Assembly (NCBI RefSeq): GCF_022568795.1
Contig: NZ_JAKZHU010000001.1
Span: 2,666,001-2,730,000 of the forward strand
Source of the DNA: Arsenicicoccus dermatophilus
Lineage (GTDB): Bacteria; Actinomycetota; Actinomycetes; Actinomycetales; Dermatophilaceae
Length of the DNA stretch: 64,000 nucleotides
Reading direction: 5' to 3'
Shown here: in pieces, positions 1-64,000 of the stretch
Layout of the letters: the number at the start of each line of letters is the position of its first letter
How positions within the stretch are numbered: position 1 is the first letter of the stretch
The notes under the pieces: model-generated
Told to the model about the DNA's origin: nothing
Databases searched by the model: none
What the model saw: only the letters and a program-made list of their open reading frames with translations
Translations under genes and position numbers: made by a program

Positions 1-271
1 GGTTCTCGTAGCCCGCGTAGGAGTGCACGACGTACCAGTCGCCCTCGAGCATGCGCAGGTCTCGCTTGAACTCCTCGAGAGGGTTCACCGCGGGCGCGTC
101 GGTGATCGCCGGGCTGTCCGTCGTGGGCTCCTCGGCCTCGGCCTCGGCGGTGGCGGGCTCGGCGACCGGCTGCTCGGGCTCGTCAGCGGTCGCCTCGGTC
201 TCCGCAGACACGTCGAGGTCCTCGGCCTCGTCGCTGGGGGCGAAGGGGTCGTGCGAGGGCTGGTCGGACAC
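1..271 (-). CDS. nusG: Transcription termination/antitermination protein NusG (5' part only)
   Basis: Only the N-terminal 90 codons lie in the window; the rest runs off the left edge. The GTG start at 271 opens an acidic, Glu/Ala/Pro-rich extension of about 60 residues, followed by [20 protein letters not shown], which is the start of the NusG NGN domain. Such long acidic N-terminal extensions are usual in actinobacterial NusG. NusG binds RNA polymerase and modulates pausing, termination and coupling to ribosomes. It lies 72 nt downstream of secE on the same strand, the classic secE-nusG order. A clash-free alternative start is not apparent, because the reading frame upstream of 271 meets a stop. 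Confidence 0.93.
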
Positions 272-343
272 GGTGCGGGCCTACTTCCTTGCTGGTGGTC
301 GGGCTGGTCGCCCAGGGCGCTGGACACGGCGCCCGGATCGCCG

Positions 344-586
344 TCAGCTCCCGGCGAAGGCCCAGAAGACGAGCTTGCCGACGCCGAAGTCGACCACCGC
401 GCAGAACAGCATGATCGCGATGACGAAGACCAGGACGACCGTGGTGTAGGTGATGAGCTCGTCCCGCGTGGGTCGGACGACCTTGCGGAGCTCGTCCATC
501 ACCTGGGCGATGAAGAGAGCGATGCGCCCGAAGAAGCCACGCCGGGCCGCGGGAGTGGCACCACGGGTGGTGTTGACCTCGCTCAC
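344..586 (-). CDS. secE: Preprotein translocase subunit SecE
   Basis: 80 aa from GTG at 586 (VSEVNTTRGATPAARRGFFG). The C-terminal half shows the SecE signature: an amphipathic stretch (VMDELRKVVRPTRDELITYT) followed by one hydrophobic membrane helix (VVLVFVIAIMLFCAVVDF). The product is the small essential subunit that clamps SecY in the Sec translocon of the plasma membrane. The open frame continues upstream into the tRNA-Trp gene, which is not coding, so the GTG just after the tRNA is the sensible start. It sits between tRNA-Trp and nusG, as in mycobacteria. Confidence 0.93.
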   Translation of the reverse strand: MSEVNTTRGATPAARRGFFGRIALFIAQVMDELRKVVRPTRDELITYTTVVLVFVIAIMLFCAVVDFGVGKLVFWAFAGS

Positions 587-619
587 AGTCCCTGCCTTCG
601 TCAGACGTTGCCTACTCAG

Positions 620-692
620 CAGGGCAGGAGGGACTCGAACCCCCAACCGCCGGTTTTGGAGACCGGTGCTCTACCAATTGAGCTACTACCCT
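620..692 (-). tRNA. tRNA-Trp (anticodon CCA)
   Basis: Reading the minus strand gives a full cloverleaf: acceptor AGGGTAG paired with CTGCCCT, D-arm GCTC/GAGC, anticodon stem CCGGT/ACCGG around loop CTCCAAA (anticodon CCA), T-arm with TTCGAGT, and discriminator G as expected for tRNA-Trp. No CCA is encoded. It directly precedes secE, as in many actinobacteria. Confidence 0.95.
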
Positions 693-781
693 AGGAAAGG
701 CTCGCCGGCGCGGGAGCTGAGCACCCGGATGCGCCGCCGACCATCCAAGAGACGAGCATACGTCACCCGCGGGCCCCGACG

Positions 782-1912
782 CTAACCGACGTCCGGACAC
801 CCCTCCCCTCGGCGCTCCCACCGCCGCAGGCCGCGATCACGCTCGGCCCCGTGCAGCAGGCGCGGCAGCCCGCCCTCGATGCGGGCGGGTGACCAGGCGA
901 GGGCGGGCGGTCCCGCCGAGGGGACGGAGACCGTGAGGACACCGGTCTCGGTGGTCTCCGGGCTTCCGCTGCCGAAGACGAAGTTCCCGAGCCCGTAGGC
1001 CACGGCCGTCTCCCCCACCCGCGTCGTCGTCTGGGTGATGTGGGCATGGCTGCCGACGACCACGGTGGCGCCCGCCGCCGACAGCAACCGGGCGGTCTCG
1101 CGCTGCCGCGGGGTGGGACAGCGCTGCTTCTCGATGCCCGAGTGCAGGTAGACCACCACCACGGTGTCCGGCCCCGAGGCCCGGGCGGCTCGGACGCCCT
1201 CCAGCAGGCCCGCCATACCGCTGTCGTCCTTGACCTTGGCCAGGCCGGGCGCGGTCGCCGTGGCCTTCCAGTCCAGGTGGGCGTCCAGCACGTCGGTGGC
1301 GCCCAGCACCACCACCCGGCGGCCGCGGACGGAGGTCACCCAGGGAGCCCACGCCTCACGCTCGTCCTTGCCCAGGCCCACCATCGGCAGCGGCGAGGAC
1401 GCCTTGACCCGCAGCATCCGCGCCATCCCCTCCTGCCCGAAGTCCATGCCGTGGTTGTTGGCCACCGTCACCACGTCCACGCCGGACTGGCGCAGCGTCG
1501 TGAGGATCCGCGGGTCGGTGACGAAGGTGAACGGCTTCGGCTGCGGGACGAGCCCGGAGGTGTCCTCGGCCACGACGGTCTCCAGGTTGACCATGGCCAG
1601 GTCGGCCTGCGCCAACACCCTCCCGGCCTCGCCCAGCCCGTGCTCGTTGACGCGTCCCGCGACGCCGTGGGCCTGGGTGTCCCCGGCGAAGGCCAGGGTG
1701 ATCGCCGACGGCCCAGGGCGACCGGAGGTCGGGTGCGCCCCTCCCCCGGCCGAGGGAGGGGCCACCGCGGGGGCTGTCCGCCCCGCCGGAGCGCGCGTGG
1801 GGTCGTCCTGGGCGGCGGGAGCCCCGGCGCAGGCGGCCAGCACCGCCGCAGCCAGGACGGCGAGAGCGGGCATCCCCTCGGACCACCTCGCGATGCACCT
1901 CTTCGTAGGCAT
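782..1912 (-). CDS. CapA family (PGA_cap-type) metallophosphoesterase-like lipoprotein
   Basis: About 376 aa from ATG at 1912. The N-terminus is a lipoprotein signal: basic residues (MPTKRCIARW), a hydrophobic run (ALAVLAAAVLAA) and a lipobox Cys (LAAC), then a Pro/Ala-rich linker of about 50 residues. The mature domain has the CapA/PgsA hallmarks: LAFAGDTQ, VNLETVV, VDVVTVANNHGMDFG and VVVGSHAHITQ, which carry metal-ligand Asp, Asn and His residues of the calcineurin-like fold. The family is linked to poly-gamma-glutamate capsule synthesis, but no capBC partners are present here, so the substrate is unknown. An ATG at 1873, just after GAGGGG, would shorten the n-region and is an alternative start. 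It is divergent from the adenosine deaminase gene. Confidence 0.85.
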   Translation of the reverse strand: MPTKRCIARWSEGMPALAVLAAAVLAACAGAPAAQDDPTRAPAGRTAPAVAPPSAGGGAHPTSGRPGPSAITLAFAGDTQAHGVAGRVNEHGLGEAGRVLAQADLAMVNLETVVAEDTSGLVPQPKPFTFVTDPRILTTLRQSGVDVVTVANNHGMDFGQEGMARMLRVKASSPLPMVGLGKDEREAWAPWVTSVRGRRVVVLGATDVLDAHLDWKATATAPGLAKVKDDSGMAGLLEGVRAARASGPDTVVVVYLHSGIEKQRCPTPRQRETARLLSAAGATVVVGSHAHITQTTTRVGETAVAYGLGNFVFGSGSPETTETGVLTVSVPSAGPPALAWSPARIEGGLPRLLHGAERDRGLRRWERRGEGCPDVG

Positions 1913-2006
1913 GAGGCAACTGTCAGCCATGTTCGCTGCTGCTGCCATCCGGCGCGCGGACCCGGCGTACGAGCAGACGGCGGACCGAGGCGGGCAGGAT
2001 GGACGC

Positions 2007-3035
2007 ATGGCCCGACCTCTCGACCAGCTGCCCAAGGCCCACCTGCACCTGCACTTCACCGGATCGATGCGCCCGGAGACCCTGGTCGAGATGGCCCGCG
2101 AGCACGGTCAACGGCTGCCGCACGCCCTCACCCAGGGGCACCCGCCACGGCTGGCCGACGTGGACGAGCGTGGCTGGTTCCGCTTCCAGCGGTTGTACGA
2201 CGCGGCGCGGGCGTGCGTGCGCAGCCCCCAGGCGATGCGCCGGATCGTGCTCGAGGCGGCCCTCGACGACGCGGCCGAGGGGTCGCGCTGGCTCGAGCTC
2301 CAGGTGGACCCGACCAGCTATGCGCCCTTCTGCGGGGGCCTGACGCCGGCGCTGGAGCTGGTCCTCGACGCAGCTGCGGCGGCGAGCGCCGAGTCCGGGA
2401 TCGGGGTGGGCGTGGTGGTCGCGGCCAGCCGGATCCGGCACCCCTTCGACGCGCGGACGCTGGCGCGACTGGCGAGCCGGTATGCCGGGGAGGGAGCCGG
2501 GACGGTGGTGGGTTTCGGACTGTCCAACGACGAGCACCGCGGGGTCACCGAGGACTTCGAGCCGGCCTTCCGGATCGCCCGGGCGGCCGGGCTGGCGCTG
2601 GTCCCGCACGGGGGCGAGCTGCGTGGCCCCGAGGCGGTGACCCAGACGTTGGAGGCCTTCGTCCCCGACCGGATCGGGCACGGGGTGCGGGCGGCGGAGG
2701 ACCCGCGGGTCCTGGACCGGCTGGCGCGAGAGGGGGTGGCCCTGGAGGTCTGCCCAGGGAGCAACGTGTCGCTGGGGGTCTACGACACGGCCGACGCGGT
2801 GCCGCTGCGACCGATCCTCGACGCGGGCGTGTCCGTGGCGCTCGCGGCGGACGACCCGCTGCTCTTCGGCAGTCGGCTGGTCGACCAGTACGCCACGGCC
2901 CGGGAGGTCCACGGGCTCGACGACGAGGAGCTGGCGGCCCTGGCCCGGATGTCGCTGCGAGCGTCGTCGGCGCCGCGGGAGGTCGTCGCCCGGGCCGAGG
3001 CGGACGTCGACGCGTGGCTGCGACTGCCGGCCTGA
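2007..3035 (+). CDS. add: Adenosine deaminase family protein
   Basis: 342 aa. It shows the metal-dependent amidohydrolase ADA layout: N-terminal HxH zinc site in KAHLHLHFTGSM, VPHGGE, DRIGHGVRA with the catalytic-region His, LEVCPGSNVSLG, and DDPLLF near the C-terminus (the aspartates that bind zinc and water). The family deaminates adenosine to inosine in purine salvage, but related members act on adenine or other aminopurines, so the exact substrate is open. The ATG at 2007 is preceded by GGCGGGCAGGATGG; longer upstream ORF readings overlap capA antisense and are not credible. It is the only plus-strand gene between secE and murB. Confidence 0.87.
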   Translation: MARPLDQLPKAHLHLHFTGSMRPETLVEMAREHGQRLPHALTQGHPPRLADVDERGWFRFQRLYDAARACVRSPQAMRRIVLEAALDDAAEGSRWLELQVDPTSYAPFCGGLTPALELVLDAAAAASAESGIGVGVVVAASRIRHPFDARTLARLASRYAGEGAGTVVGFGLSNDEHRGVTEDFEPAFRIARAAGLALVPHGGELRGPEAVTQTLEAFVPDRIGHGVRAAEDPRVLDRLAREGVALEVCPGSNVSLGVYDTADAVPLRPILDAGVSVALAADDPLLFGSRLVDQYATAREVHGLDDEELAALARMSLRASSAPREVVARAEADVDAWLRLPA

Positions 3036-3074
3036 GCGGACGCCCGCCCCGGAGCGCCTGACGCCGAGGCGGCG

Positions 3075-3113
3075 CGCGCAGGCCTGCGGGCGGCGGTCGG
3101 ACCCGCCTGCGCG
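3075..3113. terminator. Possible weak terminator hairpin between convergent genes
   Basis: A 9-bp perfect inverted repeat (CGCGCAGGC / GCCTGCGCG) with a 21-nt loop lies between the stops of the adenosine deaminase (+) and murB (-). There is no T-run, so only the position and the dyad support it. Confidence 0.3.
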
Positions 3114-3147
3114 ACGAAGCCCGGCGGACCCGACCACCGGCGGTAGG

Positions 3148-4221
3148 TCACAGGGAGTGGCCGACGAAGACGGGCTCGTTGACCAGGGTCACGCCGAAGG
3201 TCTCCTGCACACCGTCGCGCACCTGGCGGGCGAGGGCCACGACGTCCGCCGCCGAGGCCGGCCCGCGGTTGGTGACCGCCAGGGGGTGCCTGGTGGACAG
3301 GGCCGCAGGCCCCGGCATACCGAATCCCTTGCCGAAGCCCGCCTTGTCGATGAGCCAGGCGGCGCTGGTCTTGACCAGGCCCTCGCCCGCGGCGAACCGC
3401 GGCGGCACCGGGCCCTGCGCGCCGAGCCGGGCGGTGGCGCGTCGGGCGAGCTCCTCCCAGCCCTCCTCGTCCAGGATCGGGTTGGTGAAGAAGGAGCCGC
3501 AGGACCAGGTGTCGTGGTCCTGCGGGTCGAGGACCATCCCGCGCTGCCGACGCTGCTCCAGCACTGCCGCGCGGGCATCGGCCAGGGGAACCCGGGCGCC
3601 GAGCTCGACACCGAGCCCGTCGGCCAGCGCGGCGTAGGCCACGGGGCGCGAGAGGTCCCCCACCTCCAGCTGGAAGGCGACGTCGAGGACGACATAGCGG
3701 TCGGTGCCCTTGAACGCCGAGTGCCGGTAGGCGAAGGCACAGTCCGAGCTCGTGAACGTGCGCACCCGCCCCTCGTGCCGGTCGTAGACCCGCACCTGGG
3801 CGATGGTCTGGGCGACCTCCTGCCCGTAGGCGCCGACGTTCTGCACCGGAGTGGCGCCGGTCAGGCCCGGGATGCCGGAAAGCGCCTCGATGCCGGCCCA
3901 GCCCTCCTCCACGGCACGCTCGACCAGACCGTCCCAGGGCTCCCCCGCCGCGACCCGGACGAAGGCGCCGCCGCAGAGGTCCTGGCTCTCGACCTGCGCC
4001 CCCGACGTGCGCACCACGACCACGGTGCCGGCGAAGCCCTCGTCGGCGATCACCAGGTTGGACCCACCGCTGATCACGAGCAGGGGCTCGTCGGCGTCGT
4101 CGACCTCGCGGACCGCGTCGACGAGCTCGTCGGTGGTGGTGACGGTCACCAGCCGCTGGGCCGGGCCACCCACCCGCATCGTCGTCAGGGTGGCGAGGGG
4201 GACGTCGTGGTCGACCTGCAT
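3148..4221 (-). CDS. murB: UDP-N-acetylenolpyruvoylglucosamine reductase MurB
   Basis: 357 aa, cytoplasmic FAD enzyme that reduces UDP-GlcNAc-enolpyruvate to UDP-MurNAc in peptidoglycan synthesis. Visible family motifs are TTMRVGGPA at the start, the FAD-binding SGGSNLVIAD, GIPGLTGATPVQNVGAYG, the catalytic-serine region SCGSFFTNPI, and KTSAAWLIDKAGF. The length fits the type I enzymes. It is the third gene of a minus-strand run behind two HotDog dehydratase-like genes (19-nt gap), so it is probably co-transcribed with them. Confidence 0.95.
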   Translation of the reverse strand: MQVDHDVPLATLTTMRVGGPAQRLVTVTTTDELVDAVREVDDADEPLLVISGGSNLVIADEGFAGTVVVVRTSGAQVESQDLCGGAFVRVAAGEPWDGLVERAVEEGWAGIEALSGIPGLTGATPVQNVGAYGQEVAQTIAQVRVYDRHEGRVRTFTSSDCAFAYRHSAFKGTDRYVVLDVAFQLEVGDLSRPVAYAALADGLGVELGARVPLADARAAVLEQRRQRGMVLDPQDHDTWSCGSFFTNPILDEEGWEELARRATARLGAQGPVPPRFAAGEGLVKTSAAWLIDKAGFGKGFGMPGPAALSTRHPLAVTNRGPASAADVVALARQVRDGVQETFGVTLVNEPVFVGHSL

Positions 4222-4240
4222 GGGGGTCCTTCGCGATCGG

Positions 4241-4687
4241 TCAGAGGCGTATGACAGCCAGCGCGCGCCCGAGGACCTTCTTGCCCTGGCACGTCGCGGA
4301 CACCTCGACCGTAGCCCGTCCGTCGGCCACCGAGCGAACGACCCCGCCGAGTTCGACGTCGGCGCCGGAGTCGTGCGGGACCACCACGGGCGCGACGAAC
4401 TTGGTCGAGCACTCGATCACGCGCCCGGCGTCCCCGCACCAGTCGACGACGAGCTGCATCGCGGCGCCCATCGTCCACATCCCGTGGGCGATCACGTCGG
4501 GCAGGCCGACACCCTGGGCGAAGCGCTCGTCCCAGTGGATCGGGTTGCGGTCCAGGGAAGCCCCGGCGTAGGCCACCAGGGTGGCCCGGGTGACGTGGGC
4601 GGTGCGGCCGGGCAGCCGGTGGCCGGGCTCCACGGTGGCCAGGTCGGCGGGGACCGGACGGGTGGGGGCCGGCTCGGCGGCGGTCAT
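4241..4687 (-). CDS. MaoC-type (HotDog) dehydratase, HadB-like
   Basis: 148 aa with the hydratase-2 motif region NPIHWDERFAQGVGLPDVIA followed by HG, containing the catalytic Asp and His of the (R)-3-hydroxyacyl-ACP/CoA dehydratase family. It overlaps the preceding HotDog gene by 4 nt (ATGA). The pair matches the position of hadA-hadB next to rpmG and tRNA-Trp/secE/nusG in mycobacteria. In mycobacteria HadAB dehydrates intermediates of long-chain FAS-II; here no mycolate genes are seen, so the physiological substrate is uncertain. Confidence 0.82.
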   Translation of the reverse strand: MTAAEPAPTRPVPADLATVEPGHRLPGRTAHVTRATLVAYAGASLDRNPIHWDERFAQGVGLPDVIAHGMWTMGAAMQLVVDWCGDAGRVIECSTKFVAPVVVPHDSGADVELGGVVRSVADGRATVEVSATCQGKKVLGRALAVIRL

Positions 4688-5136
4688 GGTCGCTCCTCCC
4701 CCCGGATCACCAGGGTGCTCGTGGCGGTGCAGCGGGGGTCGCCGTCGACGGTGGTGAGCTCGCTGCGGGTGGTGACCATGGCGTGGCCACCCACGAGGCG
4801 CACGGTGTCCACGTGCAGCACGGCGGTCACCTCGTCGCCCGCGGTGAGCGGGTGGTGGTGCACGAAGCGCTGCTCCCCGTGGACCACGCGGGAGAAGTCG
4901 ATGCCGGCCTCGGGGTCCTCGATCAGCTGCCGGTCCGCCTGCTGGGCGATCAGGACGGCGAAGGTGGGCGGGGCGACGACGTCGGCGTAGCCGCGCCCAC
5001 GGGCGGCCTCGCGGTCGGTGTGCACCAGGTCGCAGGCGCCGACGGCCGAGGCGAACTCGGCGATCTTGGCCCGCCCCACCTGGTAGGGGGCGGTGGGGGG
5101 ATAGCGGCGCCCCGCGAAGGACTCGTTGACTGCCAT
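4684..5136 (-). CDS. N-terminal MaoC/FAS1-type dehydratase, HadA-like
   Basis: 150 aa from ATG at 5136 (MAVNESFAGRRYPPTAPYQV). The protein looks like the substrate-binding HotDog partner of a HadAB heterodimer: KIAEFASAVG, then DVVAPPTFAVL, and a central helix region without the catalytic hydratase motif. A GTG at 5154 would add six residues, but a TAGGGT box ends 7 nt before the ATG, which favours the ATG as a leaderless start. It heads the run hadA-like, hadB-like, murB. The likely role is as structural half of an acyl dehydratase. Confidence 0.8.
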   Translation of the reverse strand: MAVNESFAGRRYPPTAPYQVGRAKIAEFASAVGACDLVHTDREAARGRGYADVVAPPTFAVLIAQQADRQLIEDPEAGIDFSRVVHGEQRFVHHHPLTAGDEVTAVLHVDTVRLVGGHAMVTTRSELTTVDGDPRCTATSTLVIRGEERP

Positions 5137-5143
5137 GGCGGGG

Positions 5144-5149
5144 ACCCTA
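5144..5149 (-). promoter_or_regulatory. Candidate -10 box (TAGGGT) of a leaderless promoter for the had-like/murB run
   Basis: On the minus strand TAGGGT is followed by 7 nt and then the ATG at 5136. That spacing puts the transcription start at or next to the start codon, typical of actinobacterial leaderless mRNAs. No clear -35 was seen. Confidence 0.45.
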
Positions 5150-5197
5150 GCCACCCTTTCGGGTTACTCGCGCGTCCGAGCGGGTTCGGACATACGA

Positions 5198-5232
5198 CGA
5201 GCGCCGTCCCTCCGGTGGAGGGACGGCGCTCG
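5198..5232 (-). terminator. Strong hairpin downstream of rpmG
   Basis: A perfect 16-bp stem with a 3-nt loop (left arm CGAGCGCCGTCCCTCC) lies 18 nt after the rpmG stop. No U-tract follows; such hairpins are the common actinobacterial terminator form. It separates rpmG from the had-like genes, which have their own -10 box. Confidence 0.75.
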
Positions 5233-5250
5233 GGATGCTTCGGGGTGCGC

Positions 5251-5421
5251 TCAGCGGGTCTCGCGGTGCGCGGTGTGCTTCTTGCAGCGCGGGCAGAACT
5301 TCGCGAGCTCCATGCGGTCGGGGTTGTTCCGCCGGTTCTTCTTGGTGATGTAGTTGCGCTCCTTGCAGTCAGTGCACGCCATCGTGATCTTGGGGCGGAC
5401 GTCAGCGGACTTGCTAGCCAC
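5251..5421 (-). CDS. rpmG: 50S ribosomal protein L33 (zinc-binding C+ form)
   Basis: 56 aa from GTG at 5421 ([20 protein letters not shown]). Two CxxC pairs, ACTDC and FCPRC, form the zinc ribbon of the C+ paralogue, and [19 protein letters not shown] is the diagnostic L33 C-terminus. It is a small large-subunit ribosomal protein. It lies 58 nt downstream of tRNA-Met and upstream of the had-like genes, matching the mycobacterial rpmG2-hadABC neighbourhood. Confidence 0.95.
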
Positions 5422-5479
5422 GGGGCAACCTGCTCTCGAAGTGGTGATCGGCGGGGTGACCGATCGGATGGGATGAACT

Positions 5480-5556
5480 TGGTAGCGGGAGCGGGGCTCG
5501 ATCCCGCGACCTCACGATTATGAGTCGTGCGCTCTAACCAGCTGAGCTACCCCGCC
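5480..5556 (-). tRNA. tRNA-Met (anticodon CAT), elongator type
   Basis: Minus-strand cloverleaf with acceptor GGCGGGG/TCCCGCT, D-loop containing AGCTGG, anticodon stem CACGA/TCGTG around CTCATAA (CAT), T-arm GCGGG/CCCGC and an encoded CCA end. The anticodon stem lacks the three consecutive G-C pairs of initiator tRNA, so it reads as the elongator; tRNA-Ile2 (lysidine-modified CAT) cannot be fully excluded by eye. Confidence 0.92.
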
Positions 5557-5588
5557 AGGACAAATCCAGCGATGAGCCAGACCTGCGG

Positions 5589-5661
5589 AGCCCCCTGTCG
5601 GAATCGAACCGACGACCTTTTCCTTACCATGGAAACGCTCTGCCGACTGAGCTAAGGGGGC
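5589..5661 (-). tRNA. tRNA-Thr (anticodon GGT)
   Basis: Minus-strand cloverleaf: acceptor GCCCCCT/AGGGGGC, anticodon stem TTTCC/GGAAA around ATGGTAA (anticodon GGT), T-arm GTCGG/CCGAC with TTCGATT, discriminator T. It lies 32 nt upstream of tRNA-Met in the same direction, so the order thrT-metT-rpmG suggests one transcript. Confidence 0.95.
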
Positions 5662-5974
5662 CCGAACGCTCGATATGGAGGTCGGCGCTCGGCACTGCAC
5701 GCTCTCTTGGAGCGCGACGACCAAGGTACACGGATTTGGCCGCCCAGTGAAATCGAGGTGACCACCGCCCCCTGGCCTGCGCAGACACCTCAGCGTGGGG
5801 CTGTGCACCCTCCCCCCACCCGGTCCGGGGTCGCTCCCAGGTGACCAACACCGATGGCACAGGTCCGCGCGCCTACGATGGGTCGTCGTGCCCCCCAGGA
5901 GGCACCCGTCGAGCGGCGTGCCCCGAAGCCTGGCAGCGGCATACCTGATCCGAGAGCGAAGTGAGACCGCACCC
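5662..5974. other. Divergent intergenic region between tRNA-Thr and korA
   Basis: No coding frame here is convincing. It must hold the outward promoters for the tRNA-Thr/Met/rpmG unit (minus) and korAB (plus). A plausible plus-strand -10, TACGAT at 5873-5878, would give korA a leader of about 90 nt; no convincing -35 accompanies it. No riboswitch-like structure was recognised. Confidence 0.4.
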
Positions 5975-7882
5975 ATGACGAGCAAGGACGTCCATCGGTT
6001 GGAGCGCGTCGTCATCCGGTTCGCCGGTGACTCCGGCGACGGGATGCAGCTGACGGGCGACAGGTTCACGTCGCAGACCGCGATCCTCGGCAACGACCTG
6101 TCCACGCTGCCGAACTTCCCCGCGGAGATCCGGGCGCCCCAGGGGACCATCCACGGCGTCTCGAGCTTCCAGCTGCACTTCGCCGACCACGACGTGCTCA
6201 CCCCGGGCGACAACCCCGACGTGCTCGTCGCGATGAACCCCGCGTCGCTCAAGGCCAACCTGGGTGACCTGCCGCGCGGCGCGACGATCATCGCCGACAG
6301 CGACGAGTTCACGACCCGCAACCTGGCCAAGGTCGGGTATGCCGCCAATCCCCTCGAGGACGGCACGCTGGAGAGCTTCCACGTGCACGCGCTGCCCCTG
6401 ACCTCCATCACCGTCGACGCCCTCGCCGACCACCCGCTGACCCGCAAGGACAAGCAGCGCTCCAAGAACATGTTCGCCCTCGGGCTGCTGTCCTGGCTGT
6501 ACACGCGCCCGCTGGAGGCCACCGAGAGCTTCCTCGCAGCGAAGTTCGGCACCCGTCCCGAGATGCTGGCGGCCAACCTGGCGGCGCTGCGGGCCGGCTT
6601 CGCCTACGGCGAGACGACCGAGGACTTCGCGGTGTCGTACGAGGTCGGACCGGCGCCGATGCGTCAGGGGCTCTACCGCAACATCACCGGCAACACGGCG
6701 CTGGCGTACGGCCTGGCGACCGCGGCGCACCGGGCCGGTCTGCCGCTCGTGCTCGGGGCCTACCCGATCACCCCGGCGTCGGACGTCCTGCACGTCCTGT
6801 CCGGGCTCAAGCGCCTGGGCGTGACCACGATCCAGGCCGAGGACGAGATCGCCGGCATCGGCGTCGCCCTGGGCGCGAGCTACGGCGGGGCGCTGGGCGT
6901 CACCACCACCTCTGGCCCGGGCCTGGCCCTGAAGTCCGAGACCATCGGCCTGGCCGTCTCCCTGGAGATCCCGCTGGTCGTCGTGGACGTCCAGCGCGGC
7001 GGCCCCTCCACCGGCCTGCCCACCAAGACCGAGCAGGCCGACCTGATGCAGGCGATGTACGGCCGCAACGGCGAGGCGCCCGTGCCCGTGATCGCCGCCC
7101 AGTCCCCCTCGGACTGCTTCGACGCGGCGGTCGAGGCCGTGCGGATCGCGGTGACCTACCGGACGCCGGTGATCCTGCTGTCGGACGGCTACCTCGCCAA
7201 CGGGTCCGAGCCCTGGCAGATCCCCGCCCTGGCGGACCTGCCGACGATCGACCCCGGGTTCGCCACCGAGCCGAACGCCACCGACGACGACGGGGTCCCG
7301 GTCTTCCGCCCCTACCTGCGCGACCCCGAGACCCTCGCCCGCCCGTGGGCCATCCCCGGCACGGCCGGGCTGGAGCACCGCATCGGCGGGATCGAGAAGA
7401 AGGACGTGTCCGGGGAGATCTCCTACGACCCCGACAACCACGACCGGATGACCCGCCTGCGGGCCGCCAAGGTCGCCGGCGTCACCGTGCCCGACGTGGT
7501 CGTCGACGACCCCACCGGCGACGCGCGGGTGCTGATGCTGGGGTGGGGCTCGACGTACGGCCCGATCAGCGCCGGGATCCGGCACGCCCGCGCGACCGGG
7601 GCCACCGTCGCCCAGGCCCACCTGCGGCACGTCAACCCCTTCCCCGCCAACCTCGGTGACGTGCTGCGCGGCTACGACCGGGTGATCTGCCCCGAGATGA
7701 ACCTCGGGCAGCTCACCGCGCTGCTGCGCGCGGCATACCTCGTGGACGTCCGGGCGTTGACCCAGGTGCGCGGTCTGCCGTTCACCGCCGCGGCGCTGGC
7801 CGACGCCGTCCACGACGCGCTGCGCGAGCTCGACCCGCAGCACACCCCCCGCGTGACCCCTGGGCAGGAGGCCCGCTCATGA
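5975..7882 (+). CDS. korA: 2-oxoglutarate:ferredoxin oxidoreductase, fused gamma-alpha subunit
   Basis: 635 aa. Residues about 10-200 are the 2-oxoacid oxidoreductase gamma domain (VVIRFAGDSGDGMQLTGDRF at the start), and about 210-630 are the alpha pyrimidine-binding domain (GAYPITPASDVLH, the QAEDEIAGIGVALGASYGGA region, TSGPGLALKSE). With KorB it oxidises 2-oxoglutarate to succinyl-CoA using CoA and ferredoxin, an oxygen-tolerant route into the TCA cycle known from mycobacteria. The ATG at 5975 begins just before the conserved domain; the longer frame upstream is not conserved-looking. It overlaps korB by 4 nt. Confidence 0.92.
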   Translation: MTSKDVHRLERVVIRFAGDSGDGMQLTGDRFTSQTAILGNDLSTLPNFPAEIRAPQGTIHGVSSFQLHFADHDVLTPGDNPDVLVAMNPASLKANLGDLPRGATIIADSDEFTTRNLAKVGYAANPLEDGTLESFHVHALPLTSITVDALADHPLTRKDKQRSKNMFALGLLSWLYTRPLEATESFLAAKFGTRPEMLAANLAALRAGFAYGETTEDFAVSYEVGPAPMRQGLYRNITGNTALAYGLATAAHRAGLPLVLGAYPITPASDVLHVLSGLKRLGVTTIQAEDEIAGIGVALGASYGGALGVTTTSGPGLALKSETIGLAVSLEIPLVVVDVQRGGPSTGLPTKTEQADLMQAMYGRNGEAPVPVIAAQSPSDCFDAAVEAVRIAVTYRTPVILLSDGYLANGSEPWQIPALADLPTIDPGFATEPNATDDDGVPVFRPYLRDPETLARPWAIPGTAGLEHRIGGIEKKDVSGEISYDPDNHDRMTRLRAAKVAGVTVPDVVVDDPTGDARVLMLGWGSTYGPISAGIRHARATGATVAQAHLRHVNPFPANLGDVLRGYDRVICPEMNLGQLTALLRAAYLVDVRALTQVRGLPFTAAALADAVHDALRELDPQHTPRVTPGQEARS

Positions 7883-8967
7883 CGACCATCGACCTCGGTA
7901 TGCCGAACCACGGCCTCGCGGGCGTCCCGCGCCTGGACGACGGCGAGCCCGCCCAGTCCAAGAAGGACTTCACCTCCGACCAGGAGGTGCGCTGGTGCCC
8001 CGGGTGCGGGGACTACGCCGTGCTGGCCGCCGTGCAGTCCTTCCTGCCCGACCTGGGCCTGAAGCGGGAGAACATCGCCTTCGTGTCCGGGATCGGGTGC
8101 TCCTCGCGGTTCCCGTACTACCTGGACACCTACGGGATGCACTCGATCCACGGCCGCGCCCCCGCCATCGCCACCGGCCTGGCCACCGCCCGCCCAGACC
8201 TGTCGGTGTGGGTCGTCACCGGTGACGGCGACGCGCTGTCCATCGGCGGCAACCACCTGATCCACGCGATGCGCCGCAACGTCAACATGACGATCCTGCT
8301 GTTCAACAACCAGATCTACGGCCTCACCAAGGGGCAGTACTCCCCCACCAGCGAGGTCGGCAAGGTCACCAAGTCCACGCCCGCGGGGTCGGTCGACGCG
8401 CCGTTCAACCCGGTCTCCCTGGCGCTCGGCGCCGAGGCGACCTTCGTGGCGCGCACCATGGACGCCAACCGCAAGCACCTGATCGCGGTGCTCCGCGCCG
8501 CCGCCGAGCACCGCGGCACGTCCTTCGTGGAGATCTACCAGAACTGCCCGATCTTCAACGACGGCGCCTTCCAGATGCTCAAGGACCGCGGCGAGGCCGC
8601 CGTCCGGCTCGTGCACCTCGAGGACGGCCAGCCGGTCCGGGTCGGCGCCCACCAGGTCGTCGTCCGCCGCGAGGACGGCTCCCTCGAGGTGACCGACGAG
8701 GCCTCCCTGGACGAGGCGGGTCGCTCGCGGATCGTGGTGCACCACACCGACGCCGCCGACCCGACCGCGGCGTTCGCGCTGTCCCGCCTGGACGTCGGCG
8801 ACCAGCTGCACGTGCCCATGGGGATCTTCAGGTCCGTGACCCGGCCCACGTACGACGACCTCGTCCGCGGCCAGATCGCCGGCGCCCAGGCATCGGTGGG
8901 CAGGCCCGCCGGCGACGCCGACGTCGAGGCGCTGCTGCGCGGCAAGGACACCTGGACCATCGGCTGA
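7879..8967 (+). CDS. korB: 2-oxoglutarate:ferredoxin oxidoreductase, beta subunit
   Basis: 362 aa. It has the TPP/4Fe-4S beta-subunit motifs: RWCPGCGDYAVL, GIGCSSRFPYYLDTYGMHS, and the TPP-Mg site GDGDALSIGGNHLIHAMRRN with NNQIYGLTKGQYSPTS. The CPGC and GIGC cysteines are among the cluster ligands of this family. Its ATG overlaps the korA stop (ATGA), so the two subunits are translationally coupled. The likely electron acceptor, a ferredoxin, is not encoded in this window. Confidence 0.93.
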   Translation: MTTIDLGMPNHGLAGVPRLDDGEPAQSKKDFTSDQEVRWCPGCGDYAVLAAVQSFLPDLGLKRENIAFVSGIGCSSRFPYYLDTYGMHSIHGRAPAIATGLATARPDLSVWVVTGDGDALSIGGNHLIHAMRRNVNMTILLFNNQIYGLTKGQYSPTSEVGKVTKSTPAGSVDAPFNPVSLALGAEATFVARTMDANRKHLIAVLRAAAEHRGTSFVEIYQNCPIFNDGAFQMLKDRGEAAVRLVHLEDGQPVRVGAHQVVVRREDGSLEVTDEASLDEAGRSRIVVHHTDAADPTAAFALSRLDVGDQLHVPMGIFRSVTRPTYDDLVRGQIAGAQASVGRPAGDADVEALLRGKDTWTIG

Positions 8968-9071
8968 CCTCGCTCCTCGGGCCGGTCCGCAAGCGCGGTG
9001 GACAGCGGGCCGCCCACCGCCAGGCCGTGGGGCAGGCCGGTGGCCTGAGCCGCTGGGCGGGGAAATGGCGA

Positions 9072-9109
9072 GGGCCCGGTCCTTCGCCGTACGCCGAAGG
9101 ACCGGGCCC
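9072..9109. terminator. Bidirectional terminator between korB and the phosphofructokinase gene
   Basis: A 15-bp perfect stem (GGGCCCGGTCCTTCG and its complement) with an 8-nt loop lies 9 nt from the phosphofructokinase stop, in the gap between two convergent genes. It can serve both strands. Confidence 0.75.
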
Positions 9110-9118
9110 GAGGCGGGG

Positions 9119-10321
9119 TCAGGCCTCCTGGCCGATCTGGCGCAGCAGCTCCTGGAACCACGGCTGCGAGGCGTCGAAGGCCTTGTGGCCCGCGATCCGC
9201 GGGAACTCGATGACCCGCAGCTCGTCGCCGCGCTCCTCGTCGTGACCCACGACGCCGGGGGTGCCGGCCCGGGCGGCCTCGACGGCGACGTCGCACATCT
9301 GCTTGATCAGCGCGAGGTCGGTGTCGTTGGCCTTGGCCGAGCGGGAGAAGTAGCCGGACTTCTGGACCATCTTCTTCTCCGCCTGCAGCTTGTCCGCGAA
9401 CTGGCTGGCGAAGTAGCTGCCGGGGTTGATGGTGTCCAGCTTGACGTGGCCGAAGGGATCGCGCTGGACCTCCTCGCCCGCGGCCTCCATGGCCGTGACG
9501 ATGTCGTCGACGCCCGCGCCCTCGGACAGGAAGATGTTGACGTTGCCGATCTCGTCCATGACCTTCTTGAGGCGCTCGGCCTCGCGGTCCAGGTCGACGT
9601 GCACCTCGGGGACGTAGACGCCGTGGATGGCCCAGCGCTCGGGGGTCAGGCCGGCCTGCGGGAGCCACTGCTGCTGCCCGTGCCACTCCATGTAGTGCTT
9701 GGCGGCGGCCGCGGTCAGCCAGCCGCAGTTGCGGCCCATGACCTCGTGGACGATGAGCATGCGCGGGTTGGAGCCGTGCTCGGCGATGACGTTCTGCGCG
9801 AAGATCGACGCCTGCTCGGCGGCCGTCTGGGCGCCCAGCGACTGCCGGATCGGGACGATGTCGTTGTCGATCGTCTTGGGCAGACCGACCACGGTCAGCT
9901 CGTAACCCTGCTCGTGCAGGAAGGCGGCCAGGTCGGCCGCGGTGGTGTTGGTGTCGTCGCCGCCGATGGTGTGCAGGACGTCGACGCCGTCCTCCTTGAG
10001 GCGGTTGGCGGCGACCTCGAGGGGGTTGTCGCCCTCCTTGACCAGACCGCGCGCGACCAGGTCCTTGGCGTTGGTGAGCTTGACGCGCGAGTTGCCGATC
10101 GGGCTGCCACCGAAGTCGCGCAGCAGGCCGGCGTTGCGCCGGGTCTCCTCGTCGAAGACGGTGTAGGTGCCGGTGAGGACCCCGTGGTAGCCGTGGCGGT
10201 AGCCGATCAGCTCGACCTCGGGCATGACCTCGGTGTAGCGCTCGATCAGGTCGCCGACCGCGGCGGACAGGCAGGGGGCGTAGCCGCCTGCGGTCAGCAT
10301 GGCAACGCGCTTGATGGTCAT
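9119..10321 (-). CDS. pfp: 6-phosphofructokinase, probably pyrophosphate-dependent
   Basis: 400 aa. It has the PFK fold motifs MLTAGGYAPCLSAAVGDL, IGGDDTNTTAADLAAFL and GLPKTIDNDIVPI, then VHEVMGRNCGWLTAAAAKHY. The Asp in GGDDT, where ATP-PFKs have GGDGS, and the Lys in PKTIDND are the known determinants of PPi rather than ATP use. It would interconvert fructose 6-phosphate and fructose 1,6-bisphosphate reversibly in glycolysis. ATG at 10321 is preceded by GAGGAG at good spacing. A TAGGCT box about 55 nt upstream (10374-10379) is a plausible -10. Confidence 0.88.
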   Translation of the reverse strand: MTIKRVAMLTAGGYAPCLSAAVGDLIERYTEVMPEVELIGYRHGYHGVLTGTYTVFDEETRRNAGLLRDFGGSPIGNSRVKLTNAKDLVARGLVKEGDNPLEVAANRLKEDGVDVLHTIGGDDTNTTAADLAAFLHEQGYELTVVGLPKTIDNDIVPIRQSLGAQTAAEQASIFAQNVIAEHGSNPRMLIVHEVMGRNCGWLTAAAAKHYMEWHGQQQWLPQAGLTPERWAIHGVYVPEVHVDLDREAERLKKVMDEIGNVNIFLSEGAGVDDIVTAMEAAGEEVQRDPFGHVKLDTINPGSYFASQFADKLQAEKKMVQKSGYFSRSAKANDTDLALIKQMCDVAVEAARAGTPGVVGHDEERGDELRVIEFPRIAGHKAFDASQPWFQELLRQIGQEA

Positions 10322-10388
10322 GGGCAGACTCCTCGAGATAAGGGATGGATCGGGGACGTCGTCGTCGTCACCAGCCTATCCAGGCCGG

Positions 10389-10988
10389 TCAGTCGTCCAC
10401 ACCTCGGGCGGCGAGGGCGTCACCGACCCGGTCGGCATGACGGACGGTGCGTATGACGAGAGGCGTCGCGACCGCCCGCACCGACCGGCCCAGCCCCCGC
10501 GCCCGTCGAGCGTCCAGCGTCTCCTGCAGCAGGCTCCCGATCACGGGGACGGTGCGCAGGGCCAGGCTGACGGTGAGGGCGACCCGCTCCGGGCAGACCC
10601 CGACGTGCCGCAGCGGGGAGACGAGGCGCTCGACACCGGCGAGCATCTCGGACACCCGCGTCGTCAGCGTCACCAGGCCGGCCGCGGCCACGGCCACCGC
10701 CATACCGCCGCAGGTCACCACCACCGCCTGCCAGCCGCCGCTCCACGCCTGGAAGGGCGCCATGAAGACCAGGAACCAGCGCAGCGGCCGCACCTCGCCC
10801 CACCCGAGCCGCAGCGGGATCCGGCACCCGAGGTAGGCGGCCAGCACGACGAGCGCCGAGACGCCCGTCATCCACGGCTCCTGGACGAGCGACACCGGCA
10901 CCAGGAACACCGCGAGGAGCAGCAGCTTGGCGGGGACGGGCAGCCGGTGCAGGACGGAGGTGCCGTCGGCATGAGCCCCGGTCAGCAC
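10389..10988 (-). CDS. bioN: Biotin ECF transporter transmembrane T component BioN
   Basis: 199 aa polytopic EcfT/CbiQ-family protein with about five membrane helices (KLLLLAVFLVPVSL; VSALVVLAAYLGC; FLVFMAPFQAW) and the cytoplasmic coupling helices ending in arginine-glycine motifs (ARRARGLG and DALAARGV) that dock into the ATPase. It couples ATP hydrolysis to the BioY substrate-binding subunit. It starts 1 nt after the bioM stop and is the last gene of bioY-bioM-bioN. Confidence 0.88.
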   Translation of the reverse strand: MLTGAHADGTSVLHRLPVPAKLLLLAVFLVPVSLVQEPWMTGVSALVVLAAYLGCRIPLRLGWGEVRPLRWFLVFMAPFQAWSGGWQAVVVTCGGMAVAVAAAGLVTLTTRVSEMLAGVERLVSPLRHVGVCPERVALTVSLALRTVPVIGSLLQETLDARRARGLGRSVRAVATPLVIRTVRHADRVGDALAARGVDD

Positions 10989-10989
10989 C

Positions 10990-11676
10990 TCAGGCCCCCA
11001 TGAGCCGTTGGTAGAACGGCAGGACCTCGGCCGCCGGCCCGTCCGCCGCGACGCGCCCCTCGTCGATGCAGATCACGCGCTCCCACCCGTCGAGCAGCCA
11101 CAGGTGGTGGGTGACCAGGACGACCTGCTGCTCGAGGGTCGCGAGCACCTGGGCGACCTGGCGGGAGTGGCGCAGGTCGAGCAGGGTCGTCGGCTCGTCG
11201 CAGACCAGGACGTGGGGGCGGGTGACGAGGACCGCGGCGAGCGCGAGCAGCTGCTTCTGCCCCGAGGACAGCTGGTGCGCGGGGTGATCCGCGTGGTCGG
11301 CGAGGGAGTAGCGCGCGAGCACCTCGTCCACCAGGCGCCGCTTGTCGGCGTCGGTGAGGTCGGGGCGACGCCGCAACGAGAACTCCACGTCCTCGCGCAC
11401 CGTCGGCATGACGATCTGCGCCTCCGGGTCGGGGAAGACGAACCCGACCTTGCGGCGCACCGCCGCCCCCTCGCGCGCGGGGTCGAGGCCGTCGACCAGG
11501 ACCCGCCCCTCGGTGGGGGTGACCAGCCCGTTGAGCATCCGGGCCAGCGTGGACTTGCCGGACCCGTTGGCGCCGACCAGCCCGACGCGCGGCTCGGTCA
11601 GCGTCAGGTCGACACGGTCCAGGACGCGGCGCTCGCCGTAGGCATGGCCGACGCCCTCCAGCCGGATGGTGGGCAC
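10990..11676 (-). CDS. bioM: Biotin ECF transporter ATPase BioM
   Basis: 228 aa ABC ATPase. Walker A GANGSGKST at about residue 38, Q-loop in FVFPDPEAQI, signature LSSGQKQLLALA, Walker B VLVCDEPTTLLDL and the H-loop VTHH are all present, so it looks catalytically intact. Its position between bioY and bioN (1-nt gaps) assigns it to the dedicated biotin importer rather than a shared ECF module. Confidence 0.9.
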   Translation of the reverse strand: MPTIRLEGVGHAYGERRVLDRVDLTLTEPRVGLVGANGSGKSTLARMLNGLVTPTEGRVLVDGLDPAREGAAVRRKVGFVFPDPEAQIVMPTVREDVEFSLRRRPDLTDADKRRLVDEVLARYSLADHADHPAHQLSSGQKQLLALAAVLVTRPHVLVCDEPTTLLDLRHSRQVAQVLATLEQQVVLVTHHLWLLDGWERVICIDEGRVAADGPAAEVLPFYQRLMGA

Positions 11677-11677
11677 G

Positions 11678-12274
11678 TCAGCGGTGTCGGGCCGGGAGCA
11701 GGTCGGGGACGGCCTTGTGCACCGCGGCGGCCACGACCCCGGCGATCACGGCCTTGACCAGGTCGCCGGGCAGGAAGGTCAGCGCGAAGGCCGCGGCCCC
11801 CGCGAGGTCGAGCCGGGCCGAGCGCCAGGCCATCCCGGGGATCCCGAGGGCGTGGCAGACGACGAGGCCGCCCACGACCGCGGCGAGCACGGCCTGCCAC
11901 GCCTGCACCGGGCGCGGCGCCCGCTCGACGAGCCAGCCGATGACGAGGGCGACGAGCGGATAGCTCAGGGCATAGCCGACGGTCGGGCCGGTCAGGATCG
12001 CCGGCCCGCGAGCGCCCGAGCCGAGCACCGGGAGCCCCGCGAGCGCCAGCACCAGGAAGAGCAGCACCGCGAGGAATCCGCGGCGGGCCCCGAGGACGGC
12101 GCCCGCGAGCATGATGCCGAGGTTCTGCAGGACGATCGGGGCGGCCCCGCCCACGGGGACCTTGACCGGCACGAGCGCCACGATCAGCGCGCAGAACGCG
12201 GCGACCAGGGCGAGGTCTCGGGCCGTCATACGGCTGCTGCGGGCGGGGGGTGCGGTCGAGCTGGCGGGGGACAT
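11678..12274 (-). CDS. bioY: Biotin-binding S component BioY
   Basis: 198 aa integral membrane protein of the BioY family: DLALVAAFCALIVALVPVKV, GGAAPIVLQNLGIMLAGAVL, the conserved FLVLALAGLPVL and LTGPTVGYALSYPL segments. It binds biotin with high affinity and delivers it through BioMN. The chosen ATG (12274) gives a short Ser/Pro-rich N-terminus; an internal ATG fifteen residues later is possible. A BioQ-like dyad lies 46-58 nt upstream of the start. Confidence 0.9.
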   Translation of the reverse strand: MSPASSTAPPARSSRMTARDLALVAAFCALIVALVPVKVPVGGAAPIVLQNLGIMLAGAVLGARRGFLAVLLFLVLALAGLPVLGSGARGPAILTGPTVGYALSYPLVALVIGWLVERAPRPVQAWQAVLAAVVGGLVVCHALGIPGMAWRSARLDLAGAAAFALTFLPGDLVKAVIAGVVAAAVHKAVPDLLPARHR

Positions 12275-12319
12275 CGAGACCTCGGTCGACGAGCGGGTAT
12301 GGCGATCGACCAGCCTACC

Positions 12320-12332
12320 TGAACGCCGTTCA
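12320..12332. promoter_or_regulatory. Candidate BioQ operator upstream of bioYMN
   Basis: TGAACGCCGTTCA is a perfect dyad of the form TGAAC-N3-GTTCA, extended by one more pair (CTGAAC/GTTCAG). The TetR-family biotin repressor BioQ of Corynebacterium binds TGAAC-N3-GTTAC. The site lies 46 nt upstream of bioY and 45 nt upstream of the divergent abrB-type gene, so it could repress bioYMN when biotin is replete. No bioQ gene is in the window. Confidence 0.6.
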
Positions 12333-12364
12333 GCGGCTCGCCGGGTCCCGGGCCGTCGGGCGCC

Positions 12365-12370
12365 TAGGCT
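12365..12370 (+). promoter_or_regulatory. Candidate -10 box (TAGGCT), leaderless promoter of the AbrB-type gene
   Basis: TAGGCT is followed by 6 nt and then GTG at 12377, the spacing expected if transcription begins at the start codon. This also decides between the adjacent GTG codons at 12374 and 12377. Confidence 0.4.
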
Positions 12371-12376
12371 GCGGTG

Positions 12377-13453
12377 GTGCCCCTCCTGATGCCGCAGCGC
12401 CCGCGCGTCCTGGCCGCCGCCGTCCGTGCCGGGCTCGCGGTGCAGGTCGTGCTCACGGCGCTGCGCCTGCCCTCGCCGTCGCTCTTCGCCGGGCTGGTCG
12501 GGGGCGCGGTGCCGGCCCTGGCCCGAGGGCCGGTGCCGACGCTGCCCCGGTGGTCGGTCCTGCTGTCCCAGGCGCTGATCGGGGTCACCATCGGCGAGAC
12601 CGTCACCGTGACCGCGCTGCGCCAGGTCGCCACCGACTGGCCCTCGGTGGTGGCCGTGGTCGTGGTGACCCTGGCGCTCAGCCTCGCCTCGGGGGTCGTC
12701 CTGGCGCGGGTGCACCGGGTGTCGGAGGCGACCGGGGTGTTCTCCATGATCGCGGGCGGGGCCTCGGGGATCACGGCCATCGCGGACGAGCTGGGGGCGG
12801 ACGCACGGGTGGTGTCGGTCCTGCAGCACCTGCGGGTGCTGCTGGTGATCGTGTCCTTGCCGGTCGTGGTGGGGATGGCCTTCCACCCCGCCGGGCGCGA
12901 GGTGGCCCGGACGACGGTCGCCGCGCCCCTCGGACCCAGCCTGGTCATGGTGACGGTGTCGGTGGGGCTCGGCCTCGTGCTGGCCCGGGCGATCCCGGTC
13001 TCGACCTTCACCCTGATCGGGCCCATGGCCGTCGCGGGTGGGCTCGCGCTGTGGGGCGGTCTGGGGCCCGCCGCCTCACCGGCGCCGCTCACCGCGCTGG
13101 CGATGCTGGTCGTCGGGCTGCAGGTGGGCCTCACACTCGACCGCGACAGCCTCGGCGCGATCCGGCGGCTCCTGCCGACCGGGCTGGCGCTGATCGCGGT
13201 GGTCATGCTCGGGTGCGGGCTGCTCGGCGCGGTGCTCTCGCGGGCGACCGGCGTCGACCCGTTGACCACCTATCTGGCGACCACGCCGGGCGGGCTCTTC
13301 GCCGTGCTGGCCACCGCGACGAGCACCGGCGCCGAGCCGACGTACGTCTTCGCGGTGCAGCTGGCGCGCCTGGTCGCGATCCTGGCGCTGGCCCCGCTGC
13401 TGGCGCGATGGCTGCGGGCGCGGGCGGGGGCGCGACGTGCCGGGTCGAGCTAG
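12377..13453 (+). CDS. AbrB family membrane transporter-like protein
   Basis: 358 aa, mostly membrane helices in two repeated halves (the AbrB/'ammonia monooxygenase' duplication family). Recognisable segments are GLVGGAVPALARGPVP, SQALIGVTIGETVTV, the conserved GGASGITAIADELGADARV of the first half, and TYLATTPGGLFAVLATATST of the second. The family is thought to transport small solutes; the name does not imply a DNA-binding AbrB regulator or ammonia oxidation. There is no partner gene to narrow the substrate. Its stop codon overlaps that of the convergent yigZ gene by 4 nt. Confidence 0.78.
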   Translation: MPLLMPQRPRVLAAAVRAGLAVQVVLTALRLPSPSLFAGLVGGAVPALARGPVPTLPRWSVLLSQALIGVTIGETVTVTALRQVATDWPSVVAVVVVTLALSLASGVVLARVHRVSEATGVFSMIAGGASGITAIADELGADARVVSVLQHLRVLLVIVSLPVVVGMAFHPAGREVARTTVAAPLGPSLVMVTVSVGLGLVLARAIPVSTFTLIGPMAVAGGLALWGGLGPAASPAPLTALAMLVVGLQVGLTLDRDSLGAIRRLLPTGLALIAVVMLGCGLLGAVLSRATGVDPLTTYLATTPGGLFAVLATATSTGAEPTYVFAVQLARLVAILALAPLLARWLRARAGARRAGSS

Positions 13454-14070
13454 ACCCAGTGCACCGGCCCGTCCACGAGCACCCCGGCGCCCGAGGTGAG
13501 CTCGGCGACCAGCTGCGCGAGCGCCGCCCGCTCCCCCGGCGCCACGTCCAGCCGCAAGGTCGCCGCCGCGGCGTAGTCCACCCCGTCGACGTGGACGCCG
13601 CGGGCGCGCAACGTCGACTCCACGCGCCCGGCCTCGGCATGGCCCACGGCGAGCGTGCACCGCTGCAGCAGTCGCCGCTCGACCACCCGCGCGGACTCGC
13701 ACGCGGCGCGCACCGCGTCGCCATACGCCCGGATCAGCCCACCGGTCCCCAGCAGGGTCCCGCCGAACCACCGCGTGACCACGCACACCACGTCGGTGAG
13801 CTCACGGCCGCGCAGCACCTCGAGCATGGGCGCGCCCGCGGTGCCGGCGGGTTCGCCGTCGTCGGAGGAGCGCTCGGTCATGGCGTCCGGGCCCAGGACG
13901 AAGGCCGAGCAGTGGTGCCGGGCGTCCCAGTGCTGCTTGCGGGCCCGCTCGACGACCTCGCGGGCGGCGTCCTCGGTCGCGGCCGGCTCCAGCCGGGCGA
14001 GGAACCGCGACCGCTTCGCCTCGACCTCGGCGTCGACCGGCGCGGCGATGGTGCGATAGGTCTCGGCCAT
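13450..14070 (-). CDS. yigZ: YigZ/IMPACT family protein
   Basis: 206 aa, cytoplasmic. The N-terminal IMPACT domain shows EAKRSRFLARL, ARHHCSAFVLG, SSDDGEPAGTAGAPMLEVLR and VTRWFGGTLLGTGGLIRAYG, followed by a ferredoxin-like C-terminal domain of about 70 residues. Eukaryotic IMPACT modulates Gcn2; the bacterial role is unproven and probably linked to translation or stress. ATG at 14070 lies 6 nt after a TAGGAT box. Confidence 0.9.
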   Translation of the reverse strand: MAETYRTIAAPVDAEVEAKRSRFLARLEPAATEDAAREVVERARKQHWDARHHCSAFVLGPDAMTERSSDDGEPAGTAGAPMLEVLRGRELTDVVCVVTRWFGGTLLGTGGLIRAYGDAVRAACESARVVERRLLQRCTLAVGHAEAGRVESTLRARGVHVDGVDYAAAATLRLDVAPGERAALAQLVAELTSGAGVLVDGPVHWV

Positions 14071-14076
14071 CCGGTC

Positions 14077-14086
14077 ATCCTAGGCT
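14077..14086. promoter_or_regulatory. Overlapping divergent -10 boxes sharing CCTAGG
   Basis: The sequence ATCCTAGGCT reads TAGGCT on the plus strand (14081-14086, 7 nt before ATG 14094) and TAGGAT on the minus strand (14082-14077, 6 nt before ATG 14070). Both genes would be transcribed as leaderless mRNAs from -10 elements that overlap by two bases. Confidence 0.5.
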
Positions 14087-14093
14087 CGTGACC

Positions 14094-15134
14094 ATGAGCG
14101 ACCTGCCTCTCACCCTGCCCCCCAGCCGCGTGCCCGACCCCGCCGAGGCTCTCCCGCTGCGGTGGGGCGTGATCGGGCCGGGCGGCATCGCCCGGGCCTT
14201 CGCCGAGGGGCTGCACCGCTGGACGCGCAGCCGGATCGTCGCGGTCGGGTCGCGCTCGATGGAGCGGGCCCGGGCGTTCGCCGAGGAGGTGGGCGGGGCG
14301 CGTGCCCACGGCGGCTACGAGGCGCTGGTGGCGGACGACGAGGTGGATGCGGTGTATGTCGCGACGCCGCACAGCGAGCACCGCGACCACGCGCTGCTCG
14401 CCATCGGGGCGGGGCGGCACGTGCTGGTGGAGAAGGCCTTCACGCGCACCGCGGCCGAGGCGCGCGAGGTGGTGGCCGCCGCCCGGGCCGCGGACGTGAC
14501 CTGCCTGGAGGCGATGTGGACCCGCTTCCTGCCGCAGTCCGACGTCGTCCGGCAGCTCGTCCGCTCCGGCGAGATCGGCGAGATCGAGACGGTGCAGGCC
14601 GACCACGGGCAGTGGTTCGGCGAGGACCGCACGTCGCGGCTGTTCGCCCCGGAGCTGGCGGGCGGGTCGCTGCTCGACCTGGGGATCTATCCCGTGGCCT
14701 TCGCGGTGGACCTGGTCGGGCTGCCGAGGCAGGTGCTCGCGGCCGGGACCCGGGCGTTCACCGGGGTGGAGCGGCAGGCGTCGCTGATCCTCGCCGGCTT
14801 CGACCGGGCACCGTCGGCCCACGCGGTGCTGACGACCACGCTGGCGGCCAGGACGCCGACCACCGCCTCGGTCTCGGGGTCGCTGGCGCGGGTCGAGCTG
14901 GCGGGCGAGTTCTACCAGCCCGGGCGGGTGCGGCTGGTGTCGCGCGCCGGCGAGGTGGTCGAGGGTCCGGAGCCGACGATCCGCGGGCACCTCGGCCTGT
15001 GCCACGAGGCCGCCCACCTGGCGACGCTGGTCGCGGAGGGTCGGCGCGAGTCGCCGCTCCTCCCCCTGGACGAGTCGGTCGCCGTGATGGAGCTGCTCGA
15101 CGAGGTGCGGCGCCAGATCGGCGTCCCGCTCTAG
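14094..15134 (+). CDS. Gfo/Idh/MocA family oxidoreductase
   Basis: 346 aa, cytoplasmic NAD(P)-dependent dehydrogenase. The Rossmann domain begins LRWGVIGPGGIARAFAEGL; the catalytic EKAF motif (HVLVEKAFTRTAAEA) carries the conserved Lys, and the C-terminal alpha/beta domain begins near DHGQWFGED with LLDLGIYPVAFAVDL. Members oxidise sugars, inositols or trans-dihydrodiols; the substrate cannot be assigned here. A GTG at 14088 is an alternative start, but the TAGGCT box is only 1 nt from it, which favours ATG 14094. Confidence 0.87.
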   Translation: MSDLPLTLPPSRVPDPAEALPLRWGVIGPGGIARAFAEGLHRWTRSRIVAVGSRSMERARAFAEEVGGARAHGGYEALVADDEVDAVYVATPHSEHRDHALLAIGAGRHVLVEKAFTRTAAEAREVVAAARAADVTCLEAMWTRFLPQSDVVRQLVRSGEIGEIETVQADHGQWFGEDRTSRLFAPELAGGSLLDLGIYPVAFAVDLVGLPRQVLAAGTRAFTGVERQASLILAGFDRAPSAHAVLTTTLAARTPTTASVSGSLARVELAGEFYQPGRVRLVSRAGEVVEGPEPTIRGHLGLCHEAAHLATLVAEGRRESPLLPLDESVAVMELLDEVRRQIGVPL

Positions 15135-15152
15135 ACCTACCGCCGGTAGGTC
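15134..15152. terminator. Hairpin spanning two convergent stop codons
   Basis: GACCTACC-GCC-GGTAGGTC forms an 8-bp stem with a 3-nt loop. It starts on the last base of the oxidoreductase stop and ends in the stop of the ABC permease fragment on the other strand, so one hairpin could terminate both transcripts. Confidence 0.55.
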
Positions 15153-16533
15153 AGTCGGAGCCGAGCAGCTGTCGCTCGAAGCGGTGGCCCCCTCGGAGCC
15201 ACGCCCACCCGCAGACGAGAGCCACCGCGCCCGCGGCGGGGCCGAGCGCCCACCACAGGGACCGCGCGGCGATCTGGTCAGGACCGTACATCGACAGCAC
15301 GGCCCACGACGACAGCGTGGCCACCAGCACCCCACCCACACCGCCGACCCCGATCGGCAGCAGGGCCATCGCCGTCCGGCGCCCGCGCAGGAAAGACGTC
15401 GAGGTCCCCAGCGCCACCAGGCTGTTGGTGGAGGCACGAGCAGACTCCTGGATCCGGTCCAGGACGAGCACGAAGGACAGGAAGCACAGCACCGCAGCCG
15501 CCATGACACCGAGGTTGAGGATCATGGCCTGCTCGCGGGCCAGCGCATAGGCCGACTGTCCGCCCCAGGCACGCAGCTCCGCCTCGGGCAGTGCCTGGTG
15601 AATGGCCTGGGTCCGGCGGTCGTACTCGGCGCTCCCGGTCGGGATCTCCTGGATCACGGTTCCCTGCGCCAGCTGCCAGGCCCAGCCGTTCTCCTCGAGC
15701 GGCAGCCTCACCTCCCCCTCAGGCAGCTCCAGGTCGACCGGGATCGACAGCAGCGTCAGCGAGTGCACCCGGTGGCCTGTGAGGGGGATCGACAGCGAGC
15801 GGATGCCCGCCGGCAACGGCCCCCGGCAGGGACCGCCGCCGCACGGTCGGCCGGCCCGGGGGCCACCCGCGAGCTCCACCCTGAAGAAGCTGTCCCGTGG
15901 CCCGTCCACTGCGTAGGTGACCGCCGCGTCCCCGCGCACCACGGACCGCAGGACCGCTCGCCCGTCTGCGGCGACAGACTCCAGCGGCACCTGAACGGCC
16001 ACCGTCGGTCGACCTTGCTCGGTGACCACCCGCACCCACACCAGGAAGGTGCCGCACATGGCGCAGGTCAGGACGGTCACCACCATGACCGTGACGAGAC
16101 GGGACACCGTGGGCCAGTGGTAGGAGGCAGCACGGGCCCCGTGGCGAAGGAGCAGCAGCCGGCTTCGGTGCGCCGCCTCGCAGACTCGTCGGGCCAGCCA
16201 GGTCACGGTGACCGGGGCGCTGGCCGCGAGGAGCCCGACGGCGAGGAGCGTCGTGGAGTAGAGCGGGCTCCCGGTGGGAGACACGGGGCGGGACCCTGCC
16301 GTCACGCAGATGACCGCGAGAAAGCCCACCGCCACGAGGGACGTGACGAGCGCAGCACGCGTCGCCCAGCAGCCGAGGTGCTGCTGCCAGCGGGGACGAC
16401 CCCGCCGCCGCACGGAGGAGGAGAGCACCCCGGACATGGTGACCCGTGCGAGCAGCCGGATCGCCAGCAGGACCCCTGCGGCGACGACGACGAAGACCAC
16501 GGCGACCCCGAGTCCCGGCGCGCTGTGCTCCCG
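15151..16533 (-). pseudogene. ABC exporter permease (FtsX-like), 3' fragment cut off by IS110 insertion
   Basis: About 460 codons remain open from the IS junction (reading REHSAPGLGVAVVFVVVAAG) to the stop. They hold the C-terminal part of an FtsX/MacB-type permease: membrane segments (VVFVVVAAGVLLAIRLLA; TRAALVTSLVAVGFLAVICV; LVTVMVVTVLTCAMC), an extracellular domain of about 150 residues, then three C-terminal helices. The N-terminal half is on the other side of the element (17990-19071). Joining the two flanks restores the frame as VRWWGVSL-REHSAPGLG, so the gene was open across this point before the insertion. No start codon with a ribosome site is seen for the fragment. Confidence 0.8.
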
Positions 16534-16559
16534 TTACCTTCTTCGTGCCCTCGGTGATG

Positions 16560-16770
16560 GGGGTGCTGGTCACCAGGTCTGGTATGACTCTTTGCCCCTG
16601 TCGCGCATGATCCGGGGGGTGTTGTCGCCGGGCTTGGTGGCGTCGGTGTGACCGCTGATAGGGACACGGCCCCCGCGCTCGGGAGGTCTCTTCGTAACGT
16701 GGCTGCCGGCTGCTGACGCCCGACCTGTGGCCAGCGGATCATGAGTCCGTCGGTCAACGAGGAGGACAGG
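16560..16770 (+). ncRNA. Candidate bridge RNA in the IS110 left end
   Basis: The non-coding left end upstream of an IS110 transposase encodes the structured bridge RNA in characterised members such as IS621. Here ATAGGGACAC at 16658-16667 is identical to the right junction/flank 17988-17997. CGGGAG at 16680-16685 is complementary to the left flank CTCCCG at 16528-16533, so the two would pair with opposite target strands. GGCGTC (16639-16644) can pair with GACGCC (16715-16720) and enclose both. TCTTCGT at 16689-16695 repeats the left terminus at 16540-16546. RNA ends are unknown. Confidence 0.5.
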
Positions 16771-17979
16771 ATGCACGGGCTACCCGACCGCACCTACGCG
16801 GTCTACCTGGGGTTGGACGTCGGCAAGGAAACTCACCACGCCACCGCCCTGGACCCGTCCGGAAAACGGCTGCACGACAAGGCGCTACCGCAAGACGAGA
16901 CCAAGCTGCGCGCCCTCTACGAGCACCTGTCCACGCACGGCCCGGTCCTGGTCGTGGTGGACCAGCCCGCCTCGATCGGGGCCCTGCCGGTCGCGGTCGC
17001 CCGCGCCGTCGGGGTCGACGTGGCGTACCTGCCGGGCCTGGCGATGCGCCGCATCGCGGACCTACACCCCGGCGCAGCGAAGACCGACGCCCGCGACGCG
17101 TACGTCATCGCCGACGCGGCCCGCACCATGCCCCACACCCTGCGGCGCGTGGACATGAACGACGACGCCCTGGCCGACTTGGAAGTCATCGTCGGGTACG
17201 ACGACGACCTGGCCGGTGAGGTCACCCGCGTCACCAACCGCCTGCACGGCCTGCTCACCCAGATCCACCCAGCCCTGGAACGAGCCCTCGGACCCCGACT
17301 GCACCACAAGGCTGTCCTCGAGCTCCTGACCAGGTTCGGCGGACCCGCCGGGCTACGCACGGCCGGTCGGCGGCGGCTGACGAGCGTGGCCAAGCCCCGC
17401 GCGCCGCGCTCCTACGATCGGATCGTCGACGAGGTCATGACCGCCCTGGACGCCCAGACCGTGACCGTGCCCGGCACCCGCGCGGCCGAGCTCGTCATCC
17501 CGAAGCTGGCTTCCCAGCTCGCCGACCTGCTCGAGCAACGCGCGACCGTCGCGGCGCAGGTCGAGGAGATCCTTGATGCCCACCCTCTTGCCCCGGTCCT
17601 GACCTCGATGCCCGGCGTCGGTGTCAGGACCGCCGCAAGGATCTTGCTCGAGGTCGGCGACGGCAGCGCCTTCCCCACAGCCGGGCACCTCGCCGCCTAC
17701 GCAGGCCTCGCCCCCGTCACACGTCGATCCGGGTCCAGCATCCGCGGCGAGCACCCCTCCAGGTCAGGCAACAAGAACCTCAAACGCGCGCTGTTCCTGT
17801 CCGCCTTCGCAGCCCTGTCCGACCCCACCAGCCGCGCCTACTACGACCGCAAACGAGCCCAAGGCAAGAAGCACAACGCCGCCCTCATCTGCCTGGCCCG
17901 CCGACGCTGCGACGTTCTCTACGCCATGCTCAGAGACGGCACCACCTACCAAGCCCCGACGGCCGCTACCGCGGCTTGA
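16771..17979 (+). CDS. IS110-family DEDD transposase (bridge recombinase)
   Basis: 402 aa from ATG at 16771, which has GGAGG at 8 nt; an in-frame ATG at 16741 lacks this. The N-terminal RuvC-like DEDD domain shows YLGLDVGKETHHATALD, VLVVVDQPASIGALPVAVAR and GAAKTDARDAYVIADAART. A coiled middle region follows, then the C-terminal Transposase_20 domain (SMPGVGVRTAARILLEVGDG, AAYAGLAPVTRRSGSSIRGE, GNKNLKRALFLSAFA) with its conserved Ser region. The enzyme looks intact. It is expected to insert through a circular intermediate without a target duplication of usual type. Confidence 0.93.
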   Translation: MHGLPDRTYAVYLGLDVGKETHHATALDPSGKRLHDKALPQDETKLRALYEHLSTHGPVLVVVDQPASIGALPVAVARAVGVDVAYLPGLAMRRIADLHPGAAKTDARDAYVIADAARTMPHTLRRVDMNDDALADLEVIVGYDDDLAGEVTRVTNRLHGLLTQIHPALERALGPRLHHKAVLELLTRFGGPAGLRTAGRRRLTSVAKPRAPRSYDRIVDEVMTALDAQTVTVPGTRAAELVIPKLASQLADLLEQRATVAAQVEEILDAHPLAPVLTSMPGVGVRTAARILLEVGDGSAFPTAGHLAAYAGLAPVTRRSGSSIRGEHPSRSGNKNLKRALFLSAFAALSDPTSRAYYDRKRAQGKKHNAALICLARRRCDVLYAMLRDGTTYQAPTAATAA

Positions 17980-17989
17980 CGAACCCCAT

Positions 17990-19071
17990 AGGGACACCCC
18001 CCACCAGCGCACCCCGACGAGACCCGATCCGGCCAGCGCTGCATGCGTCGCGGCATACACCCCGGCCCCCGACACGGTCCCGATCACGCCGAGCAGGGTG
18101 ATCTCGGCGGCGTAGAGCCGCCCGCACCGCCGCGCCGAGACCCCCAGGACGACGAGCGAGCGATACCGGCGTTCGCGGCTCCGCGCCGTCGCCCGCAAGC
18201 ACAGCTGGAGCAACATCACGGTCAGAGCACCGACGAGGATCCCCAGCTCGGCCGCCATCATGGTGGCCGGGGTCGCCATCAGGCCCTGACCACCGGCCCC
18301 GAAGCCTGCGACGCCTGCAGGTGAGGGCCGACCCGGCACGACGGTGTAGGACAGCAGCTCGTCCGGGTCGGTGAGTCCGGGGGCGCCGATGCGCTCCGGG
18401 ACGACCACCCCCAGCCCGAGCCGGCTCGCCAGCTCTGGATCGCGCTCCAGGCGCTCTGCCAGGCCCGGAGAGACCATCGACCGGCCCGGCTGCGGCCACT
18501 GCCTCACCCCCGGTGGCCGAGGTGCCTGCGCCGTGACTCCGCGGTAGACGAAACGCTGATAGGGCTCCCCCGCAGGAGCTCGATGCTCCCGCTGCGGACC
18601 GGCCGACACCGCGCGGCCGATCGCCGCCCGCTGCGCCTGACCGCCGGACACCGCCGCGGGGCGGCGACCCGCGCACTCCTCCAGCCCGAGCCGCTCCACC
18701 AGCTCGGCCACGCGTTGCTTCCGGGGCCGACGGCCCCACCGCAGCAGCTCCAGCGGGAGCTCGACGTTCTCGGCCAGGGTCAGCTCGGGCACCAGGTCGG
18801 CTCGCTGGAAGACGAAGCCCACCGAGCCCAACCGCAACGCCGCGAGCGCCTCCGGCGTGGCGGCCGCGGTGTCGACCCCGAGGAGGCGGACCCGCCCTCG
18901 GTCGGGCCGCTCCAGCCCCGCCATGGCATACAACAAGGTGGTCTTGCCCGAGCCCGACGGACCCACCACCGCCACGGACCCGGGAGCAGACAGCTCCACC
19001 GAGATCCCGCGCAGCACCGGAGCCTGCCCATAGTCCACCCACAGGTCCTCGACCCCGACCGCCTGATCCAT
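17990..19071 (-). pseudogene. Fused, internally deleted ABC ATPase-permease, 5' part
   Basis: ATG at 19071 follows GGGGAGAGCG. Residues 1-160 are an ABC ATPase: GPSGSGKTTLLYAMAGLE (Walker A), Q-loop in GFVFQRADLVPELT, signature VSGGQAQRAAIGRA. The sequence then passes straight from VSAGPQ into permease-type sequence (EPYQRFVYRGVTAQ) with no Walker B, D-loop or H-loop. A MacB-like periplasmic region and helices (AELGILVGALTVMLLQL, EITLLGVIGTVSGAGVYAA) follow until the IS110 right end. The ATPase C-terminus and permease N-terminus therefore look deleted, fusing two genes in frame. It cannot hydrolyse ATP normally. The 3' part is 15151-16533. Confidence 0.78.
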
Positions 19072-19090
19072 CGCTCTCCCCGCCACGCGA

Positions 19091-19119
19091 CCGCCGCGCG
19101 GGTCCGACCCGCGCGGCGG
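19091..19119 (-). terminator. GC-rich hairpin upstream of the ABC fusion gene
   Basis: A 13-bp perfect stem with CCG loop (left arm CCGCCGCGCGGGT) lies between the doubtful small ORF and the ABC fusion start, so it would end transcription arriving from the right. No T-run. Confidence 0.6.
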
Positions 19120-19161
19120 CCTTCTGACAACGTCTGCTGATCCCCCCGCGGGGCTCCAGCC

Positions 19162-19338
19162 TCAGCCCTGGCGTCGGTAGACGCCCGTGTCGCACACGTC
19201 CGGACCCCAGTGGGACTCGCAGGCCTGAACGGTGAGTTCCTCGGCACCGAGAACGTGTCCTGAGCATCCCCTCAGGATCGTGCACCACCACGGTCGTGGC
19301 TGTGCCCATGGCAGGATTGTGCCCCCCAACTCAGCCAC
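19162..19338 (-). CDS. Doubtful 58-aa ORF, four cysteines, no recognised family
   Basis: From GTG at 19338 (VAELGGTILPWAQPRPWWCT) the frame runs 58 codons and contains four Cys in the segments WWCT, GCSG, ACES and VCDT, ending DTGVYRRQG. A TAGAAT box ends 11 nt upstream and a hairpin follows 43 nt after the stop, so a short transcript is plausible. No ribosome site is seen, and an overlapping ATG (19309, MGTATTVVVHDPEG) in another frame could mean a frameshifted small gene. It is either a real small peptide, a remnant, or chance. Confidence 0.25.
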   Translation of the reverse strand: MAELGGTILPWAQPRPWWCTILRGCSGHVLGAEELTVQACESHWGPDVCDTGVYRRQG

Positions 19339-19387
19339 GTCACTCGAAAATTCTACGTAATCCGTTGCACGGCAGCGCAGATCGTCC

Positions 19388-20758
19388 TCAGTCGAGGTCG
19401 CGGCCGGCGAGCTCGGGCAGACCCAGCGCCGAGACCGCGGCCACCAGGAAGGCCACCGCGAACACCGCGAACACCAGCCCGGTGCCGCCCGCCGCCTGGA
19501 GCGGGGGCACGGCCAGCGGCGCGAGGATCGACGCGATCCGGCCGAAGCCCGCCGCCGCACCCGACCCGGTACCGCGCATCACCGTGGGATACACCTCGGG
19601 GGTCACGGCATACAGCGCACCCCAGGCGCCGAGGTTGGAGAAGGACAGCGCGCACCCCGCCGCGATGATCGTCGGCACCGAGTGCGCCAGGCCGAAGGCC
19701 CCCGCGGCGCAGGCCGACCCGGCCAGGAAGGTGGTCAGCGTCACCCGCCGCCCCCACCGCTCGATCAGCCACGCGGAGACGGCATAGCCCGGGAGCTGGG
19801 CGAGGGTGATCCACAGCGTGTACTCGAAGGACTTGACCATGCCGAAGCCCTGCGCGACCAGCAGCGAGGGCAGCCAGATGAACGCGCCGTAGTAGGAGAA
19901 GTTCACGCAGAACCACACCGCCCACAGGGCGGCCGTGCGCAGGCGGTAGGCCGCGGTCCACAGCCCGAGCGCCTCGTCGCGCACCGGCACCCGTGCAGGG
20001 GTGGCGGCATCGGGGGCGTGGTCCGGGGCCGCGATCCCCGCCGGCTCCTCGAAGGCGCGCACCGCCCGCTCGGCCTCGGCATACCGCCCCGTGGACTCCA
20101 GGAAGCGCACCGACTCCGGCAGGGTCGCCCGCACCACGAGGGCATAGAACGCCGGCACGATGCCGACGGCCATGGCCCACCGCCAGCCGTCCGGGTGCCC
20201 GGGGATGACGAAGTAGCCGACGAGCGCGGCGAGGATCCACCCCAGCGCCCAGAAGGACTCGAGCCCGACGACGACCCGGCCACGGATGTGCGCCGGGGAG
20301 TACTCCGAGATCAGGGTGGACGCGACGGGCAGCTCGGCCCCCAGGCCCAGCCCGACGAGGAACCGCAGCGCCATCAGCACGGCCACGCCACCCGCGAGCG
20401 CCGAGGCGCCCGTGGCCAGGCCGTAGACCAGCAGCGTCAGCGCGAAGACCTGCCGGCGCCCGATCCGGTCGGCGAGCAGACCGCCGAGGGTGGCGCCGAC
20501 GGCCATGCCCAGCGAGCCGATCGAGGCGACCCAGGAGACCTCGGTGGGGCTCAGGTGCCACTGCTTGGCGAGGGCCGCCAGGACGAAGGAGATGAGCCCG
20601 ACGTCCATGGCGTCCAGGGCCCAGCCGACGCCGGAGCCGACGAGCAGCCGCCGGTGCCGGCTGGTGAAGGGCAGCCGGTCGAGCCGCTCGGTGCGGGTGA
20701 GGTGCCGCCCGGCGGCGGCCTCGTCGGAGGCGCCGGACGAGGTGGCGGTGGCGGGCAT
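19388..20758 (-). CDS. MFS transporter, sugar-porter/aromatic-acid-like
   Basis: 456 aa with about 12 membrane helices. The loop 2-3 motif GGLLADRIGRRQVF and its counterpart SAWLIERWGRRVTL in the second half identify the major facilitator superfamily; RFLVGLGLGAELPVASTLISEY resembles the metabolite:H+ symporter group. Pumps are less likely than uptake of a carboxylate or aromatic acid, but substrate is not assigned. ATG at 20758 follows AGGAG by 6 nt. An N-terminal tail of about 30 polar residues precedes helix 1. Confidence 0.87.
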   Translation of the reverse strand: MPATATSSGASDEAAAGRHLTRTERLDRLPFTSRHRRLLVGSGVGWALDAMDVGLISFVLAALAKQWHLSPTEVSWVASIGSLGMAVGATLGGLLADRIGRRQVFALTLLVYGLATGASALAGGVAVLMALRFLVGLGLGAELPVASTLISEYSPAHIRGRVVVGLESFWALGWILAALVGYFVIPGHPDGWRWAMAVGIVPAFYALVVRATLPESVRFLESTGRYAEAERAVRAFEEPAGIAAPDHAPDAATPARVPVRDEALGLWTAAYRLRTAALWAVWFCVNFSYYGAFIWLPSLLVAQGFGMVKSFEYTLWITLAQLPGYAVSAWLIERWGRRVTLTTFLAGSACAAGAFGLAHSVPTIIAAGCALSFSNLGAWGALYAVTPEVYPTVMRGTGSGAAAGFGRIASILAPLAVPPLQAAGGTGLVFAVFAVAFLVAAVSALGLPELAGRDLD

Positions 20759-20852
20759 CGAGGCTCCTGGCGGACGAGGCGGGGGTATGGCGGGGGGGTG
20801 CGCGGCGGCCGGGAGTGCGGCGGCCAAGGCCCGTCTCCTCCGGAGCGGTATG

Positions 20853-20903
20853 CCGAAGGGGCGAGCCTTGTGCTCACTATAAGCACAAGGCTCGCCCCTT
20901 CGG
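20853..20903 (-). terminator. 22-bp perfect hairpin downstream of malic enzyme
   Basis: A perfect 22-bp inverted repeat (left arm starts CCGAAGGGGCGAGCC) with a 7-nt loop CACTATA begins 11 nt after the malic enzyme stop. It is one of the longest perfect stems in the window; no T-run on the minus strand. Confidence 0.8.
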
Positions 20904-20913
20904 ACGGACGAGG

Positions 20914-22629
20914 TCAGACGGCCTCGAGCTCGGGATAGACCGGGTGCCACATGCGCTGGTAAACCGCCTGCACCGGGTTGCCGATCTCCACGGTCGCCAG
21001 ACCCTCGCCCTGCGCGGCCTTGACGACGGCCAGGGCCACCGTGGCCGAGACGTAGCGCAGCTGGGTGATCGACGGCAGCAGCGGCTCCTCCGGGCGGGTG
21101 ATGCCGCTGATGCCGGCGATCGCCTCCGCGGCGGCGGCGATCATGCCGTCGCTGACCCGCGTGGCACGGCAGACGGACACGCCCAGCCCCAGCCCCGGGA
21201 AGACCAGGGCGTTGTTGGCCTGGGCCACGTGGTAGGTCCGGTTCTGGTAGACCACCGGGGCGAACGGCGACCCGGTCGCGATGGCGGCCTTGCCCCCGGT
21301 CCACTCGACAATCTGCGCGGGCGTGGCCTCCGCCAGGCTCGTGGGGTTGGACAGCGGCATCACGATCGGGTGCGAGGTGTGCGCCGCCATGTCCCGGACG
21401 ATCGCCTCGGTGAACGCCCCCGGCTGCCCGGACGTGCCGATGAGGATCGTCGGGTGGACCCCGCGCACCACGTCGGCCAGGCCGATCCTGCCGGGCGTGG
21501 TCAGGCGCCAGCCCGTGACGTCCTGGTCGCTGCGGGCGTAGGGGCGCTGGAAGTCCCGGACCCGGTCCCCCAGGGCCGTGGTGATGAGCCCGCGCGACCC
21601 GAGGCACCAGAACCGCTGGTTGGCCGCCTCCGGCGACAACCCCTCGCGGATCATCATGTCGCGCATCAGGTCGGCGATGCCGACCCCCGCGGTGCCCGCA
21701 CCGTGGACGACAATCCGCTGGTCGCTCATCCGCTCGCCGAGGGCCTTGACGCCCGCGAGCGCCGCCGCGGCCACCACGGCCGCGGTGCCCTGGACGTCGT
21801 CGTTGAAGGTGCAGATCTCGCCGCGGTAGCGCTCCAGGATGCGGTGCGCGTTGCTCGCCCCGAAGTCCTCCCAGTGCAGCATGGCGTGCGGGTAGAGCCG
21901 GGTCGTGACCTCGACGAACTTCTCGATGAAGGCGTCGTAGCGCTCGCCGCGGACGCGGGCGTGCCGGACGCCGAGGTAGAGGTCGTCGTTGAGCAGCTCG
22001 AGGTTGTCGGTGCCCACGTCGAGGACGACGGGGATGGCGCGGCGGGGGTGGATGCCGGCGGCGGCGGTGTAGACCGACAGCTTGCCGACGGCGATCTGCA
22101 CGCCGCCGACGCCCTGGTCGCCGATGCCGAGGATGCCCTCGGAGTCGGTGGCGACGACGAGGTCGACGTCCTCCGGGTCGAGCCCGTAGTTGAGGAAGGC
22201 GTTCTCGATGCCCTCGGGGTCGTCGATCGACAGGAAGACGCCGCGGGGCCGGTTGTACCAGTGCGAGTAACGCTGGATCGCCTCGCCGATCGTCGGGGTG
22301 TAGACGATCGGGAGCATCTCCTCCAGGTGCTCGGCGAGCAGGCGGTAGAACAGCACCTCGTTGCGGTCGCGCATCGCCGAGAGGTAGACGTTCTTGCTCA
22401 GCGCGTCCTTCTGCTGCGAGTACTGCTGGTAGACGCGGGTGACCTGGCTCTCGAGCGGCGTGACGCCGCTGGGCATCAAGCCGTTGAGGTGCAGGGCGTC
22501 CCGCTCGGCCTTGGTGAACGCGGTGCCGCGGTTGGTCAGGGGGTGGGACAGGACGTCGTTGCCGCGGACCCGGACGCGCAGACGCGTGCCGTCAGGGCCG
22601 GACTCGAACTCGAAGGGTCGGCTCGCCAT
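20914..22629 (-). CDS. maeA: NAD-dependent malic enzyme
   Basis: 571 aa, the length of the large NAD-malic enzyme class. Visible are LPIVYTPTIGEAIQRYSHWY (malic N-terminal domain with catalytic Tyr), VVATDSEGILGIGDQGVGG, the metal-binding CTFNDDVQGTAAV, and NAD-binding VVHGAGTAGVGIADLM with LGSRGLIT. It decarboxylates malate to pyruvate with NAD reduction. A TAGTGT box lies 6 nt before the ATG, suggesting a leaderless mRNA. The gene is monocistronic, ending in the 22-bp hairpin. Confidence 0.94.
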   Translation of the reverse strand: MASRPFEFESGPDGTRLRVRVRGNDVLSHPLTNRGTAFTKAERDALHLNGLMPSGVTPLESQVTRVYQQYSQQKDALSKNVYLSAMRDRNEVLFYRLLAEHLEEMLPIVYTPTIGEAIQRYSHWYNRPRGVFLSIDDPEGIENAFLNYGLDPEDVDLVVATDSEGILGIGDQGVGGVQIAVGKLSVYTAAAGIHPRRAIPVVLDVGTDNLELLNDDLYLGVRHARVRGERYDAFIEKFVEVTTRLYPHAMLHWEDFGASNAHRILERYRGEICTFNDDVQGTAAVVAAAALAGVKALGERMSDQRIVVHGAGTAGVGIADLMRDMMIREGLSPEAANQRFWCLGSRGLITTALGDRVRDFQRPYARSDQDVTGWRLTTPGRIGLADVVRGVHPTILIGTSGQPGAFTEAIVRDMAAHTSHPIVMPLSNPTSLAEATPAQIVEWTGGKAAIATGSPFAPVVYQNRTYHVAQANNALVFPGLGLGVSVCRATRVSDGMIAAAAEAIAGISGITRPEEPLLPSITQLRYVSATVALAVVKAAQGEGLATVEIGNPVQAVYQRMWHPVYPELEAV

Positions 22630-22635
22630 GACCCC

Positions 22636-22641
22636 ACACTA
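22636..22641 (-). promoter_or_regulatory. Candidate -10 box (TAGTGT), leaderless promoter of malic enzyme
   Basis: TAGTGT on the minus strand is separated by 6 nt (GGGGTC) from the ATG at 22629. Confidence 0.35.
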
Positions 22642-22659
22642 GGGCCCCCGCACGAGGGC

Positions 22660-23472
22660 TCATCGGCGGGGTTGGCCGGATGTCGCCACCCCCGCCTCGC
22701 GGGGGTCGAGGGGCCGGCGCAGCTGCCTGACCAGGCGCTCGGGAGCCGCGATCATGGCGGGGCCGTACCACGTCAGCGCCCGGCCGTCGACGAGCGCGCA
22801 CCGCGCCCGCGGGAAGGCGTCCGGCCCGTCCTGCGCCGTGAACCGGTAGGGCTCGTCGGGCAGCACGACGAGGTCGACCGGCGGCAGGTCGGGCAGGACC
22901 ACGGTGGGATAGCGGGAGGTATGCGTGCCCAGCACGTTGTCCACCCCCAGGCGCCGCAGCACGTCACCGGCATACGTCTGGGAGCCCACGGCCATCCACG
23001 GCCGGCGCCAGATCGGCACGACCGCCCGCAGCCGCTGCCCCGACCGGACGGCCGGGGGCGCCGCCCAGGCCCGGCGGGCGTCCTCGAGCCAGGTGACCCG
23101 GCCGACATCGAGCGCGTCGACGAGCCGCCCGATCGAGCGCAGCGCGTCGGCCACCGAGCGCACCTGCGTGGTCCAGACCGGCAGTCCGGCGGCGCGCAGG
23201 GCCGCCAGGTCCTCGGGGCGGTTCTCCTCGTCCTCGGCGATCACGAGATCCGGCCCGAGGGAGACGATCTCGCCGACGCGCGGGTTCTTGGTGCCACCAA
23301 TCCGGGTGACCTGGGCCGAGCCGACGTGGCTGCACCAGTCCGTGGCGGCGACCAGGGTCTCGGGAGCGCTCCAGGCCACCGCCTCGGTCAGGGAGGGCAC
23401 CAGGCAGACCACCCGCCGCGGCGCGCGGGGCAGGGCCACGACGTGGCCGAGGTCGTCCAGGAAGTGGGTCAC
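22660..23472 (-). CDS. Helical-backbone metal receptor (TroA/BtuF-like fold) without signal peptide
   Basis: 270 aa. RRVVCLVPSLTEAV at the start, RIGGTKNPRVGEIVSLGPDLVIAEDEEN, a long backbone-helix region, and GSQTYAGDVLRRLGVDNVLG are typical of periplasmic cobalamin/iron-siderophore binding proteins. There is no signal peptide or lipobox: the protein starts MTHFLDDLGHVVALPRAPRR. It probably stays in the cytoplasm, or is a cofactor-binding enzyme-like homologue. No transport genes adjoin it. Possible ligands are cobalamin or a chelated metal; this is unproven. Confidence 0.75.
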   Translation of the reverse strand: MTHFLDDLGHVVALPRAPRRVVCLVPSLTEAVAWSAPETLVAATDWCSHVGSAQVTRIGGTKNPRVGEIVSLGPDLVIAEDEENRPEDLAALRAAGLPVWTTQVRSVADALRSIGRLVDALDVGRVTWLEDARRAWAAPPAVRSGQRLRAVVPIWRRPWMAVGSQTYAGDVLRRLGVDNVLGTHTSRYPTVVLPDLPPVDLVVLPDEPYRFTAQDGPDAFPRARCALVDGRALTWYGPAMIAAPERLVRQLRRPLDPREAGVATSGQPRR

Positions 23473-23509
23473 CCCACGATCTAACCCATCTGCGGGCCCG
23501 GACGCGAGG

Positions 23510-24337
23510 TCAGACGGGCGGCCCTGGCCCCGGCGCAGCGTTGCGACGCACCTGCGCCAGCGGTATGTCGCGCTCCGCGGCCAGCCGCTCCCACTCGCCT
23601 GCGGGGCGGGTCGCGAGGACGCGCGCCAGCCCCTCGTGGTCGTCCGCCCCGAAGAGCTCCCGGGCGCGCTCCCAGAAGTGCGGCTCCAGCGCGGCCAGCG
23701 CCACGTGCCCGTCGGCGGCGGCGTAGACCGCGTAGCCGGGCAGCCCGCCGCCGAGGAGGGCGCCGGGCGCGGTGAGCCCGTGCCGGGCGGGCACGCCCAG
23801 CTCGCCGGCGCAGTCCGCGAGCGCCACCTCCCGGCGGGTCCCCCGCCCGGTGCGGTCCCGCAGCAGCAGGGCCGCCAGGGCCTCCGAGACCGCCCGCTCG
23901 GCCCCCGCGAGGTCGGCCGCCAGCACCGCGGGCATCGCCGGCGGGGCGAGCGTGCCCGCCACCGCCTGATAGGTCAGGTCGTGGCCCGCCAGGTCGTCGT
24001 CCGGTGCGGGGTGCCCGACGATCGCCCCGTGGGAGAGCCGGGGCCACCGCTGCTGCAGCGCCGTCCAGCCCAGTCCCAGCCGCTCCAGCGAGGAGGTGCG
24101 GTGCGCCGTGACCAGCAGGTCGGCGTCGTCGAGGAGGGCGGCCAGGTCCACGGCGCCGGTCGCGCTCCTGAGGTCCAGGACCTGCACCTGCTGGCCGGCG
24201 CGCAGCTCGGCATACCACCCGGGCGCATAGCCGAGCAGCGGATCGCCCTGGGGCGGCTCGACCTTGACCACGTCCGCGCCCAGCCGCAGCAGGCGGGCAG
24301 CGGCCACCGGCCCGGGGACGTTGACGGCGAGGGTCAC
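23510..24337 (-). CDS. CaiB/BaiF-type CoA transferase, short form
   Basis: 275 aa from GTG at 24337. LAVNVPGPVAAARLLRLGADVVKVEPPQGDPL matches the N-terminal class III CoA-transferase/racemase domain, and VLDLRSATG carries the family Asp-Leu region; the C-terminal lid (ADGHVALAALEPHFWERA) is present. The length is well below the usual 350-400 residues, with a shortened middle. Function could be alpha-methylacyl-CoA racemase or CoA transfer; this is not decidable. A longer frame runs to 24523 but lacks family sequence. Confidence 0.75.
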   Translation of the reverse strand: MTLAVNVPGPVAAARLLRLGADVVKVEPPQGDPLLGYAPGWYAELRAGQQVQVLDLRSATGAVDLAALLDDADLLVTAHRTSSLERLGLGWTALQQRWPRLSHGAIVGHPAPDDDLAGHDLTYQAVAGTLAPPAMPAVLAADLAGAERAVSEALAALLLRDRTGRGTRREVALADCAGELGVPARHGLTAPGALLGGGLPGYAVYAAADGHVALAALEPHFWERARELFGADDHEGLARVLATRPAGEWERLAAERDIPLAQVRRNAAPGPGPPV

Positions 24338-24446
24338 GACGCGCCCCCCACGAGCGGCTTCTCGGGCGACATCCAGGCTCCTCTGGGACGGGTCTCGATC
24401 CAAGCGGACGGACGGGATTCCTGCAGGTCGGCAACCGCGCCAGACC

Positions 24447-24475
24447 TTGACTCCCCTGTCACCCGAATGGATGAT
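24447..24475 (+). promoter_or_regulatory. Promoter of the secreted aminopeptidase gene
   Basis: TTGACT, a 17-nt spacer and GATGAT form a good housekeeping-sigma promoter. Transcription would begin about 55 nt before the GTG at 24538, leaving room for the GAAGGAG ribosome site. Confidence 0.55.
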
Positions 24476-24537
24476 AGCCAGCCGGATCACCTCAGGCGAC
24501 CCCCTCCGACCGTCGCCGCTCACCCCGAAGGAGCATC

Positions 24538-26328
24538 GTGAGCCGCACCGCCACGCGCCCTGCCCTCGCCGTCGCCCTCTCCGCCCTCACCATCACCGGC
24601 CTCGTCGGCTCCGCCGCCGCGACGGGAAACCCCTCTCCGCTCGGCGCGCACCAGGCCGCCACGACGCCGTCCGCGGCCCCCGGCGGCATCGACCGCTCCC
24701 CCGTGTGGATCGTCTCCGGCGCGCAGGAGTACGCCCGCGACTTCGCCGGCGTCGCGCCCAAGGTGGGCACCGCCACCGACAAGGCCGGCACCCCCGTCGT
24801 CATCTCCACCCTGCCCGCCGACCGGCTCGCCGAGATGCACAACCCGCAGCCGGGCTTCCGCTGCGCCGGGTTCCGCGCCTTCGCCTCCCGGGCCGAGGCC
24901 GAGGCCTTCGTCGCCTCCGACCTGACCCGCCAGACCGTGGACCAGGCCTTCGCGGCGTACACGATCGACAACCAGGCCACCGTCAACCCCTGGCTCGGGC
25001 AGGTCGACCACACCCGCATCAAGGACACGATCACCCACCTGTCGACGGCCTACCCCAACCGCTACTACTCGAGCACCTACGGCAAGAAGGCCGCGGAGTG
25101 GATCAAGGACACCTGGTCCGGCCTGGCCGCCGGGCGCAGCGACGTCACCACCGAGCTGTTCACCGACTGCCCCGACTGCTCCACCCAGCCGTCGGTCCTG
25201 ATGACGGTCAAGGGCACCGAGCAGCCTGACGAGATCGTCGTCATCGGCGGTCACATCGACTCCATCTCCAAGACCGGCTCCGGCGACGCCATGAAGGCCC
25301 CCGGCGCCGACGACAACGCCTCCGGCACCGCCACCGTCACCGAGATCGCCCGCGTCGCCCTCGCCAGCGGCTGGCGGCCCAAGCGCACCGTCGTGTTCGC
25401 GGGCTACGCCGCCGAGGAGGTCGGCCTGCGCGGCTCTGCCGCGGTCGCCAAGTCCTTCAAGACCGGCGGCAAGAACGTCGTGGGCGTCCTGCAGCTCGAC
25501 ATGACGAACTACCGCCCGGCAAAGGGCCCCGACATGGCCTTCCTGACGGACAACGTCAACGTCCCGCTGACCGACTTCAGCAAGAGCCTGTTCGACACCT
25601 ACCTCAAGCCCGCCGGACTCACCCGCGGGGAGCTGACCTGCGGCTACGCCTGCTCCGACCATGCCTCCTGGACGAGCCAGGGATACCCCTCGACGATGGC
25701 CGCCGAGGCGCAGATCTTCCCCAAGCTGCACACCACCGGCGACACGCTGGAGTCGCTCGGTGGCTCGGCCCAGGTCTCGGAGAAGTACGCCAAGTTCGGG
25801 CTCGCCTTCCTGGGCGAGCTGGCCAAGACGTCGGGTGCGGCCCCCACACCCGCCCCGACCGGCGCGCCGACGAGCAGCCCCGCTCCGACGCCGACCGCCA
25901 CCGCCACGCCGACCAGCACCCCCACCGCCACGCCGACCGCCACCGCCACCCCGACGGCCACCACGGCGCCCACGCCCACCAGCGCCCCCACCGCCACGCC
26001 GACCAGCACCCCCGCCCCCGGGGGTCTGCAGAACGACGTCCCCCTCACGGGTCTGTCCGGGGCTCGCGGCTCGTGGACGCCCTTCACCGTCGAGGTGCCG
26101 TCGGGTGCGAGCACCCTCACCATCACAGCCACCGGCGGACGAGGTGTCGTGGACCTCTTCGTCAAGCACGGCTCGGCCCCCACGACCACGAGCCACGACT
26201 GCCACCCGGTCCTCAACGGCCTGTCCTCCACCTGCCGCTTCCGGGCGCCCAAGGCCGGGACCTACCACATCGCCCTGCGCGGCTACTCCCCCTACACGGG
26301 TGCGACCCTCAAGGCCACCTGGCGCTGA
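24538..26328 (+). CDS. Secreted M28 family zinc aminopeptidase with Thr/Pro linker and C-terminal PPC-like domain
   Basis: 596 aa from GTG after GAAGGAGCATC. Residues 1-29 are a signal peptide (LAVALSALTITGLVGSAAA). A propeptide region follows, then the M28E peptidase domain, about 150-430, with the two-zinc ligands in order: VIGGHIDS, GADDNASG, YAAEEVGLRG (catalytic Glu), LQLDMTNY and KLHTTGDT. CxxC and C..C pairs suggest disulfides. Residues about 435-496 are a TPT/ATP-rich linker, and the last 95 form a pre-peptidase C-terminal-like beta domain (VPSGASTLTITATGG). It is likely released outside the cell to take amino acids from peptides, as in the Streptomyces and Vibrio leucyl aminopeptidases. 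Confidence 0.92.
   Translation: MSRTATRPALAVALSALTITGLVGSAAATGNPSPLGAHQAATTPSAAPGGIDRSPVWIVSGAQEYARDFAGVAPKVGTATDKAGTPVVISTLPADRLAEMHNPQPGFRCAGFRAFASRAEAEAFVASDLTRQTVDQAFAAYTIDNQATVNPWLGQVDHTRIKDTITHLSTAYPNRYYSSTYGKKAAEWIKDTWSGLAAGRSDVTTELFTDCPDCSTQPSVLMTVKGTEQPDEIVVIGGHIDSISKTGSGDAMKAPGADDNASGTATVTEIARVALASGWRPKRTVVFAGYAAEEVGLRGSAAVAKSFKTGGKNVVGVLQLDMTNYRPAKGPDMAFLTDNVNVPLTDFSKSLFDTYLKPAGLTRGELTCGYACSDHASWTSQGYPSTMAAEAQIFPKLHTTGDTLESLGGSAQVSEKYAKFGLAFLGELAKTSGAAPTPAPTGAPTSSPAPTPTATATPTSTPTATPTATATPTATTAPTPTSAPTATPTSTPAPGGLQNDVPLTGLSGARGSWTPFTVEVPSGASTLTITATGGRGVVDLFVKHGSAPTTTSHDCHPVLNGLSSTCRFRAPKAGTYHIALRGYSPYTGATLKATWR
25848..26020 (+). repeat. Low-complexity coding repeat (ACC/GCC/CCG codons)
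   Basis: Degenerate repeats of ACCGCCACGCCGACC-type units encode the Thr/Pro/Ala linker of the M28 aminopeptidase. Such tracts can change length by slippage. Confidence 0.8.
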
Positions 26329-26372
26329 GCCCGCCTCGCCGGGCGGCCTGCCCGCCCGGCGCAGCACCCGAC

Positions 26373-26405
26373 GTGAGCCCCCGAGCCCCAGGCCCGGGGG
26401 CTCAC
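26373..26405 (+). terminator. Hairpin after the aminopeptidase gene
   Basis: An 11-bp perfect stem (GTGAGCCCCCG / CGGGGGCTCAC) with an 11-nt loop lies 45 nt after the stop at 26328. A second, GC-only hairpin (GCCGGGCGG/CCGCCCGGC type) just upstream near 26338 may assist. Confidence 0.65.
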
Positions 26406-26530
26406 GCGCGCCCGCCTGCGGGCGGCGGGCCCCAGGGGAGGGTCCGAGCGGAGCGGACGCCCGGCCACGGCGAGCCTGGCTCCGACGAGACACGGACCTG
26501 ACGGGACAGGAGCGGACAGGCTCCGGCACG

Positions 26531-26565
26531 ACGAAGGCCCCGGTCGTGACGACCGGGGCCTTCGT
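26531..26565 (-). terminator. Hairpin downstream of tRNA-Tyr
   Basis: A 15-bp perfect stem (ACGAAGGCCCCGGTC) with a 5-nt loop begins 7 nt after the CCA end of tRNA-Tyr on the minus strand. Confidence 0.75.
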
Positions 26566-26571
26566 GCTGGC

Positions 26572-26655
26572 TGGTGGCGGGTGAAGGATTCGAACCTTCG
26601 TAGCTTTCGCGACGGATTTACAGTCCGCTCCCATTGGCCGCTCGGGCAACCCGCC
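26572..26655 (-). tRNA. tRNA-Tyr (anticodon GTA)
   Basis: Minus-strand class II tRNA: acceptor GGCGGGT/ACCCGCC, anticodon stem CGGACTGTAAATCCG (GTA), a long variable arm, T-arm GAAGG/CCTTC with TTCGAAT, discriminator A and encoded CCA. Confidence 0.95.
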
Positions 26656-26833
26656 AGGTGCGTCGGCAAGCATAGCAAGCACGAGCAGGTATGCCGAATC
26701 CGCTGCCGGGGGCAAGTTCCCGGCCCGGTCCGCGCCCCGCAAGGCCGACGAACCCGCCGCCGCGGGACCGTCATACGGCCGGATCTTTGCCAGACTGGCC
26801 TGCAACCCACCGATCCCGATCCGAGGAGGAGCC

Positions 26834-27331
26834 ATGGCGGACAGCTCGTTCGACATCGTCAGCAAGGTCGACAAGCAGGAGGTCGACAACGCCCTCAACC
26901 AGGCGGCCAAGGAGGTCGCGCAGCGCTACGACTTCAAGGGCGTGGGCGCCTCCATCGAGTGGAGCGGCGACAACGTCCTGATCAAGGCCAACACCCCCGA
27001 GCGGTGCGCGGCGGTCCTCGACGTCTTCGAGACCAAGCTGGTGCGCCGCGGCGTGTCCCTCAAGTCCTTCGACTTCGGCGAGGACAAGGAGGCCAAGCCG
27101 TCGGGCAAGGAGTACCGCCTCGAGGGCGCCATGCGTGACGGCATCACCCAGGACAACGCCAAGAAGATCTCCAAGCTGATCCGCGACGAGGGCCCCAAGT
27201 CCGTCAAGGCGCAGATCCAGGGCGACGAGCTGCGGGTCATCTCCAAGTCCCGCGACGACCTGCAGGCCGTGCAGCGGCTGGTCAAGGAGGCGGACCTGGA
27301 CTTCGCGGTCCAGTTCACGAACTACCGCTGA
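26834..27331 (+). CDS. yajQ: YajQ family nucleotide-binding protein
   Basis: 165 aa, full length. [37 protein letters not shown] and the C-terminal [13 protein letters not shown] are hallmark YajQ (UPF0234) segments; the fold is two ferredoxin-like domains. Some members bind cyclic di-GMP and act with transcription regulators. ATG is preceded by GAGGAGGAGCC. It stands alone, ending in a terminator hairpin. Confidence 0.95.
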
Positions 27332-27346
27332 TCCGAGACGGTATGC

Positions 27347-27388
27347 CGACGGCGTCCGCGCACCTCACGGGGTGTGCGGGCGCCGTCG
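27347..27388. terminator. Terminator between yajQ and the VOC gene
   Basis: An 18-bp stem with two G-T pairs (left arm CGACGGCGTCCGCGCACC) and a 6-nt loop starts 15 nt after the yajQ stop, between convergent genes. Confidence 0.7.
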
Positions 27389-27453
27389 CACGTGGGGTGT
27401 CCGGGGCCGCCGGTCCGCGGGTGGTCCGCCGGCCGTTCGGGCGGGACGAGGGG

Positions 27454-28164
27454 CTAGCCGGCGAACACGCAGAACTCATGGCCCTCGGGGCTCGCGAGCA
27501 CCCACCAGGGCTGCTCCTCGTCGCCGGCCCGCAGCACGGTCGCGCCGTCGCGCACGAGCTCCGCGGCGGCCTCGGCGGGCGACGTGCCGGGTCGGGTCGT
27601 CAGGTCCCAGTGCACGCGGTCCTTGCCGACCTTGGGCTCGGGGACGGGCACGAAGACCACCGACTCGAAGGGCAGCCCCGGCGGGCAGAGCCACCACCAG
27701 GGGTGCTCCGGGTCGTGCCCGGGCTCGCCGCCGAGATGACGGGACCACCAACGGACCTCGGCCTCGGGGTCGGCGCAGTCGACGACGAGCTCGTAGACGC
27801 GATAGCCGTCGGCCCGCTCGTCGGTGCGGCCGAACGCGCACAGCTCACCGCCCTCGGGGTCGCGCAGCACCGTCCAGCCGCGGTCCACGACCGGGGTCGC
27901 GCCCGCGCGCACGAGGTCGGCGACGTCCCGGGTGTGCACGTCCAGGTGGACGCGGTTCTTGGCCGACCGGGGCTCGGGGACCGGCTCCAGCCAGATCCGA
28001 CGGGCCGGGTCCCGCTCCTCCGCGGGCGCGTCGTCACGCAGCACCACCTGCCCGTCCTGCTCCTGCGCCACGAGACCCGTGGCGCAGGACCAGAACTCGC
28101 CCATCGTGGCGGGATCGCAGGCGTCCATGACGAGGCACTGGTACCGCAGCAAGGGGTCGCTCAT
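27454..28164 (-). CDS. VOC (glyoxalase/bleomycin-resistance fold) protein, two domains
   Basis: 236 aa from ATG at 28164 (MSDPLLRYQCLVMDACDPAT). Two repeated VOC modules are seen: residues about 5-112 ending NRVHLDVHTRDVADLV...GGELCAFG, and about 120-236 ending DRVHWDLTTRPGTSP...GHEFCVFAG. The matched VHLDV/VHWDL and C-terminal E-F/L-C-F/AF segments mark an internal duplication. Members include dioxygenases, lyases and antibiotic-binding proteins; no function is assigned. The frame stays open upstream antisense to pepN, which is ignored. Confidence 0.82.
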   Translation of the reverse strand: MSDPLLRYQCLVMDACDPATMGEFWSCATGLVAQEQDGQVVLRDDAPAEERDPARRIWLEPVPEPRSAKNRVHLDVHTRDVADLVRAGATPVVDRGWTVLRDPEGGELCAFGRTDERADGYRVYELVVDCADPEAEVRWWSRHLGGEPGHDPEHPWWWLCPPGLPFESVVFVPVPEPKVGKDRVHWDLTTRPGTSPAEAAAELVRDGATVLRAGDEEQPWWVLASPEGHEFCVFAG

Positions 28165-28181
28165 GGGGCCAGCATGACGCA

Positions 28182-28224
28182 GGCGCGTCCCGCCCTGCTC
28201 GGTGGGAGCCGGGCGGGACGCGCC
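28182..28224 (-). terminator. Terminator of pepN
   Basis: A 14-bp perfect stem (GGCGCGTCCCGCCC) with a 15-nt loop begins 10 nt after the pepN stop. Confidence 0.75.
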
Positions 28225-28234
28225 GGACCGCGGA

Positions 28235-30730
<2,496 letters not shown>

Positions 30731-30784
30731 GGCCCCACGGTGCCACATGCCGCGCACCACGGCCGTGCCGGGGTGACCGGGCGT

Positions 30785-32860
30785 TCAGCCGACGGGATCG
30801 GCCGGCACCAGGTGGCTGTCGGTCTGCCGGCCCGTCAGCTGGTGCCGCACCGACAGGTCCGCCTCCGCCAGCGCCTCCCACAGGCCGGACTCGGTGTGGT
30901 GGTCGGTGTGGGCGATGCCGACGACGACCCTCACGTCGGGGGCGTTGTCCTCCAGGTCGGCGTCGAGCCGGCGTCGCAGCAGCGCCAGCCGATCGGCGGT
31001 CGGGATCACCATCGCCAGGTCCCGGGTGCTCACCCGGCCCACCAGGCCACGGCCGCGCGCCAGCTCGTGCAGGCTCGTCGCCACGAGGACCAGGTCGTTC
31101 TCCAGGGACAGGGTCGGCCCCTCGCCCCGCGGCAGCACGCGGGCCAGGAGCACGCCGCTGCGGTTGGACGGCGGCAGCTCGAGGTAGTCGCGGGACAGAC
31201 CTTCGCGGGTGAGGACGCCGGTCGTCGGATCGGTCTGGGACAGGGCGTGCAGGGTGGCCAGGGCCGCGCCGCTCTCCAGCCGGATGTGCACGGCGAGCAC
31301 CGCCGCCGCCCCGGCGAACACGACGGTGGCCAGCGCCAGGGCCAGACCGTCCCGCGCGGGCTCGGGGCCCATCAGCGCGGCGGCAGCCGTCTGCAGCGGG
31401 AGCAGCACCGCCATCGTCCTGGTGAACTTGGGCGACAGCAGCGTGCCGGCCATCAGCACGGGGAAGGTCACGAGCTGCATGGCCATCGCGCGGACGTCCG
31501 TGGACCCCGACCCGGCGACGACCCCCACGCTCGTGGGCACGAGGAGCAGCACCAGGGCCTGCGCCACCCGCACGTCCGGGTGCGGGTGCTGGGCGAGCCA
31601 CACCCCGCCACCCGCCAGCACCAGGCAGGCCGCGGCCGCCATCGCGCTGTGCTGCAGGTCCCAGGGGGCCACGCGCGGCAGCGCGCTCAGCAGGAGGCCG
31701 GACGCGGCCAGCCACCAGCCGAGGACCCGCCACTCCGCCGGCGACCACGGCAGCCGCCCGTGCTCGACGGGCGGGGGCGGCGTCGTCACCGGGGCGGGCA
31801 CCCCGATCGGCTGGTAGCCCTCCGGGTCGAAGGTCTCGGTCGCCGTGGCGTCGACGGACACCTGCGCCCGGGTCACCATCTGACGGGCCCGCTCCACCAT
31901 CGGGACGAGCTGTCCGGAGACCAGGAGATCCAGCGGGACCCCGGCGACCACGCCGGCGCTCGCGGTGACCGGACGCTGCGGGCTCGCCATGCGCACCGCC
32001 CGGAGCAGGCTCGGCACGAGCAGCTCCGGCTCCACGTCGCTGACCACGACGAACTCGTGGTCCACGAAGCGGCTCACCAGGTGGCTGCGGTGGTGCGCCT
32101 TGCCCAGCCCGGCACCCACGCGGGCCAGCACCTGGTCCGAGACCGCGCCGCCCCACGCCGCCACCGCCTCCTCGAAGCCGTCGAGGGTGATCGAGATGAC
32201 CGCCACGGACTGCTGCGCGTCCGGCTCCAGGCTCCACTCGCGCAGCTCGTGCTCGAGCCCGCGGCGGTTGAGCACCTCGGTGACCGGGTCGAGGCGGGTC
32301 GTCTGCAGCACCGCCCGCTCCCGCCGCCGGATGCGCCCGAGGCCCACCGACGCCGCCGTCGCCGGCAGCAGGTTGGCCACGACCGCGCACGACACCAGGC
32401 CCAGGGAGGACGCGAGCGGACGCTCGACGGGTCCCATCAGCAGGACCGACAGGACCGTGACGAGGCACCAGACGACGACGGCGCGACGCGGCTGGCACAG
32501 GTAGCCCGCCAGCATCCCGACCATCCCCACCAGCCAGAACCACGCCACCCCCGGACGGGGAGCCACCAGGAAGATCGAGAAGAGCGCCGTGGCCAGGGTC
32601 GCGCAGACCGCCACCGCCGGGGACCACCAGGTCTCCACCCAGCCGGGCGAGCGCAGCGTCAGGCCCACCTGCAGGAGGTAGAACAGCGCCACCAGGACGA
32701 AGCCGAGCATCCCGTCGGAGGTCACCCCGCCGGACGAGGCCAGGTCGAAGGCACCCACGACGATCGCGCCGAGAGGCGCCACGCAGAGCATGTAGCGCGC
32801 CTCCGGGACCTGCTGCCGACGGGGCTGCGCCTGCGCCCTCGTCCAGGCCGTCGCGCTCAT
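30785..32860 (-). CDS. Membrane protein with two degenerate GGDEF domains
   Basis: 691 aa in two similar halves. Half one: membrane helices between about 28 and 170 (APLGAIVVGAFDLAS; GMLGFVLVALFYLLQVGL), then a GGDEF-like domain opening TRLDPVTEVLNRRGLEHEL near 188, whose active site reads SRFVDHEF instead of RxGGDEF (about 262-269). Half two: helices about 375-520, then SQTDPTTGVLTREGL near 540, with RVSTRDLAMV (about 607) at the active-site position. Neither site could bind metal and GTP normally, so diguanylate cyclase activity is unlikely; a receptor or scaffold role is possible. No EAL domain. GAGGAC precedes the ATG. Confidence 0.72.
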   Translation of the reverse strand: MSATAWTRAQAQPRRQQVPEARYMLCVAPLGAIVVGAFDLASSGGVTSDGMLGFVLVALFYLLQVGLTLRSPGWVETWWSPAVAVCATLATALFSIFLVAPRPGVAWFWLVGMVGMLAGYLCQPRRAVVVWCLVTVLSVLLMGPVERPLASSLGLVSCAVVANLLPATAASVGLGRIRRRERAVLQTTRLDPVTEVLNRRGLEHELREWSLEPDAQQSVAVISITLDGFEEAVAAWGGAVSDQVLARVGAGLGKAHHRSHLVSRFVDHEFVVVSDVEPELLVPSLLRAVRMASPQRPVTASAGVVAGVPLDLLVSGQLVPMVERARQMVTRAQVSVDATATETFDPEGYQPIGVPAPVTTPPPPVEHGRLPWSPAEWRVLGWWLAASGLLLSALPRVAPWDLQHSAMAAAACLVLAGGGVWLAQHPHPDVRVAQALVLLLVPTSVGVVAGSGSTDVRAMAMQLVTFPVLMAGTLLSPKFTRTMAVLLPLQTAAAALMGPEPARDGLALALATVVFAGAAAVLAVHIRLESGAALATLHALSQTDPTTGVLTREGLSRDYLELPPSNRSGVLLARVLPRGEGPTLSLENDLVLVATSLHELARGRGLVGRVSTRDLAMVIPTADRLALLRRRLDADLEDNAPDVRVVVGIAHTDHHTESGLWEALAEADLSVRHQLTGRQTDSHLVPADPVG

Positions 32861-33059
32861 CGATGTCCTCGGGGTGGGATCCGGGCCGGTGCGGATCCCG
32901 CCCGACGTCGGACCAGGGTAGCCGGGCCGGTCCGGACGCCGCAGCCCGGCGGGGTCCACGCCCTCGGTCGTCGCGTCCTGGCGGTGACGGGTCGTCAGGC
33001 GCGGCGGTATGCCGACGCGGGCGGGACCGGGGGACGAGCCTGCGCCGGCCCCCGGTGGC

Positions 33060-34829
33060 TCAGGAGCCCGTGCGCCGCAGCACCACCAGCCCGGCCTCGG
33101 ACCGGAACTGCGCGGGTCGGAAGTACTCCAGTCCCGAGACCACCTCGTGGGTGTCCCGCAGCGCCGCCAGGATCGGGTCGCGGTGCATCATCGCCTCGAT
33201 CCCGTCGCCCTGGATGGCATCCGTGGACACCAGGACGACGTCCGGGGTGCGGCCCGTCCGGCGCATCCAGTCCACGGTGTACCTCCCCTCGCCGCCGAAG
33301 TCCTCGAGCCAGATGATGTTGGTGTTCGCGCGGGCGCCCGTCGTCAGGAAGGCTCCGGTGACGGCGCCATACACCATGAGCGTCTCGCCGGGTCGGACCC
33401 AGCGGTCGGTCGTGCGCTGCACGAGCTGCAGGTGCCACAGCTCCCGGCCGCCGGAGTAGAGGCCGGAGTAGGCGCCGGAGGGGGCAGGGGTCAGCGCCTG
33501 CCACGGGGGGCCGGAGTAGAAGTTGGTCGCGAGCTGGGTCAGCGCCAGGGTGACCGTGGAGACGAGCACGAAGGCCCGCAACGGCCGGGTCTCCACCCGC
33601 CCGCGGATGCCTTGGACGACCCGGGCGGCCCCCACGGTCGTCGCGATGGCGAGCGCGACCGAGGCGGGCGGGAACTCGCCGTACCACGGGCCCGCAAAGG
33701 TCGTCGCCGCCACCGCCGGGTGGCCCACGACCGCCGTGGGCGTGGCGAGGAGCAGCAGGGTCGTGACCTCCGGGTCGCGCCGGCTGGTCACCCACCACAG
33801 GCACACCGGGACCAGCAGGATCGCGGTGTACAGCTGGATGGAGCCGGAGTAGCGCATGACGTTGCTGTTGTGGAGCCACAGCGACAGCAGGCTCGTCAGC
33901 CCCAGGACCACGGGCAGGACCACCAGCGCCCACTGGCGCCACCGGGGTGCCAGGCGCGGTATGGCGGCGCTCGCGGCGAGCAGGACCGCGGGCAGGCGCA
34001 CCGGCGTGGTCAGCTCCTTGAGCCAGGACAGGCTGGTGAAGGTCAGCCGTTCCACCGGGGTCGACCGCGGACGCTGGTAGTCCACGGTGTAGGTGATCGT
34101 CTCCTGGATCCGGGGCCAGCCCACGACGCCCAGGAAGTAGCCCGCCACGGGCACGGTGACGAGCAGCGCCGCGCCGAGCAGCCACCAGACCGCCGCCCGG
34201 CGACCCGCCCGCCACAGCAGCACGGCGAGGACGACCAGGGACAGGCCGACGGCCGGCAGCAGCGACTGCAGGGACACCGCCCCGAGCGGCGCCAGCAGGC
34301 CCACCGGCAGGACCCAGCGACGAGCCTGATCCGGTGGGCCCAGCACCGCCGCCATCCCGCAGCAGCTCAGCACCACCATGGCCAGCGTGGGGACGGTGTT
34401 GTACGACAGGCCAACCACGTGGTAGCTCGTGACGATCAGGGAGGCCGAGACCGCCACGAAGGCGATCAGCGGGCGCAGCCGGGTCCGCAGGGCGCGGTAG
34501 CACAGGATCCCCACGAGCAGCGCGACGAGCAGGTAGCAGTAGCGGTAGGCCAGCACGATGCCGGTCTGGCCCACCAGGTGGGTCCACACCCAGACGAACG
34601 GCGCGCCCGCGGCCGAGCCGACGGCCTGCGCGTTCATCTCGTCGCCGAACAGGCTGTCCCCCTGCGCGATCCGCTGGGCGAGGGCCACCACGTGCGAGCC
34701 GTCGTAGAGGTCCGCGCCGGAGCGGACGCGCACGAGGAACCACAGCAGGAGGCCGAGGGCGGCGAGACCGACGCCTCGCTCCTCGCGGGTGGCGCGGGCC
34801 CAGGCGGCCCGCGGGCCGGCGATCGACAT
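33060..34829 (-). CDS. Polytopic membrane protein, GT-C glycosyltransferase-like
   Basis: 589 aa with about 11-12 hydrophobic helices (GVGLAALGLLLWFLVRV, YCYLLVALLVGILCYRAL, LLGAALLVTVPVAGYFLG) and a C-terminal soluble domain of about 120 residues (ETLMVYGAVTGAFL...VVLVSTDAIQGDGIEAMM). An acidic ADLYDGSHV in the first extracytoplasmic loop fits the catalytic position of GT-C enzymes, which use polyprenyl-phosphate sugars. No named family was recognised. ATG at 34829 follows TGGAGG; a TAGGGT box lies about 40 nt upstream. It may modify cell-surface glycans, by inference only. Confidence 0.65.
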   Translation of the reverse strand: MSIAGPRAAWARATREERGVGLAALGLLLWFLVRVRSGADLYDGSHVVALAQRIAQGDSLFGDEMNAQAVGSAAGAPFVWVWTHLVGQTGIVLAYRYCYLLVALLVGILCYRALRTRLRPLIAFVAVSASLIVTSYHVVGLSYNTVPTLAMVVLSCCGMAAVLGPPDQARRWVLPVGLLAPLGAVSLQSLLPAVGLSLVVLAVLLWRAGRRAAVWWLLGAALLVTVPVAGYFLGVVGWPRIQETITYTVDYQRPRSTPVERLTFTSLSWLKELTTPVRLPAVLLAASAAIPRLAPRWRQWALVVLPVVLGLTSLLSLWLHNSNVMRYSGSIQLYTAILLVPVCLWWVTSRRDPEVTTLLLLATPTAVVGHPAVAATTFAGPWYGEFPPASVALAIATTVGAARVVQGIRGRVETRPLRAFVLVSTVTLALTQLATNFYSGPPWQALTPAPSGAYSGLYSGGRELWHLQLVQRTTDRWVRPGETLMVYGAVTGAFLTTGARANTNIIWLEDFGGEGRYTVDWMRRTGRTPDVVLVSTDAIQGDGIEAMMHRDPILAALRDTHEVVSGLEYFRPAQFRSEAGLVVLRRTGS

Positions 34830-34915
34830 CGTGGGGGTCCTCCAGGTCGTCCGGCGCAGCTCCCTACACCCTACCGGCGGGGTCGCCGGGCACCGCGCAC
34901 GCACGCCGGGCCCGG

Positions 34916-36220
34916 TCACCCGCCGAGGACCTGCTCGAGGTAGGCGTTGGCGAGCGTGCGCCCCGGGTCGAGCCGGTCCCGCAGCGCCCGGAAGTCGTCG
35001 TAGCGCGGGTAGACCGCGGCGAGCCGGTCCGGCCCGAGGGAGTGCACCTTGCCCCAGTGCGGCCGGCCCTCGTGGGCGGCGACGACCTGCTCGAAGGCCG
35101 CGAAGTAGGCCCGCGGGTCCTCGCGGTGGTAGCGGTGGACGGCCACGTAGGCGTTGTCCCGCTCGTGACCCGTGGACAGCCACGCGTCGTCGGCCGCCGC
35201 GAAACGCACCTCCACGGGGAAGGACACCCGGTCCCCCGTGCGCTCCAGCCACCGCTCGAGCTCGCGCAGCACCTCCGGGAGGGCGGCACGGGGCACGGCA
35301 TACTCGCTCTCCACGAACCGCACCGATCGCTCGCTGGCGAAGACCCGGTGCGAGGCATCGGTGTAGGTCCGCGCCGACAGCGCCCGGGCGGCGACGGCGT
35401 TGATCGCGCAGGTGGTGGCGGGGACCCGCGCCGCCAGCCGGCAGGTGAGGTCGAAGACCGTGTTGGACAGCAGCCGGTCGTCGAGCACGACCCGCCAGGC
35501 CGGCAGCGCGCGGCCGCTGTCGTCCCCGGGCGCCAGCCGGCGGTGGTGCTTGGTGAGGACCCGGTCGGTGTGCGGGAACCAGAAGAGCTCGAAGTGGTCG
35601 TGCTCGTCGACGTGACGGGCCAGGTCGTCCAGGACCCCGGCCAGGGTGTCCGGCTCCTCGCGCGCCTCGATCCGGAAGGCCGGCACGCACGCCAGCGTCA
35701 CCTCGGTGACGATCCCGAGCGCCCCCAGGCCGACCCGTGCGGCGTCGAAAAGCTCGCGGTCGTGCTCGCGGTCGCAGCGGCGCACCTGGCCGTCCGGAGT
35801 GACGATCTCCAGGGCCTCCACCAGCCCCGCGAGCCCGGGCAGGGTGGCTCCGGTGCCGTGGGTGCCCGTCGCCAGGGCCCCGGCGATCGACTGGCGGTCG
35901 ATGTCGCCCAGGTTGGCCATCGCCAGCCCCTGGTCGTGCAGCAGCGCGTTCAGGACGTGCAGCCGGGTGCCCGCGCGGACCCGCACCCGGTGGGTCTGCC
36001 GGTCGACGGCGACCAGGCCGCTCATCGCGTCCAGGCTCACCTGCACGCCGTCGGTCAGGGCGATCCCGGTGAACGAGTGGCCGGCGCCGACCGGCTTGAC
36101 CCTGCTCCCCCGCTCGCCGGCCTCGACGAGCAGCGCCGCCACCTCGTCGGCGGTCACCGGCCGGGGGACCCGCTCCGGCGAGCACACCTGGTTGCCCGCC
36201 CAGTTGGTCCACGTGGTCAT
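34916..36220 (-). CDS. FAD-linked oxidase, D-arabinono-1,4-lactone oxidase family
   Basis: 434 aa. TNWAGNQVCSPERVPRPVTA, KPVGAGHSFTGIALTDGV (VAO-type FAD domain, residues about 40-60), GDIDRQSIAGALATGTHGTG (FAD-pyrophosphate loop; the His is the usual flavin-linkage site) and the C-terminal ALO domain with GRPHWGKVH are present. It would oxidise an aldonolactone or sugar alcohol using oxygen. Its ATG overlaps the stop of the following-numbered gene upstream (ATGA), so it is co-translated with the aldolase-like protein. Confidence 0.88.
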   Translation of the reverse strand: MTTWTNWAGNQVCSPERVPRPVTADEVAALLVEAGERGSRVKPVGAGHSFTGIALTDGVQVSLDAMSGLVAVDRQTHRVRVRAGTRLHVLNALLHDQGLAMANLGDIDRQSIAGALATGTHGTGATLPGLAGLVEALEIVTPDGQVRRCDREHDRELFDAARVGLGALGIVTEVTLACVPAFRIEAREEPDTLAGVLDDLARHVDEHDHFELFWFPHTDRVLTKHHRRLAPGDDSGRALPAWRVVLDDRLLSNTVFDLTCRLAARVPATTCAINAVAARALSARTYTDASHRVFASERSVRFVESEYAVPRAALPEVLRELERWLERTGDRVSFPVEVRFAAADDAWLSTGHERDNAYVAVHRYHREDPRAYFAAFEQVVAAHEGRPHWGKVHSLGPDRLAAVYPRYDDFRALRDRLDPGRTLANAYLEQVLGG

Positions 36221-37392
36221 CCGAAGGCCTTTCCCTCGCCGCGGTAGGTCGGCACCTCGCCGACCACCTCCCCGCCCTGCACCAGCAGGACGTCGTCGAA
36301 CCTCTCGCACAGCTCCCCCGCCTTGGCGTGCCGCCACCAGACGTGGTCGCCCACGCGCAGGTCGACGGCGGCCGGCCCGGTGACCGGGGTCTGCACCTCG
36401 CCGGCCCCCTCGGTGCCTAGCAGCCGCAGCCCGGCCGGCGCGACCGGGGTGGGCAGCCGGTCCCGGCCGTGGGCACCGCTCGCGACGTAGCCGCCCGCGT
36501 AGCACGTCGCCACGCCCGGCGTCGGGCGGCGCACGACCGGTGTCACGAACCACGCGGCCGGTCGGTGGCGGAAGTCGCGGTAGCCGTCGAAGAGGCGGGG
36601 CGACATGAGTCCGCTGCCCGCAGCCAGCTCGGTGACGGACGGGTCGTGGTCGAACAGGTGCAGGCTCCCCGTCCCACCGGCGTTCACCAGCTCCAGGGGA
36701 TGGCCCAGCTCGCCCTCGACGGCGGCGATGACAGCGGTGCGGCGGCGCAGCAGGTCGCGCTGGGAGGCGGCCTTCACGAGCCGTATGGCGGCCGAGGAGT
36801 CGGCAAGACCCGCGACCTGCGCGTCGTAGGCCATGACGCCGACCAGGTCGAGCCCGGGCTCGGCGAGCACCGCACGCGCGGCCGCCGCGGCCTGGGCGGG
36901 GGTCCGCAGGCAGGAGCGCCGCACGCCGAGGTGGGCGGGCCCGACGCGCAGCGAGGCGTCGACGTCGAGACAGACGCGCAGCGGCCGCTGCGCGGCGGCG
37001 CCGCGGGCCACCTCGCCCAGCAGCCGGACGTGCTCGGGGTGGTCGGTCGTCACGGTCACGGCCTGGCTGCGGGGATGACGCGCCAGGCGGGTGAGCGCGT
37101 CGCGGCCCACCGGTGGATAGGCCACCAGGATGTCCGCCACACCGTGGTCGACGAGCCAGAGGGCCTCGTCGAGGCTGTAGGCGAGCACCCCGGTGAAGCC
37201 CTGGCCGAGTGCCCGCTCGAGCAGCGCCCGGCACCGGACGGACTTCGACGCCACCCGCACGGGCAGCGGCGCGGCCCGCCCCAGCAGGGCGGCGGCGTTG
37301 ACGTCCCAGGCGTCGAGGTCGACGACGGCGAAGGGCGCTTCGCGACCGGCGAGCAGCCGGCGCAGCTCCTGGGCGCGGGGGTCGGGCGACAT
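36217..37392 (-). CDS. PLP enzyme, D-threonine aldolase/D-serine dehydratase-like
   Basis: 391 aa. Alanine-racemase-type barrel with PLP lysine K50 in VRVASKSVRC, GVLAYSLDEALWLVDHGV, VMAYDAQVAGL and LVNAGGTGSLHLF. The C-terminal D-serine-dehydratase-like domain ends DHVWWRHAKAGELCERF, whose H and C are the zinc ligands of that family. It would cleave or deaminate a D-hydroxy amino acid. A TAGAGT box lies 6 nt before the ATG. It heads a two-gene unit with the lactone oxidase. Confidence 0.82.
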   Translation of the reverse strand: MSPDPRAQELRRLLAGREAPFAVVDLDAWDVNAAALLGRAAPLPVRVASKSVRCRALLERALGQGFTGVLAYSLDEALWLVDHGVADILVAYPPVGRDALTRLARHPRSQAVTVTTDHPEHVRLLGEVARGAAAQRPLRVCLDVDASLRVGPAHLGVRRSCLRTPAQAAAAARAVLAEPGLDLVGVMAYDAQVAGLADSSAAIRLVKAASQRDLLRRRTAVIAAVEGELGHPLELVNAGGTGSLHLFDHDPSVTELAAGSGLMSPRLFDGYRDFRHRPAAWFVTPVVRRPTPGVATCYAGGYVASGAHGRDRLPTPVAPAGLRLLGTEGAGEVQTPVTGPAAVDLRVGDHVWWRHAKAGELCERFDDVLLVQGGEVVGEVPTYRGEGKAFG

Positions 37393-37398
37393 GCCCGC

Positions 37399-37404
37399 AC
37401 TCTA
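37399..37404 (-). promoter_or_regulatory. Candidate -10 box (TAGAGT), leaderless promoter of the aldolase-like/oxidase unit
   Basis: TAGAGT is followed by 6 nt (GCGGGC) and the ATG at 37392 on the minus strand. Confidence 0.4.
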
Positions 37405-37444
37405 GGGCTCCCCGCCCGAGCCCGCTCGACGGCGGCGCGTCGGT

Positions 37445-37469
37445 CCCGGCTCCCGCTCGGGAGCCCGGG
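37445..37469 (-). terminator. Possible terminator downstream of the polyprenyl synthase
   Basis: CCCGG-CTCCCG pairs with CGGGAGCCCGGG around a 2-nt loop with one bulge, about 150 nt after the stop of the polyprenyl synthase gene and upstream of the next minus-strand unit. Confidence 0.35.
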
Positions 37470-37620
37470 CGTGATGGTCGGTGCCCGTCGGCCCAGAGGT
37501 CCGTCGGCCCGGGCCACGGGGACCGGCTCACGGACCTGGCTCGTCGACTCCGGTCAGCCGGCCCAGGTCAACCCGCCCAGGTGCATCGGCTGTGCGGTCC
37601 GGCGACGGAGGTCCGCCCGT

Positions 37621-38598
37621 TCAGAGGTCGCGATCGACCACGCTGGCGGCCAGGGCCCGCAGGGCCTGCACCGCGTCCCCGTCCCCGAGGGGGGCGAGGA
37701 GGTCCTGGGCCTCCTGGGAGACACGCCGGGTGTAGTCCCGGGCGCGGTCCAGGGCCGGGTGGGCGCGCAGCAGCTCCAGCGCCCGGGCGTGGGCGACGTC
37801 GTCCTGGCGCAGGTCCTGGGCGAGCAGGCCCTGCAGCTCGGCGTCGGCGGGGTCCGTGGACGCCTTCACGTAGATCACCGGCAGGGTGTCGACGCCCTCG
37901 CGCAGGTCGGTGCCCGGCGCCTTGCCGGACGCGTCCGAGGAGATGTCCAGGATGTCGTCGGCCAGCTGGAAGGCCACACCGAGCCGCTCGCCGTAAGCCT
38001 CGACGACGGAGCAGGTCTGCTCGTCGCAGCCGGAGAACATCGCGCCGTAGCGCGCCGCGGTCGCGATGAGCACGCCTGTCTTGTCGGCGAGCACCCCGAG
38101 GTAGTACTGCTCCGGGTCGGCGCCCTCCGGGCAGTCGTGGTCGTCACGGATCTGACCCGAGCACAGCCGCACGAAGGTCTCGGCCTGGATGCGCACCGCC
38201 TCCGCGCCGAGGTCGGCGAGGAGCCGGGACGCCGTGCCGAAGAGCAGGTCGCCGATCAGGATCGCGGTCGAGTTGCCGTAGGTCGCGTTGGCGGAGACCA
38301 CCGAGCGTCGCATCTCGGCCTCGTCCATGACGTCGTCGTGGTAGAGGCTGGCCAGGTGGGTCAGCTCGATGGCGGTGGCGGCGGCCTCCACGTCGGGGCC
38401 GAAGCCGTCGCCCAGCTCGGCCGCAAGCAGGGTCAGGATCGGGCGGAACCGCTTGCCCGACGAGAGCAGGTGCGCCGATGCCTCGGCGATGAAGGGGTCG
38501 TCGTGGTCGACCTCGGTCCGCAGCCGGGCCTCGACGGCTCGGAGCCCCTCGGTCAGACGAGCTTCGAGCTGCGGGGTCGCGCCCGGGAGAGCGGCCAT
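37621..38598 (-). CDS. Polyprenyl diphosphate synthase (menaquinone side chain)
   Basis: 325 aa from ATG at 38598. Trans-isoprenyl synthase motifs: GKRFRPILTLLAAELGDG, first Asp-rich motif in LTHLASLYHDDVMDEAEMRR, LADKTGVLIATAARYGA, and second Asp-rich LADDILDISSDASGKAPGTD. The position two residues upstream of each motif and the length fit heptaprenyl/octaprenyl synthases. It follows nuoN and lies in a locus rich in men genes, so side-chain synthesis for menaquinone is the likely role. A GTG at 38655 overlapping the nuoN stop (GTGA) would add 19 residues, but a hairpin lies in that extension. Confidence 0.85.
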   Translation of the reverse strand: MAALPGATPQLEARLTEGLRAVEARLRTEVDHDDPFIAEASAHLLSSGKRFRPILTLLAAELGDGFGPDVEAAATAIELTHLASLYHDDVMDEAEMRRSVVSANATYGNSTAILIGDLLFGTASRLLADLGAEAVRIQAETFVRLCSGQIRDDHDCPEGADPEQYYLGVLADKTGVLIATAARYGAMFSGCDEQTCSVVEAYGERLGVAFQLADDILDISSDASGKAPGTDLREGVDTLPVIYVKASTDPADAELQGLLAQDLRQDDVAHARALELLRAHPALDRARDYTRRVSQEAQDLLAPLGDGDAVQALRALAASVVDRDL

Positions 38599-38606
38599 GG
38601 CAGAGC

Positions 38607-38633
38607 GCGGGGCGCCCTCCTGGGGCGCCCCGC
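38607..38633 (-). terminator. Hairpin between nuoN and the polyprenyl synthase start
   Basis: An 11-bp perfect stem (GCGGGGCGCCC) with a 5-nt loop lies 18 nt after the nuoN stop and before ATG 38598. It may attenuate or end the nuo transcript, or be part of the N-terminal coding sequence if the GTG start is used. Confidence 0.4.
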
Positions 38634-38651
38634 TGCTGCCGGTGCCCTGCG

Positions 38652-40226
38652 TCACGGCAGGAAGGTCGACACGCGACCGGCCAGGTCGAGCAGGGGCGTC
38701 GGGAAGACGCCCAGCACGAGCGTCATGGTCACGCCCAGCGCGATCGCCACGGTGGTGGCGACGGACGGCGTGGCCACGTCGGCGGAGGAGTCGTCCCGCC
38801 CGCCGAACCACATCAGGCCGACGACCCGCAGGTAGGCGTAGGCCGTGATCAGCGAGCAGATCACGGCGACGACCGCCAGGGTCGCGCCCATGCGGCCGCC
38901 GTGCGCGACGGCGGGCATGAAGGCCGCGAACTTGGCCGTGAAGCCGGAGGTCAGGGGGATACCGGCGAAGGCCAGCATCAGGAAGCTGAACACCGCCGCA
39001 CCGACGGGGTGACGCCGGGCCAGGCCCGACCACTGGGAGATCGCGGTGGCCTCGGAGCCCCCACGACGGACCAGCGTGATCATGGCGAAGGCGGCGATGG
39101 TGGTGAAGCCGTAGGCGACGAGGTAGAACATCGTCCCCTCGACGCCGGAGCGGTCGAAGGCCAGGACGCCCACGAGGATGAAGCCCGCGTGCGCGATCGA
39201 GGAGTAGGCCAGCAGGCGCTTCATGTCCGTCTGGGTGACGGTCAGCACGGCGCCGACGACCATGGTCAGGATGGCGACCGCCCACAGCGCCGGCTGGTAC
39301 GACCAGCGGTCACCCGCGAGCCCGACATACAGCAGACGCAGGATGGCACCGAAGGCCGCAGCCTTGGTGCACGCCGCCATGAAGCCCGTGACCGGGGTCG
39401 GGGCGCCCTGGTAGACGTCGGGGGTCCACGAGTGGAAGGGCACCGCACCGACCTTGAACAGCAGACCGACCAGGACGAAGAACGCGCCCGGCAGGAGCAG
39501 CCCGTCCAGACCGACGGTGGTGCCGATCGCCTGGGCGATCCCCGCGAGACGGACGGTCCCGGCGAAGCCGTAGAGCAGCGCCGCGCCGAACAGGAAGAAC
39601 GCCGACGAGAAGGCACCCAGCAAGAAGTACTTCAGCGCGGCCTCCTGCGAGAGCAGGCGACGACGCCGGGCCAGACCGGTCAGGACGTAGAGGGGCAGCG
39701 AGAGCACCTCCAGCGCCACGAACATCACCAGCAGGTCGCCTGCCGCGGGGAACAGCAGCATGCCCGTCATGGCGAGCATCGTCAGCGGGAAGACCTCGGT
39801 GGTGGTGGCGCCCAGGCGCAGGGCCATGGACTCGCCGTGGGAGCCCGGGGCCGCCGCGGCCGACTGGGTGAAGGCGTCGGGGGCCTGGGAGTCGAAGCGC
39901 TCGGCCATTGTCAGCACGCTCATGATGCCGAAGACGAGGAGTGCCCCCTGCAGGAACAGGGAGGGACCGTCGACGACCACGGCGCCGGCGGCGGTGGAGG
40001 CCCAGTGATCCTTGCCGCACGTCACCAGGGCCGCCAGGGCCCCGAGCAGGCCGACCAGAGCGACGGCCAGCTGCGTCATGGTGCGCGCGCGCCGGGGCAC
40101 GAAGGCCTCGACGAGCACCCCGACCAGGGCAGCCACCGCAACCACGATGACCGGCGAGATCGCCGCGTAGTCGATCGGCGTCATCTGGAAGTCCGCAGCG
40201 ACCAGGCTGTTGACCGTCGCGCTCAC
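38652..40226 (-). CDS. nuoN: NADH-quinone oxidoreductase subunit N
   Basis: 524 aa, about 14 membrane helices, one of the three antiporter-like proton-pumping subunits. Family segments: FVALEVLSLPLYVLTGL, ALKYFLLGAFSSAFFLFG, VPFHSWTPDVYQGAPTPVTG with the discontinuous helix, and LLAYSSIAHAGFILVG. Its ATG overlaps the nuoM stop (ATGA). It is the last gene of the nuo operon. Confidence 0.96.
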   Translation of the reverse strand: MSATVNSLVAADFQMTPIDYAAISPVIVVAVAALVGVLVEAFVPRRARTMTQLAVALVGLLGALAALVTCGKDHWASTAAGAVVVDGPSLFLQGALLVFGIMSVLTMAERFDSQAPDAFTQSAAAAPGSHGESMALRLGATTTEVFPLTMLAMTGMLLFPAAGDLLVMFVALEVLSLPLYVLTGLARRRRLLSQEAALKYFLLGAFSSAFFLFGAALLYGFAGTVRLAGIAQAIGTTVGLDGLLLPGAFFVLVGLLFKVGAVPFHSWTPDVYQGAPTPVTGFMAACTKAAAFGAILRLLYVGLAGDRWSYQPALWAVAILTMVVGAVLTVTQTDMKRLLAYSSIAHAGFILVGVLAFDRSGVEGTMFYLVAYGFTTIAAFAMITLVRRGGSEATAISQWSGLARRHPVGAAVFSFLMLAFAGIPLTSGFTAKFAAFMPAVAHGGRMGATLAVVAVICSLITAYAYLRVVGLMWFGGRDDSSADVATPSVATTVAIALGVTMTLVLGVFPTPLLDLAGRVSTFLP

Positions 40227-41760
40227 TTGTGGCTCCCCTCGGAGGTGGCCTGCGCACCGGCGTGCGGCGCGGGGTCGGCGATGCCGACCGTCTGCAGGGT
40301 CTTGGTGATGGCCGGGTTGATCACGTCGAGCGCAGGGCGCGGCCAGAGGCCGAGGACCAGGAAGCTCGCGACGAGCGGGGCCACGACGAGCTTCTCGCGC
40401 CCGGTCAGGTCACGGACCCGGCCGGCGACCTCCGGCTTGGGCCCGGTGAACACCCGCTGGTAGGTCAGCAGGATGTAGAGGCCCGCGAGGATCACGCCCA
40501 GCGCGGCGAACGCGGCCACGGCCGGGTGCCGCTGATAGGTCCCGACGAGCACGAGGTACTCCGAGACGAAGGACGCCATCGGGGGCAGCGCCAGACCGGC
40601 GAGACCCGCGACCAGGAAGCAGCCGGCGAGCACCGGGGTGACCCGCTGCCAGCCTCCGAAGGCCGGGATCTGGGCGCTCCCCCGTCGGCGGATGAGCATG
40701 CCGACGATGAGGAACAGCGCGGCCGTGGAGAAGCCGTGGTTGATCATGTAGAACGCCGAGCCGTTGCCACCCGTGCGGGTGAAGGCGAAGATCCCCAGCA
40801 CGATGAAGCCGAAGTGGCTGATCGAGGTGTAGGAGACCAGGCGGAGCATGTCCTTGCTGCCGATCGCCAGGAAGGCGCCGTAGAAGATCGAGACCAGCGC
40901 CAGGCCGATGACGACGGGGGCTGCCCAGCGGCTGGCCTCGGGGAAGAACGGCAGGCAGAACCGCAGCATCCCGAAGGTGCCGATCTTGTCCAGCACGCCG
41001 ACGAGCAGCGTCGAGGTGGCCGGGGTGGCCTCCTCGGCGGTGTCGGGCAGCCAGGTGTGCAGGGGCCACATGGGGGCCTTGATCGCGAAGGCGAGGAAGA
41101 AGCCCAGGAACATCAGGCGCTCGGCCCAGGGGTTCATGTCCAGGCCGACGAGCTTGCCGATCATGAAGCCGTCCGCGCCGCCGGGGCCGTGCACGTAGAG
41201 CGCGATGAGCGCCACGAGCATCACCAGACCACCGGCCAGGGAGAAGAGCAGGAACTTCAGGGCCGCGGCGCGCCGACGGGGGCCGCCGAAGCCGGCGACC
41301 AGGAAGTAGACCGGCACCAGCATGGCCTCGAAGAACACGTAGAACAGGAAGACGTCCGTCGCCGCGAACACACCCACCATGAACGGCACCAGCAGCAGGA
41401 GCAGCGCGAAGTAGGTCTTCTCGCGGGTCCCGCCCTCGGGCACGTCGTGCCAGGCCGCCAGGAGGCAGATCGGCGCCAGCACGAGCGCCATCAGGATGAG
41501 CGTCAGCGAGATGCCGTCGACGCCCACCGCGTAGCTCACCCCGAAGGACGGGATCCAACGGTGCTGCTCGGTGAGCTGCATGGCCGCCGAGTCCGTGTCG
41601 AAGCGCAGCGCGGCGACTATCCCGAGCAGCAGGGTCACGACCGAGAAGCCGAGAGCGACCTGCTTGGCCCTGCTCGCGAGGGTCGACGGGAGGCAGGCCA
41701 CGACGACCGACCCCAGCAGGGGGATCACCATCATCGCGGTGAGCCAGGGGACGTTGGACA

Positions 41761-41761
<1 letters not shown>
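40223..41761 (-). CDS. nuoM: NADH-quinone oxidoreductase subunit M
   Basis: 512 aa from ATG at 41761; the longer frame upstream is antisense-like nuoL sequence. Antiporter-like membrane subunit: FFEAMLVPVYFLVAGFGG, FAIKAPMWPLHTWLPDTAEE with the pumping Lys, GVLDKIGTFGMLRFCLPFFP, VSYTSISHFGFIVLGIFAFT. The start overlaps the nuoL stop by one base (TGATG). Confidence 0.96.
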
Positions 41762-43710
<1,949 letters not shown>

Positions 43711-43723
43711 GCCGTTCGCTCCT

Positions 43724-44023
43724 TTACAGCTTCAGCAGGTTGGCGTCGTCGACCGAGGCCGACCGGCGCGCGCGGAAGATGGACATGATGATGGCCAGGC
43801 CGACGACGACCTCGGCCGCCGCCACGACCATCACGAACAGCGCGATGGCCTGGCCCTCGAGGTTGCCGCGCATGCGCGCGAAGGTCACGAAGGCAAGGTT
43901 GGCAGCGTTGAGCATGAGCTCGACGCCCATGAAGACGATGATGGCGTTGCGCCGCACGAGCACGGTGACCGCGCCCAGGGCGAACAGCACCGACGCCAGG
44001 TAGATGTAGTTCATAAGGCTCAT
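43724..44023 (-). CDS. nuoK: NADH-quinone oxidoreductase subunit K
   Basis: 99 aa, three membrane helices. [18 protein letters not shown] contains the conserved Glu of helix 2 and [17 protein letters not shown] that of helix 3, both on the proton path near the quinone site. ATG at 44023 overlaps the nuoJ stop (ATGA). Confidence 0.95.
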
Positions 44024-44787
44024 CGCGTGCGCCCCTCCTCGATCTCGCGCTCGATGGCGTGCTCGATGTCCTCGAACTGGCCCGGCTGCGCGACCTGGTC
44101 GCGGGCGCCGAGGACGCGGCTGACGGAGATCTCCGCCGGCGTGCCGTCCGGGAGCAGGGCCGGGGTGTCGACGGCGTTGTGCCGGGCGTAGACACCCGGG
44201 GCCGGCAGACCGGCCGGGAACTGCCCGGTCCGGAACCGGCGTGCGGCGTACTCGCGCTGCGTGGTCCGCGGGACCAGACGTTCGCGGTGCGCCAGCACCA
44301 TCGCGGCCATGGCCGCGGTGATGAGCAGCGCGGAGGTGAGCTCGAAGGTCCACACGAAGGGGCCGAAGATGAGGTTGGCCAGGGCGTGGACGTTGCCCTC
44401 CGCGTTGGCCTTGTCCAGCCCCACCGCCGGGGGCAGCTGCGAGCGGCCGATGATCCCGACGAGCATCGCGCCGAGGCCGAGGCCGAGGAGCACGCCCCAG
44501 ACGCGGATCCCGCGGTGGGTCTCCACGGTGGAGTCGGAGGAGTCCACGCCGATCATCATCAGCACGAAGAGGAAGAGCATCATGACGGCGCCGGTGTAGA
44601 CGATCACCTGCACGACGCCGAGGAAGTCGGCCCGCTGCGCCAGGTAGATCACCCCTAGGTTGATCATGATGAGGGCCATGCACATGGCGGCATACACCGC
44701 CTTGCGGGCAAAGACCAGGCCGAGCGCCGCGAGCACGCAGACGATCGACAGGATCCAGAAGAGCACGGCCTCGCCGCCACCGGTCAT
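44020..44787 (-). CDS. nuoJ: NADH-quinone oxidoreductase subunit J
   Basis: 255 aa, five membrane helices: [40 protein letters not shown] followed by [18 protein letters not shown] (the conserved helix 3 that shows a pi-bulge in known structures). The C-terminal tail of about 85 residues is polar and longer than in E. coli, as in other actinobacteria. Overlaps nuoI by 4 nt. Confidence 0.95.
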
Positions 44788-45542
44788 CGCCGGACTCCCT
44801 TCACCGAGTCACGAGTGGCCTGCTGGCCGGAGCTGAGGGTGTCGACACCCTCGACCGGGTCGCCGGTCGAGGCCGTTCCGTCCACGGGGTGCGCGTCGTG
44901 CTCGGCGACCCAGCGCTCCTGCGCGGGGGTCGCACCGGTGACGCGCCCACGGAAGTAGTCCCGCTCCTCCATGCCCTCGGCCATCGGGTGCGGCGGGGCC
45001 ACCATCCCGGACTGCAGCGGGGCGAGGAGCTGGTGCTTCTCGAAGATCAGGTCGGAGCGGGTGTGGTCGGCCAGCTCGTAGAAGTTGGTCATCGTGAGCG
45101 CCCGGGTCGGGCACGCCTCGATGCACATCCCGCAGAAGATGCAGCGCAGGTAGTTGATCTGGTAGACGCGGCCGTAACGCTCGCCCGGGGAGAACCGGGC
45201 CTCCTCGGTGTTGTCCGCGCCCTCGACGAGGATGGCGTCGGCCGGGCAGGCCCACGCGCACAGCTCGCAGCCGACGCACTTCTCCAGACCGTCCGGGTGG
45301 CGGTTGAGCTGGTGCCGGCCGTGCCAGCGCGGCGCCGTCGGGCGCTTCTCCTCGGGGTAGTTCTCGGTGTAGCGCTTGCGGAACAGGGTGCGCAGCGAGA
45401 CCCCGAAGCCGGCCTGGGGGCCGAGCGCCTCGGTGATCGGGTCGGCCTTGGGGCGACCCTGCTCGTCGGATCGACCGGCCCGGGCGACCTCGCTGCCGGG
45501 GCGCGGGGCGTCGGGCGCGGGCTTGCCCTTGCGGTCAGCCAC
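44784..45542 (-). CDS. nuoI: NADH-quinone oxidoreductase subunit I (2x 4Fe-4S)
   Basis: 252 aa from GTG at 45542. Two ferredoxin-type motifs, [12 protein letters not shown] and [12 protein letters not shown], bind clusters N6a and N6b, which pass electrons towards NuoB. Long polar tails flank the core at both ends (about 50 residues N-terminal, 70 C-terminal). The start overlaps the nuoH stop by 8 nt. Confidence 0.96.
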
Positions 45543-46965
45543 GGTGGTCCTCCTCGTGGTCGGTCGTCGTGGCGTAGGCCACGGCGGGGGCGGCAGCGAC
45601 GCTGCGCCGGACGTCGTAGCCCGGCTCGGCGAGCGTCTGCCCGGGCATCGGCGGGACCGGGTGGCCGCCGGCGAAGGGGTTGACCTCGGCCGGGTGCTCC
45701 GGGTGCATCGCGGCCTGGCGCGTCTCGTTGCGGCTCTCGACCAGCCAGGTCGCGACCAGTGCCCCGACGAGGAAGAGGCCGACGATGACCAGCAACGAGA
45801 CGTAGAAGGTGCGACCGCCGAAGCTCACCGAGGTGCCACCGAGGTGACCGAGCATGGCCGCGCGGACGAAGGCCACCGCGAGCACCCACACCAGGGTCAT
45901 CGGGATGAGCATCTTCCAGCCGAAGGCCATGAACTGGTCGTAGCGGGTGCGGGGCAGGGTGCCGCGAACCCACACGAAGAAGAACATGAACAGCCAGAGC
46001 TTGATGGTGAACCACAGCAGGCCCCACCACCCGTGGTTGACCATGCCGTCGCCCAGCATCGTCAGCGGCGGCGGCGCCTGCCAACCACCGAGGAACATCG
46101 TGGTGCACAGCGCCGAGACCGTGAACATGTTGACGTACTCGCCGAGGAAGAACATGCCGAACTTCATGCCGGAGTACTCGGTGTGGTAGCCACCGACGAT
46201 CTCGCCCTCGCCCTCGGCGAGGTCGAAGGGCAACCGGTTGGTCTCGCCGAACATGCAGATCACGTAGACCAGGAAGGAGAAGATCGCCGGGACGATGAAC
46301 CACAGGCTGGCCTGCTTGGCGACGATCTCGTGGGTCGACATCGACCCGGCATAGATGAAGACCGCCACGAGCGACAGGCCCATGGCGATCTCGTAGGAGA
46401 TGACCTGGGCCGTCGAGCGCAGTCCACCGAGCAGAGGGTAGGGCGACCCGGAGGACCAGCCGGCCAGCACGAAGCCGTAGGCCGCGATCGACGCGGCGGC
46501 CATGACGATGAGGACGGCGACCGGGGCGTCGGTCACCTGCAGCGGCGTGCGGTGGCCGAACATGGTGACCTCACCGGCCATCGGGATGATCGAGAACCCG
46601 ATGAAGCAGGTGGAGCCGGCGATGATCGGGGCCAGGTTGTACATGAAGGAGTCGGCCTTCTTGGGGGTGAAGGTCTCCTTCCACACCAGCTTGAAACCGT
46701 CGGCGAGGGTCTGGAAAACACCGCCGGGACCGAACCGGTTGGGTCCCGGGCGCTGCTGCAGGAAGCCCACGACGCGCCGCTCGAACCAGATCACGACCAC
46801 GACGCTGAGCAGCAGGTAGACGAAGGCGATCAGCGCCTTGATCAGCGTCAGCCACCAGGGCGTGTCGCTGAAGTCCGCACGGTAGGTACCGCCCGGCGCG
46901 AGCTCGGTCGCGAGCCGGCCGACGCCCGGGAGCGCCGCCGCCGCGAGGTAGGGAAGAGAGGTCAC
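45535..46965 (-). CDS. nuoH: NADH-quinone oxidoreductase subunit H
   Basis: 476 aa from GTG at 46965, about eight helices. Quinone-site loops are clear: [20 protein letters not shown] and [20 protein letters not shown] with HTEYSG. The C-terminal tail of about 70 polar residues ([20 protein letters not shown]...) is longer than usual and lacks membrane segments. GTGA overlap with nuoG. Confidence 0.96.
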
Positions 46966-49403
46966 AGCGCAGCACCCTTCGTCAGCGTGACGATGTCGCC
47001 GTTGTCGGCGGCGAGGCGAGTGCGGACCGACTGGCCCGCGGAGTTCGTCGGGACCCACACGACGTGGTCGACCATCCCGGCGGTCACGTGCACGGGATAG
47101 CTCACGGTGCCGGCGTCGGAGTGGATGGTGACCAGGTCACCGTCGGAGACCGAGGCGGCGTCAGCCGTCGCCTGCGACATCCGCGCGACCGTCGCGACCG
47201 AGGTGCCGGCGAGGTAGGGCTCGCCGTCCTGCAGCGAGCCGTCGTCGAGCAGCTGGTGCCAGGTGGCGAGCACCGCCAGGCCGGCACCCGATCGCGCGGG
47301 GACGACGGGCGCGACCGGGTTGACCAGGGCGCGGGGCCCGGCCCAGGGGCCGAGCTGCTGCATCTCGCGCTCGATCTGGGCGGACGTCCGGGTGCCGAGG
47401 TAGGCCCCCATCTCGCCCGCGATCAGGTCGAGCACCCGATAGTCGCTCATCAGCTCCGTCTCCAGTGCGGCGGAGAACGGTCCGACGCGACCCTCCCAGT
47501 CGAGGAAGGCACCGGACTTCTCGGCCACGGCGGCGACCGGGAGCACGACGTCGGCGAGGCGGGTGATCGCGGACTCGCGCAGCTCCAGCGAGACCACGAA
47601 GGCACGCTCGCAGGCGGTGCGGGCCTGACCGGGGTCGGGCAGGTCGCCCAGGTCCACGCCGCCGATCACGAGGGCGTCCAGACGGCCCTCGGCGGCCTCG
47701 CGGAGCATGCCCGAGGTGTCGAGTCCGGGCTCGTCGGTCAGGCGGGACAGATCCCACGTCTCCCCCAGCGAGGCGCGGCCCTCGGCGGTGATCGGACGAC
47801 CGCCGGGCAGGAGAGTGGGGAGGCAGCCCGTCTCGAGGGCGCCACGCTCGCCGGCGCGACGCGGCACCCAGGCGAGCGGTGCCCCCAGCGAGCTGGCGAG
47901 GTCGAGGGCGGCGTAGTAGCCGCCGGAGGTCGCGGCCAGACGCTCGCCGACCAGGACGACGGCGTCGCCGCCGGCCTCGCGCAGCGTGCTGCCGACCTCG
48001 GCGAACACGTCCTCCCCGTCGCGAACGGCCGCCAGGACCTCGGCCTCCAGCCCCGGAGCGGCCTGCAGGACCGTGGCCCCGAGCTTGGTCGTGCCCCGGG
48101 AGGCGTACGGCGCCACGGTGAAGATCGTGGCCCGGGACTTGCGGAAGGCCTTGCGCAACCGCAGGAAGACCATGGGCGACTCGTCCTCGGGCTCCAGGCC
48201 CACCAGCAGGACGGCCTTGGCCTTCTCCAGGTCGGTGTAGGTCACGGCGCCGTGGCCCGGAGCGGTGAGCACCACGTGGGCGGCCAGGAACTCGGCCTCC
48301 TCGACGGAGTGCGGCCGGGCCCGGAAGTCGATCGAGCTGGTGCCGAGCACGGTGCGCGCGAACTTGGAGTACGCGTAGGCGTCGTGCGTGGACACGCGGC
48401 CACCGGTCAGCACGCCGGCGGACCGGGCGCGAGCCAGGCCCGCGGCCGCGGCCTCCAGGGCCTCGGGCCAGGAGGCGACGTGGAGCTCACCATCGGCCCC
48501 ACGGACCATCGGGTACGCGAGCCGGTCGGACTGCGTGGCGTACTGGAAGGCCCAGCGACCCTTGTCGCAGTTCCACTCCTCGTTGACCTCGGGGTTGTTG
48601 ATCGCCATACGGCGGAGCACGACGCCCCGGCGGTGGTCGGTGCGCAGGGAGCAGCCGGAGGCGCAGTGCTCGCAGGTGCTCGGCGTCGACATCAGGTCGA
48701 AGGGGCGCGAGCGGAAGCGGTAGGCCGCCCCGGTCAGCGCACCCACCGGGCAGATCTGCACGGTGTTGCCCGAGAAGTAGGACTGGAAGGGCTTGTCCTG
48801 GTAGATGCCGATCTGGGACACCGCACCGCGCTCGGTGAGCGAGATGAAAGGGTCGCCCGCGATCTGCTCGGAGAAGCGGGTGCACCGCTGGCACAGCACG
48901 CAGCGCTCCCGGTCCAGCAGCACCTGGGAGGAGATGTTGACCGGCTTGGCGTACGTCCGCTTGACGTCCTCGAAGCGGGTGGTGGCGCGGCCGTTGGACA
49001 TCGCCTGGTTCTGCAGGGGGCACTCGCCGCCCTTGTCGCAGACCGGGCAGTCGAGCGGGTGGTTGATCAGCAGCAGCTCCATCACGCCGTGCTGGGCCTT
49101 CTCGGCCACCGGCGAGGTCTGCTGGGTCTTGACCTCCATGCCGGGCGCGACCGTCATGGTGCAGGCGGCCTGCGGCTTGGGCATCGGCGCGATCTTGCCG
49201 TCGCGACCGGGCATGGCCACCTCGACCAGGCACTGGCGGCAGGCGCCGGCCGGGTCGAGCAGGGGGTGGTCGCAGAAGCGCGGGATCTGGATCCCGATCT
49301 CCTCAGCGGCGCGGATGATCAGCGTGCCCTTGGGGACGCGGACCTCCACCCCGTCGATGGTGAGGGTGACCAGGTCGGCGGCGCTGGTCGTGGGGGCGGT
49401 CAT
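46962..49403 (-). CDS. nuoG: NADH-quinone oxidoreductase subunit G
   Basis: 813 aa. N-terminal 2Fe-2S ferredoxin domain (RFCDHPLLDPAGACRQC, then AACTM), His-Cys3 4Fe-4S site (INHPLDCPVCDKGGECPLQ), CVLCQRCTRFSEQIAGD with TVQICPVGAL, and then CEHCASGC...EWNCDKGRW, the ligand set for the off-path cluster N7, which many complexes I lack. The rest is the molybdopterin-oxidoreductase-like domain, without cofactor-binding features visible by eye. ATG overlaps the nuoF stop. Confidence 0.95.
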   Translation of the reverse strand: MTAPTTSAADLVTLTIDGVEVRVPKGTLIIRAAEEIGIQIPRFCDHPLLDPAGACRQCLVEVAMPGRDGKIAPMPKPQAACTMTVAPGMEVKTQQTSPVAEKAQHGVMELLLINHPLDCPVCDKGGECPLQNQAMSNGRATTRFEDVKRTYAKPVNISSQVLLDRERCVLCQRCTRFSEQIAGDPFISLTERGAVSQIGIYQDKPFQSYFSGNTVQICPVGALTGAAYRFRSRPFDLMSTPSTCEHCASGCSLRTDHRRGVVLRRMAINNPEVNEEWNCDKGRWAFQYATQSDRLAYPMVRGADGELHVASWPEALEAAAAGLARARSAGVLTGGRVSTHDAYAYSKFARTVLGTSSIDFRARPHSVEEAEFLAAHVVLTAPGHGAVTYTDLEKAKAVLLVGLEPEDESPMVFLRLRKAFRKSRATIFTVAPYASRGTTKLGATVLQAAPGLEAEVLAAVRDGEDVFAEVGSTLREAGGDAVVLVGERLAATSGGYYAALDLASSLGAPLAWVPRRAGERGALETGCLPTLLPGGRPITAEGRASLGETWDLSRLTDEPGLDTSGMLREAAEGRLDALVIGGVDLGDLPDPGQARTACERAFVVSLELRESAITRLADVVLPVAAVAEKSGAFLDWEGRVGPFSAALETELMSDYRVLDLIAGEMGAYLGTRTSAQIEREMQQLGPWAGPRALVNPVAPVVPARSGAGLAVLATWHQLLDDGSLQDGEPYLAGTSVATVARMSQATADAASVSDGDLVTIHSDAGTVSYPVHVTAGMVDHVVWVPTNSAGQSVRTRLAADNGDIVTLTKGAAL

Positions 49404-50716
49404 CGGGACACCGACTCCTTCGCGAACAGGGTGGACGCCGACGGCGGGAACATCTCCCACCAGGGCGTGTGCATGCCGGCCTCGAACTCCTCGCGGAAGT
49501 GCTTGATGCCGGAGGAGATCGGCGTGGTCGCGGCGTCGCCGAGCGCGCAGAAGGACCGGCCGAGGATGTTGTCGCAGATGTCCAGCAGCTTGTCGACGTC
49601 GCCTTCGTGGCCCTGTCCGACCTCGAGGCGCTCCATGATCTGCTTGAGCCACCAGGTGCCCTCGCGGCAGGGGGTGCACTTCCCGCAGGACTCGTGGCGG
49701 TAGAAGTCGGTCCAGCGGGACACGACGCGCACGACCGACACGGTCTCGTCGAAGACCTGCAGGGCACGGGTTCCGAGCATGGAGCCCGCGGCCGCGACCG
49801 AGTCGAAGTCGAGCGGGATGTCCAGCTCGGCCTCGGTGAAGATCGGGGTCGAGGACCCGCCGGGGGTCCAGAACTTCAGGCGGTGCCCGTTGCGCATCCC
49901 CCCGCACATCTCGATCAGCTCGCGCATGGTGATGCCGAAGGGCGCCTCGAACTGCCCGGGCCGCTCGACGTGGCCGGACACGGAGAAGATGCCGTGGCCG
50001 GCGGACTTCTCGGTGCCCATGCCCTTGAACCAGTCGGCGCCGTGCAGGAGGATCCCGGGCACCGAGGCGATGGACTCGACGTTGTTGACCGACGTGGGGC
50101 GGGCGTACAGACCCTGGGCGCCGGGGAACGGCGGCTTGAGCCGCGGCTGGCCACGACGTCCCTCGAGGGAGTCGAGCAGCGCCGTCTCCTCGCCGCAGAT
50201 GTAGGCGCCGGCGCCGGCGTGCACCACGATGTCCAGGCGCTTGCCCGTCCCCATCGCGTCGTCGCCCAGGTAACCGGCCGCGCGGGCCTCCTCGACCGCA
50301 CGCAGCAGACGGCGGTAGACGTGCACGACCTCGCCGCGCAGGTAGATGAAGCCCAGCTCGCCCTGCACCGCGTGGGTGGCGATGGCCAGCCCCTCGATCA
50401 GGTGGTGCGGGGCCGCCATCATCAGCGGGATGTCCTTGCAGGTGCCCGGCTCGGACTCGTCGGCGTTGACCACGATGTAGCGCGGGCCGCCGTCGACCGG
50501 AGCCATGAAGCTCCACTTCAGGCCGGTGGGGAAGCCGGCGCCACCACGACCGCGGATGTTGGAGTCCTTGACGGCGCCGAGCACCGCGTCGGGCTCCATC
50601 GACAGCGCCTTGCGCAGCGCCTGGTAGCCCTCGGCCTCGCGCTCGTAGGTCTCCAGGGTCCAGGACCGGTCCAGGTCCCAGGTGCGGCTCAGGACGGGGG
50701 TCAGCTGGGTGCTCAC
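49400..50716 (-). CDS. nuoF: NADH-quinone oxidoreductase subunit F (NADH/FMN)
   Basis: 438 aa from GTG at 50716. FMN/NADH site RGRGGAGFPTGLKWSF, VVNADESEPGTCKD, GAGAYICGEETALLDSLEG, and cluster N3 ligands ESCGKCTPCREG with the later Cys in RSFCALGDAA. It is the entry point of electrons from NADH. GTGA overlap with nuoE. Confidence 0.96.
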   Translation of the reverse strand: MSTQLTPVLSRTWDLDRSWTLETYEREAEGYQALRKALSMEPDAVLGAVKDSNIRGRGGAGFPTGLKWSFMAPVDGGPRYIVVNADESEPGTCKDIPLMMAAPHHLIEGLAIATHAVQGELGFIYLRGEVVHVYRRLLRAVEEARAAGYLGDDAMGTGKRLDIVVHAGAGAYICGEETALLDSLEGRRGQPRLKPPFPGAQGLYARPTSVNNVESIASVPGILLHGADWFKGMGTEKSAGHGIFSVSGHVERPGQFEAPFGITMRELIEMCGGMRNGHRLKFWTPGGSSTPIFTEAELDIPLDFDSVAAAGSMLGTRALQVFDETVSVVRVVSRWTDFYRHESCGKCTPCREGTWWLKQIMERLEVGQGHEGDVDKLLDICDNILGRSFCALGDAATTPISSGIKHFREEFEAGMHTPWWEMFPPSASTLFAKESVSR

Positions 50717-51648
50717 TTGGCGTCCCCCTCGGGGTCGGTGGTGCGGGCCGAAGCCTGCTCGTCGGCAGGCTTGGCGGCGGGCGACAGGGCCTCGCCGGAC
50801 GTCTTGCCGGCGGCGGCCTGCGCGTCGGCGGAGCTCTGCTTCTCGCCCGGGGCGGGCTGGGCGTCGACCTTTGCGGCGGGTATGCTGCCAGGCTGCGCCT
50901 GGTCGGCCCCGTCGGTGGCGCCGGCCCGGCGACCCTGCTCGGCGTCGCGCGGCATGTCCCAACCCTCGCGGCGGGCGATCTCCAGCCCGCGCATCGTGGC
51001 GGGGCCACCGCTCGGGCCCTCGTCGGCGTGGCCGTCGAGGAAGCCCGCCAGCACGCGGGAGACCTCCTTGAAGGTGTGCAGCCGGTCGGGCCCGCGCGAC
51101 GGGCGCACGGGGGTGCCGGCGCGCAGGGCGTCGACCAGCTCGCGCGCCGAGGTCGGCGTCATGTTGTCGAAGAACTCCCAGTTGGCCATGACCACGGGAG
51201 CGAAGTCGCAGGCGGCGTTGCACTCGAGGCGCTCGAGGGTGATGACCCCGTCCTCGGTGGTCTCGTCGTGACCGACCCCGAGGTAGTCCGACAGCTCGTC
51301 CCAGATCTGGTCGCCGCCCATGACCGCGCACAGCGAGTTGGTGCAGACGCCGACGAGGTACTCGCCGTTCTTGTGGCGCTTGTACTGCGTGTAGAAGGTG
51401 GCCACGCCCGAGGCCTCGGCGGCGGTGACCCCGGCGAACTCGGCCGCCAGCTCGATGCCGCGGGTGGAGACGTAGCCGTCGACCGACTGCACCAGGTGGA
51501 GCAGCGGCAGCAGGGCCGAGCGGCGCTGCGGGTAACGCATCACGACCGCGGACGCGTCCTCGCGCAGGCGTGCCTCGGTCTCGGAGTCCCAGGGGTCCGA
51601 GGGGTGCGCCGGCTGGGTGCCGTAGTTGGGGGCGTCAAAGGCTGACAT
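50713..51648 (-). CDS. nuoE: NADH-quinone oxidoreductase subunit E, long form
   Basis: 311 aa. The thioredoxin-like 2Fe-2S domain (cluster N1a) has CTNSLC near residue 102 and ECNAAC near 143. The core ends near residue 215; the last 95 residues are an Ala/Gln/Asp-rich, probably disordered tail (QAQPGSIPAAKVDAQPAPGE, SSADAQAAAGKTSGEALSPA). This makes it clearly longer than E. coli NuoE (166 aa). TGATG overlap with the nuoD stop. Confidence 0.94.
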   Translation of the reverse strand: MSAFDAPNYGTQPAHPSDPWDSETEARLREDASAVVMRYPQRRSALLPLLHLVQSVDGYVSTRGIELAAEFAGVTAAEASGVATFYTQYKRHKNGEYLVGVCTNSLCAVMGGDQIWDELSDYLGVGHDETTEDGVITLERLECNAACDFAPVVMANWEFFDNMTPTSARELVDALRAGTPVRPSRGPDRLHTFKEVSRVLAGFLDGHADEGPSGGPATMRGLEIARREGWDMPRDAEQGRRAGATDGADQAQPGSIPAAKVDAQPAPGEKQSSADAQAAAGKTSGEALSPAAKPADEQASARTTDPEGDAK

Positions 51649-52985
51649 CAGCGGTCCACTCCTCCGAGCACGGGGTCGACCGAGGCGACGGCGACGATGA
51701 CCTCGGCCACCTGGGCGCCCTCGCACATGGCAGCCACCGACTGCAGGTTGTTGAATCCCGGGTCGCGGAAGTGCGCGCGGTGCGGGCGGGTGCCACCCAT
51801 GGAGACCAGGTGGCAGCCGAGCTCGCCCTTGGGCGACTCGACGGCCTGGTAGGCCTGTCCCGGTGGCACGCGGAAGCCCTCGGTCACCAGCTTGAAGTGG
51901 TGGATGAGGGACTCCATCGACTCGCCCATGATCTCGCGGATGTGCTCCAGCGAGTTGCCCATGCCGTCGCCACCGATGGCGAGCTGCGCGGGCCAGGCGA
52001 TCTTCTTGTCCTCGACCATGACCGGGCCGGGCCGGGCCTCGAGCCGGTCCAGGCACTGCCGGACGATCTTGAGCGACTCCCACATCTCGGTGAAGCGCAG
52101 CCGCAGCCGGCCATAGGCATCGCTGGTGTCCCAGGTCGCGACCTCGAAGTCGTAGGTCTCGTACCCGCAGTAGGGGTCGGCCTTGCGCAGGTCGTAGGGA
52201 TAGCCGGTCGCCTTGAGCATCGGGCCCGTCACGCCGAGGGCGATGCACCCGGTGAGGTCGAGGTAGCCCACGCCCTCCATGCGGCCCTTGAGGATGGGCT
52301 GCTCGTTGATGAGCAGCTCGAGCTCGTGGATGCCGCGCTCGAGCAGCGGCAGCTCCTCGCGCAGGTCGGTGATCGCGCTCGCCGGGACGTCCTGGATGAC
52401 CCCGCCCGGGCGGATGTAGGCGTGGTTCATGCGCAGGCCGGTGACGGCCTCGAAGAAGCGCAGCACCCGCTCGCGCTCGCGGAAGCCGAACTCCATGACC
52501 GTGGTCGCGCCCAGCTCCATGCCGCCGGTGCCGATGCAGACCAGGTGGGAGCCGATGCGGTTGAGCTCCATCATCAGGACCCGGATCACGCTGGCGCGCT
52601 CGGGGACCTGGTCGGTGATGCCGAGGAGCTTCTCGACGGCCAGGCAGTATGCCGCCTCCTGGAACAGCGGCGTGAGGTAGTCCATCCGCGTGCAGAAGGT
52701 CACGCCCTGGGTCCAGGTGCGGTACTCCATGTTCTTCTCGATGCCGGTGTGCAGGTAGCCGATGCCCACGCGGGCGTCGGTCACCGTCTCGGCGTCCAGC
52801 TCGAGGATGAGGCGCAGCACCCCGTGCGTGGACGGGTGCTGGGGTCCCATGTTGACGACGATGCGCTCGTCGGAGTGCTCGATGGCCTGCTGGGCGAGGT
52901 CGTCCCAGTCGCCACCGACGGAGGTGAGCTGGTAGCCCTCCTCGTCCGGACCGGCGCCGCTGGTGGCGGTGTAGGCGGTGCTCAT
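51648..52985 (-). CDS. nuoD: NADH-quinone oxidoreductase subunit D
   Basis: 445 aa. [20 protein letters not shown] contains the quinone-headgroup His region; [37 protein letters not shown], and the C-terminal [20 protein letters not shown] are conserved 49-kDa-subunit (hydrogenase-derived) segments. It forms the quinone pocket with NuoB. TGATG overlap with nuoC. Confidence 0.96.
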
Positions 52986-53728
52986 CAGTTGTACGACCTC
53001 CGCTGGTCCGGGGGCGGGACGGTGGCGCCCTTGTACTCCACCGGGAGACCGCCGAGGGGATAGTCCTTGCGCTGGGGGTGTCCGGGCCAGTCGTCCGGCA
53101 TCATGATCCGGGTCAGCGCGGGGTGGCCGTCGAAGACGATGCCGAAGAAGTCCCAGGTCTCGCGCTCGTGCCAGTTGGTCCCCGGCCACACCGAGGTGAC
53201 CGAGGGGATGTGCGGGTCGGCGTCCGGGCAGGACACCTCCAGCCGCAGCCGGCGGGAGCCGTTGGTCAGCGAGAGCAGGTGGTAGACCGCGTGCAGCTCC
53301 TGGCCCTGGGCCTGCGGGTAGTGAACGCCGGAGACCGACATGCACATCTCGAAGCGCAGGCCGGGGTGGTCGCGCAGCGCCTGGGCGACGACGGGAAGGT
53401 GCTCGCGCCGGACGTGCAGGGTCATCTCGCCCCGGTCGACGACGACCGACGCCACCGCCTCGCGGAACGACGCCGAGGAGCCCACGAGGGCCTTCTCCAG
53501 GGTGTCGGCCACGTGGTCGAAGTAGGAGCCGTAGGGACGGGCGGCCTCGCCCGGGAACAGGACCGGGGAGACCAGTCCGCCGTACCCCGTGGTGTCCGTG
53601 CCCCGCGAGGAGCCGAACATGCCGTGCCGACGGCCCATCTCGACGGGCTGGGCCGTCGGGTGGCCGTCGACCTGCAGGTGACGGGCGTCGTCTCCCTGGG
53701 CATCGGCCGGGAGGTTGGTGTCGGTCAT
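52985..53728 (-). CDS. nuoC: NADH-quinone oxidoreductase subunit C
   Basis: 247 aa. The 30-kDa-subunit signature [20 protein letters not shown] then [20 protein letters not shown] sits at the C-terminal end; the first 65 residues are a polar extension. Separate nuoC and nuoD genes, unlike the fused form of enterobacteria. ATGA overlap with nuoB. Confidence 0.95.
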
Positions 53729-54279
53729 GCCAGCAGACCCTTCTGCAGCTGGAGCGGGGTGGCCTCCATGGCTGCACGCTCGGCGGCCCGGGCGGCCTCC
53801 TCGCGGTTGACGCCCTGGGGCGACTTCTTGACGTACTCGTGCAGCGTGATGATGGCGTTGAAGAGCATCTGCGGCCGCGGCGGGCAGCCGGGGAGGTAGA
53901 CGTCCACCGGGACGATGTGGTCCACGCCGGCCACGATCGCGTAGTTGTTGAACATGCCGCCGGAGCTGGCGCAGGCGCCCATCGCGATGCACCACTTCGG
54001 CTCGGGCATCTGGTCCCAGACCTGGCGCACGACCGGGGCGAACTTCTGCGAGCAGCGGCCGGCGACGATCATCAGGTCGGCCTGGCGGGGGGTCGCGGAG
54101 AAGCGCTCCATGCCGTAGCGGGCGATGTCGAAGTCGGGGCCGCCGGAGGCCATCATCTCGATCGCGCAGCAGGCGAGCCCGAAGGTCGCGGGCCACATCG
54201 ACCGGTGGAGCATCTGCCCCGCGACGGCCTCGAGGGTCGTCAGCGCGATGCCGGAAGGGATCTTGTCCTCGATACCCAT
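53725..54279 (-). CDS. nuoB: NADH-quinone oxidoreductase subunit B (cluster N2)
   Basis: 184 aa. Cluster N2 ligands are the vicinal Cys37-Cys38 ([14 protein letters not shown]), Cys103 ([14 protein letters not shown]) and Cys132 (YLPGCPPRP). N2 is the last cluster before quinone. It starts 3 nt upstream of the nuoA stop region, tightly linked. Confidence 0.97.
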
Positions 54280-54282
54280 GGG

Positions 54283-54648
54283 TCAGTCCCACTCCAATCC
54301 ACCGCGGCGCCAGACGTAGGCGTAGGCGATGAAGACGGTCAGCATGAAAAGGACCACCTCGACGAGGGCGAACAGGCCAAGACGGTCGAAGGCCACCGCG
54401 AAGGGCAGCAGGAAGATCGACTCCACGTCGAAGATGATGAAGAGCATCGCGGTCACGTAGTACTTGACCGGGACCCGACCGCCACCCTCGGCGACCGGGC
54501 TGGGCTCGATGCCGCACTCGTAGCTGTCGAGCTTCGCGCGGTTGTAGCGACGCGGGCCGATGACCCCGAAGCCCAGGACCGACAGGGCCGCGAAGCCGAT
54601 GCCCATCGCGAAGAGGAAGAGGATCGGCACGTACGGGTTGAGGCTCAT
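54283..54648 (-). CDS. nuoA: NADH-quinone oxidoreductase subunit A
   Basis: 121 aa, three membrane helices. SYECGIEP (the Cys of the switch loop) and [20 protein letters not shown] (acidic proton-path residues) are diagnostic. ATG at 54648 has AAAGGGG 11 nt upstream; a GTG at 54660 directly abuts that site and is less likely. First gene of nuoA-N. Confidence 0.95.
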
Positions 54649-54687
54649 CCCGCGTTGCACCCCTTTCGGTTGGTCTGCTGCGTCAAC

Positions 54688-54693
54688 ATCCTA
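54688..54693 (-). promoter_or_regulatory. Candidate -10 box (TAGGAT) of the nuo operon
   Basis: TAGGAT lies in the 76-nt gap between the menJ-like stop and nuoA, about 39 nt before the nuoA ATG. No clear -35; read-through from the reductase gene is also possible. Confidence 0.4.
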
Positions 54694-54724
54694 GGGTCCG
54701 CCGACCCGTGCTGCTCACGGCCGT

Positions 54725-56035
54725 TCACGAGGACGGCACCACCCGCGTGAGCGCGGTGATGACCCGGTCGGTCACGCCGCCACCGTGCTCGTCCGCGAGG
54801 TTGGCCATGATCTTGAGCAGCAGCTTCATCAGGGTCCGGCGCGGCAGGCCGTACTTCACGGCGAGCCGCATGATCTCGGGGTGACCGATCAGCTGGGCGA
54901 AGGTGCGCCCGAGGGTGTAGTAGCCACCGAGCTCGTCGGTCATGATCCGGGGATAGGCCTGGAGCACCCGCTCGCGGCCGGCCGCGTCCCGCGCGAGCGC
55001 CTGGACGATGATCTCGGCGCTGTGGCGTCCGGCCTCCAGGGCGTAGTCGATGCCCTCGCCGTTGAAGGGGTTGACCATGCCGCCCGCGTCGCCGACGAGC
55101 ATCAGGCCGTCGGCATACAGCGGCTTGCGGTTGAAGGCCATCGGCAGCGCCGCGCCGCGGATGGGCTGGGTCATGGCCTCGTCGGTGCAGCCCCACTCGG
55201 GGGGCAGGGTGGCGACCCACCGGCGCAGCAGGTCCTTGTAGTCGACCTTCCCGAACTGCGGTGAGGTGTCGAGCATCCCGAGCCCGATGTTGACCCGCCC
55301 GTCACCCAGGGCGAAGATCCAGCCGTAGCCGGGCAGGAGGACCTTCTTGCCCTCGGGTCGGTCGGCGTCCTCGGGCACCCACAGCTCCAGCCAGGACTCC
55401 ATGTAGTCGTCGTGGGTGCGCGGGCTGGTCCAGTAGGAGCGGGCGGCGACACCCATGGGGCGGGAGGTGAGCTTCTCGCGGCCGACGGCGGTGGCCAGCC
55501 GGGAGGAGACGCCGTCGCAGGCGACGACGACGGGGGCACGCCACTGCCGGGTCTGTCCGGTGGCGCGACCGTCCTGCAGGACCTTCGCGGTCACCCCGAC
55601 GACGCGGCCGCCCTCGACGACCGGCCCGGTGACGGAGACCCCCTCGTGCAGACGGGCGCCGCACCCCACGGCGTGGCGGGCCAGGGTCTCGTCCAGGGTG
55701 GCGCGGGCGCGGGCCATGCCGTAGCCCGGGAAGGACGCGGACTCCGGCCAGTCGAGCTGGAAGGTCTGCCCGGCGCCGACGATGCGCAGGCCCTTGTTGC
55801 GGATCCAGCCGTCCTGCTCGCGGGTGCCGACCCCGAGGGTGGTGAGCTCGCGGACCGCGCGCGGGGTGAGGCCGTCGCCGCAGATCTTGTCCCGCGGGAA
55901 GGTGGCCTTCTCCAGCAGGACGACGTCGAGACCGGAACGGCCGAGGTAGGCCGCGGTGGCAGAGCCGCCGGGCCCGGCGCCGACGACGATCACATCGGCG
56001 CTCTCCACCCCTGAAGGGCTCGTCCCTGCAGTCAC
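54725..56035 (-). CDS. menJ: Geranylgeranyl reductase family flavoprotein, MenJ-like
   Basis: 436 aa. FAD Rossmann motif VIVVGAGPGGSATAAYLGRS near the N-terminus, LLEKATFPRDKICGDGLTPR, YGWIFALGDGRVNIGLGML, and the second FAD motif LMLVGDAGGMVNPFNGEGID. In mycobacteria MenJ saturates one isoprene unit of menaquinone; its place between menG and nuoA supports the same role. GTG at 56035 has GCGGAG at 5 nt; GTG at 56041 is an equal alternative. Confidence 0.87.
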   Translation of the reverse strand: MTAGTSPSGVESADVIVVGAGPGGSATAAYLGRSGLDVVLLEKATFPRDKICGDGLTPRAVRELTTLGVGTREQDGWIRNKGLRIVGAGQTFQLDWPESASFPGYGMARARATLDETLARHAVGCGARLHEGVSVTGPVVEGGRVVGVTAKVLQDGRATGQTRQWRAPVVVACDGVSSRLATAVGREKLTSRPMGVAARSYWTSPRTHDDYMESWLELWVPEDADRPEGKKVLLPGYGWIFALGDGRVNIGLGMLDTSPQFGKVDYKDLLRRWVATLPPEWGCTDEAMTQPIRGAALPMAFNRKPLYADGLMLVGDAGGMVNPFNGEGIDYALEAGRHSAEIIVQALARDAAGRERVLQAYPRIMTDELGGYYTLGRTFAQLIGHPEIMRLAVKYGLPRRTLMKLLLKIMANLADEHGGGVTDRVITALTRVVPSS

Positions 56036-56158
56036 AGTCACTCCGCTTCCGTCGTCTCGTCCGGGTGCTCCAGGGCTCAGGATGGTCCCAGACAAGCAGA
56101 CCGCGGGCGGTGGGCGCACCACCTCGGGAGTCTAGGAGGGCACCTGCAGCATGTCGTC

Positions 56159-56172
56159 TTAGGGTTGCCTAA
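56159..56172. promoter_or_regulatory. Small dyad TTAGGGTTGCCTAA, role unknown
   Basis: Five-base arms TTAGG/CCTAA around GTTG, in the 216-nt gap between menG and the menJ-like gene. It resembles part of a DtxR/IdeR iron box, but the arm spacing is 4 instead of 9 nt. Confidence 0.3.
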
Positions 56173-56251
56173 ATCGTGCGTACGGTCGCGTTGATCGTCG
56201 CCGGATCGTGATCCGCGCCGTCATCCGGACGGCGGTCCGGGTCGCCCGCGC

Positions 56252-56944
56252 TCAGCGCTTGACGGCGCGGTGCAGCGCGACGATGCCGCCCGCGAGGTTG
56301 CGCCACTGCACCTCGCGCCACCCGGCCGCCTGGACCTGGGTGGCCAGGCCGCGCTGGTCGGGCCAGGCCTGGATGGACTCGGCCAGGTAGACATAGGACT
56401 CGGGGTTGCTCGACAGCCGCCGCGCCACCGTCGGCAGCGCCCCCATGAGGTACTGCACGTAGACGCGGCGGAAGGCGGCGTTGGTCGGGTGGCTGAACTC
56501 GCTGACGACCAGTCGGCCGCCCGGGCGCGTCACCCGCAGGAACTCGGCCAGCGCCCGCTCGTGGTCGACGACGTTGCGCAGGCCGTAGGACATGGTGACC
56601 ACGTCGAAGGTGCCGTCCGCGAAGGGCAGGCGGGTCGCGTCGGCGGCGGTGAAGGACAGATCGGCGCGCCGCTGCTTGCCCACCCGCAGCATCCCGAGGG
56701 AGAAGTCGGCGGGGACCACGCGGGCGCCCGCCGCGGCGAAGGGCTCGCTGCTGGTGCCGGTGCCGGCGGCGATGTCGAGGATCGTCATACCCTCGCCGGC
56801 CGCCACGGCCTCGTTGACCGCGCGACGCCACAGCCGGACCTGGCCCAGGCTCAGCACGTCGTTCATCAGGTCGTAGCGGCCGGCCGTCTGGTCGAACATC
56901 GCGGCGACCTCGTGCGGCTGCTTGGACAGGGAGGCTCGGCTCAT
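56252..56944 (-). CDS. menG: Demethylmenaquinone methyltransferase
   Basis: 230 aa. UbiE/MenG SAM-methyltransferase: [23 protein letters not shown] motif [34 protein letters not shown] and [14 protein letters not shown]. It methylates demethylmenaquinone, the last ring step of menaquinone synthesis. ATG 56944 has GGGAGG 10 nt upstream; ATG 56953 is too close to that site. Divergent from the FemX-like gene. Confidence 0.94.
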
Positions 56945-57043
56945 GGCCGTCATCCTCCCACGCACGACGGCGCGCCGGCCGCCGCCTGGCCCGGTGCTAG
57001 CCTGAGCCCGCCCCAGCCCCGACCCGCGAGGACGCCCAGCCAC

Positions 57044-58186
57044 ATGACCGAGCCCCTGCGCATCGTTTCCTTGTCCACCGAGGGCCTGGACCAGGGGGTG
57101 GCCGCCCGTTCCGGGAGCTTCCTCCAGCTGTCCTCCTGGGCGGCGCTCAAGACCGAGTGGCAGGGCGAGCGGATCGCCTGGCTGGACGGCAACGACCACG
57201 TGCAGGGGGTCGGCCTGATCCTGCACCGCCGGCTGCCCAAGGTCGGTCGCTCCCTGGCCTACCTGCCCGAGGGCCCGGTCCTGCCGTGGGACGAGGTGGC
57301 CGCCGACCCCGAGCGCTGGCTGGCCCCGCTCGTCGAGCACGCCCGCCGCGCGGGCGCCTTCACGCTGCGCGTCGGCATCCCGGCCACCGCCCGGTCCTGG
57401 GAGCCCGGCACCGTCAAGGCCGCGCTGGCCGACGAGTCCCAGACCTCGCTCTACGACGTCCCGGCCGACCGACACGACCCCCACGGGGAGCGGATCGTGT
57501 CCTGGCTGGCCAACCACGGCTGGCGCCGCGCCGACGTCGGCCCCGGCTTCGCCGCCGGCCAGCCGCGCCTCACCGCGGGGCTGCCGCTCGTCGGCCAGAC
57601 CGAGGAGGCCCTGCTCAAGGGCATGAACCAGCAGTGGCGCCGCAACATCAAGGCCGCCACCAAGGCCGGCGTGCAGGTCCGCCTGGCCACCCCGGAGACG
57701 CTGCGCGAGGACATCTCGGCGTTCCACCGGGTGTATGTCGAGACGGCCGCGCGCGACGGCTTCACCCCGCGCCCGGAGTCCTACTTCCACCGCATGGCCG
57801 ATCTGATGGGCGAGCCCGGCTCCCCCGCCCGCTTCGAGCTGGCGCTGGGCGAGCTGGACGGCGAGCTGCTCGCCGCCACCATCAACATCACCGTGGCCGA
57901 CCACTGCTGGTACCTCTACGGCGCGTCGACCACGGCCCGCCGCGAGGCCCGCGCCATGAACGGCACCCAGTGGTTCGGCATCCGCCGGGCGCTGGAGGAG
58001 GGCTGCACGGTCTACGACATGCGCGGCATCACGGACGAGATCGCCGAGGGCAACCCGCACGCCGGGCTGGTGCGCTTCAAGATCTCCGTCGGCTGCGACG
58101 TCCACGAGCGCGTGGGCGAGTGGGACCTGCCGATCAACAAGGTGCTGCACAAGGCCTTCCAGATCTACCTGGAGCGACGCGGATGA
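57044..58186 (+). CDS. FemAB/FemX-like aminoacyltransferase
   Basis: 380 aa, two GNAT-like domains of the FemABX family: [31 protein letters not shown] (first half), [68 protein letters not shown] and [20 protein letters not shown] (second half). The family moves an amino acid from aminoacyl-tRNA onto the peptidoglycan precursor stem to build cross-bridges. It overlaps the Alr-like gene (ATGA), and both precede menF. Confidence 0.87.
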
Positions 58187-59220
58187 CCTTCTCCCTGGTG
58201 ATCGACCTGCCCCGGTGGCAGGCGCACGTCGACGCCTACCTCGCCGAGCGGCCCTGGGTCGTGCCGGTGGTCAAGGGCGACGGCTACGGCATCGGCGCGC
58301 AGCGCGTGCTGGAGCAGTGCCGCCGGGTGGGCGCCCCGATCGTCGCCGCCGGGACCCCCGAGGAGGCCCGTGAGGCACTCGTGGCTCTGCCGGGCGCCGA
58401 CGTGCTCGTGCTCTTCCCGACCATCGCCGGTCGTGCCCTGGACGACGACCCGCGGCTGGTCCACACCGTGGCCGCCGAGGACACGCTCGCCGAGATCCGG
58501 GGCACCGGGCGGAGGTTCGTGGTCGAGGTGGACTCCCCCATGGGGCGCCACGGGATCCCGTGGACGCGCCTGCCGGGCCTGGTCGACGCCCTGCGCGACG
58601 ACCGCTGCGCCGGACTCGCGGTGCACAACCCGCCCTTCGGGGACCGGGTCGGCTTCGTCTCCTCCCTGCTGGCGCGGCTGGGCGAGCTGGGTGTCACGGT
58701 GCCGCGGCTCTTCGCCTCCCACCTGTCCACCGGCGAGGTCGGGCAGCTCGCCGCAGTCGCCGGCGACACCCGCATCCTGGTCCGCACGGGCACCGACCTG
58801 TGGCTCGGCGACCCCGAGGCGCTGCGGGCCTACGGCGAGGTCCTGGACGTGCACCCGATCGCGGCGGGCCGCCGGATCGGCTACTCCCAGCGCGCCGTCC
58901 GCAAGGACACCTGGCTCGCCGTCGTCTCGGGCGGCACCGCGCACGGCGTCGGCATCGAGACCGCCCGTCCCCGGATGACCCCGCAGCTCGCGGCCCGCAA
59001 GGCCGCCCGGGTCGTCCTGTCCCAGGTGGGCGGCGCCCCCTCGCCCTTCCGCCTCGGTGGCCGCCGGCTCACCTACCTCGACGTCCCGCACATGCAGGTG
59101 TCCATGGTCGCCGTGCCCGAGGGTGCGGTGCACCCGGGCGACCGCCTGCCGTGCGACATGCGCATCACCGTCACCCGCTTCGACGCGGTCGAGGTGCTCG
59201 GCGAGGGCACCACCCGGTGA
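58183..59220 (+). CDS. Alanine-racemase-like PLP protein
   Basis: 345 aa. N-terminal barrel with the PLP lysine motif [11 protein letters not shown] (K30-region), [21 protein letters not shown], and [13 protein letters not shown]; the C-terminal beta domain reads [20 protein letters not shown], where true racemases have a VSMDM motif. It is close to Alr/YhfX types rather than canonical Alr, so racemisation is plausible but unproven. It sits in one overlapping unit between the FemX-like gene and menF, suggesting it may supply the D- or L-amino acid for the FemX step. Confidence 0.75.
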
Positions 59221-60527
59221 CCGACCCCGCCAGGCCGTCCACCACGCGGGCGGGCGATGCCGTCCCGCAGCTGCAGGTCCGCACCATGCGCCTCGCGGAC
59301 CCGGGCGACCTGGTCGCGCTGCTCCCCCCGGACCTGGCGGCCACCGAGCTGTGCACCTGGGTGCGCCGCGGCGAGGGCATCGTGGGCTGGGGTCGCGCGG
59401 CGGTGGTCGTCACCGCCGGGGAGCGTCGGTTCGCCGACGCCGAGGCCTGGTGGCGCGAGCTGGCGGCCGCGGCCGAGGTCGAGGACGACGTGCGGGTGCC
59501 CGGCACCGGGCTGGTGGGCTTCGGCTCGATGGCCTACTCCCCCCGATCGGCGAGCGGCGGCACCCTCGTGGTCCCCGCCGTCGTGGTGGGCCGCCGGGGC
59601 CAGGACACGTGGGTGACCACCGTCGGCGTCGCGGGCACCGAGGCGACGACCCACGAGGAGCCGGCGGCGCGCGTGACGGCATACCCCCCGGCCCTGACCC
59701 CGCAGGGGCTGACCTTCGGCGACGGCTCGCTGTCCCCCGCGCAGTGGATGGGCGCGGTCGCCACCGCCGTCGATCAGATCACCGCCGGCCGGCTGGACAA
59801 GTGCGTCCTCGCCCGGGACCTGCGTGCCCGGGCGACCGCGCCGATCGACGTGCGCCACGTCCTGGCCCGCCTGGCCGAGGGCTACCCCAACACCTGGACG
59901 TTCAGCGTGGACGGGCTCGTGGGCGCCACCCCGGAGATGCTCGTGCGGCTCTCCCGGGGCCTGGTCACCTCGCGGGTCCTCGCCGGGACCAGCCCCCGCA
60001 CCGGCGAGGACGAGCGGGACCTGTCGCTGGCCGGCTCCCTGGCCCGGTCGCGCAAGGACCTGGAGGAGCACGAGTACGCCGTGCGCTCGGTCGTCGACCG
60101 GCTCGCCCCGCACTGCGACGAGATCAACGTCCCCGAGACGCCCTTCGTGCTGCACCTGCCCAACGTCATGCACCTGGCGACCGACGTCGCGGGCGTGCTC
60201 TCCTCCGCCTCGACCTCGCTGTCGCTGGCCGAGGCCCTGCACCCCTCGGCGGCCGTCTGCGGCACGCCCCGCGAGGTGGCCGACGCCCTGATCACCGAGC
60301 TCGAGCACATGGATCGCGGGCGGTATGCCGGGCCCGTCGGCTGGCTGTCCGCCGACGGCGACGGCGAGTGGGGCATCGCGCTGCGCTCCGGCGCGGTGTC
60401 GACGCAGGATCCCTGCGAGATCACCGTGCACGCCGGCTGCGGGATCGTCGCCGGGTCCGACCCGGCCGCCGAGCTGGCGGAGACCGACGCCAAGCTCGTG
60501 CCCATGCGCGACGCCCTCGGCGGCTGA
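59217..60527 (+). CDS. menF: Isochorismate synthase
   Basis: 436 aa from GTG at 59217 (GTGA overlap with the Alr-like gene). Chorismate-binding domain motifs: RLDKCVLARDLRARA with the base Lys, GATPEMLVRL, LAGTSPRTGEDERDL, EHEYAVRSVVDRL, AVCGTPREVADALI, GPVGWLSADGDGEW and GCGIVAGSDPAAELAET. It isomerises chorismate to isochorismate for menaquinone (siderophore use is less likely, given adjacent menD/menC). Confidence 0.92.
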   Translation: MTDPARPSTTRAGDAVPQLQVRTMRLADPGDLVALLPPDLAATELCTWVRRGEGIVGWGRAAVVVTAGERRFADAEAWWRELAAAAEVEDDVRVPGTGLVGFGSMAYSPRSASGGTLVVPAVVVGRRGQDTWVTTVGVAGTEATTHEEPAARVTAYPPALTPQGLTFGDGSLSPAQWMGAVATAVDQITAGRLDKCVLARDLRARATAPIDVRHVLARLAEGYPNTWTFSVDGLVGATPEMLVRLSRGLVTSRVLAGTSPRTGEDERDLSLAGSLARSRKDLEEHEYAVRSVVDRLAPHCDEINVPETPFVLHLPNVMHLATDVAGVLSSASTSLSLAEALHPSAAVCGTPREVADALITELEHMDRGRYAGPVGWLSADGDGEWGIALRSGAVSTQDPCEITVHAGCGIVAGSDPAAELAETDAKLVPMRDALGG

Positions 60528-60704
60528 GGCACCCCGGCCCGGCTGCCCCGGTCCCCGACCCCCGTCCCCAGGGTCACGGCAGGCCCAGGACCGGGGAGCC
60601 ACACCCAGGTCGACCGGTCCAGGTCGGCACGCGCGGGGCCAGGCTCAGGTGGGCGGGCTCCGGGCGTCCGGGCGTCCGGCTCACGTCGCCGCGCCGGACC
60701 GGCC

Positions 60705-62594
60705 TCAGGCACCCGCCCCCACCCGGCGGGCCACCTCGACCCGCAGCGCCTCCCCCTCCTCGCGCACCCGGCCGCGGTCGGCCGTGATCTCCACGACCCG
60801 CAGGCCCGCAGGGTCCCGGTCCAGAGCGACCCGCAGCGCCGTCATGGTGGTCACCCGCTCGTGGGGCACCCCGTGCGCGGCGCACAGCGCCCCCAGGTCG
60901 GTCCCGGTGGGGGTGGCGAAGACCCGCTCGAACTCCCGGTCCCGCTCGGGAGCGCCATACTCCAGCGTCGCGAAGATGGCGCCGCCGTCGTCGTTGGTGA
61001 CCACGATCGTCAGGTCCGGGCGCGGCTCCGCCGGGCCGATCAGCAGCCCGCCCGCGTCGTGCAGGAAGGTCAGGTCGCCCAGCAGCGCCATGACCGGCCG
61101 GCCCAGGCCCAGCGCGAGGCCGACGGCGGTGGACACGCACCCGTCGATCCCGGCGAGCCCGCGCGAGCCCAGCACGCACAGGTCTGTCCCCAGGTCACCG
61201 GTGGCTGCTCGGTCCACGTCCCGCGCCGACTGGGAGGAGCCGACGAAGACCACCCCCGGGGCCGCCTCCCCGGCGGCTTCGTCATCGGCGGCGTCCTCCT
61301 CGACCGGGCGGCCAGCTCGACGGGCCCGGGCCGCCGCTGCCCCGAGCACCGCGCTCGCGATCGCCGGCCCGCTCACCTCGTCGGCGGGCCACAGCGGCTC
61401 CGCCGCGAGCGCCGCCCCCGCCTCCTGCCAGGCGCGCAGCCAGGCGTGGTCGACGTCGGTCCGGGGGCCGGCAGGGTCGCGCCGGGACTCGTCCGGGTCT
61501 GCGGAGGGCCTGACGCGACCCGTCCGGGAGTCGTCGGGGTCCGACGAGGGATCGTGCAGGCCTGCCGCGGACGCCGTGGGGTGGGTGGCGGCCAGCGCAC
61601 CCCAGGGGTGGACCCGGGCGACGCGGGCGCCGGGGTCCGGCCAGTCGGGCAGCGGGGTCACGCACTCGACCAGGTCCACCCGTCGCAGCAGCGCCGCGAC
61701 GTCGCGGGTCAGGGTGAGCCGCCCCACGACGACCACCCGGTCCGGCAGGTGCTCGTCGAGCCAGCCCGTCGCGGTGAGCAGCAGGGGCCCGTGCGGGACC
61801 ACGGCGGCGCGGTCGTAGGCCCCGAAGGGCTCGGCGACGACGGGCCAGCCCATCGCCCGGGCCAGCTCGACGGCCTCCGCCGCGAGCCCCGGCTCGGGGA
61901 GGTCGCCGAGCACGACGACGGTCCGCGGGACCGGGGCCAGGCCGACCGCGGAGGTGGTGGGCGAGGGGCGGACCTGCGTCCACGGCTCCCCGCCGGGTCG
62001 GCCGTGGAGCGGCTCGGGCCAGTCCTCGCCCCGACCCGGCAGGTCGGGCAGCAGCGGGTCGCGCAGGCACACGTCGACGTGGACCGGGCCCGCCCACCCG
62101 GACAGCGCCCCCGTCGCAGCCGCGCAGGCGCGGGCGACCACGCTGCGCCATCCGGTCTGCTGACCGGCCCGGCGGTCGGGGGCCGGGAGGGCGTGCTGCC
62201 AGCGCACCGCCTCGCCGAAGATCCCCGGCTGCACGGTGGTCTGGTTGGCGCCGGTCCGCTGCAGCTCGGCCGGCCGGTCGGCGGAGAGCACGAGCAGGGG
62301 GATGCCGGCGTGGTGGGCCTCCAGGACCGCGGGGTGCAGGTTGGCCACGGCCGTGCCCGAGGTGGTGACGACCGGCACGACCCGCCGCGTGCCCTTGGCC
62401 AGACCCAGTGCGAGGAAGGCGCCGGAGCGCTCGTCGACCCGCACGTGCAGCCGCAGCCGCCCCGCCCGGTCGGCGTCCTGCAGGGCGTAGGCGAGCGGTG
62501 CCGAGCGAGACCCGGGGCACAGCACCGCCTCGCGGACCCCCTGGCGGACCAGCTCGTCGACCAGGACCTCGGCCAGCGCCTGGGAAGGATTCAT
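60705..62594 (-). CDS. menD: SEPHCHC synthase MenD
   Basis: 629 aa. TPP enzyme: LCPGSRSAPLAYALQDAD, HVRVDERSGAFLALGLAKGT, VTTSGTAVANLHPAVLEAHH, LLVLSADRPAELQ and the TPP-Mg region GSRGLAGIDGCVST...ALLGDLTFLHDAGG. It joins 2-oxoglutarate and isochorismate. Odd: two low-complexity inserts, an Asp/Ser/Arg-rich one (HDPSSDPDDSRTGRV, SADPDESRRDPAG) near 345-375 and an acidic one (EEDAADDEAAGEAAPG) near 425. ATG overlaps the menC stop (ATGA). Convergent with menF. Confidence 0.94.
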   Translation of the reverse strand: MNPSQALAEVLVDELVRQGVREAVLCPGSRSAPLAYALQDADRAGRLRLHVRVDERSGAFLALGLAKGTRRVVPVVTTSGTAVANLHPAVLEAHHAGIPLLVLSADRPAELQRTGANQTTVQPGIFGEAVRWQHALPAPDRRAGQQTGWRSVVARACAAATGALSGWAGPVHVDVCLRDPLLPDLPGRGEDWPEPLHGRPGGEPWTQVRPSPTTSAVGLAPVPRTVVVLGDLPEPGLAAEAVELARAMGWPVVAEPFGAYDRAAVVPHGPLLLTATGWLDEHLPDRVVVVGRLTLTRDVAALLRRVDLVECVTPLPDWPDPGARVARVHPWGALAATHPTASAAGLHDPSSDPDDSRTGRVRPSADPDESRRDPAGPRTDVDHAWLRAWQEAGAALAAEPLWPADEVSGPAIASAVLGAAAARARRAGRPVEEDAADDEAAGEAAPGVVFVGSSQSARDVDRAATGDLGTDLCVLGSRGLAGIDGCVSTAVGLALGLGRPVMALLGDLTFLHDAGGLLIGPAEPRPDLTIVVTNDDGGAIFATLEYGAPERDREFERVFATPTGTDLGALCAAHGVPHERVTTMTALRVALDRDPAGLRVVEITADRGRVREEGEALRVEVARRVGAGA

Positions 62595-63598
62595 CGGGTC
62601 ATCGTCGCATCCAGCCGGGCGTGGGCGACGGCGATGCGCTCGCGCCACCAGGCCTGACGGTCGGCGGGTGCGGCGTGGCGTTCGAGCAGGTCCGGGTCGG
62701 CGACGACCGGACGCACGCCGAGGACCCCGCCGCGGGGCACGAGCGGCTCGGAGGTCACGTCGCCGGCGAGGAGGTTGACCGTCCCCAGACCGCAGGCGTG
62801 GTCGAGCCGGGGCAGCGCCGCCGCCAGCGCCACCCCTGCCCGGATCCCGACCGAGGTGTCCAGCGCCGAGGAGACGACCGCGGGCAGGCCGCAGGCGTCG
62901 ACGACCTCCAGGGCGCGTCGCACCCCGCCGAGCGGGGCGGCCTTGACCACGACCACGTCGGCCGCCTCGAGCTCGCGCACCCGCAGCGGGTCCTCGGCCT
63001 TGCGGATGGACTCGTCGGCCGCGACGGGCACGTCGACTCCGGCACGGGCGAGGGCGACCCGCAGCCGGGCGAGGTCCTCGACGGCGGCGCAGGGCTGCTC
63101 GGCATACTCCAGGTCGTGGGGCGAGAGCGCCGTCAGCGCGCGCACCGCGTCGTCGAGCGACCAGCCGCCGTTGGCGTCGACCCGCACCCGCGCGGCGGGG
63201 CCCAGCAGCCGCCGGACCTCGGCCACCCGGGCCAGGTCCGCGGCCAGGTCCTGGCCTCGCTCGGCGACCTTGACCTTGGCCGTGGTGCAGCCGTCGAAGC
63301 GCGCGAGCACCCCCGCGACGTCGGCCGCGGCGACCGCGGGCACGGTGGCGTTGACGGGCACCCGGTCGCGCACCGGCTCCGGCGGGCCGAGCCAGCCTGC
63401 CTCCACGGTGGCCGCCAGCCAGCGGGCGGCCTCGTCCGGCGGGTACTCCAGGAAGGGCGCCCACTCCCCCCACCCGTACGGGCCCTCGACCAGCACGGCC
63501 TCACGGTGTGTCACCCCGCGGAAGCGGGTGTGCAGGGGGATGGTGAGCACAGACATCCGCGCCAGCAGCTCGTCCAGGGTGGGCAGGGGCATCGGCAT
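62591..63598 (-). CDS. menC: o-Succinylbenzoate synthase MenC
   Basis: 335 aa. Enolase-superfamily lyase of the actinobacterial type: TAKVKVAERGQ (KxK base), VRVDANGGWSLDDAV, LEYAEQPCAAVEDL, VPVAADESI (three metal carboxylates D, E, D), VVVKAAPLGGVRRAL (second base Lys). It dehydrates SHCHC to o-succinylbenzoate. ATG at 63592 is an alternative start. First gene of menC-menD. Confidence 0.92.
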   Translation of the reverse strand: MPMPLPTLDELLARMSVLTIPLHTRFRGVTHREAVLVEGPYGWGEWAPFLEYPPDEAARWLAATVEAGWLGPPEPVRDRVPVNATVPAVAAADVAGVLARFDGCTTAKVKVAERGQDLAADLARVAEVRRLLGPAARVRVDANGGWSLDDAVRALTALSPHDLEYAEQPCAAVEDLARLRVALARAGVDVPVAADESIRKAEDPLRVRELEAADVVVVKAAPLGGVRRALEVVDACGLPAVVSSALDTSVGIRAGVALAAALPRLDHACGLGTVNLLAGDVTSEPLVPRGGVLGVRPVVADPDLLERHAAPADRQAWWRERIAVAHARLDATMTR

Positions 63599-63645
63599 AC
63601 CGCCATCATCGCCCCGCGCCACCGGCCCGGACGGAAAGGACCGCC

Positions 63646-63897
63646 GTGGTCTTCCTCATCGTGCTCATCGTGCTCACCTCGGTCGCGACGTACGGCGCGC
63701 TGCGCCCCAACGACCTGTGGTTCCAGCACTACTCCGGCAAGGTGGCCCGGGCCCGCACCGCCCACCCCGGTGACGGGGAGTGGGAGCACCGCCGCCTGGT
63801 CTACCTGGTCACCGCCGTCGTCTGCGGGGTGCTCACGCTGCTCAGCCTGTGGGCGGTGTGGCACGGGGCCACGGCGCCCGACCCCCGGCAGGGCTGA
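63646..63897 (+). CDS. Small membrane protein, unknown function
   Basis: 83 aa from GTG with AAAGGA 6-8 nt upstream. Two hydrophobic helices (VFLIVLIVLTSVATYGAL at 2-19; RRLVYLVTAVVCGVLTLLSL at 49-68, then WAVW) flank a polar, charged loop (DLWFQHYSGKVARARTAHPG). No family recognised. It is divergent from menC (47-nt gap). Confidence 0.65.
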   Translation: MVFLIVLIVLTSVATYGALRPNDLWFQHYSGKVARARTAHPGDGEWEHRRLVYLVTAVVCGVLTLLSLWAVWHGATAPDPRQG

Positions 63898-63904
63898 GCG
63901 GTGG

Positions 63905-64000
63905 TCAGCGCCCCGGACGGACGGGCGGGTTGCCGAGCAGCACCACGTCCGGGTCGGACAGCGCCACGGTCACCCGGTCCCCGAAGTGCGGTCGCATCGG
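63905..64000 (-). CDS. C-terminal end of an unidentified protein
   Basis: The last 31 codons of a minus-strand frame running in from the right edge: PMRPHFGDRVTVALSDPDVV then LLGNPPVRPGR and stop at 63905. It ends 7 nt from the small membrane protein stop (convergent). Too short to identify. Confidence 0.5.
   Translation of the reverse strand, partial: PMRPHFGDRVTVALSDPDVVLLGNPPVRPGR

What the first reader, a model, noticed from the sequence alone, without database searches (positions are those of the whole stretch)
16534..17997. IS110 element whose non-coding end appears to carry target guides for the very site it occupies
Seen directly: ATAGGGACAC (16658-16667) inside the left non-coding end is repeated exactly at the right junction (17988-17997). 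CGGGAG (16680-16685), 12 nt further on, is the reverse complement of the left flank CTCCCG (16528-16533). The two stretches would pair with opposite strands of the two half-targets, as the left and right target guides of an IS110 bridge RNA do. GGCGTC/GACGCC can close a stem around them, and TCTTCGT (16689-16695) repeats the left terminus, a candidate donor guide. Established: IS110 members such as IS621 use such RNAs. Inference: this element has its own specificity, with a target close to GTGTCCCTA-CGGGAG on the minus strand, and no conspicuous CT core at both junctions.
Basis: partly seen in the sequence, partly recalled or inferred. Interest (0 to 1): 0.72.

Follow-up and report, generated by a model that had tools for sequence, protein, structure and literature searches.

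The report
IS110 element homing to C-runs

Summary
The repeats are real, but their roles are swapped. The element (16533-17997) is an IS110-group insertion sequence with five more near-identical copies and four ~75% relatives in the same genome. ATAGGGACAC occurs exactly 20 times in the 3.5 Mb genome: twice in each of ten elements and nowhere else. It is therefore the element's own right end plus the bridge RNA's left donor guide, not a target half. The real target guides lie upstream: LTG TTTGCCCC (16591-16598) and RTG GGGGGGT (16614-16620). They point to a C-run of about 8, and copies sit in such tracts. In relatives the target guide covaries with the flank, and intact IS5 and IS3 genes supply empty sites, one of them identical to the joined flanks across the junction. 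The RNA fold has strong compensatory support. Mechanism: IS621-type bridge-RNA recombination, inferred. Distinctive features are a homopolymer target and a core that is CC on the left but AC on the right, which preserves a natural record of top-strand exchange. It is a family member with unusual specificity, not a new system.

The parts
16533..17997 (+). whole IS110-group element (GTTACC...ATAGGGACAC), 1465 bp
   Evidence: junction comparison of ten copies; empty sites of relatives show that donor DNA runs from GTTAC to ...CAC; abutted RE-LE in L149
16771..17979 (+). transposase/recombinase CDS; start probably 16771 (ATG behind GAGGAGG), 16741 is an in-frame alternative
   Evidence: PF01548 1.8e-47 and PF02371 1.5e-23; NF033542 'IS110 family RNA-guided transposase' 246 bits, cut-off 140; IS621 in PDB
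16533..16770 (+). long left non-coding end that encodes the bridge RNA
   Evidence: covarying fold across 36 homologues
16547..16566 (+). 5' stem-loop GCCCTCGGTGATGGGGGTGC
   Evidence: single-sequence fold; the same kind of hairpin can be seen in most aligned relatives; not in the RNAalifold consensus
16572..16638 (+). target-binding loop with its closing stem (arms 16572-16588 / 16624-16638)
   Evidence: helix 1: 10 of 15 pairs with changes on both sides, 94% of cells paired
16591..16598 (+). left target guide TTTGCCCC (register uncertain by up to 2 nt because of the C-run)
   Evidence: matches left flanks; best register reached by only 3 of 5000 permutations
16614..16620 (+). right target guide GGGGGGT, pairs with core + RT (ACCCCCC after strand exchange)
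   Evidence: RTG-flank permutation tests: 0 of 200000 (11 non-poly-C elements), 0 of 20000 (87 elements)
16621..16622 (+). GT, candidate handshake guide of the target loop (would pair with AC of the donor left half)
   Evidence: inference from the IS621 scheme (PMC11208158)
   Evidence: helices 3 and 4: 9 of 12 pairs with changes on both sides
16658..16667 (+). left donor guide ATAGGGAC + core AC
   Evidence: identical to the right end; GGGA/GGGG/GAGG variants concordant between guide and end in 85 of 86 elements (permutation maximum 62); 20 genome occurrences = 2 x 10 elements
16694..16702 (+). right donor guide GTAAC + core GT + GG (candidate handshake guide, would pair with CC of the target)
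   Evidence: reverse complement of (AC)GTTAC at the left end; near-invariant, so no covariation evidence
16533..16537 (+). left end of the element: right donor GTTAC
16525..16532 (.). left half of the occupied target, GTGCT CCC (last two C = target core)
17998..18002 (.). right half of the occupied target, CCCCC
17975..17980 (+). TTGACG in the right end; in the circle it stands 17 bp from TTACCT of the left end: probable junction promoter
   Evidence: TTGAC in 94 of 96 right ends, 16-17 bp from TTAC at the joined junction

Best explanation
An ordinary, intact-looking IS110-group insertion sequence. Its left end encodes a bridge RNA with a 5' hairpin, a target-binding loop and a donor-binding loop. 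The donor loop (ATAGGGAC-AC / GTAAC-GT) pairs with the junction of the element's own joined ends, ATAGGGAC-AC-GTTAC. The target loop (TTTGCCCC / GGGGGGT) pairs with a run of about eight C. The recombinase cuts the top strands behind the two-base core of both DNAs and swaps them, so the left junction keeps the target core (CC) and the right junction keeps the donor core (AC), with no target duplication. Shown here: the element, its boundaries, the repeat roles, guide-flank and guide-end covariation, the RNA fold, and exact empty sites in relatives. Inferred from IS621: transcription of the RNA, the circle intermediate, strand order and handshake pairing.
For: Six ~100% and four 74-75% copies in the genome. 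GTTACC (one copy GGTACC) and ATAGGGACAC constant at all ten, flanks unrelated beyond the C-tract. ATAGGGACAC only in elements, 2 x 10. Guide-flank covariation, 0 of 200000 permutations for the 11 non-poly-C elements (earlier 10-element test 2 of 100000). Donor guide and right end concordant in 85 of 86. L157 joined flanks identical to an intact Streptomyces parvus IS5 gene through the junction; L237 against intact IS3: CCC on the left kept, right side AAAATGATGT identical. RE-LE abutment ATAGGGACAC|GTTACC in L149. RNA stems: 93.6% of cells paired against 30-54% for slid versions, 122 double-change cells against at most 39. IS621 architecture from PMC11208160 and PMC11208158.
Against: The single-sequence fold is not more stable than shuffles (z -0.46). 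No Rfam family matches. The left target guide fits its flanks only loosely and its register wanders by up to 2 nt. The exact empty site of the window copy was not found; related species are too diverged at the sites tested. With 8 C the host reading frame would be broken, 6 or 9 would keep it, though the host gene already looks decayed. Transcription and activity are untested.
Confidence: 0.92

Rival explanations
1. One reading: ATAGGGACAC and CGGGAG are the two target guides and the target is GTGTCCCTA-CGGGAG.
For: 10-nt identity is above chance; guide order and strands resemble a bridge-RNA loop.
Against: ATAGGGACAC is in every copy at unrelated sites and nowhere else in the genome; it stays with the element in relatives whose target differs; CGGGAG/CTCCCG is at chance and absent at other copies.
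Confidence: 0.02
2. The C's on both sides are conserved element ends rather than target, and the element has little or no target preference.
For: Five of six identical copies show CCC on the left and 6-7 C on the right.
Against: C counts vary between identical copies (L006 5 + 4). In relatives the right flank changes with the guide. Intact IS5/IS3 genes contain both halves of the target, e.g. GCCCCC|CTTTT. C-runs of 8 or more are rare, about nine free ones in 3.5 Mb by my count.
Confidence: 0.05
3. The match is left over from recombination or degraded copies and no functional bridge RNA is made.
For: No transcript data.
Against: Compensatory changes in both loops' stems across 36 homologues, guide-target covariation, identical multicopy elements that imply recent movement, intact CDS with D26, D74, D116, D119 and S330.
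Confidence: 0.03

Closest known systems
IS621 (IS110 group; Durrant et al. 2024 PMC11208160, Hiraizumi et al. 2024 PMC11208158)
   Same: DEDD-type recombinase with Tnp domain and catalytic Ser; bridge RNA in a long left end, 5' hairpin + target loop + donor loop; same guide order and strands; no target duplication; RE-LE junction promoter
   Different: core is AC (donor) / CC (target) instead of CT on both; target is a C-run instead of a mixed REP sequence; second acidic residue is D in 161 of 161 of the clade where the IS621 papers report E60
ISEc21 and its seekRNA (IS110 type; Siddiquee et al. 2024 PMC11187229)
   Same: upstream non-coding RNA with guides for both strands; ISEc21 sits in IS3-family transposase genes, as relative L237 does here
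   Different: different target; donor guides were not decoded there in the text read
ISRhosp7 / ISRhosp8 (Rhodococcus jostii RHA1 plasmids, IS110-like)
   Same: named ISs with ~71-72% identical transposase, same clade
   Different: their ends and targets were not examined here

Membership tests
IS110 family, IS110 group | DEDD_Tnp_IS110 (RuvC-like) plus Transposase_20 domain | tested here: met
   second acidic residue is D rather than E
IS110 family, IS110 group | catalytic Ser of the Tnp domain | tested here: met
   S330 aligned with IS621 Ser in SGSSxRG
IS110 family, IS110 group | no terminal inverted repeats of IS1111 type; left end longer than right end | tested here: met
   LE about 238 bp, RE 18 bp; STIRs were judged by eye only
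IS110 family, IS110 group | insertion without target duplication | tested here: met
   in relatives, exact empty sites; not for the window copy itself
Bridge-RNA (seekRNA) systems | structured RNA in the end with two internal loops | tested here: met
Bridge-RNA (seekRNA) systems | target-loop guides covary with insertion site | tested here: met
Bridge-RNA (seekRNA) systems | donor-loop guides covary with element ends | tested here: met
   left donor guide; the right donor guide is near-invariant, so uninformative
IS621-like subset | CT core at both junctions | tested here: not met
   left core NC (C at position 2 in 116 of 117), right core AC in 86 of 92
Bridge-RNA (seekRNA) systems | RNA is transcribed, binds recombinase and is needed for recombination | not testable with these tools
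   needs RNA-seq and assay

The most novel reading that the evidence does not exclude
A large, mainly actinobacterial IS110 clade is programmed for homopolymer C-tracts and uses unequal cores (donor AC, target CC). Its junctions then form a natural record of the strand exchange: the target core is kept on the left and the donor core on the right in the great majority of copies. This bears on the open question of what happens to the bottom strands and to core mismatches after IS110 recombination.
Probability: 0.5. Interest if true: 0.5.

Novelty: new member of a known kind. Interest (0 to 1): 0.36.

Why it matters
The finding shows that an IS110 bridge RNA can be fully read from one genome window plus relatives, and that the obvious LE-to-end match is the donor guide, a trap for guide calling from single copies. 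The clade's C-run target is unusual for an RNA-guided recombinase. Such tracts are scarce and may serve as low-cost landing sites (inference). The unequal AC/CC core gives natural sequence evidence on strand exchange and core mismatch tolerance, and suggests orthologues with a core other than CT for programmable recombination.

Tried and rejected
Rfam scan of the locus: no match. Single-sequence fold: z -0.46, uninformative. Search for an intact CCGTTACACCCCC target, an early wrong guess that GTTAC belonged to the target: only matches with mismatches, near control counts. Empty sites of L005, L006, L009, L010 in congeneric genomes: flanks partly align but the sites are too diverged for a base-exact answer. 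Hairpin/terminator targeting, suggested by palindromes beside L003, L005, L008, L009: MFE against control C-runs p = 0.10, not supported. Host reading frame as a C-counter: ambiguous, host gene decayed. Literature search for C-run-targeting IS110: nothing in the held library, which lacks most subscription papers and whose supplementary tables could not be read.

Full report
WHAT IS THERE. The window carries a 1465-bp element, 16533-17997, with one intact gene for an IS110-family transposase (Pfam PF01548 and PF02371; NCBIfam NF033542 'IS110 family RNA-guided transposase'; IS621 and ISCro4 as nearest solved structures). The same genome holds five further practically identical copies and four copies of a relative at 74-75% DNA identity.

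THE OBSERVATION. The 10-nt repeat ATAGGGACAC is more than chance (3 of 2000 shuffles reach 10); CGGGAG/CTCCCG is not (about 21% of shuffles reach 6).

Aligning the ten insertion sites shows GTTACC at every left end (GGTACC in L009) and ATAGGGACAC at every right end, with unrelated DNA beyond a C-tract. A whole-genome pattern search finds ATAGGGACAC 20 times, two per element, none elsewhere. It therefore belongs to the element: the right end (left donor) and, in the left non-coding end, the guide that recognises it. In IS621 the donor loop's 5' side matches the donor's left half and its 3' side is complementary to the right half (PMC11208160). Here ATAGGGAC+AC equals the right end and GTAAC+GT (16694-16700) is the reverse complement of AC-GTTAC. 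A relative with abutted ends, L149, reads ATAGGGACAC|GTTACC, the predicted donor junction.

THE REAL TARGET GUIDES. Upstream, a first loop carries TTTGCCCC and GGGGGGT. Together they spell a C-run of about eight. Sites of copies L001-L007, with the element taken out, have 8-11 consecutive C; L008-L010 have C-tracts with one interruption (with one C of the right end assigned to the donor). The 64-kb window has one C-run of 7 and none of 8 or more outside the element, and the whole genome about nine free runs of 8 or more, by my count of overlapping hits outside elements.

TEST BY COVARIATION. Some 170 relatives were fetched. Most have GGGGGG in the guide and C-runs at the site. Eleven deduplicated elements have other guides, and their right flanks follow: CAGAGGT with ACCTCTG (L024), CGAAAAGGT with ACCTTTTCG (L163), AAAAAGT with ACTTTTT (L159), GATTTGT with ACAAATC (L203), ATTTTGT with ACAAAAT (L237), GGGAGGT with ACCTCCC (L214, L217). 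Permutation reaches the observed fit in 0 of 200000 trials for these eleven (2 of 100000 for the ten) and 0 of 20000 for 87 elements. The left guide gives a weaker but significant signal (best register 3 of 5000, one of six registers tried). The permutations do not correct for shared ancestry. The donor guide follows the element's right end in 85 of 86 elements (permutation maximum 62).

EMPTY SITES. L157, L159, L163 and L211 sit at one point of IS5-family transposase genes. An intact gene on a Streptomyces parvus plasmid reads GGACCTGTGTGTTCGCCCCC|CTTTTAGC, identical to the joined flanks of L157 across the junction. L237 sits in an IS3-family gene; intact copies have CCC on the left and AAAATGATGT on the right, as in the joined flanks. 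This fixes the boundaries: the donor contributes GTTAC...GGGRCAC and nothing is duplicated.

RNA STRUCTURE. A single-sequence fold is uninformative in this G+C-rich DNA (z -0.46). Across 36 homologues, RNAalifold finds the two expected stem-loops. 93.6% of cells pair, against 30-54% when partners are slid; 20 of 33 pairs have changes on both sides and 122 cells change on both sides, against at most 39 slid.

CORE. The left junction has NC in front of GTTAC (C second in 116 of 117, CC mostly), the right has AC in 86 of 92. In IS621 the top strands are cut behind the core in both DNAs (PMC11208158), which leaves the target core on the left and the donor core on the right. Because donor and target cores differ here, the natural junctions display that polarity. 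That bottom strands or mismatch repair seldom reverse it is inference.

OTHER MECHANISTIC HINTS. TTGAC stands in 94 of 96 right ends, 16-17 bp from TTAC once the ends are joined, so the circle would form a promoter ahead of the RNA, as described for IS110 elements (PMC11208160). The catalytic set is D26, D74, D116, D119, S330; the second position is D in 161 of 161 clade members where the IS621 papers give E60; numbering by spacing and alignment, not by structure.

NOVELTY. The mechanism is known and this element is a member of a known kind. A C-run target and unequal AC/CC cores were not described in the papers I could read, but supplementary tables and subscription papers were out of reach, so priority is open.

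Noticed in passing
window, 25 places, e.g. 3314, 7732, 18052, 33007, 63594: GGCATAC (24 of 25 as CGGCATAC, often followed by C) occurs 25 times in 64 kb on both strands, about ten times the first-order expectation of 2.6. Its role is unknown; it also shows up in flanks of copies elsewhere in the genome.
   Followed up: partly
window 15151-16532 and 17998-19086, minus strand: The host locus is an ABC-transporter gene pair that looks already decayed: the ATPase runs out of register after its signature motif into permease sequence, and the IS then splits the permease.
   Followed up: partly
L157, L159, L163, L211 (IS5-family genes) and L237 (IS3-family gene): Some members of this IS110 clade are guided to one conserved point inside IS5- or IS3-family transposase genes, so one IS lineage preys on others; ISEc21 is a published parallel.
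   Followed up: yes
clade alignment, residue 74 of the ORF from 16741: The second acidic residue of the DEDD motif is D in 161 of 161 clade members, where IS621 has E60.
   Followed up: partly
L008, L009: The right target guide carries eight G instead of six while the sites look like the others; guide length varies within one genome.
   Followed up: no
L002, L003, L005, L008, L009 flanks: Several copies sit beside strong palindromes, possibly terminators; not significant against control C-runs (p = 0.10).
   Followed up: yes
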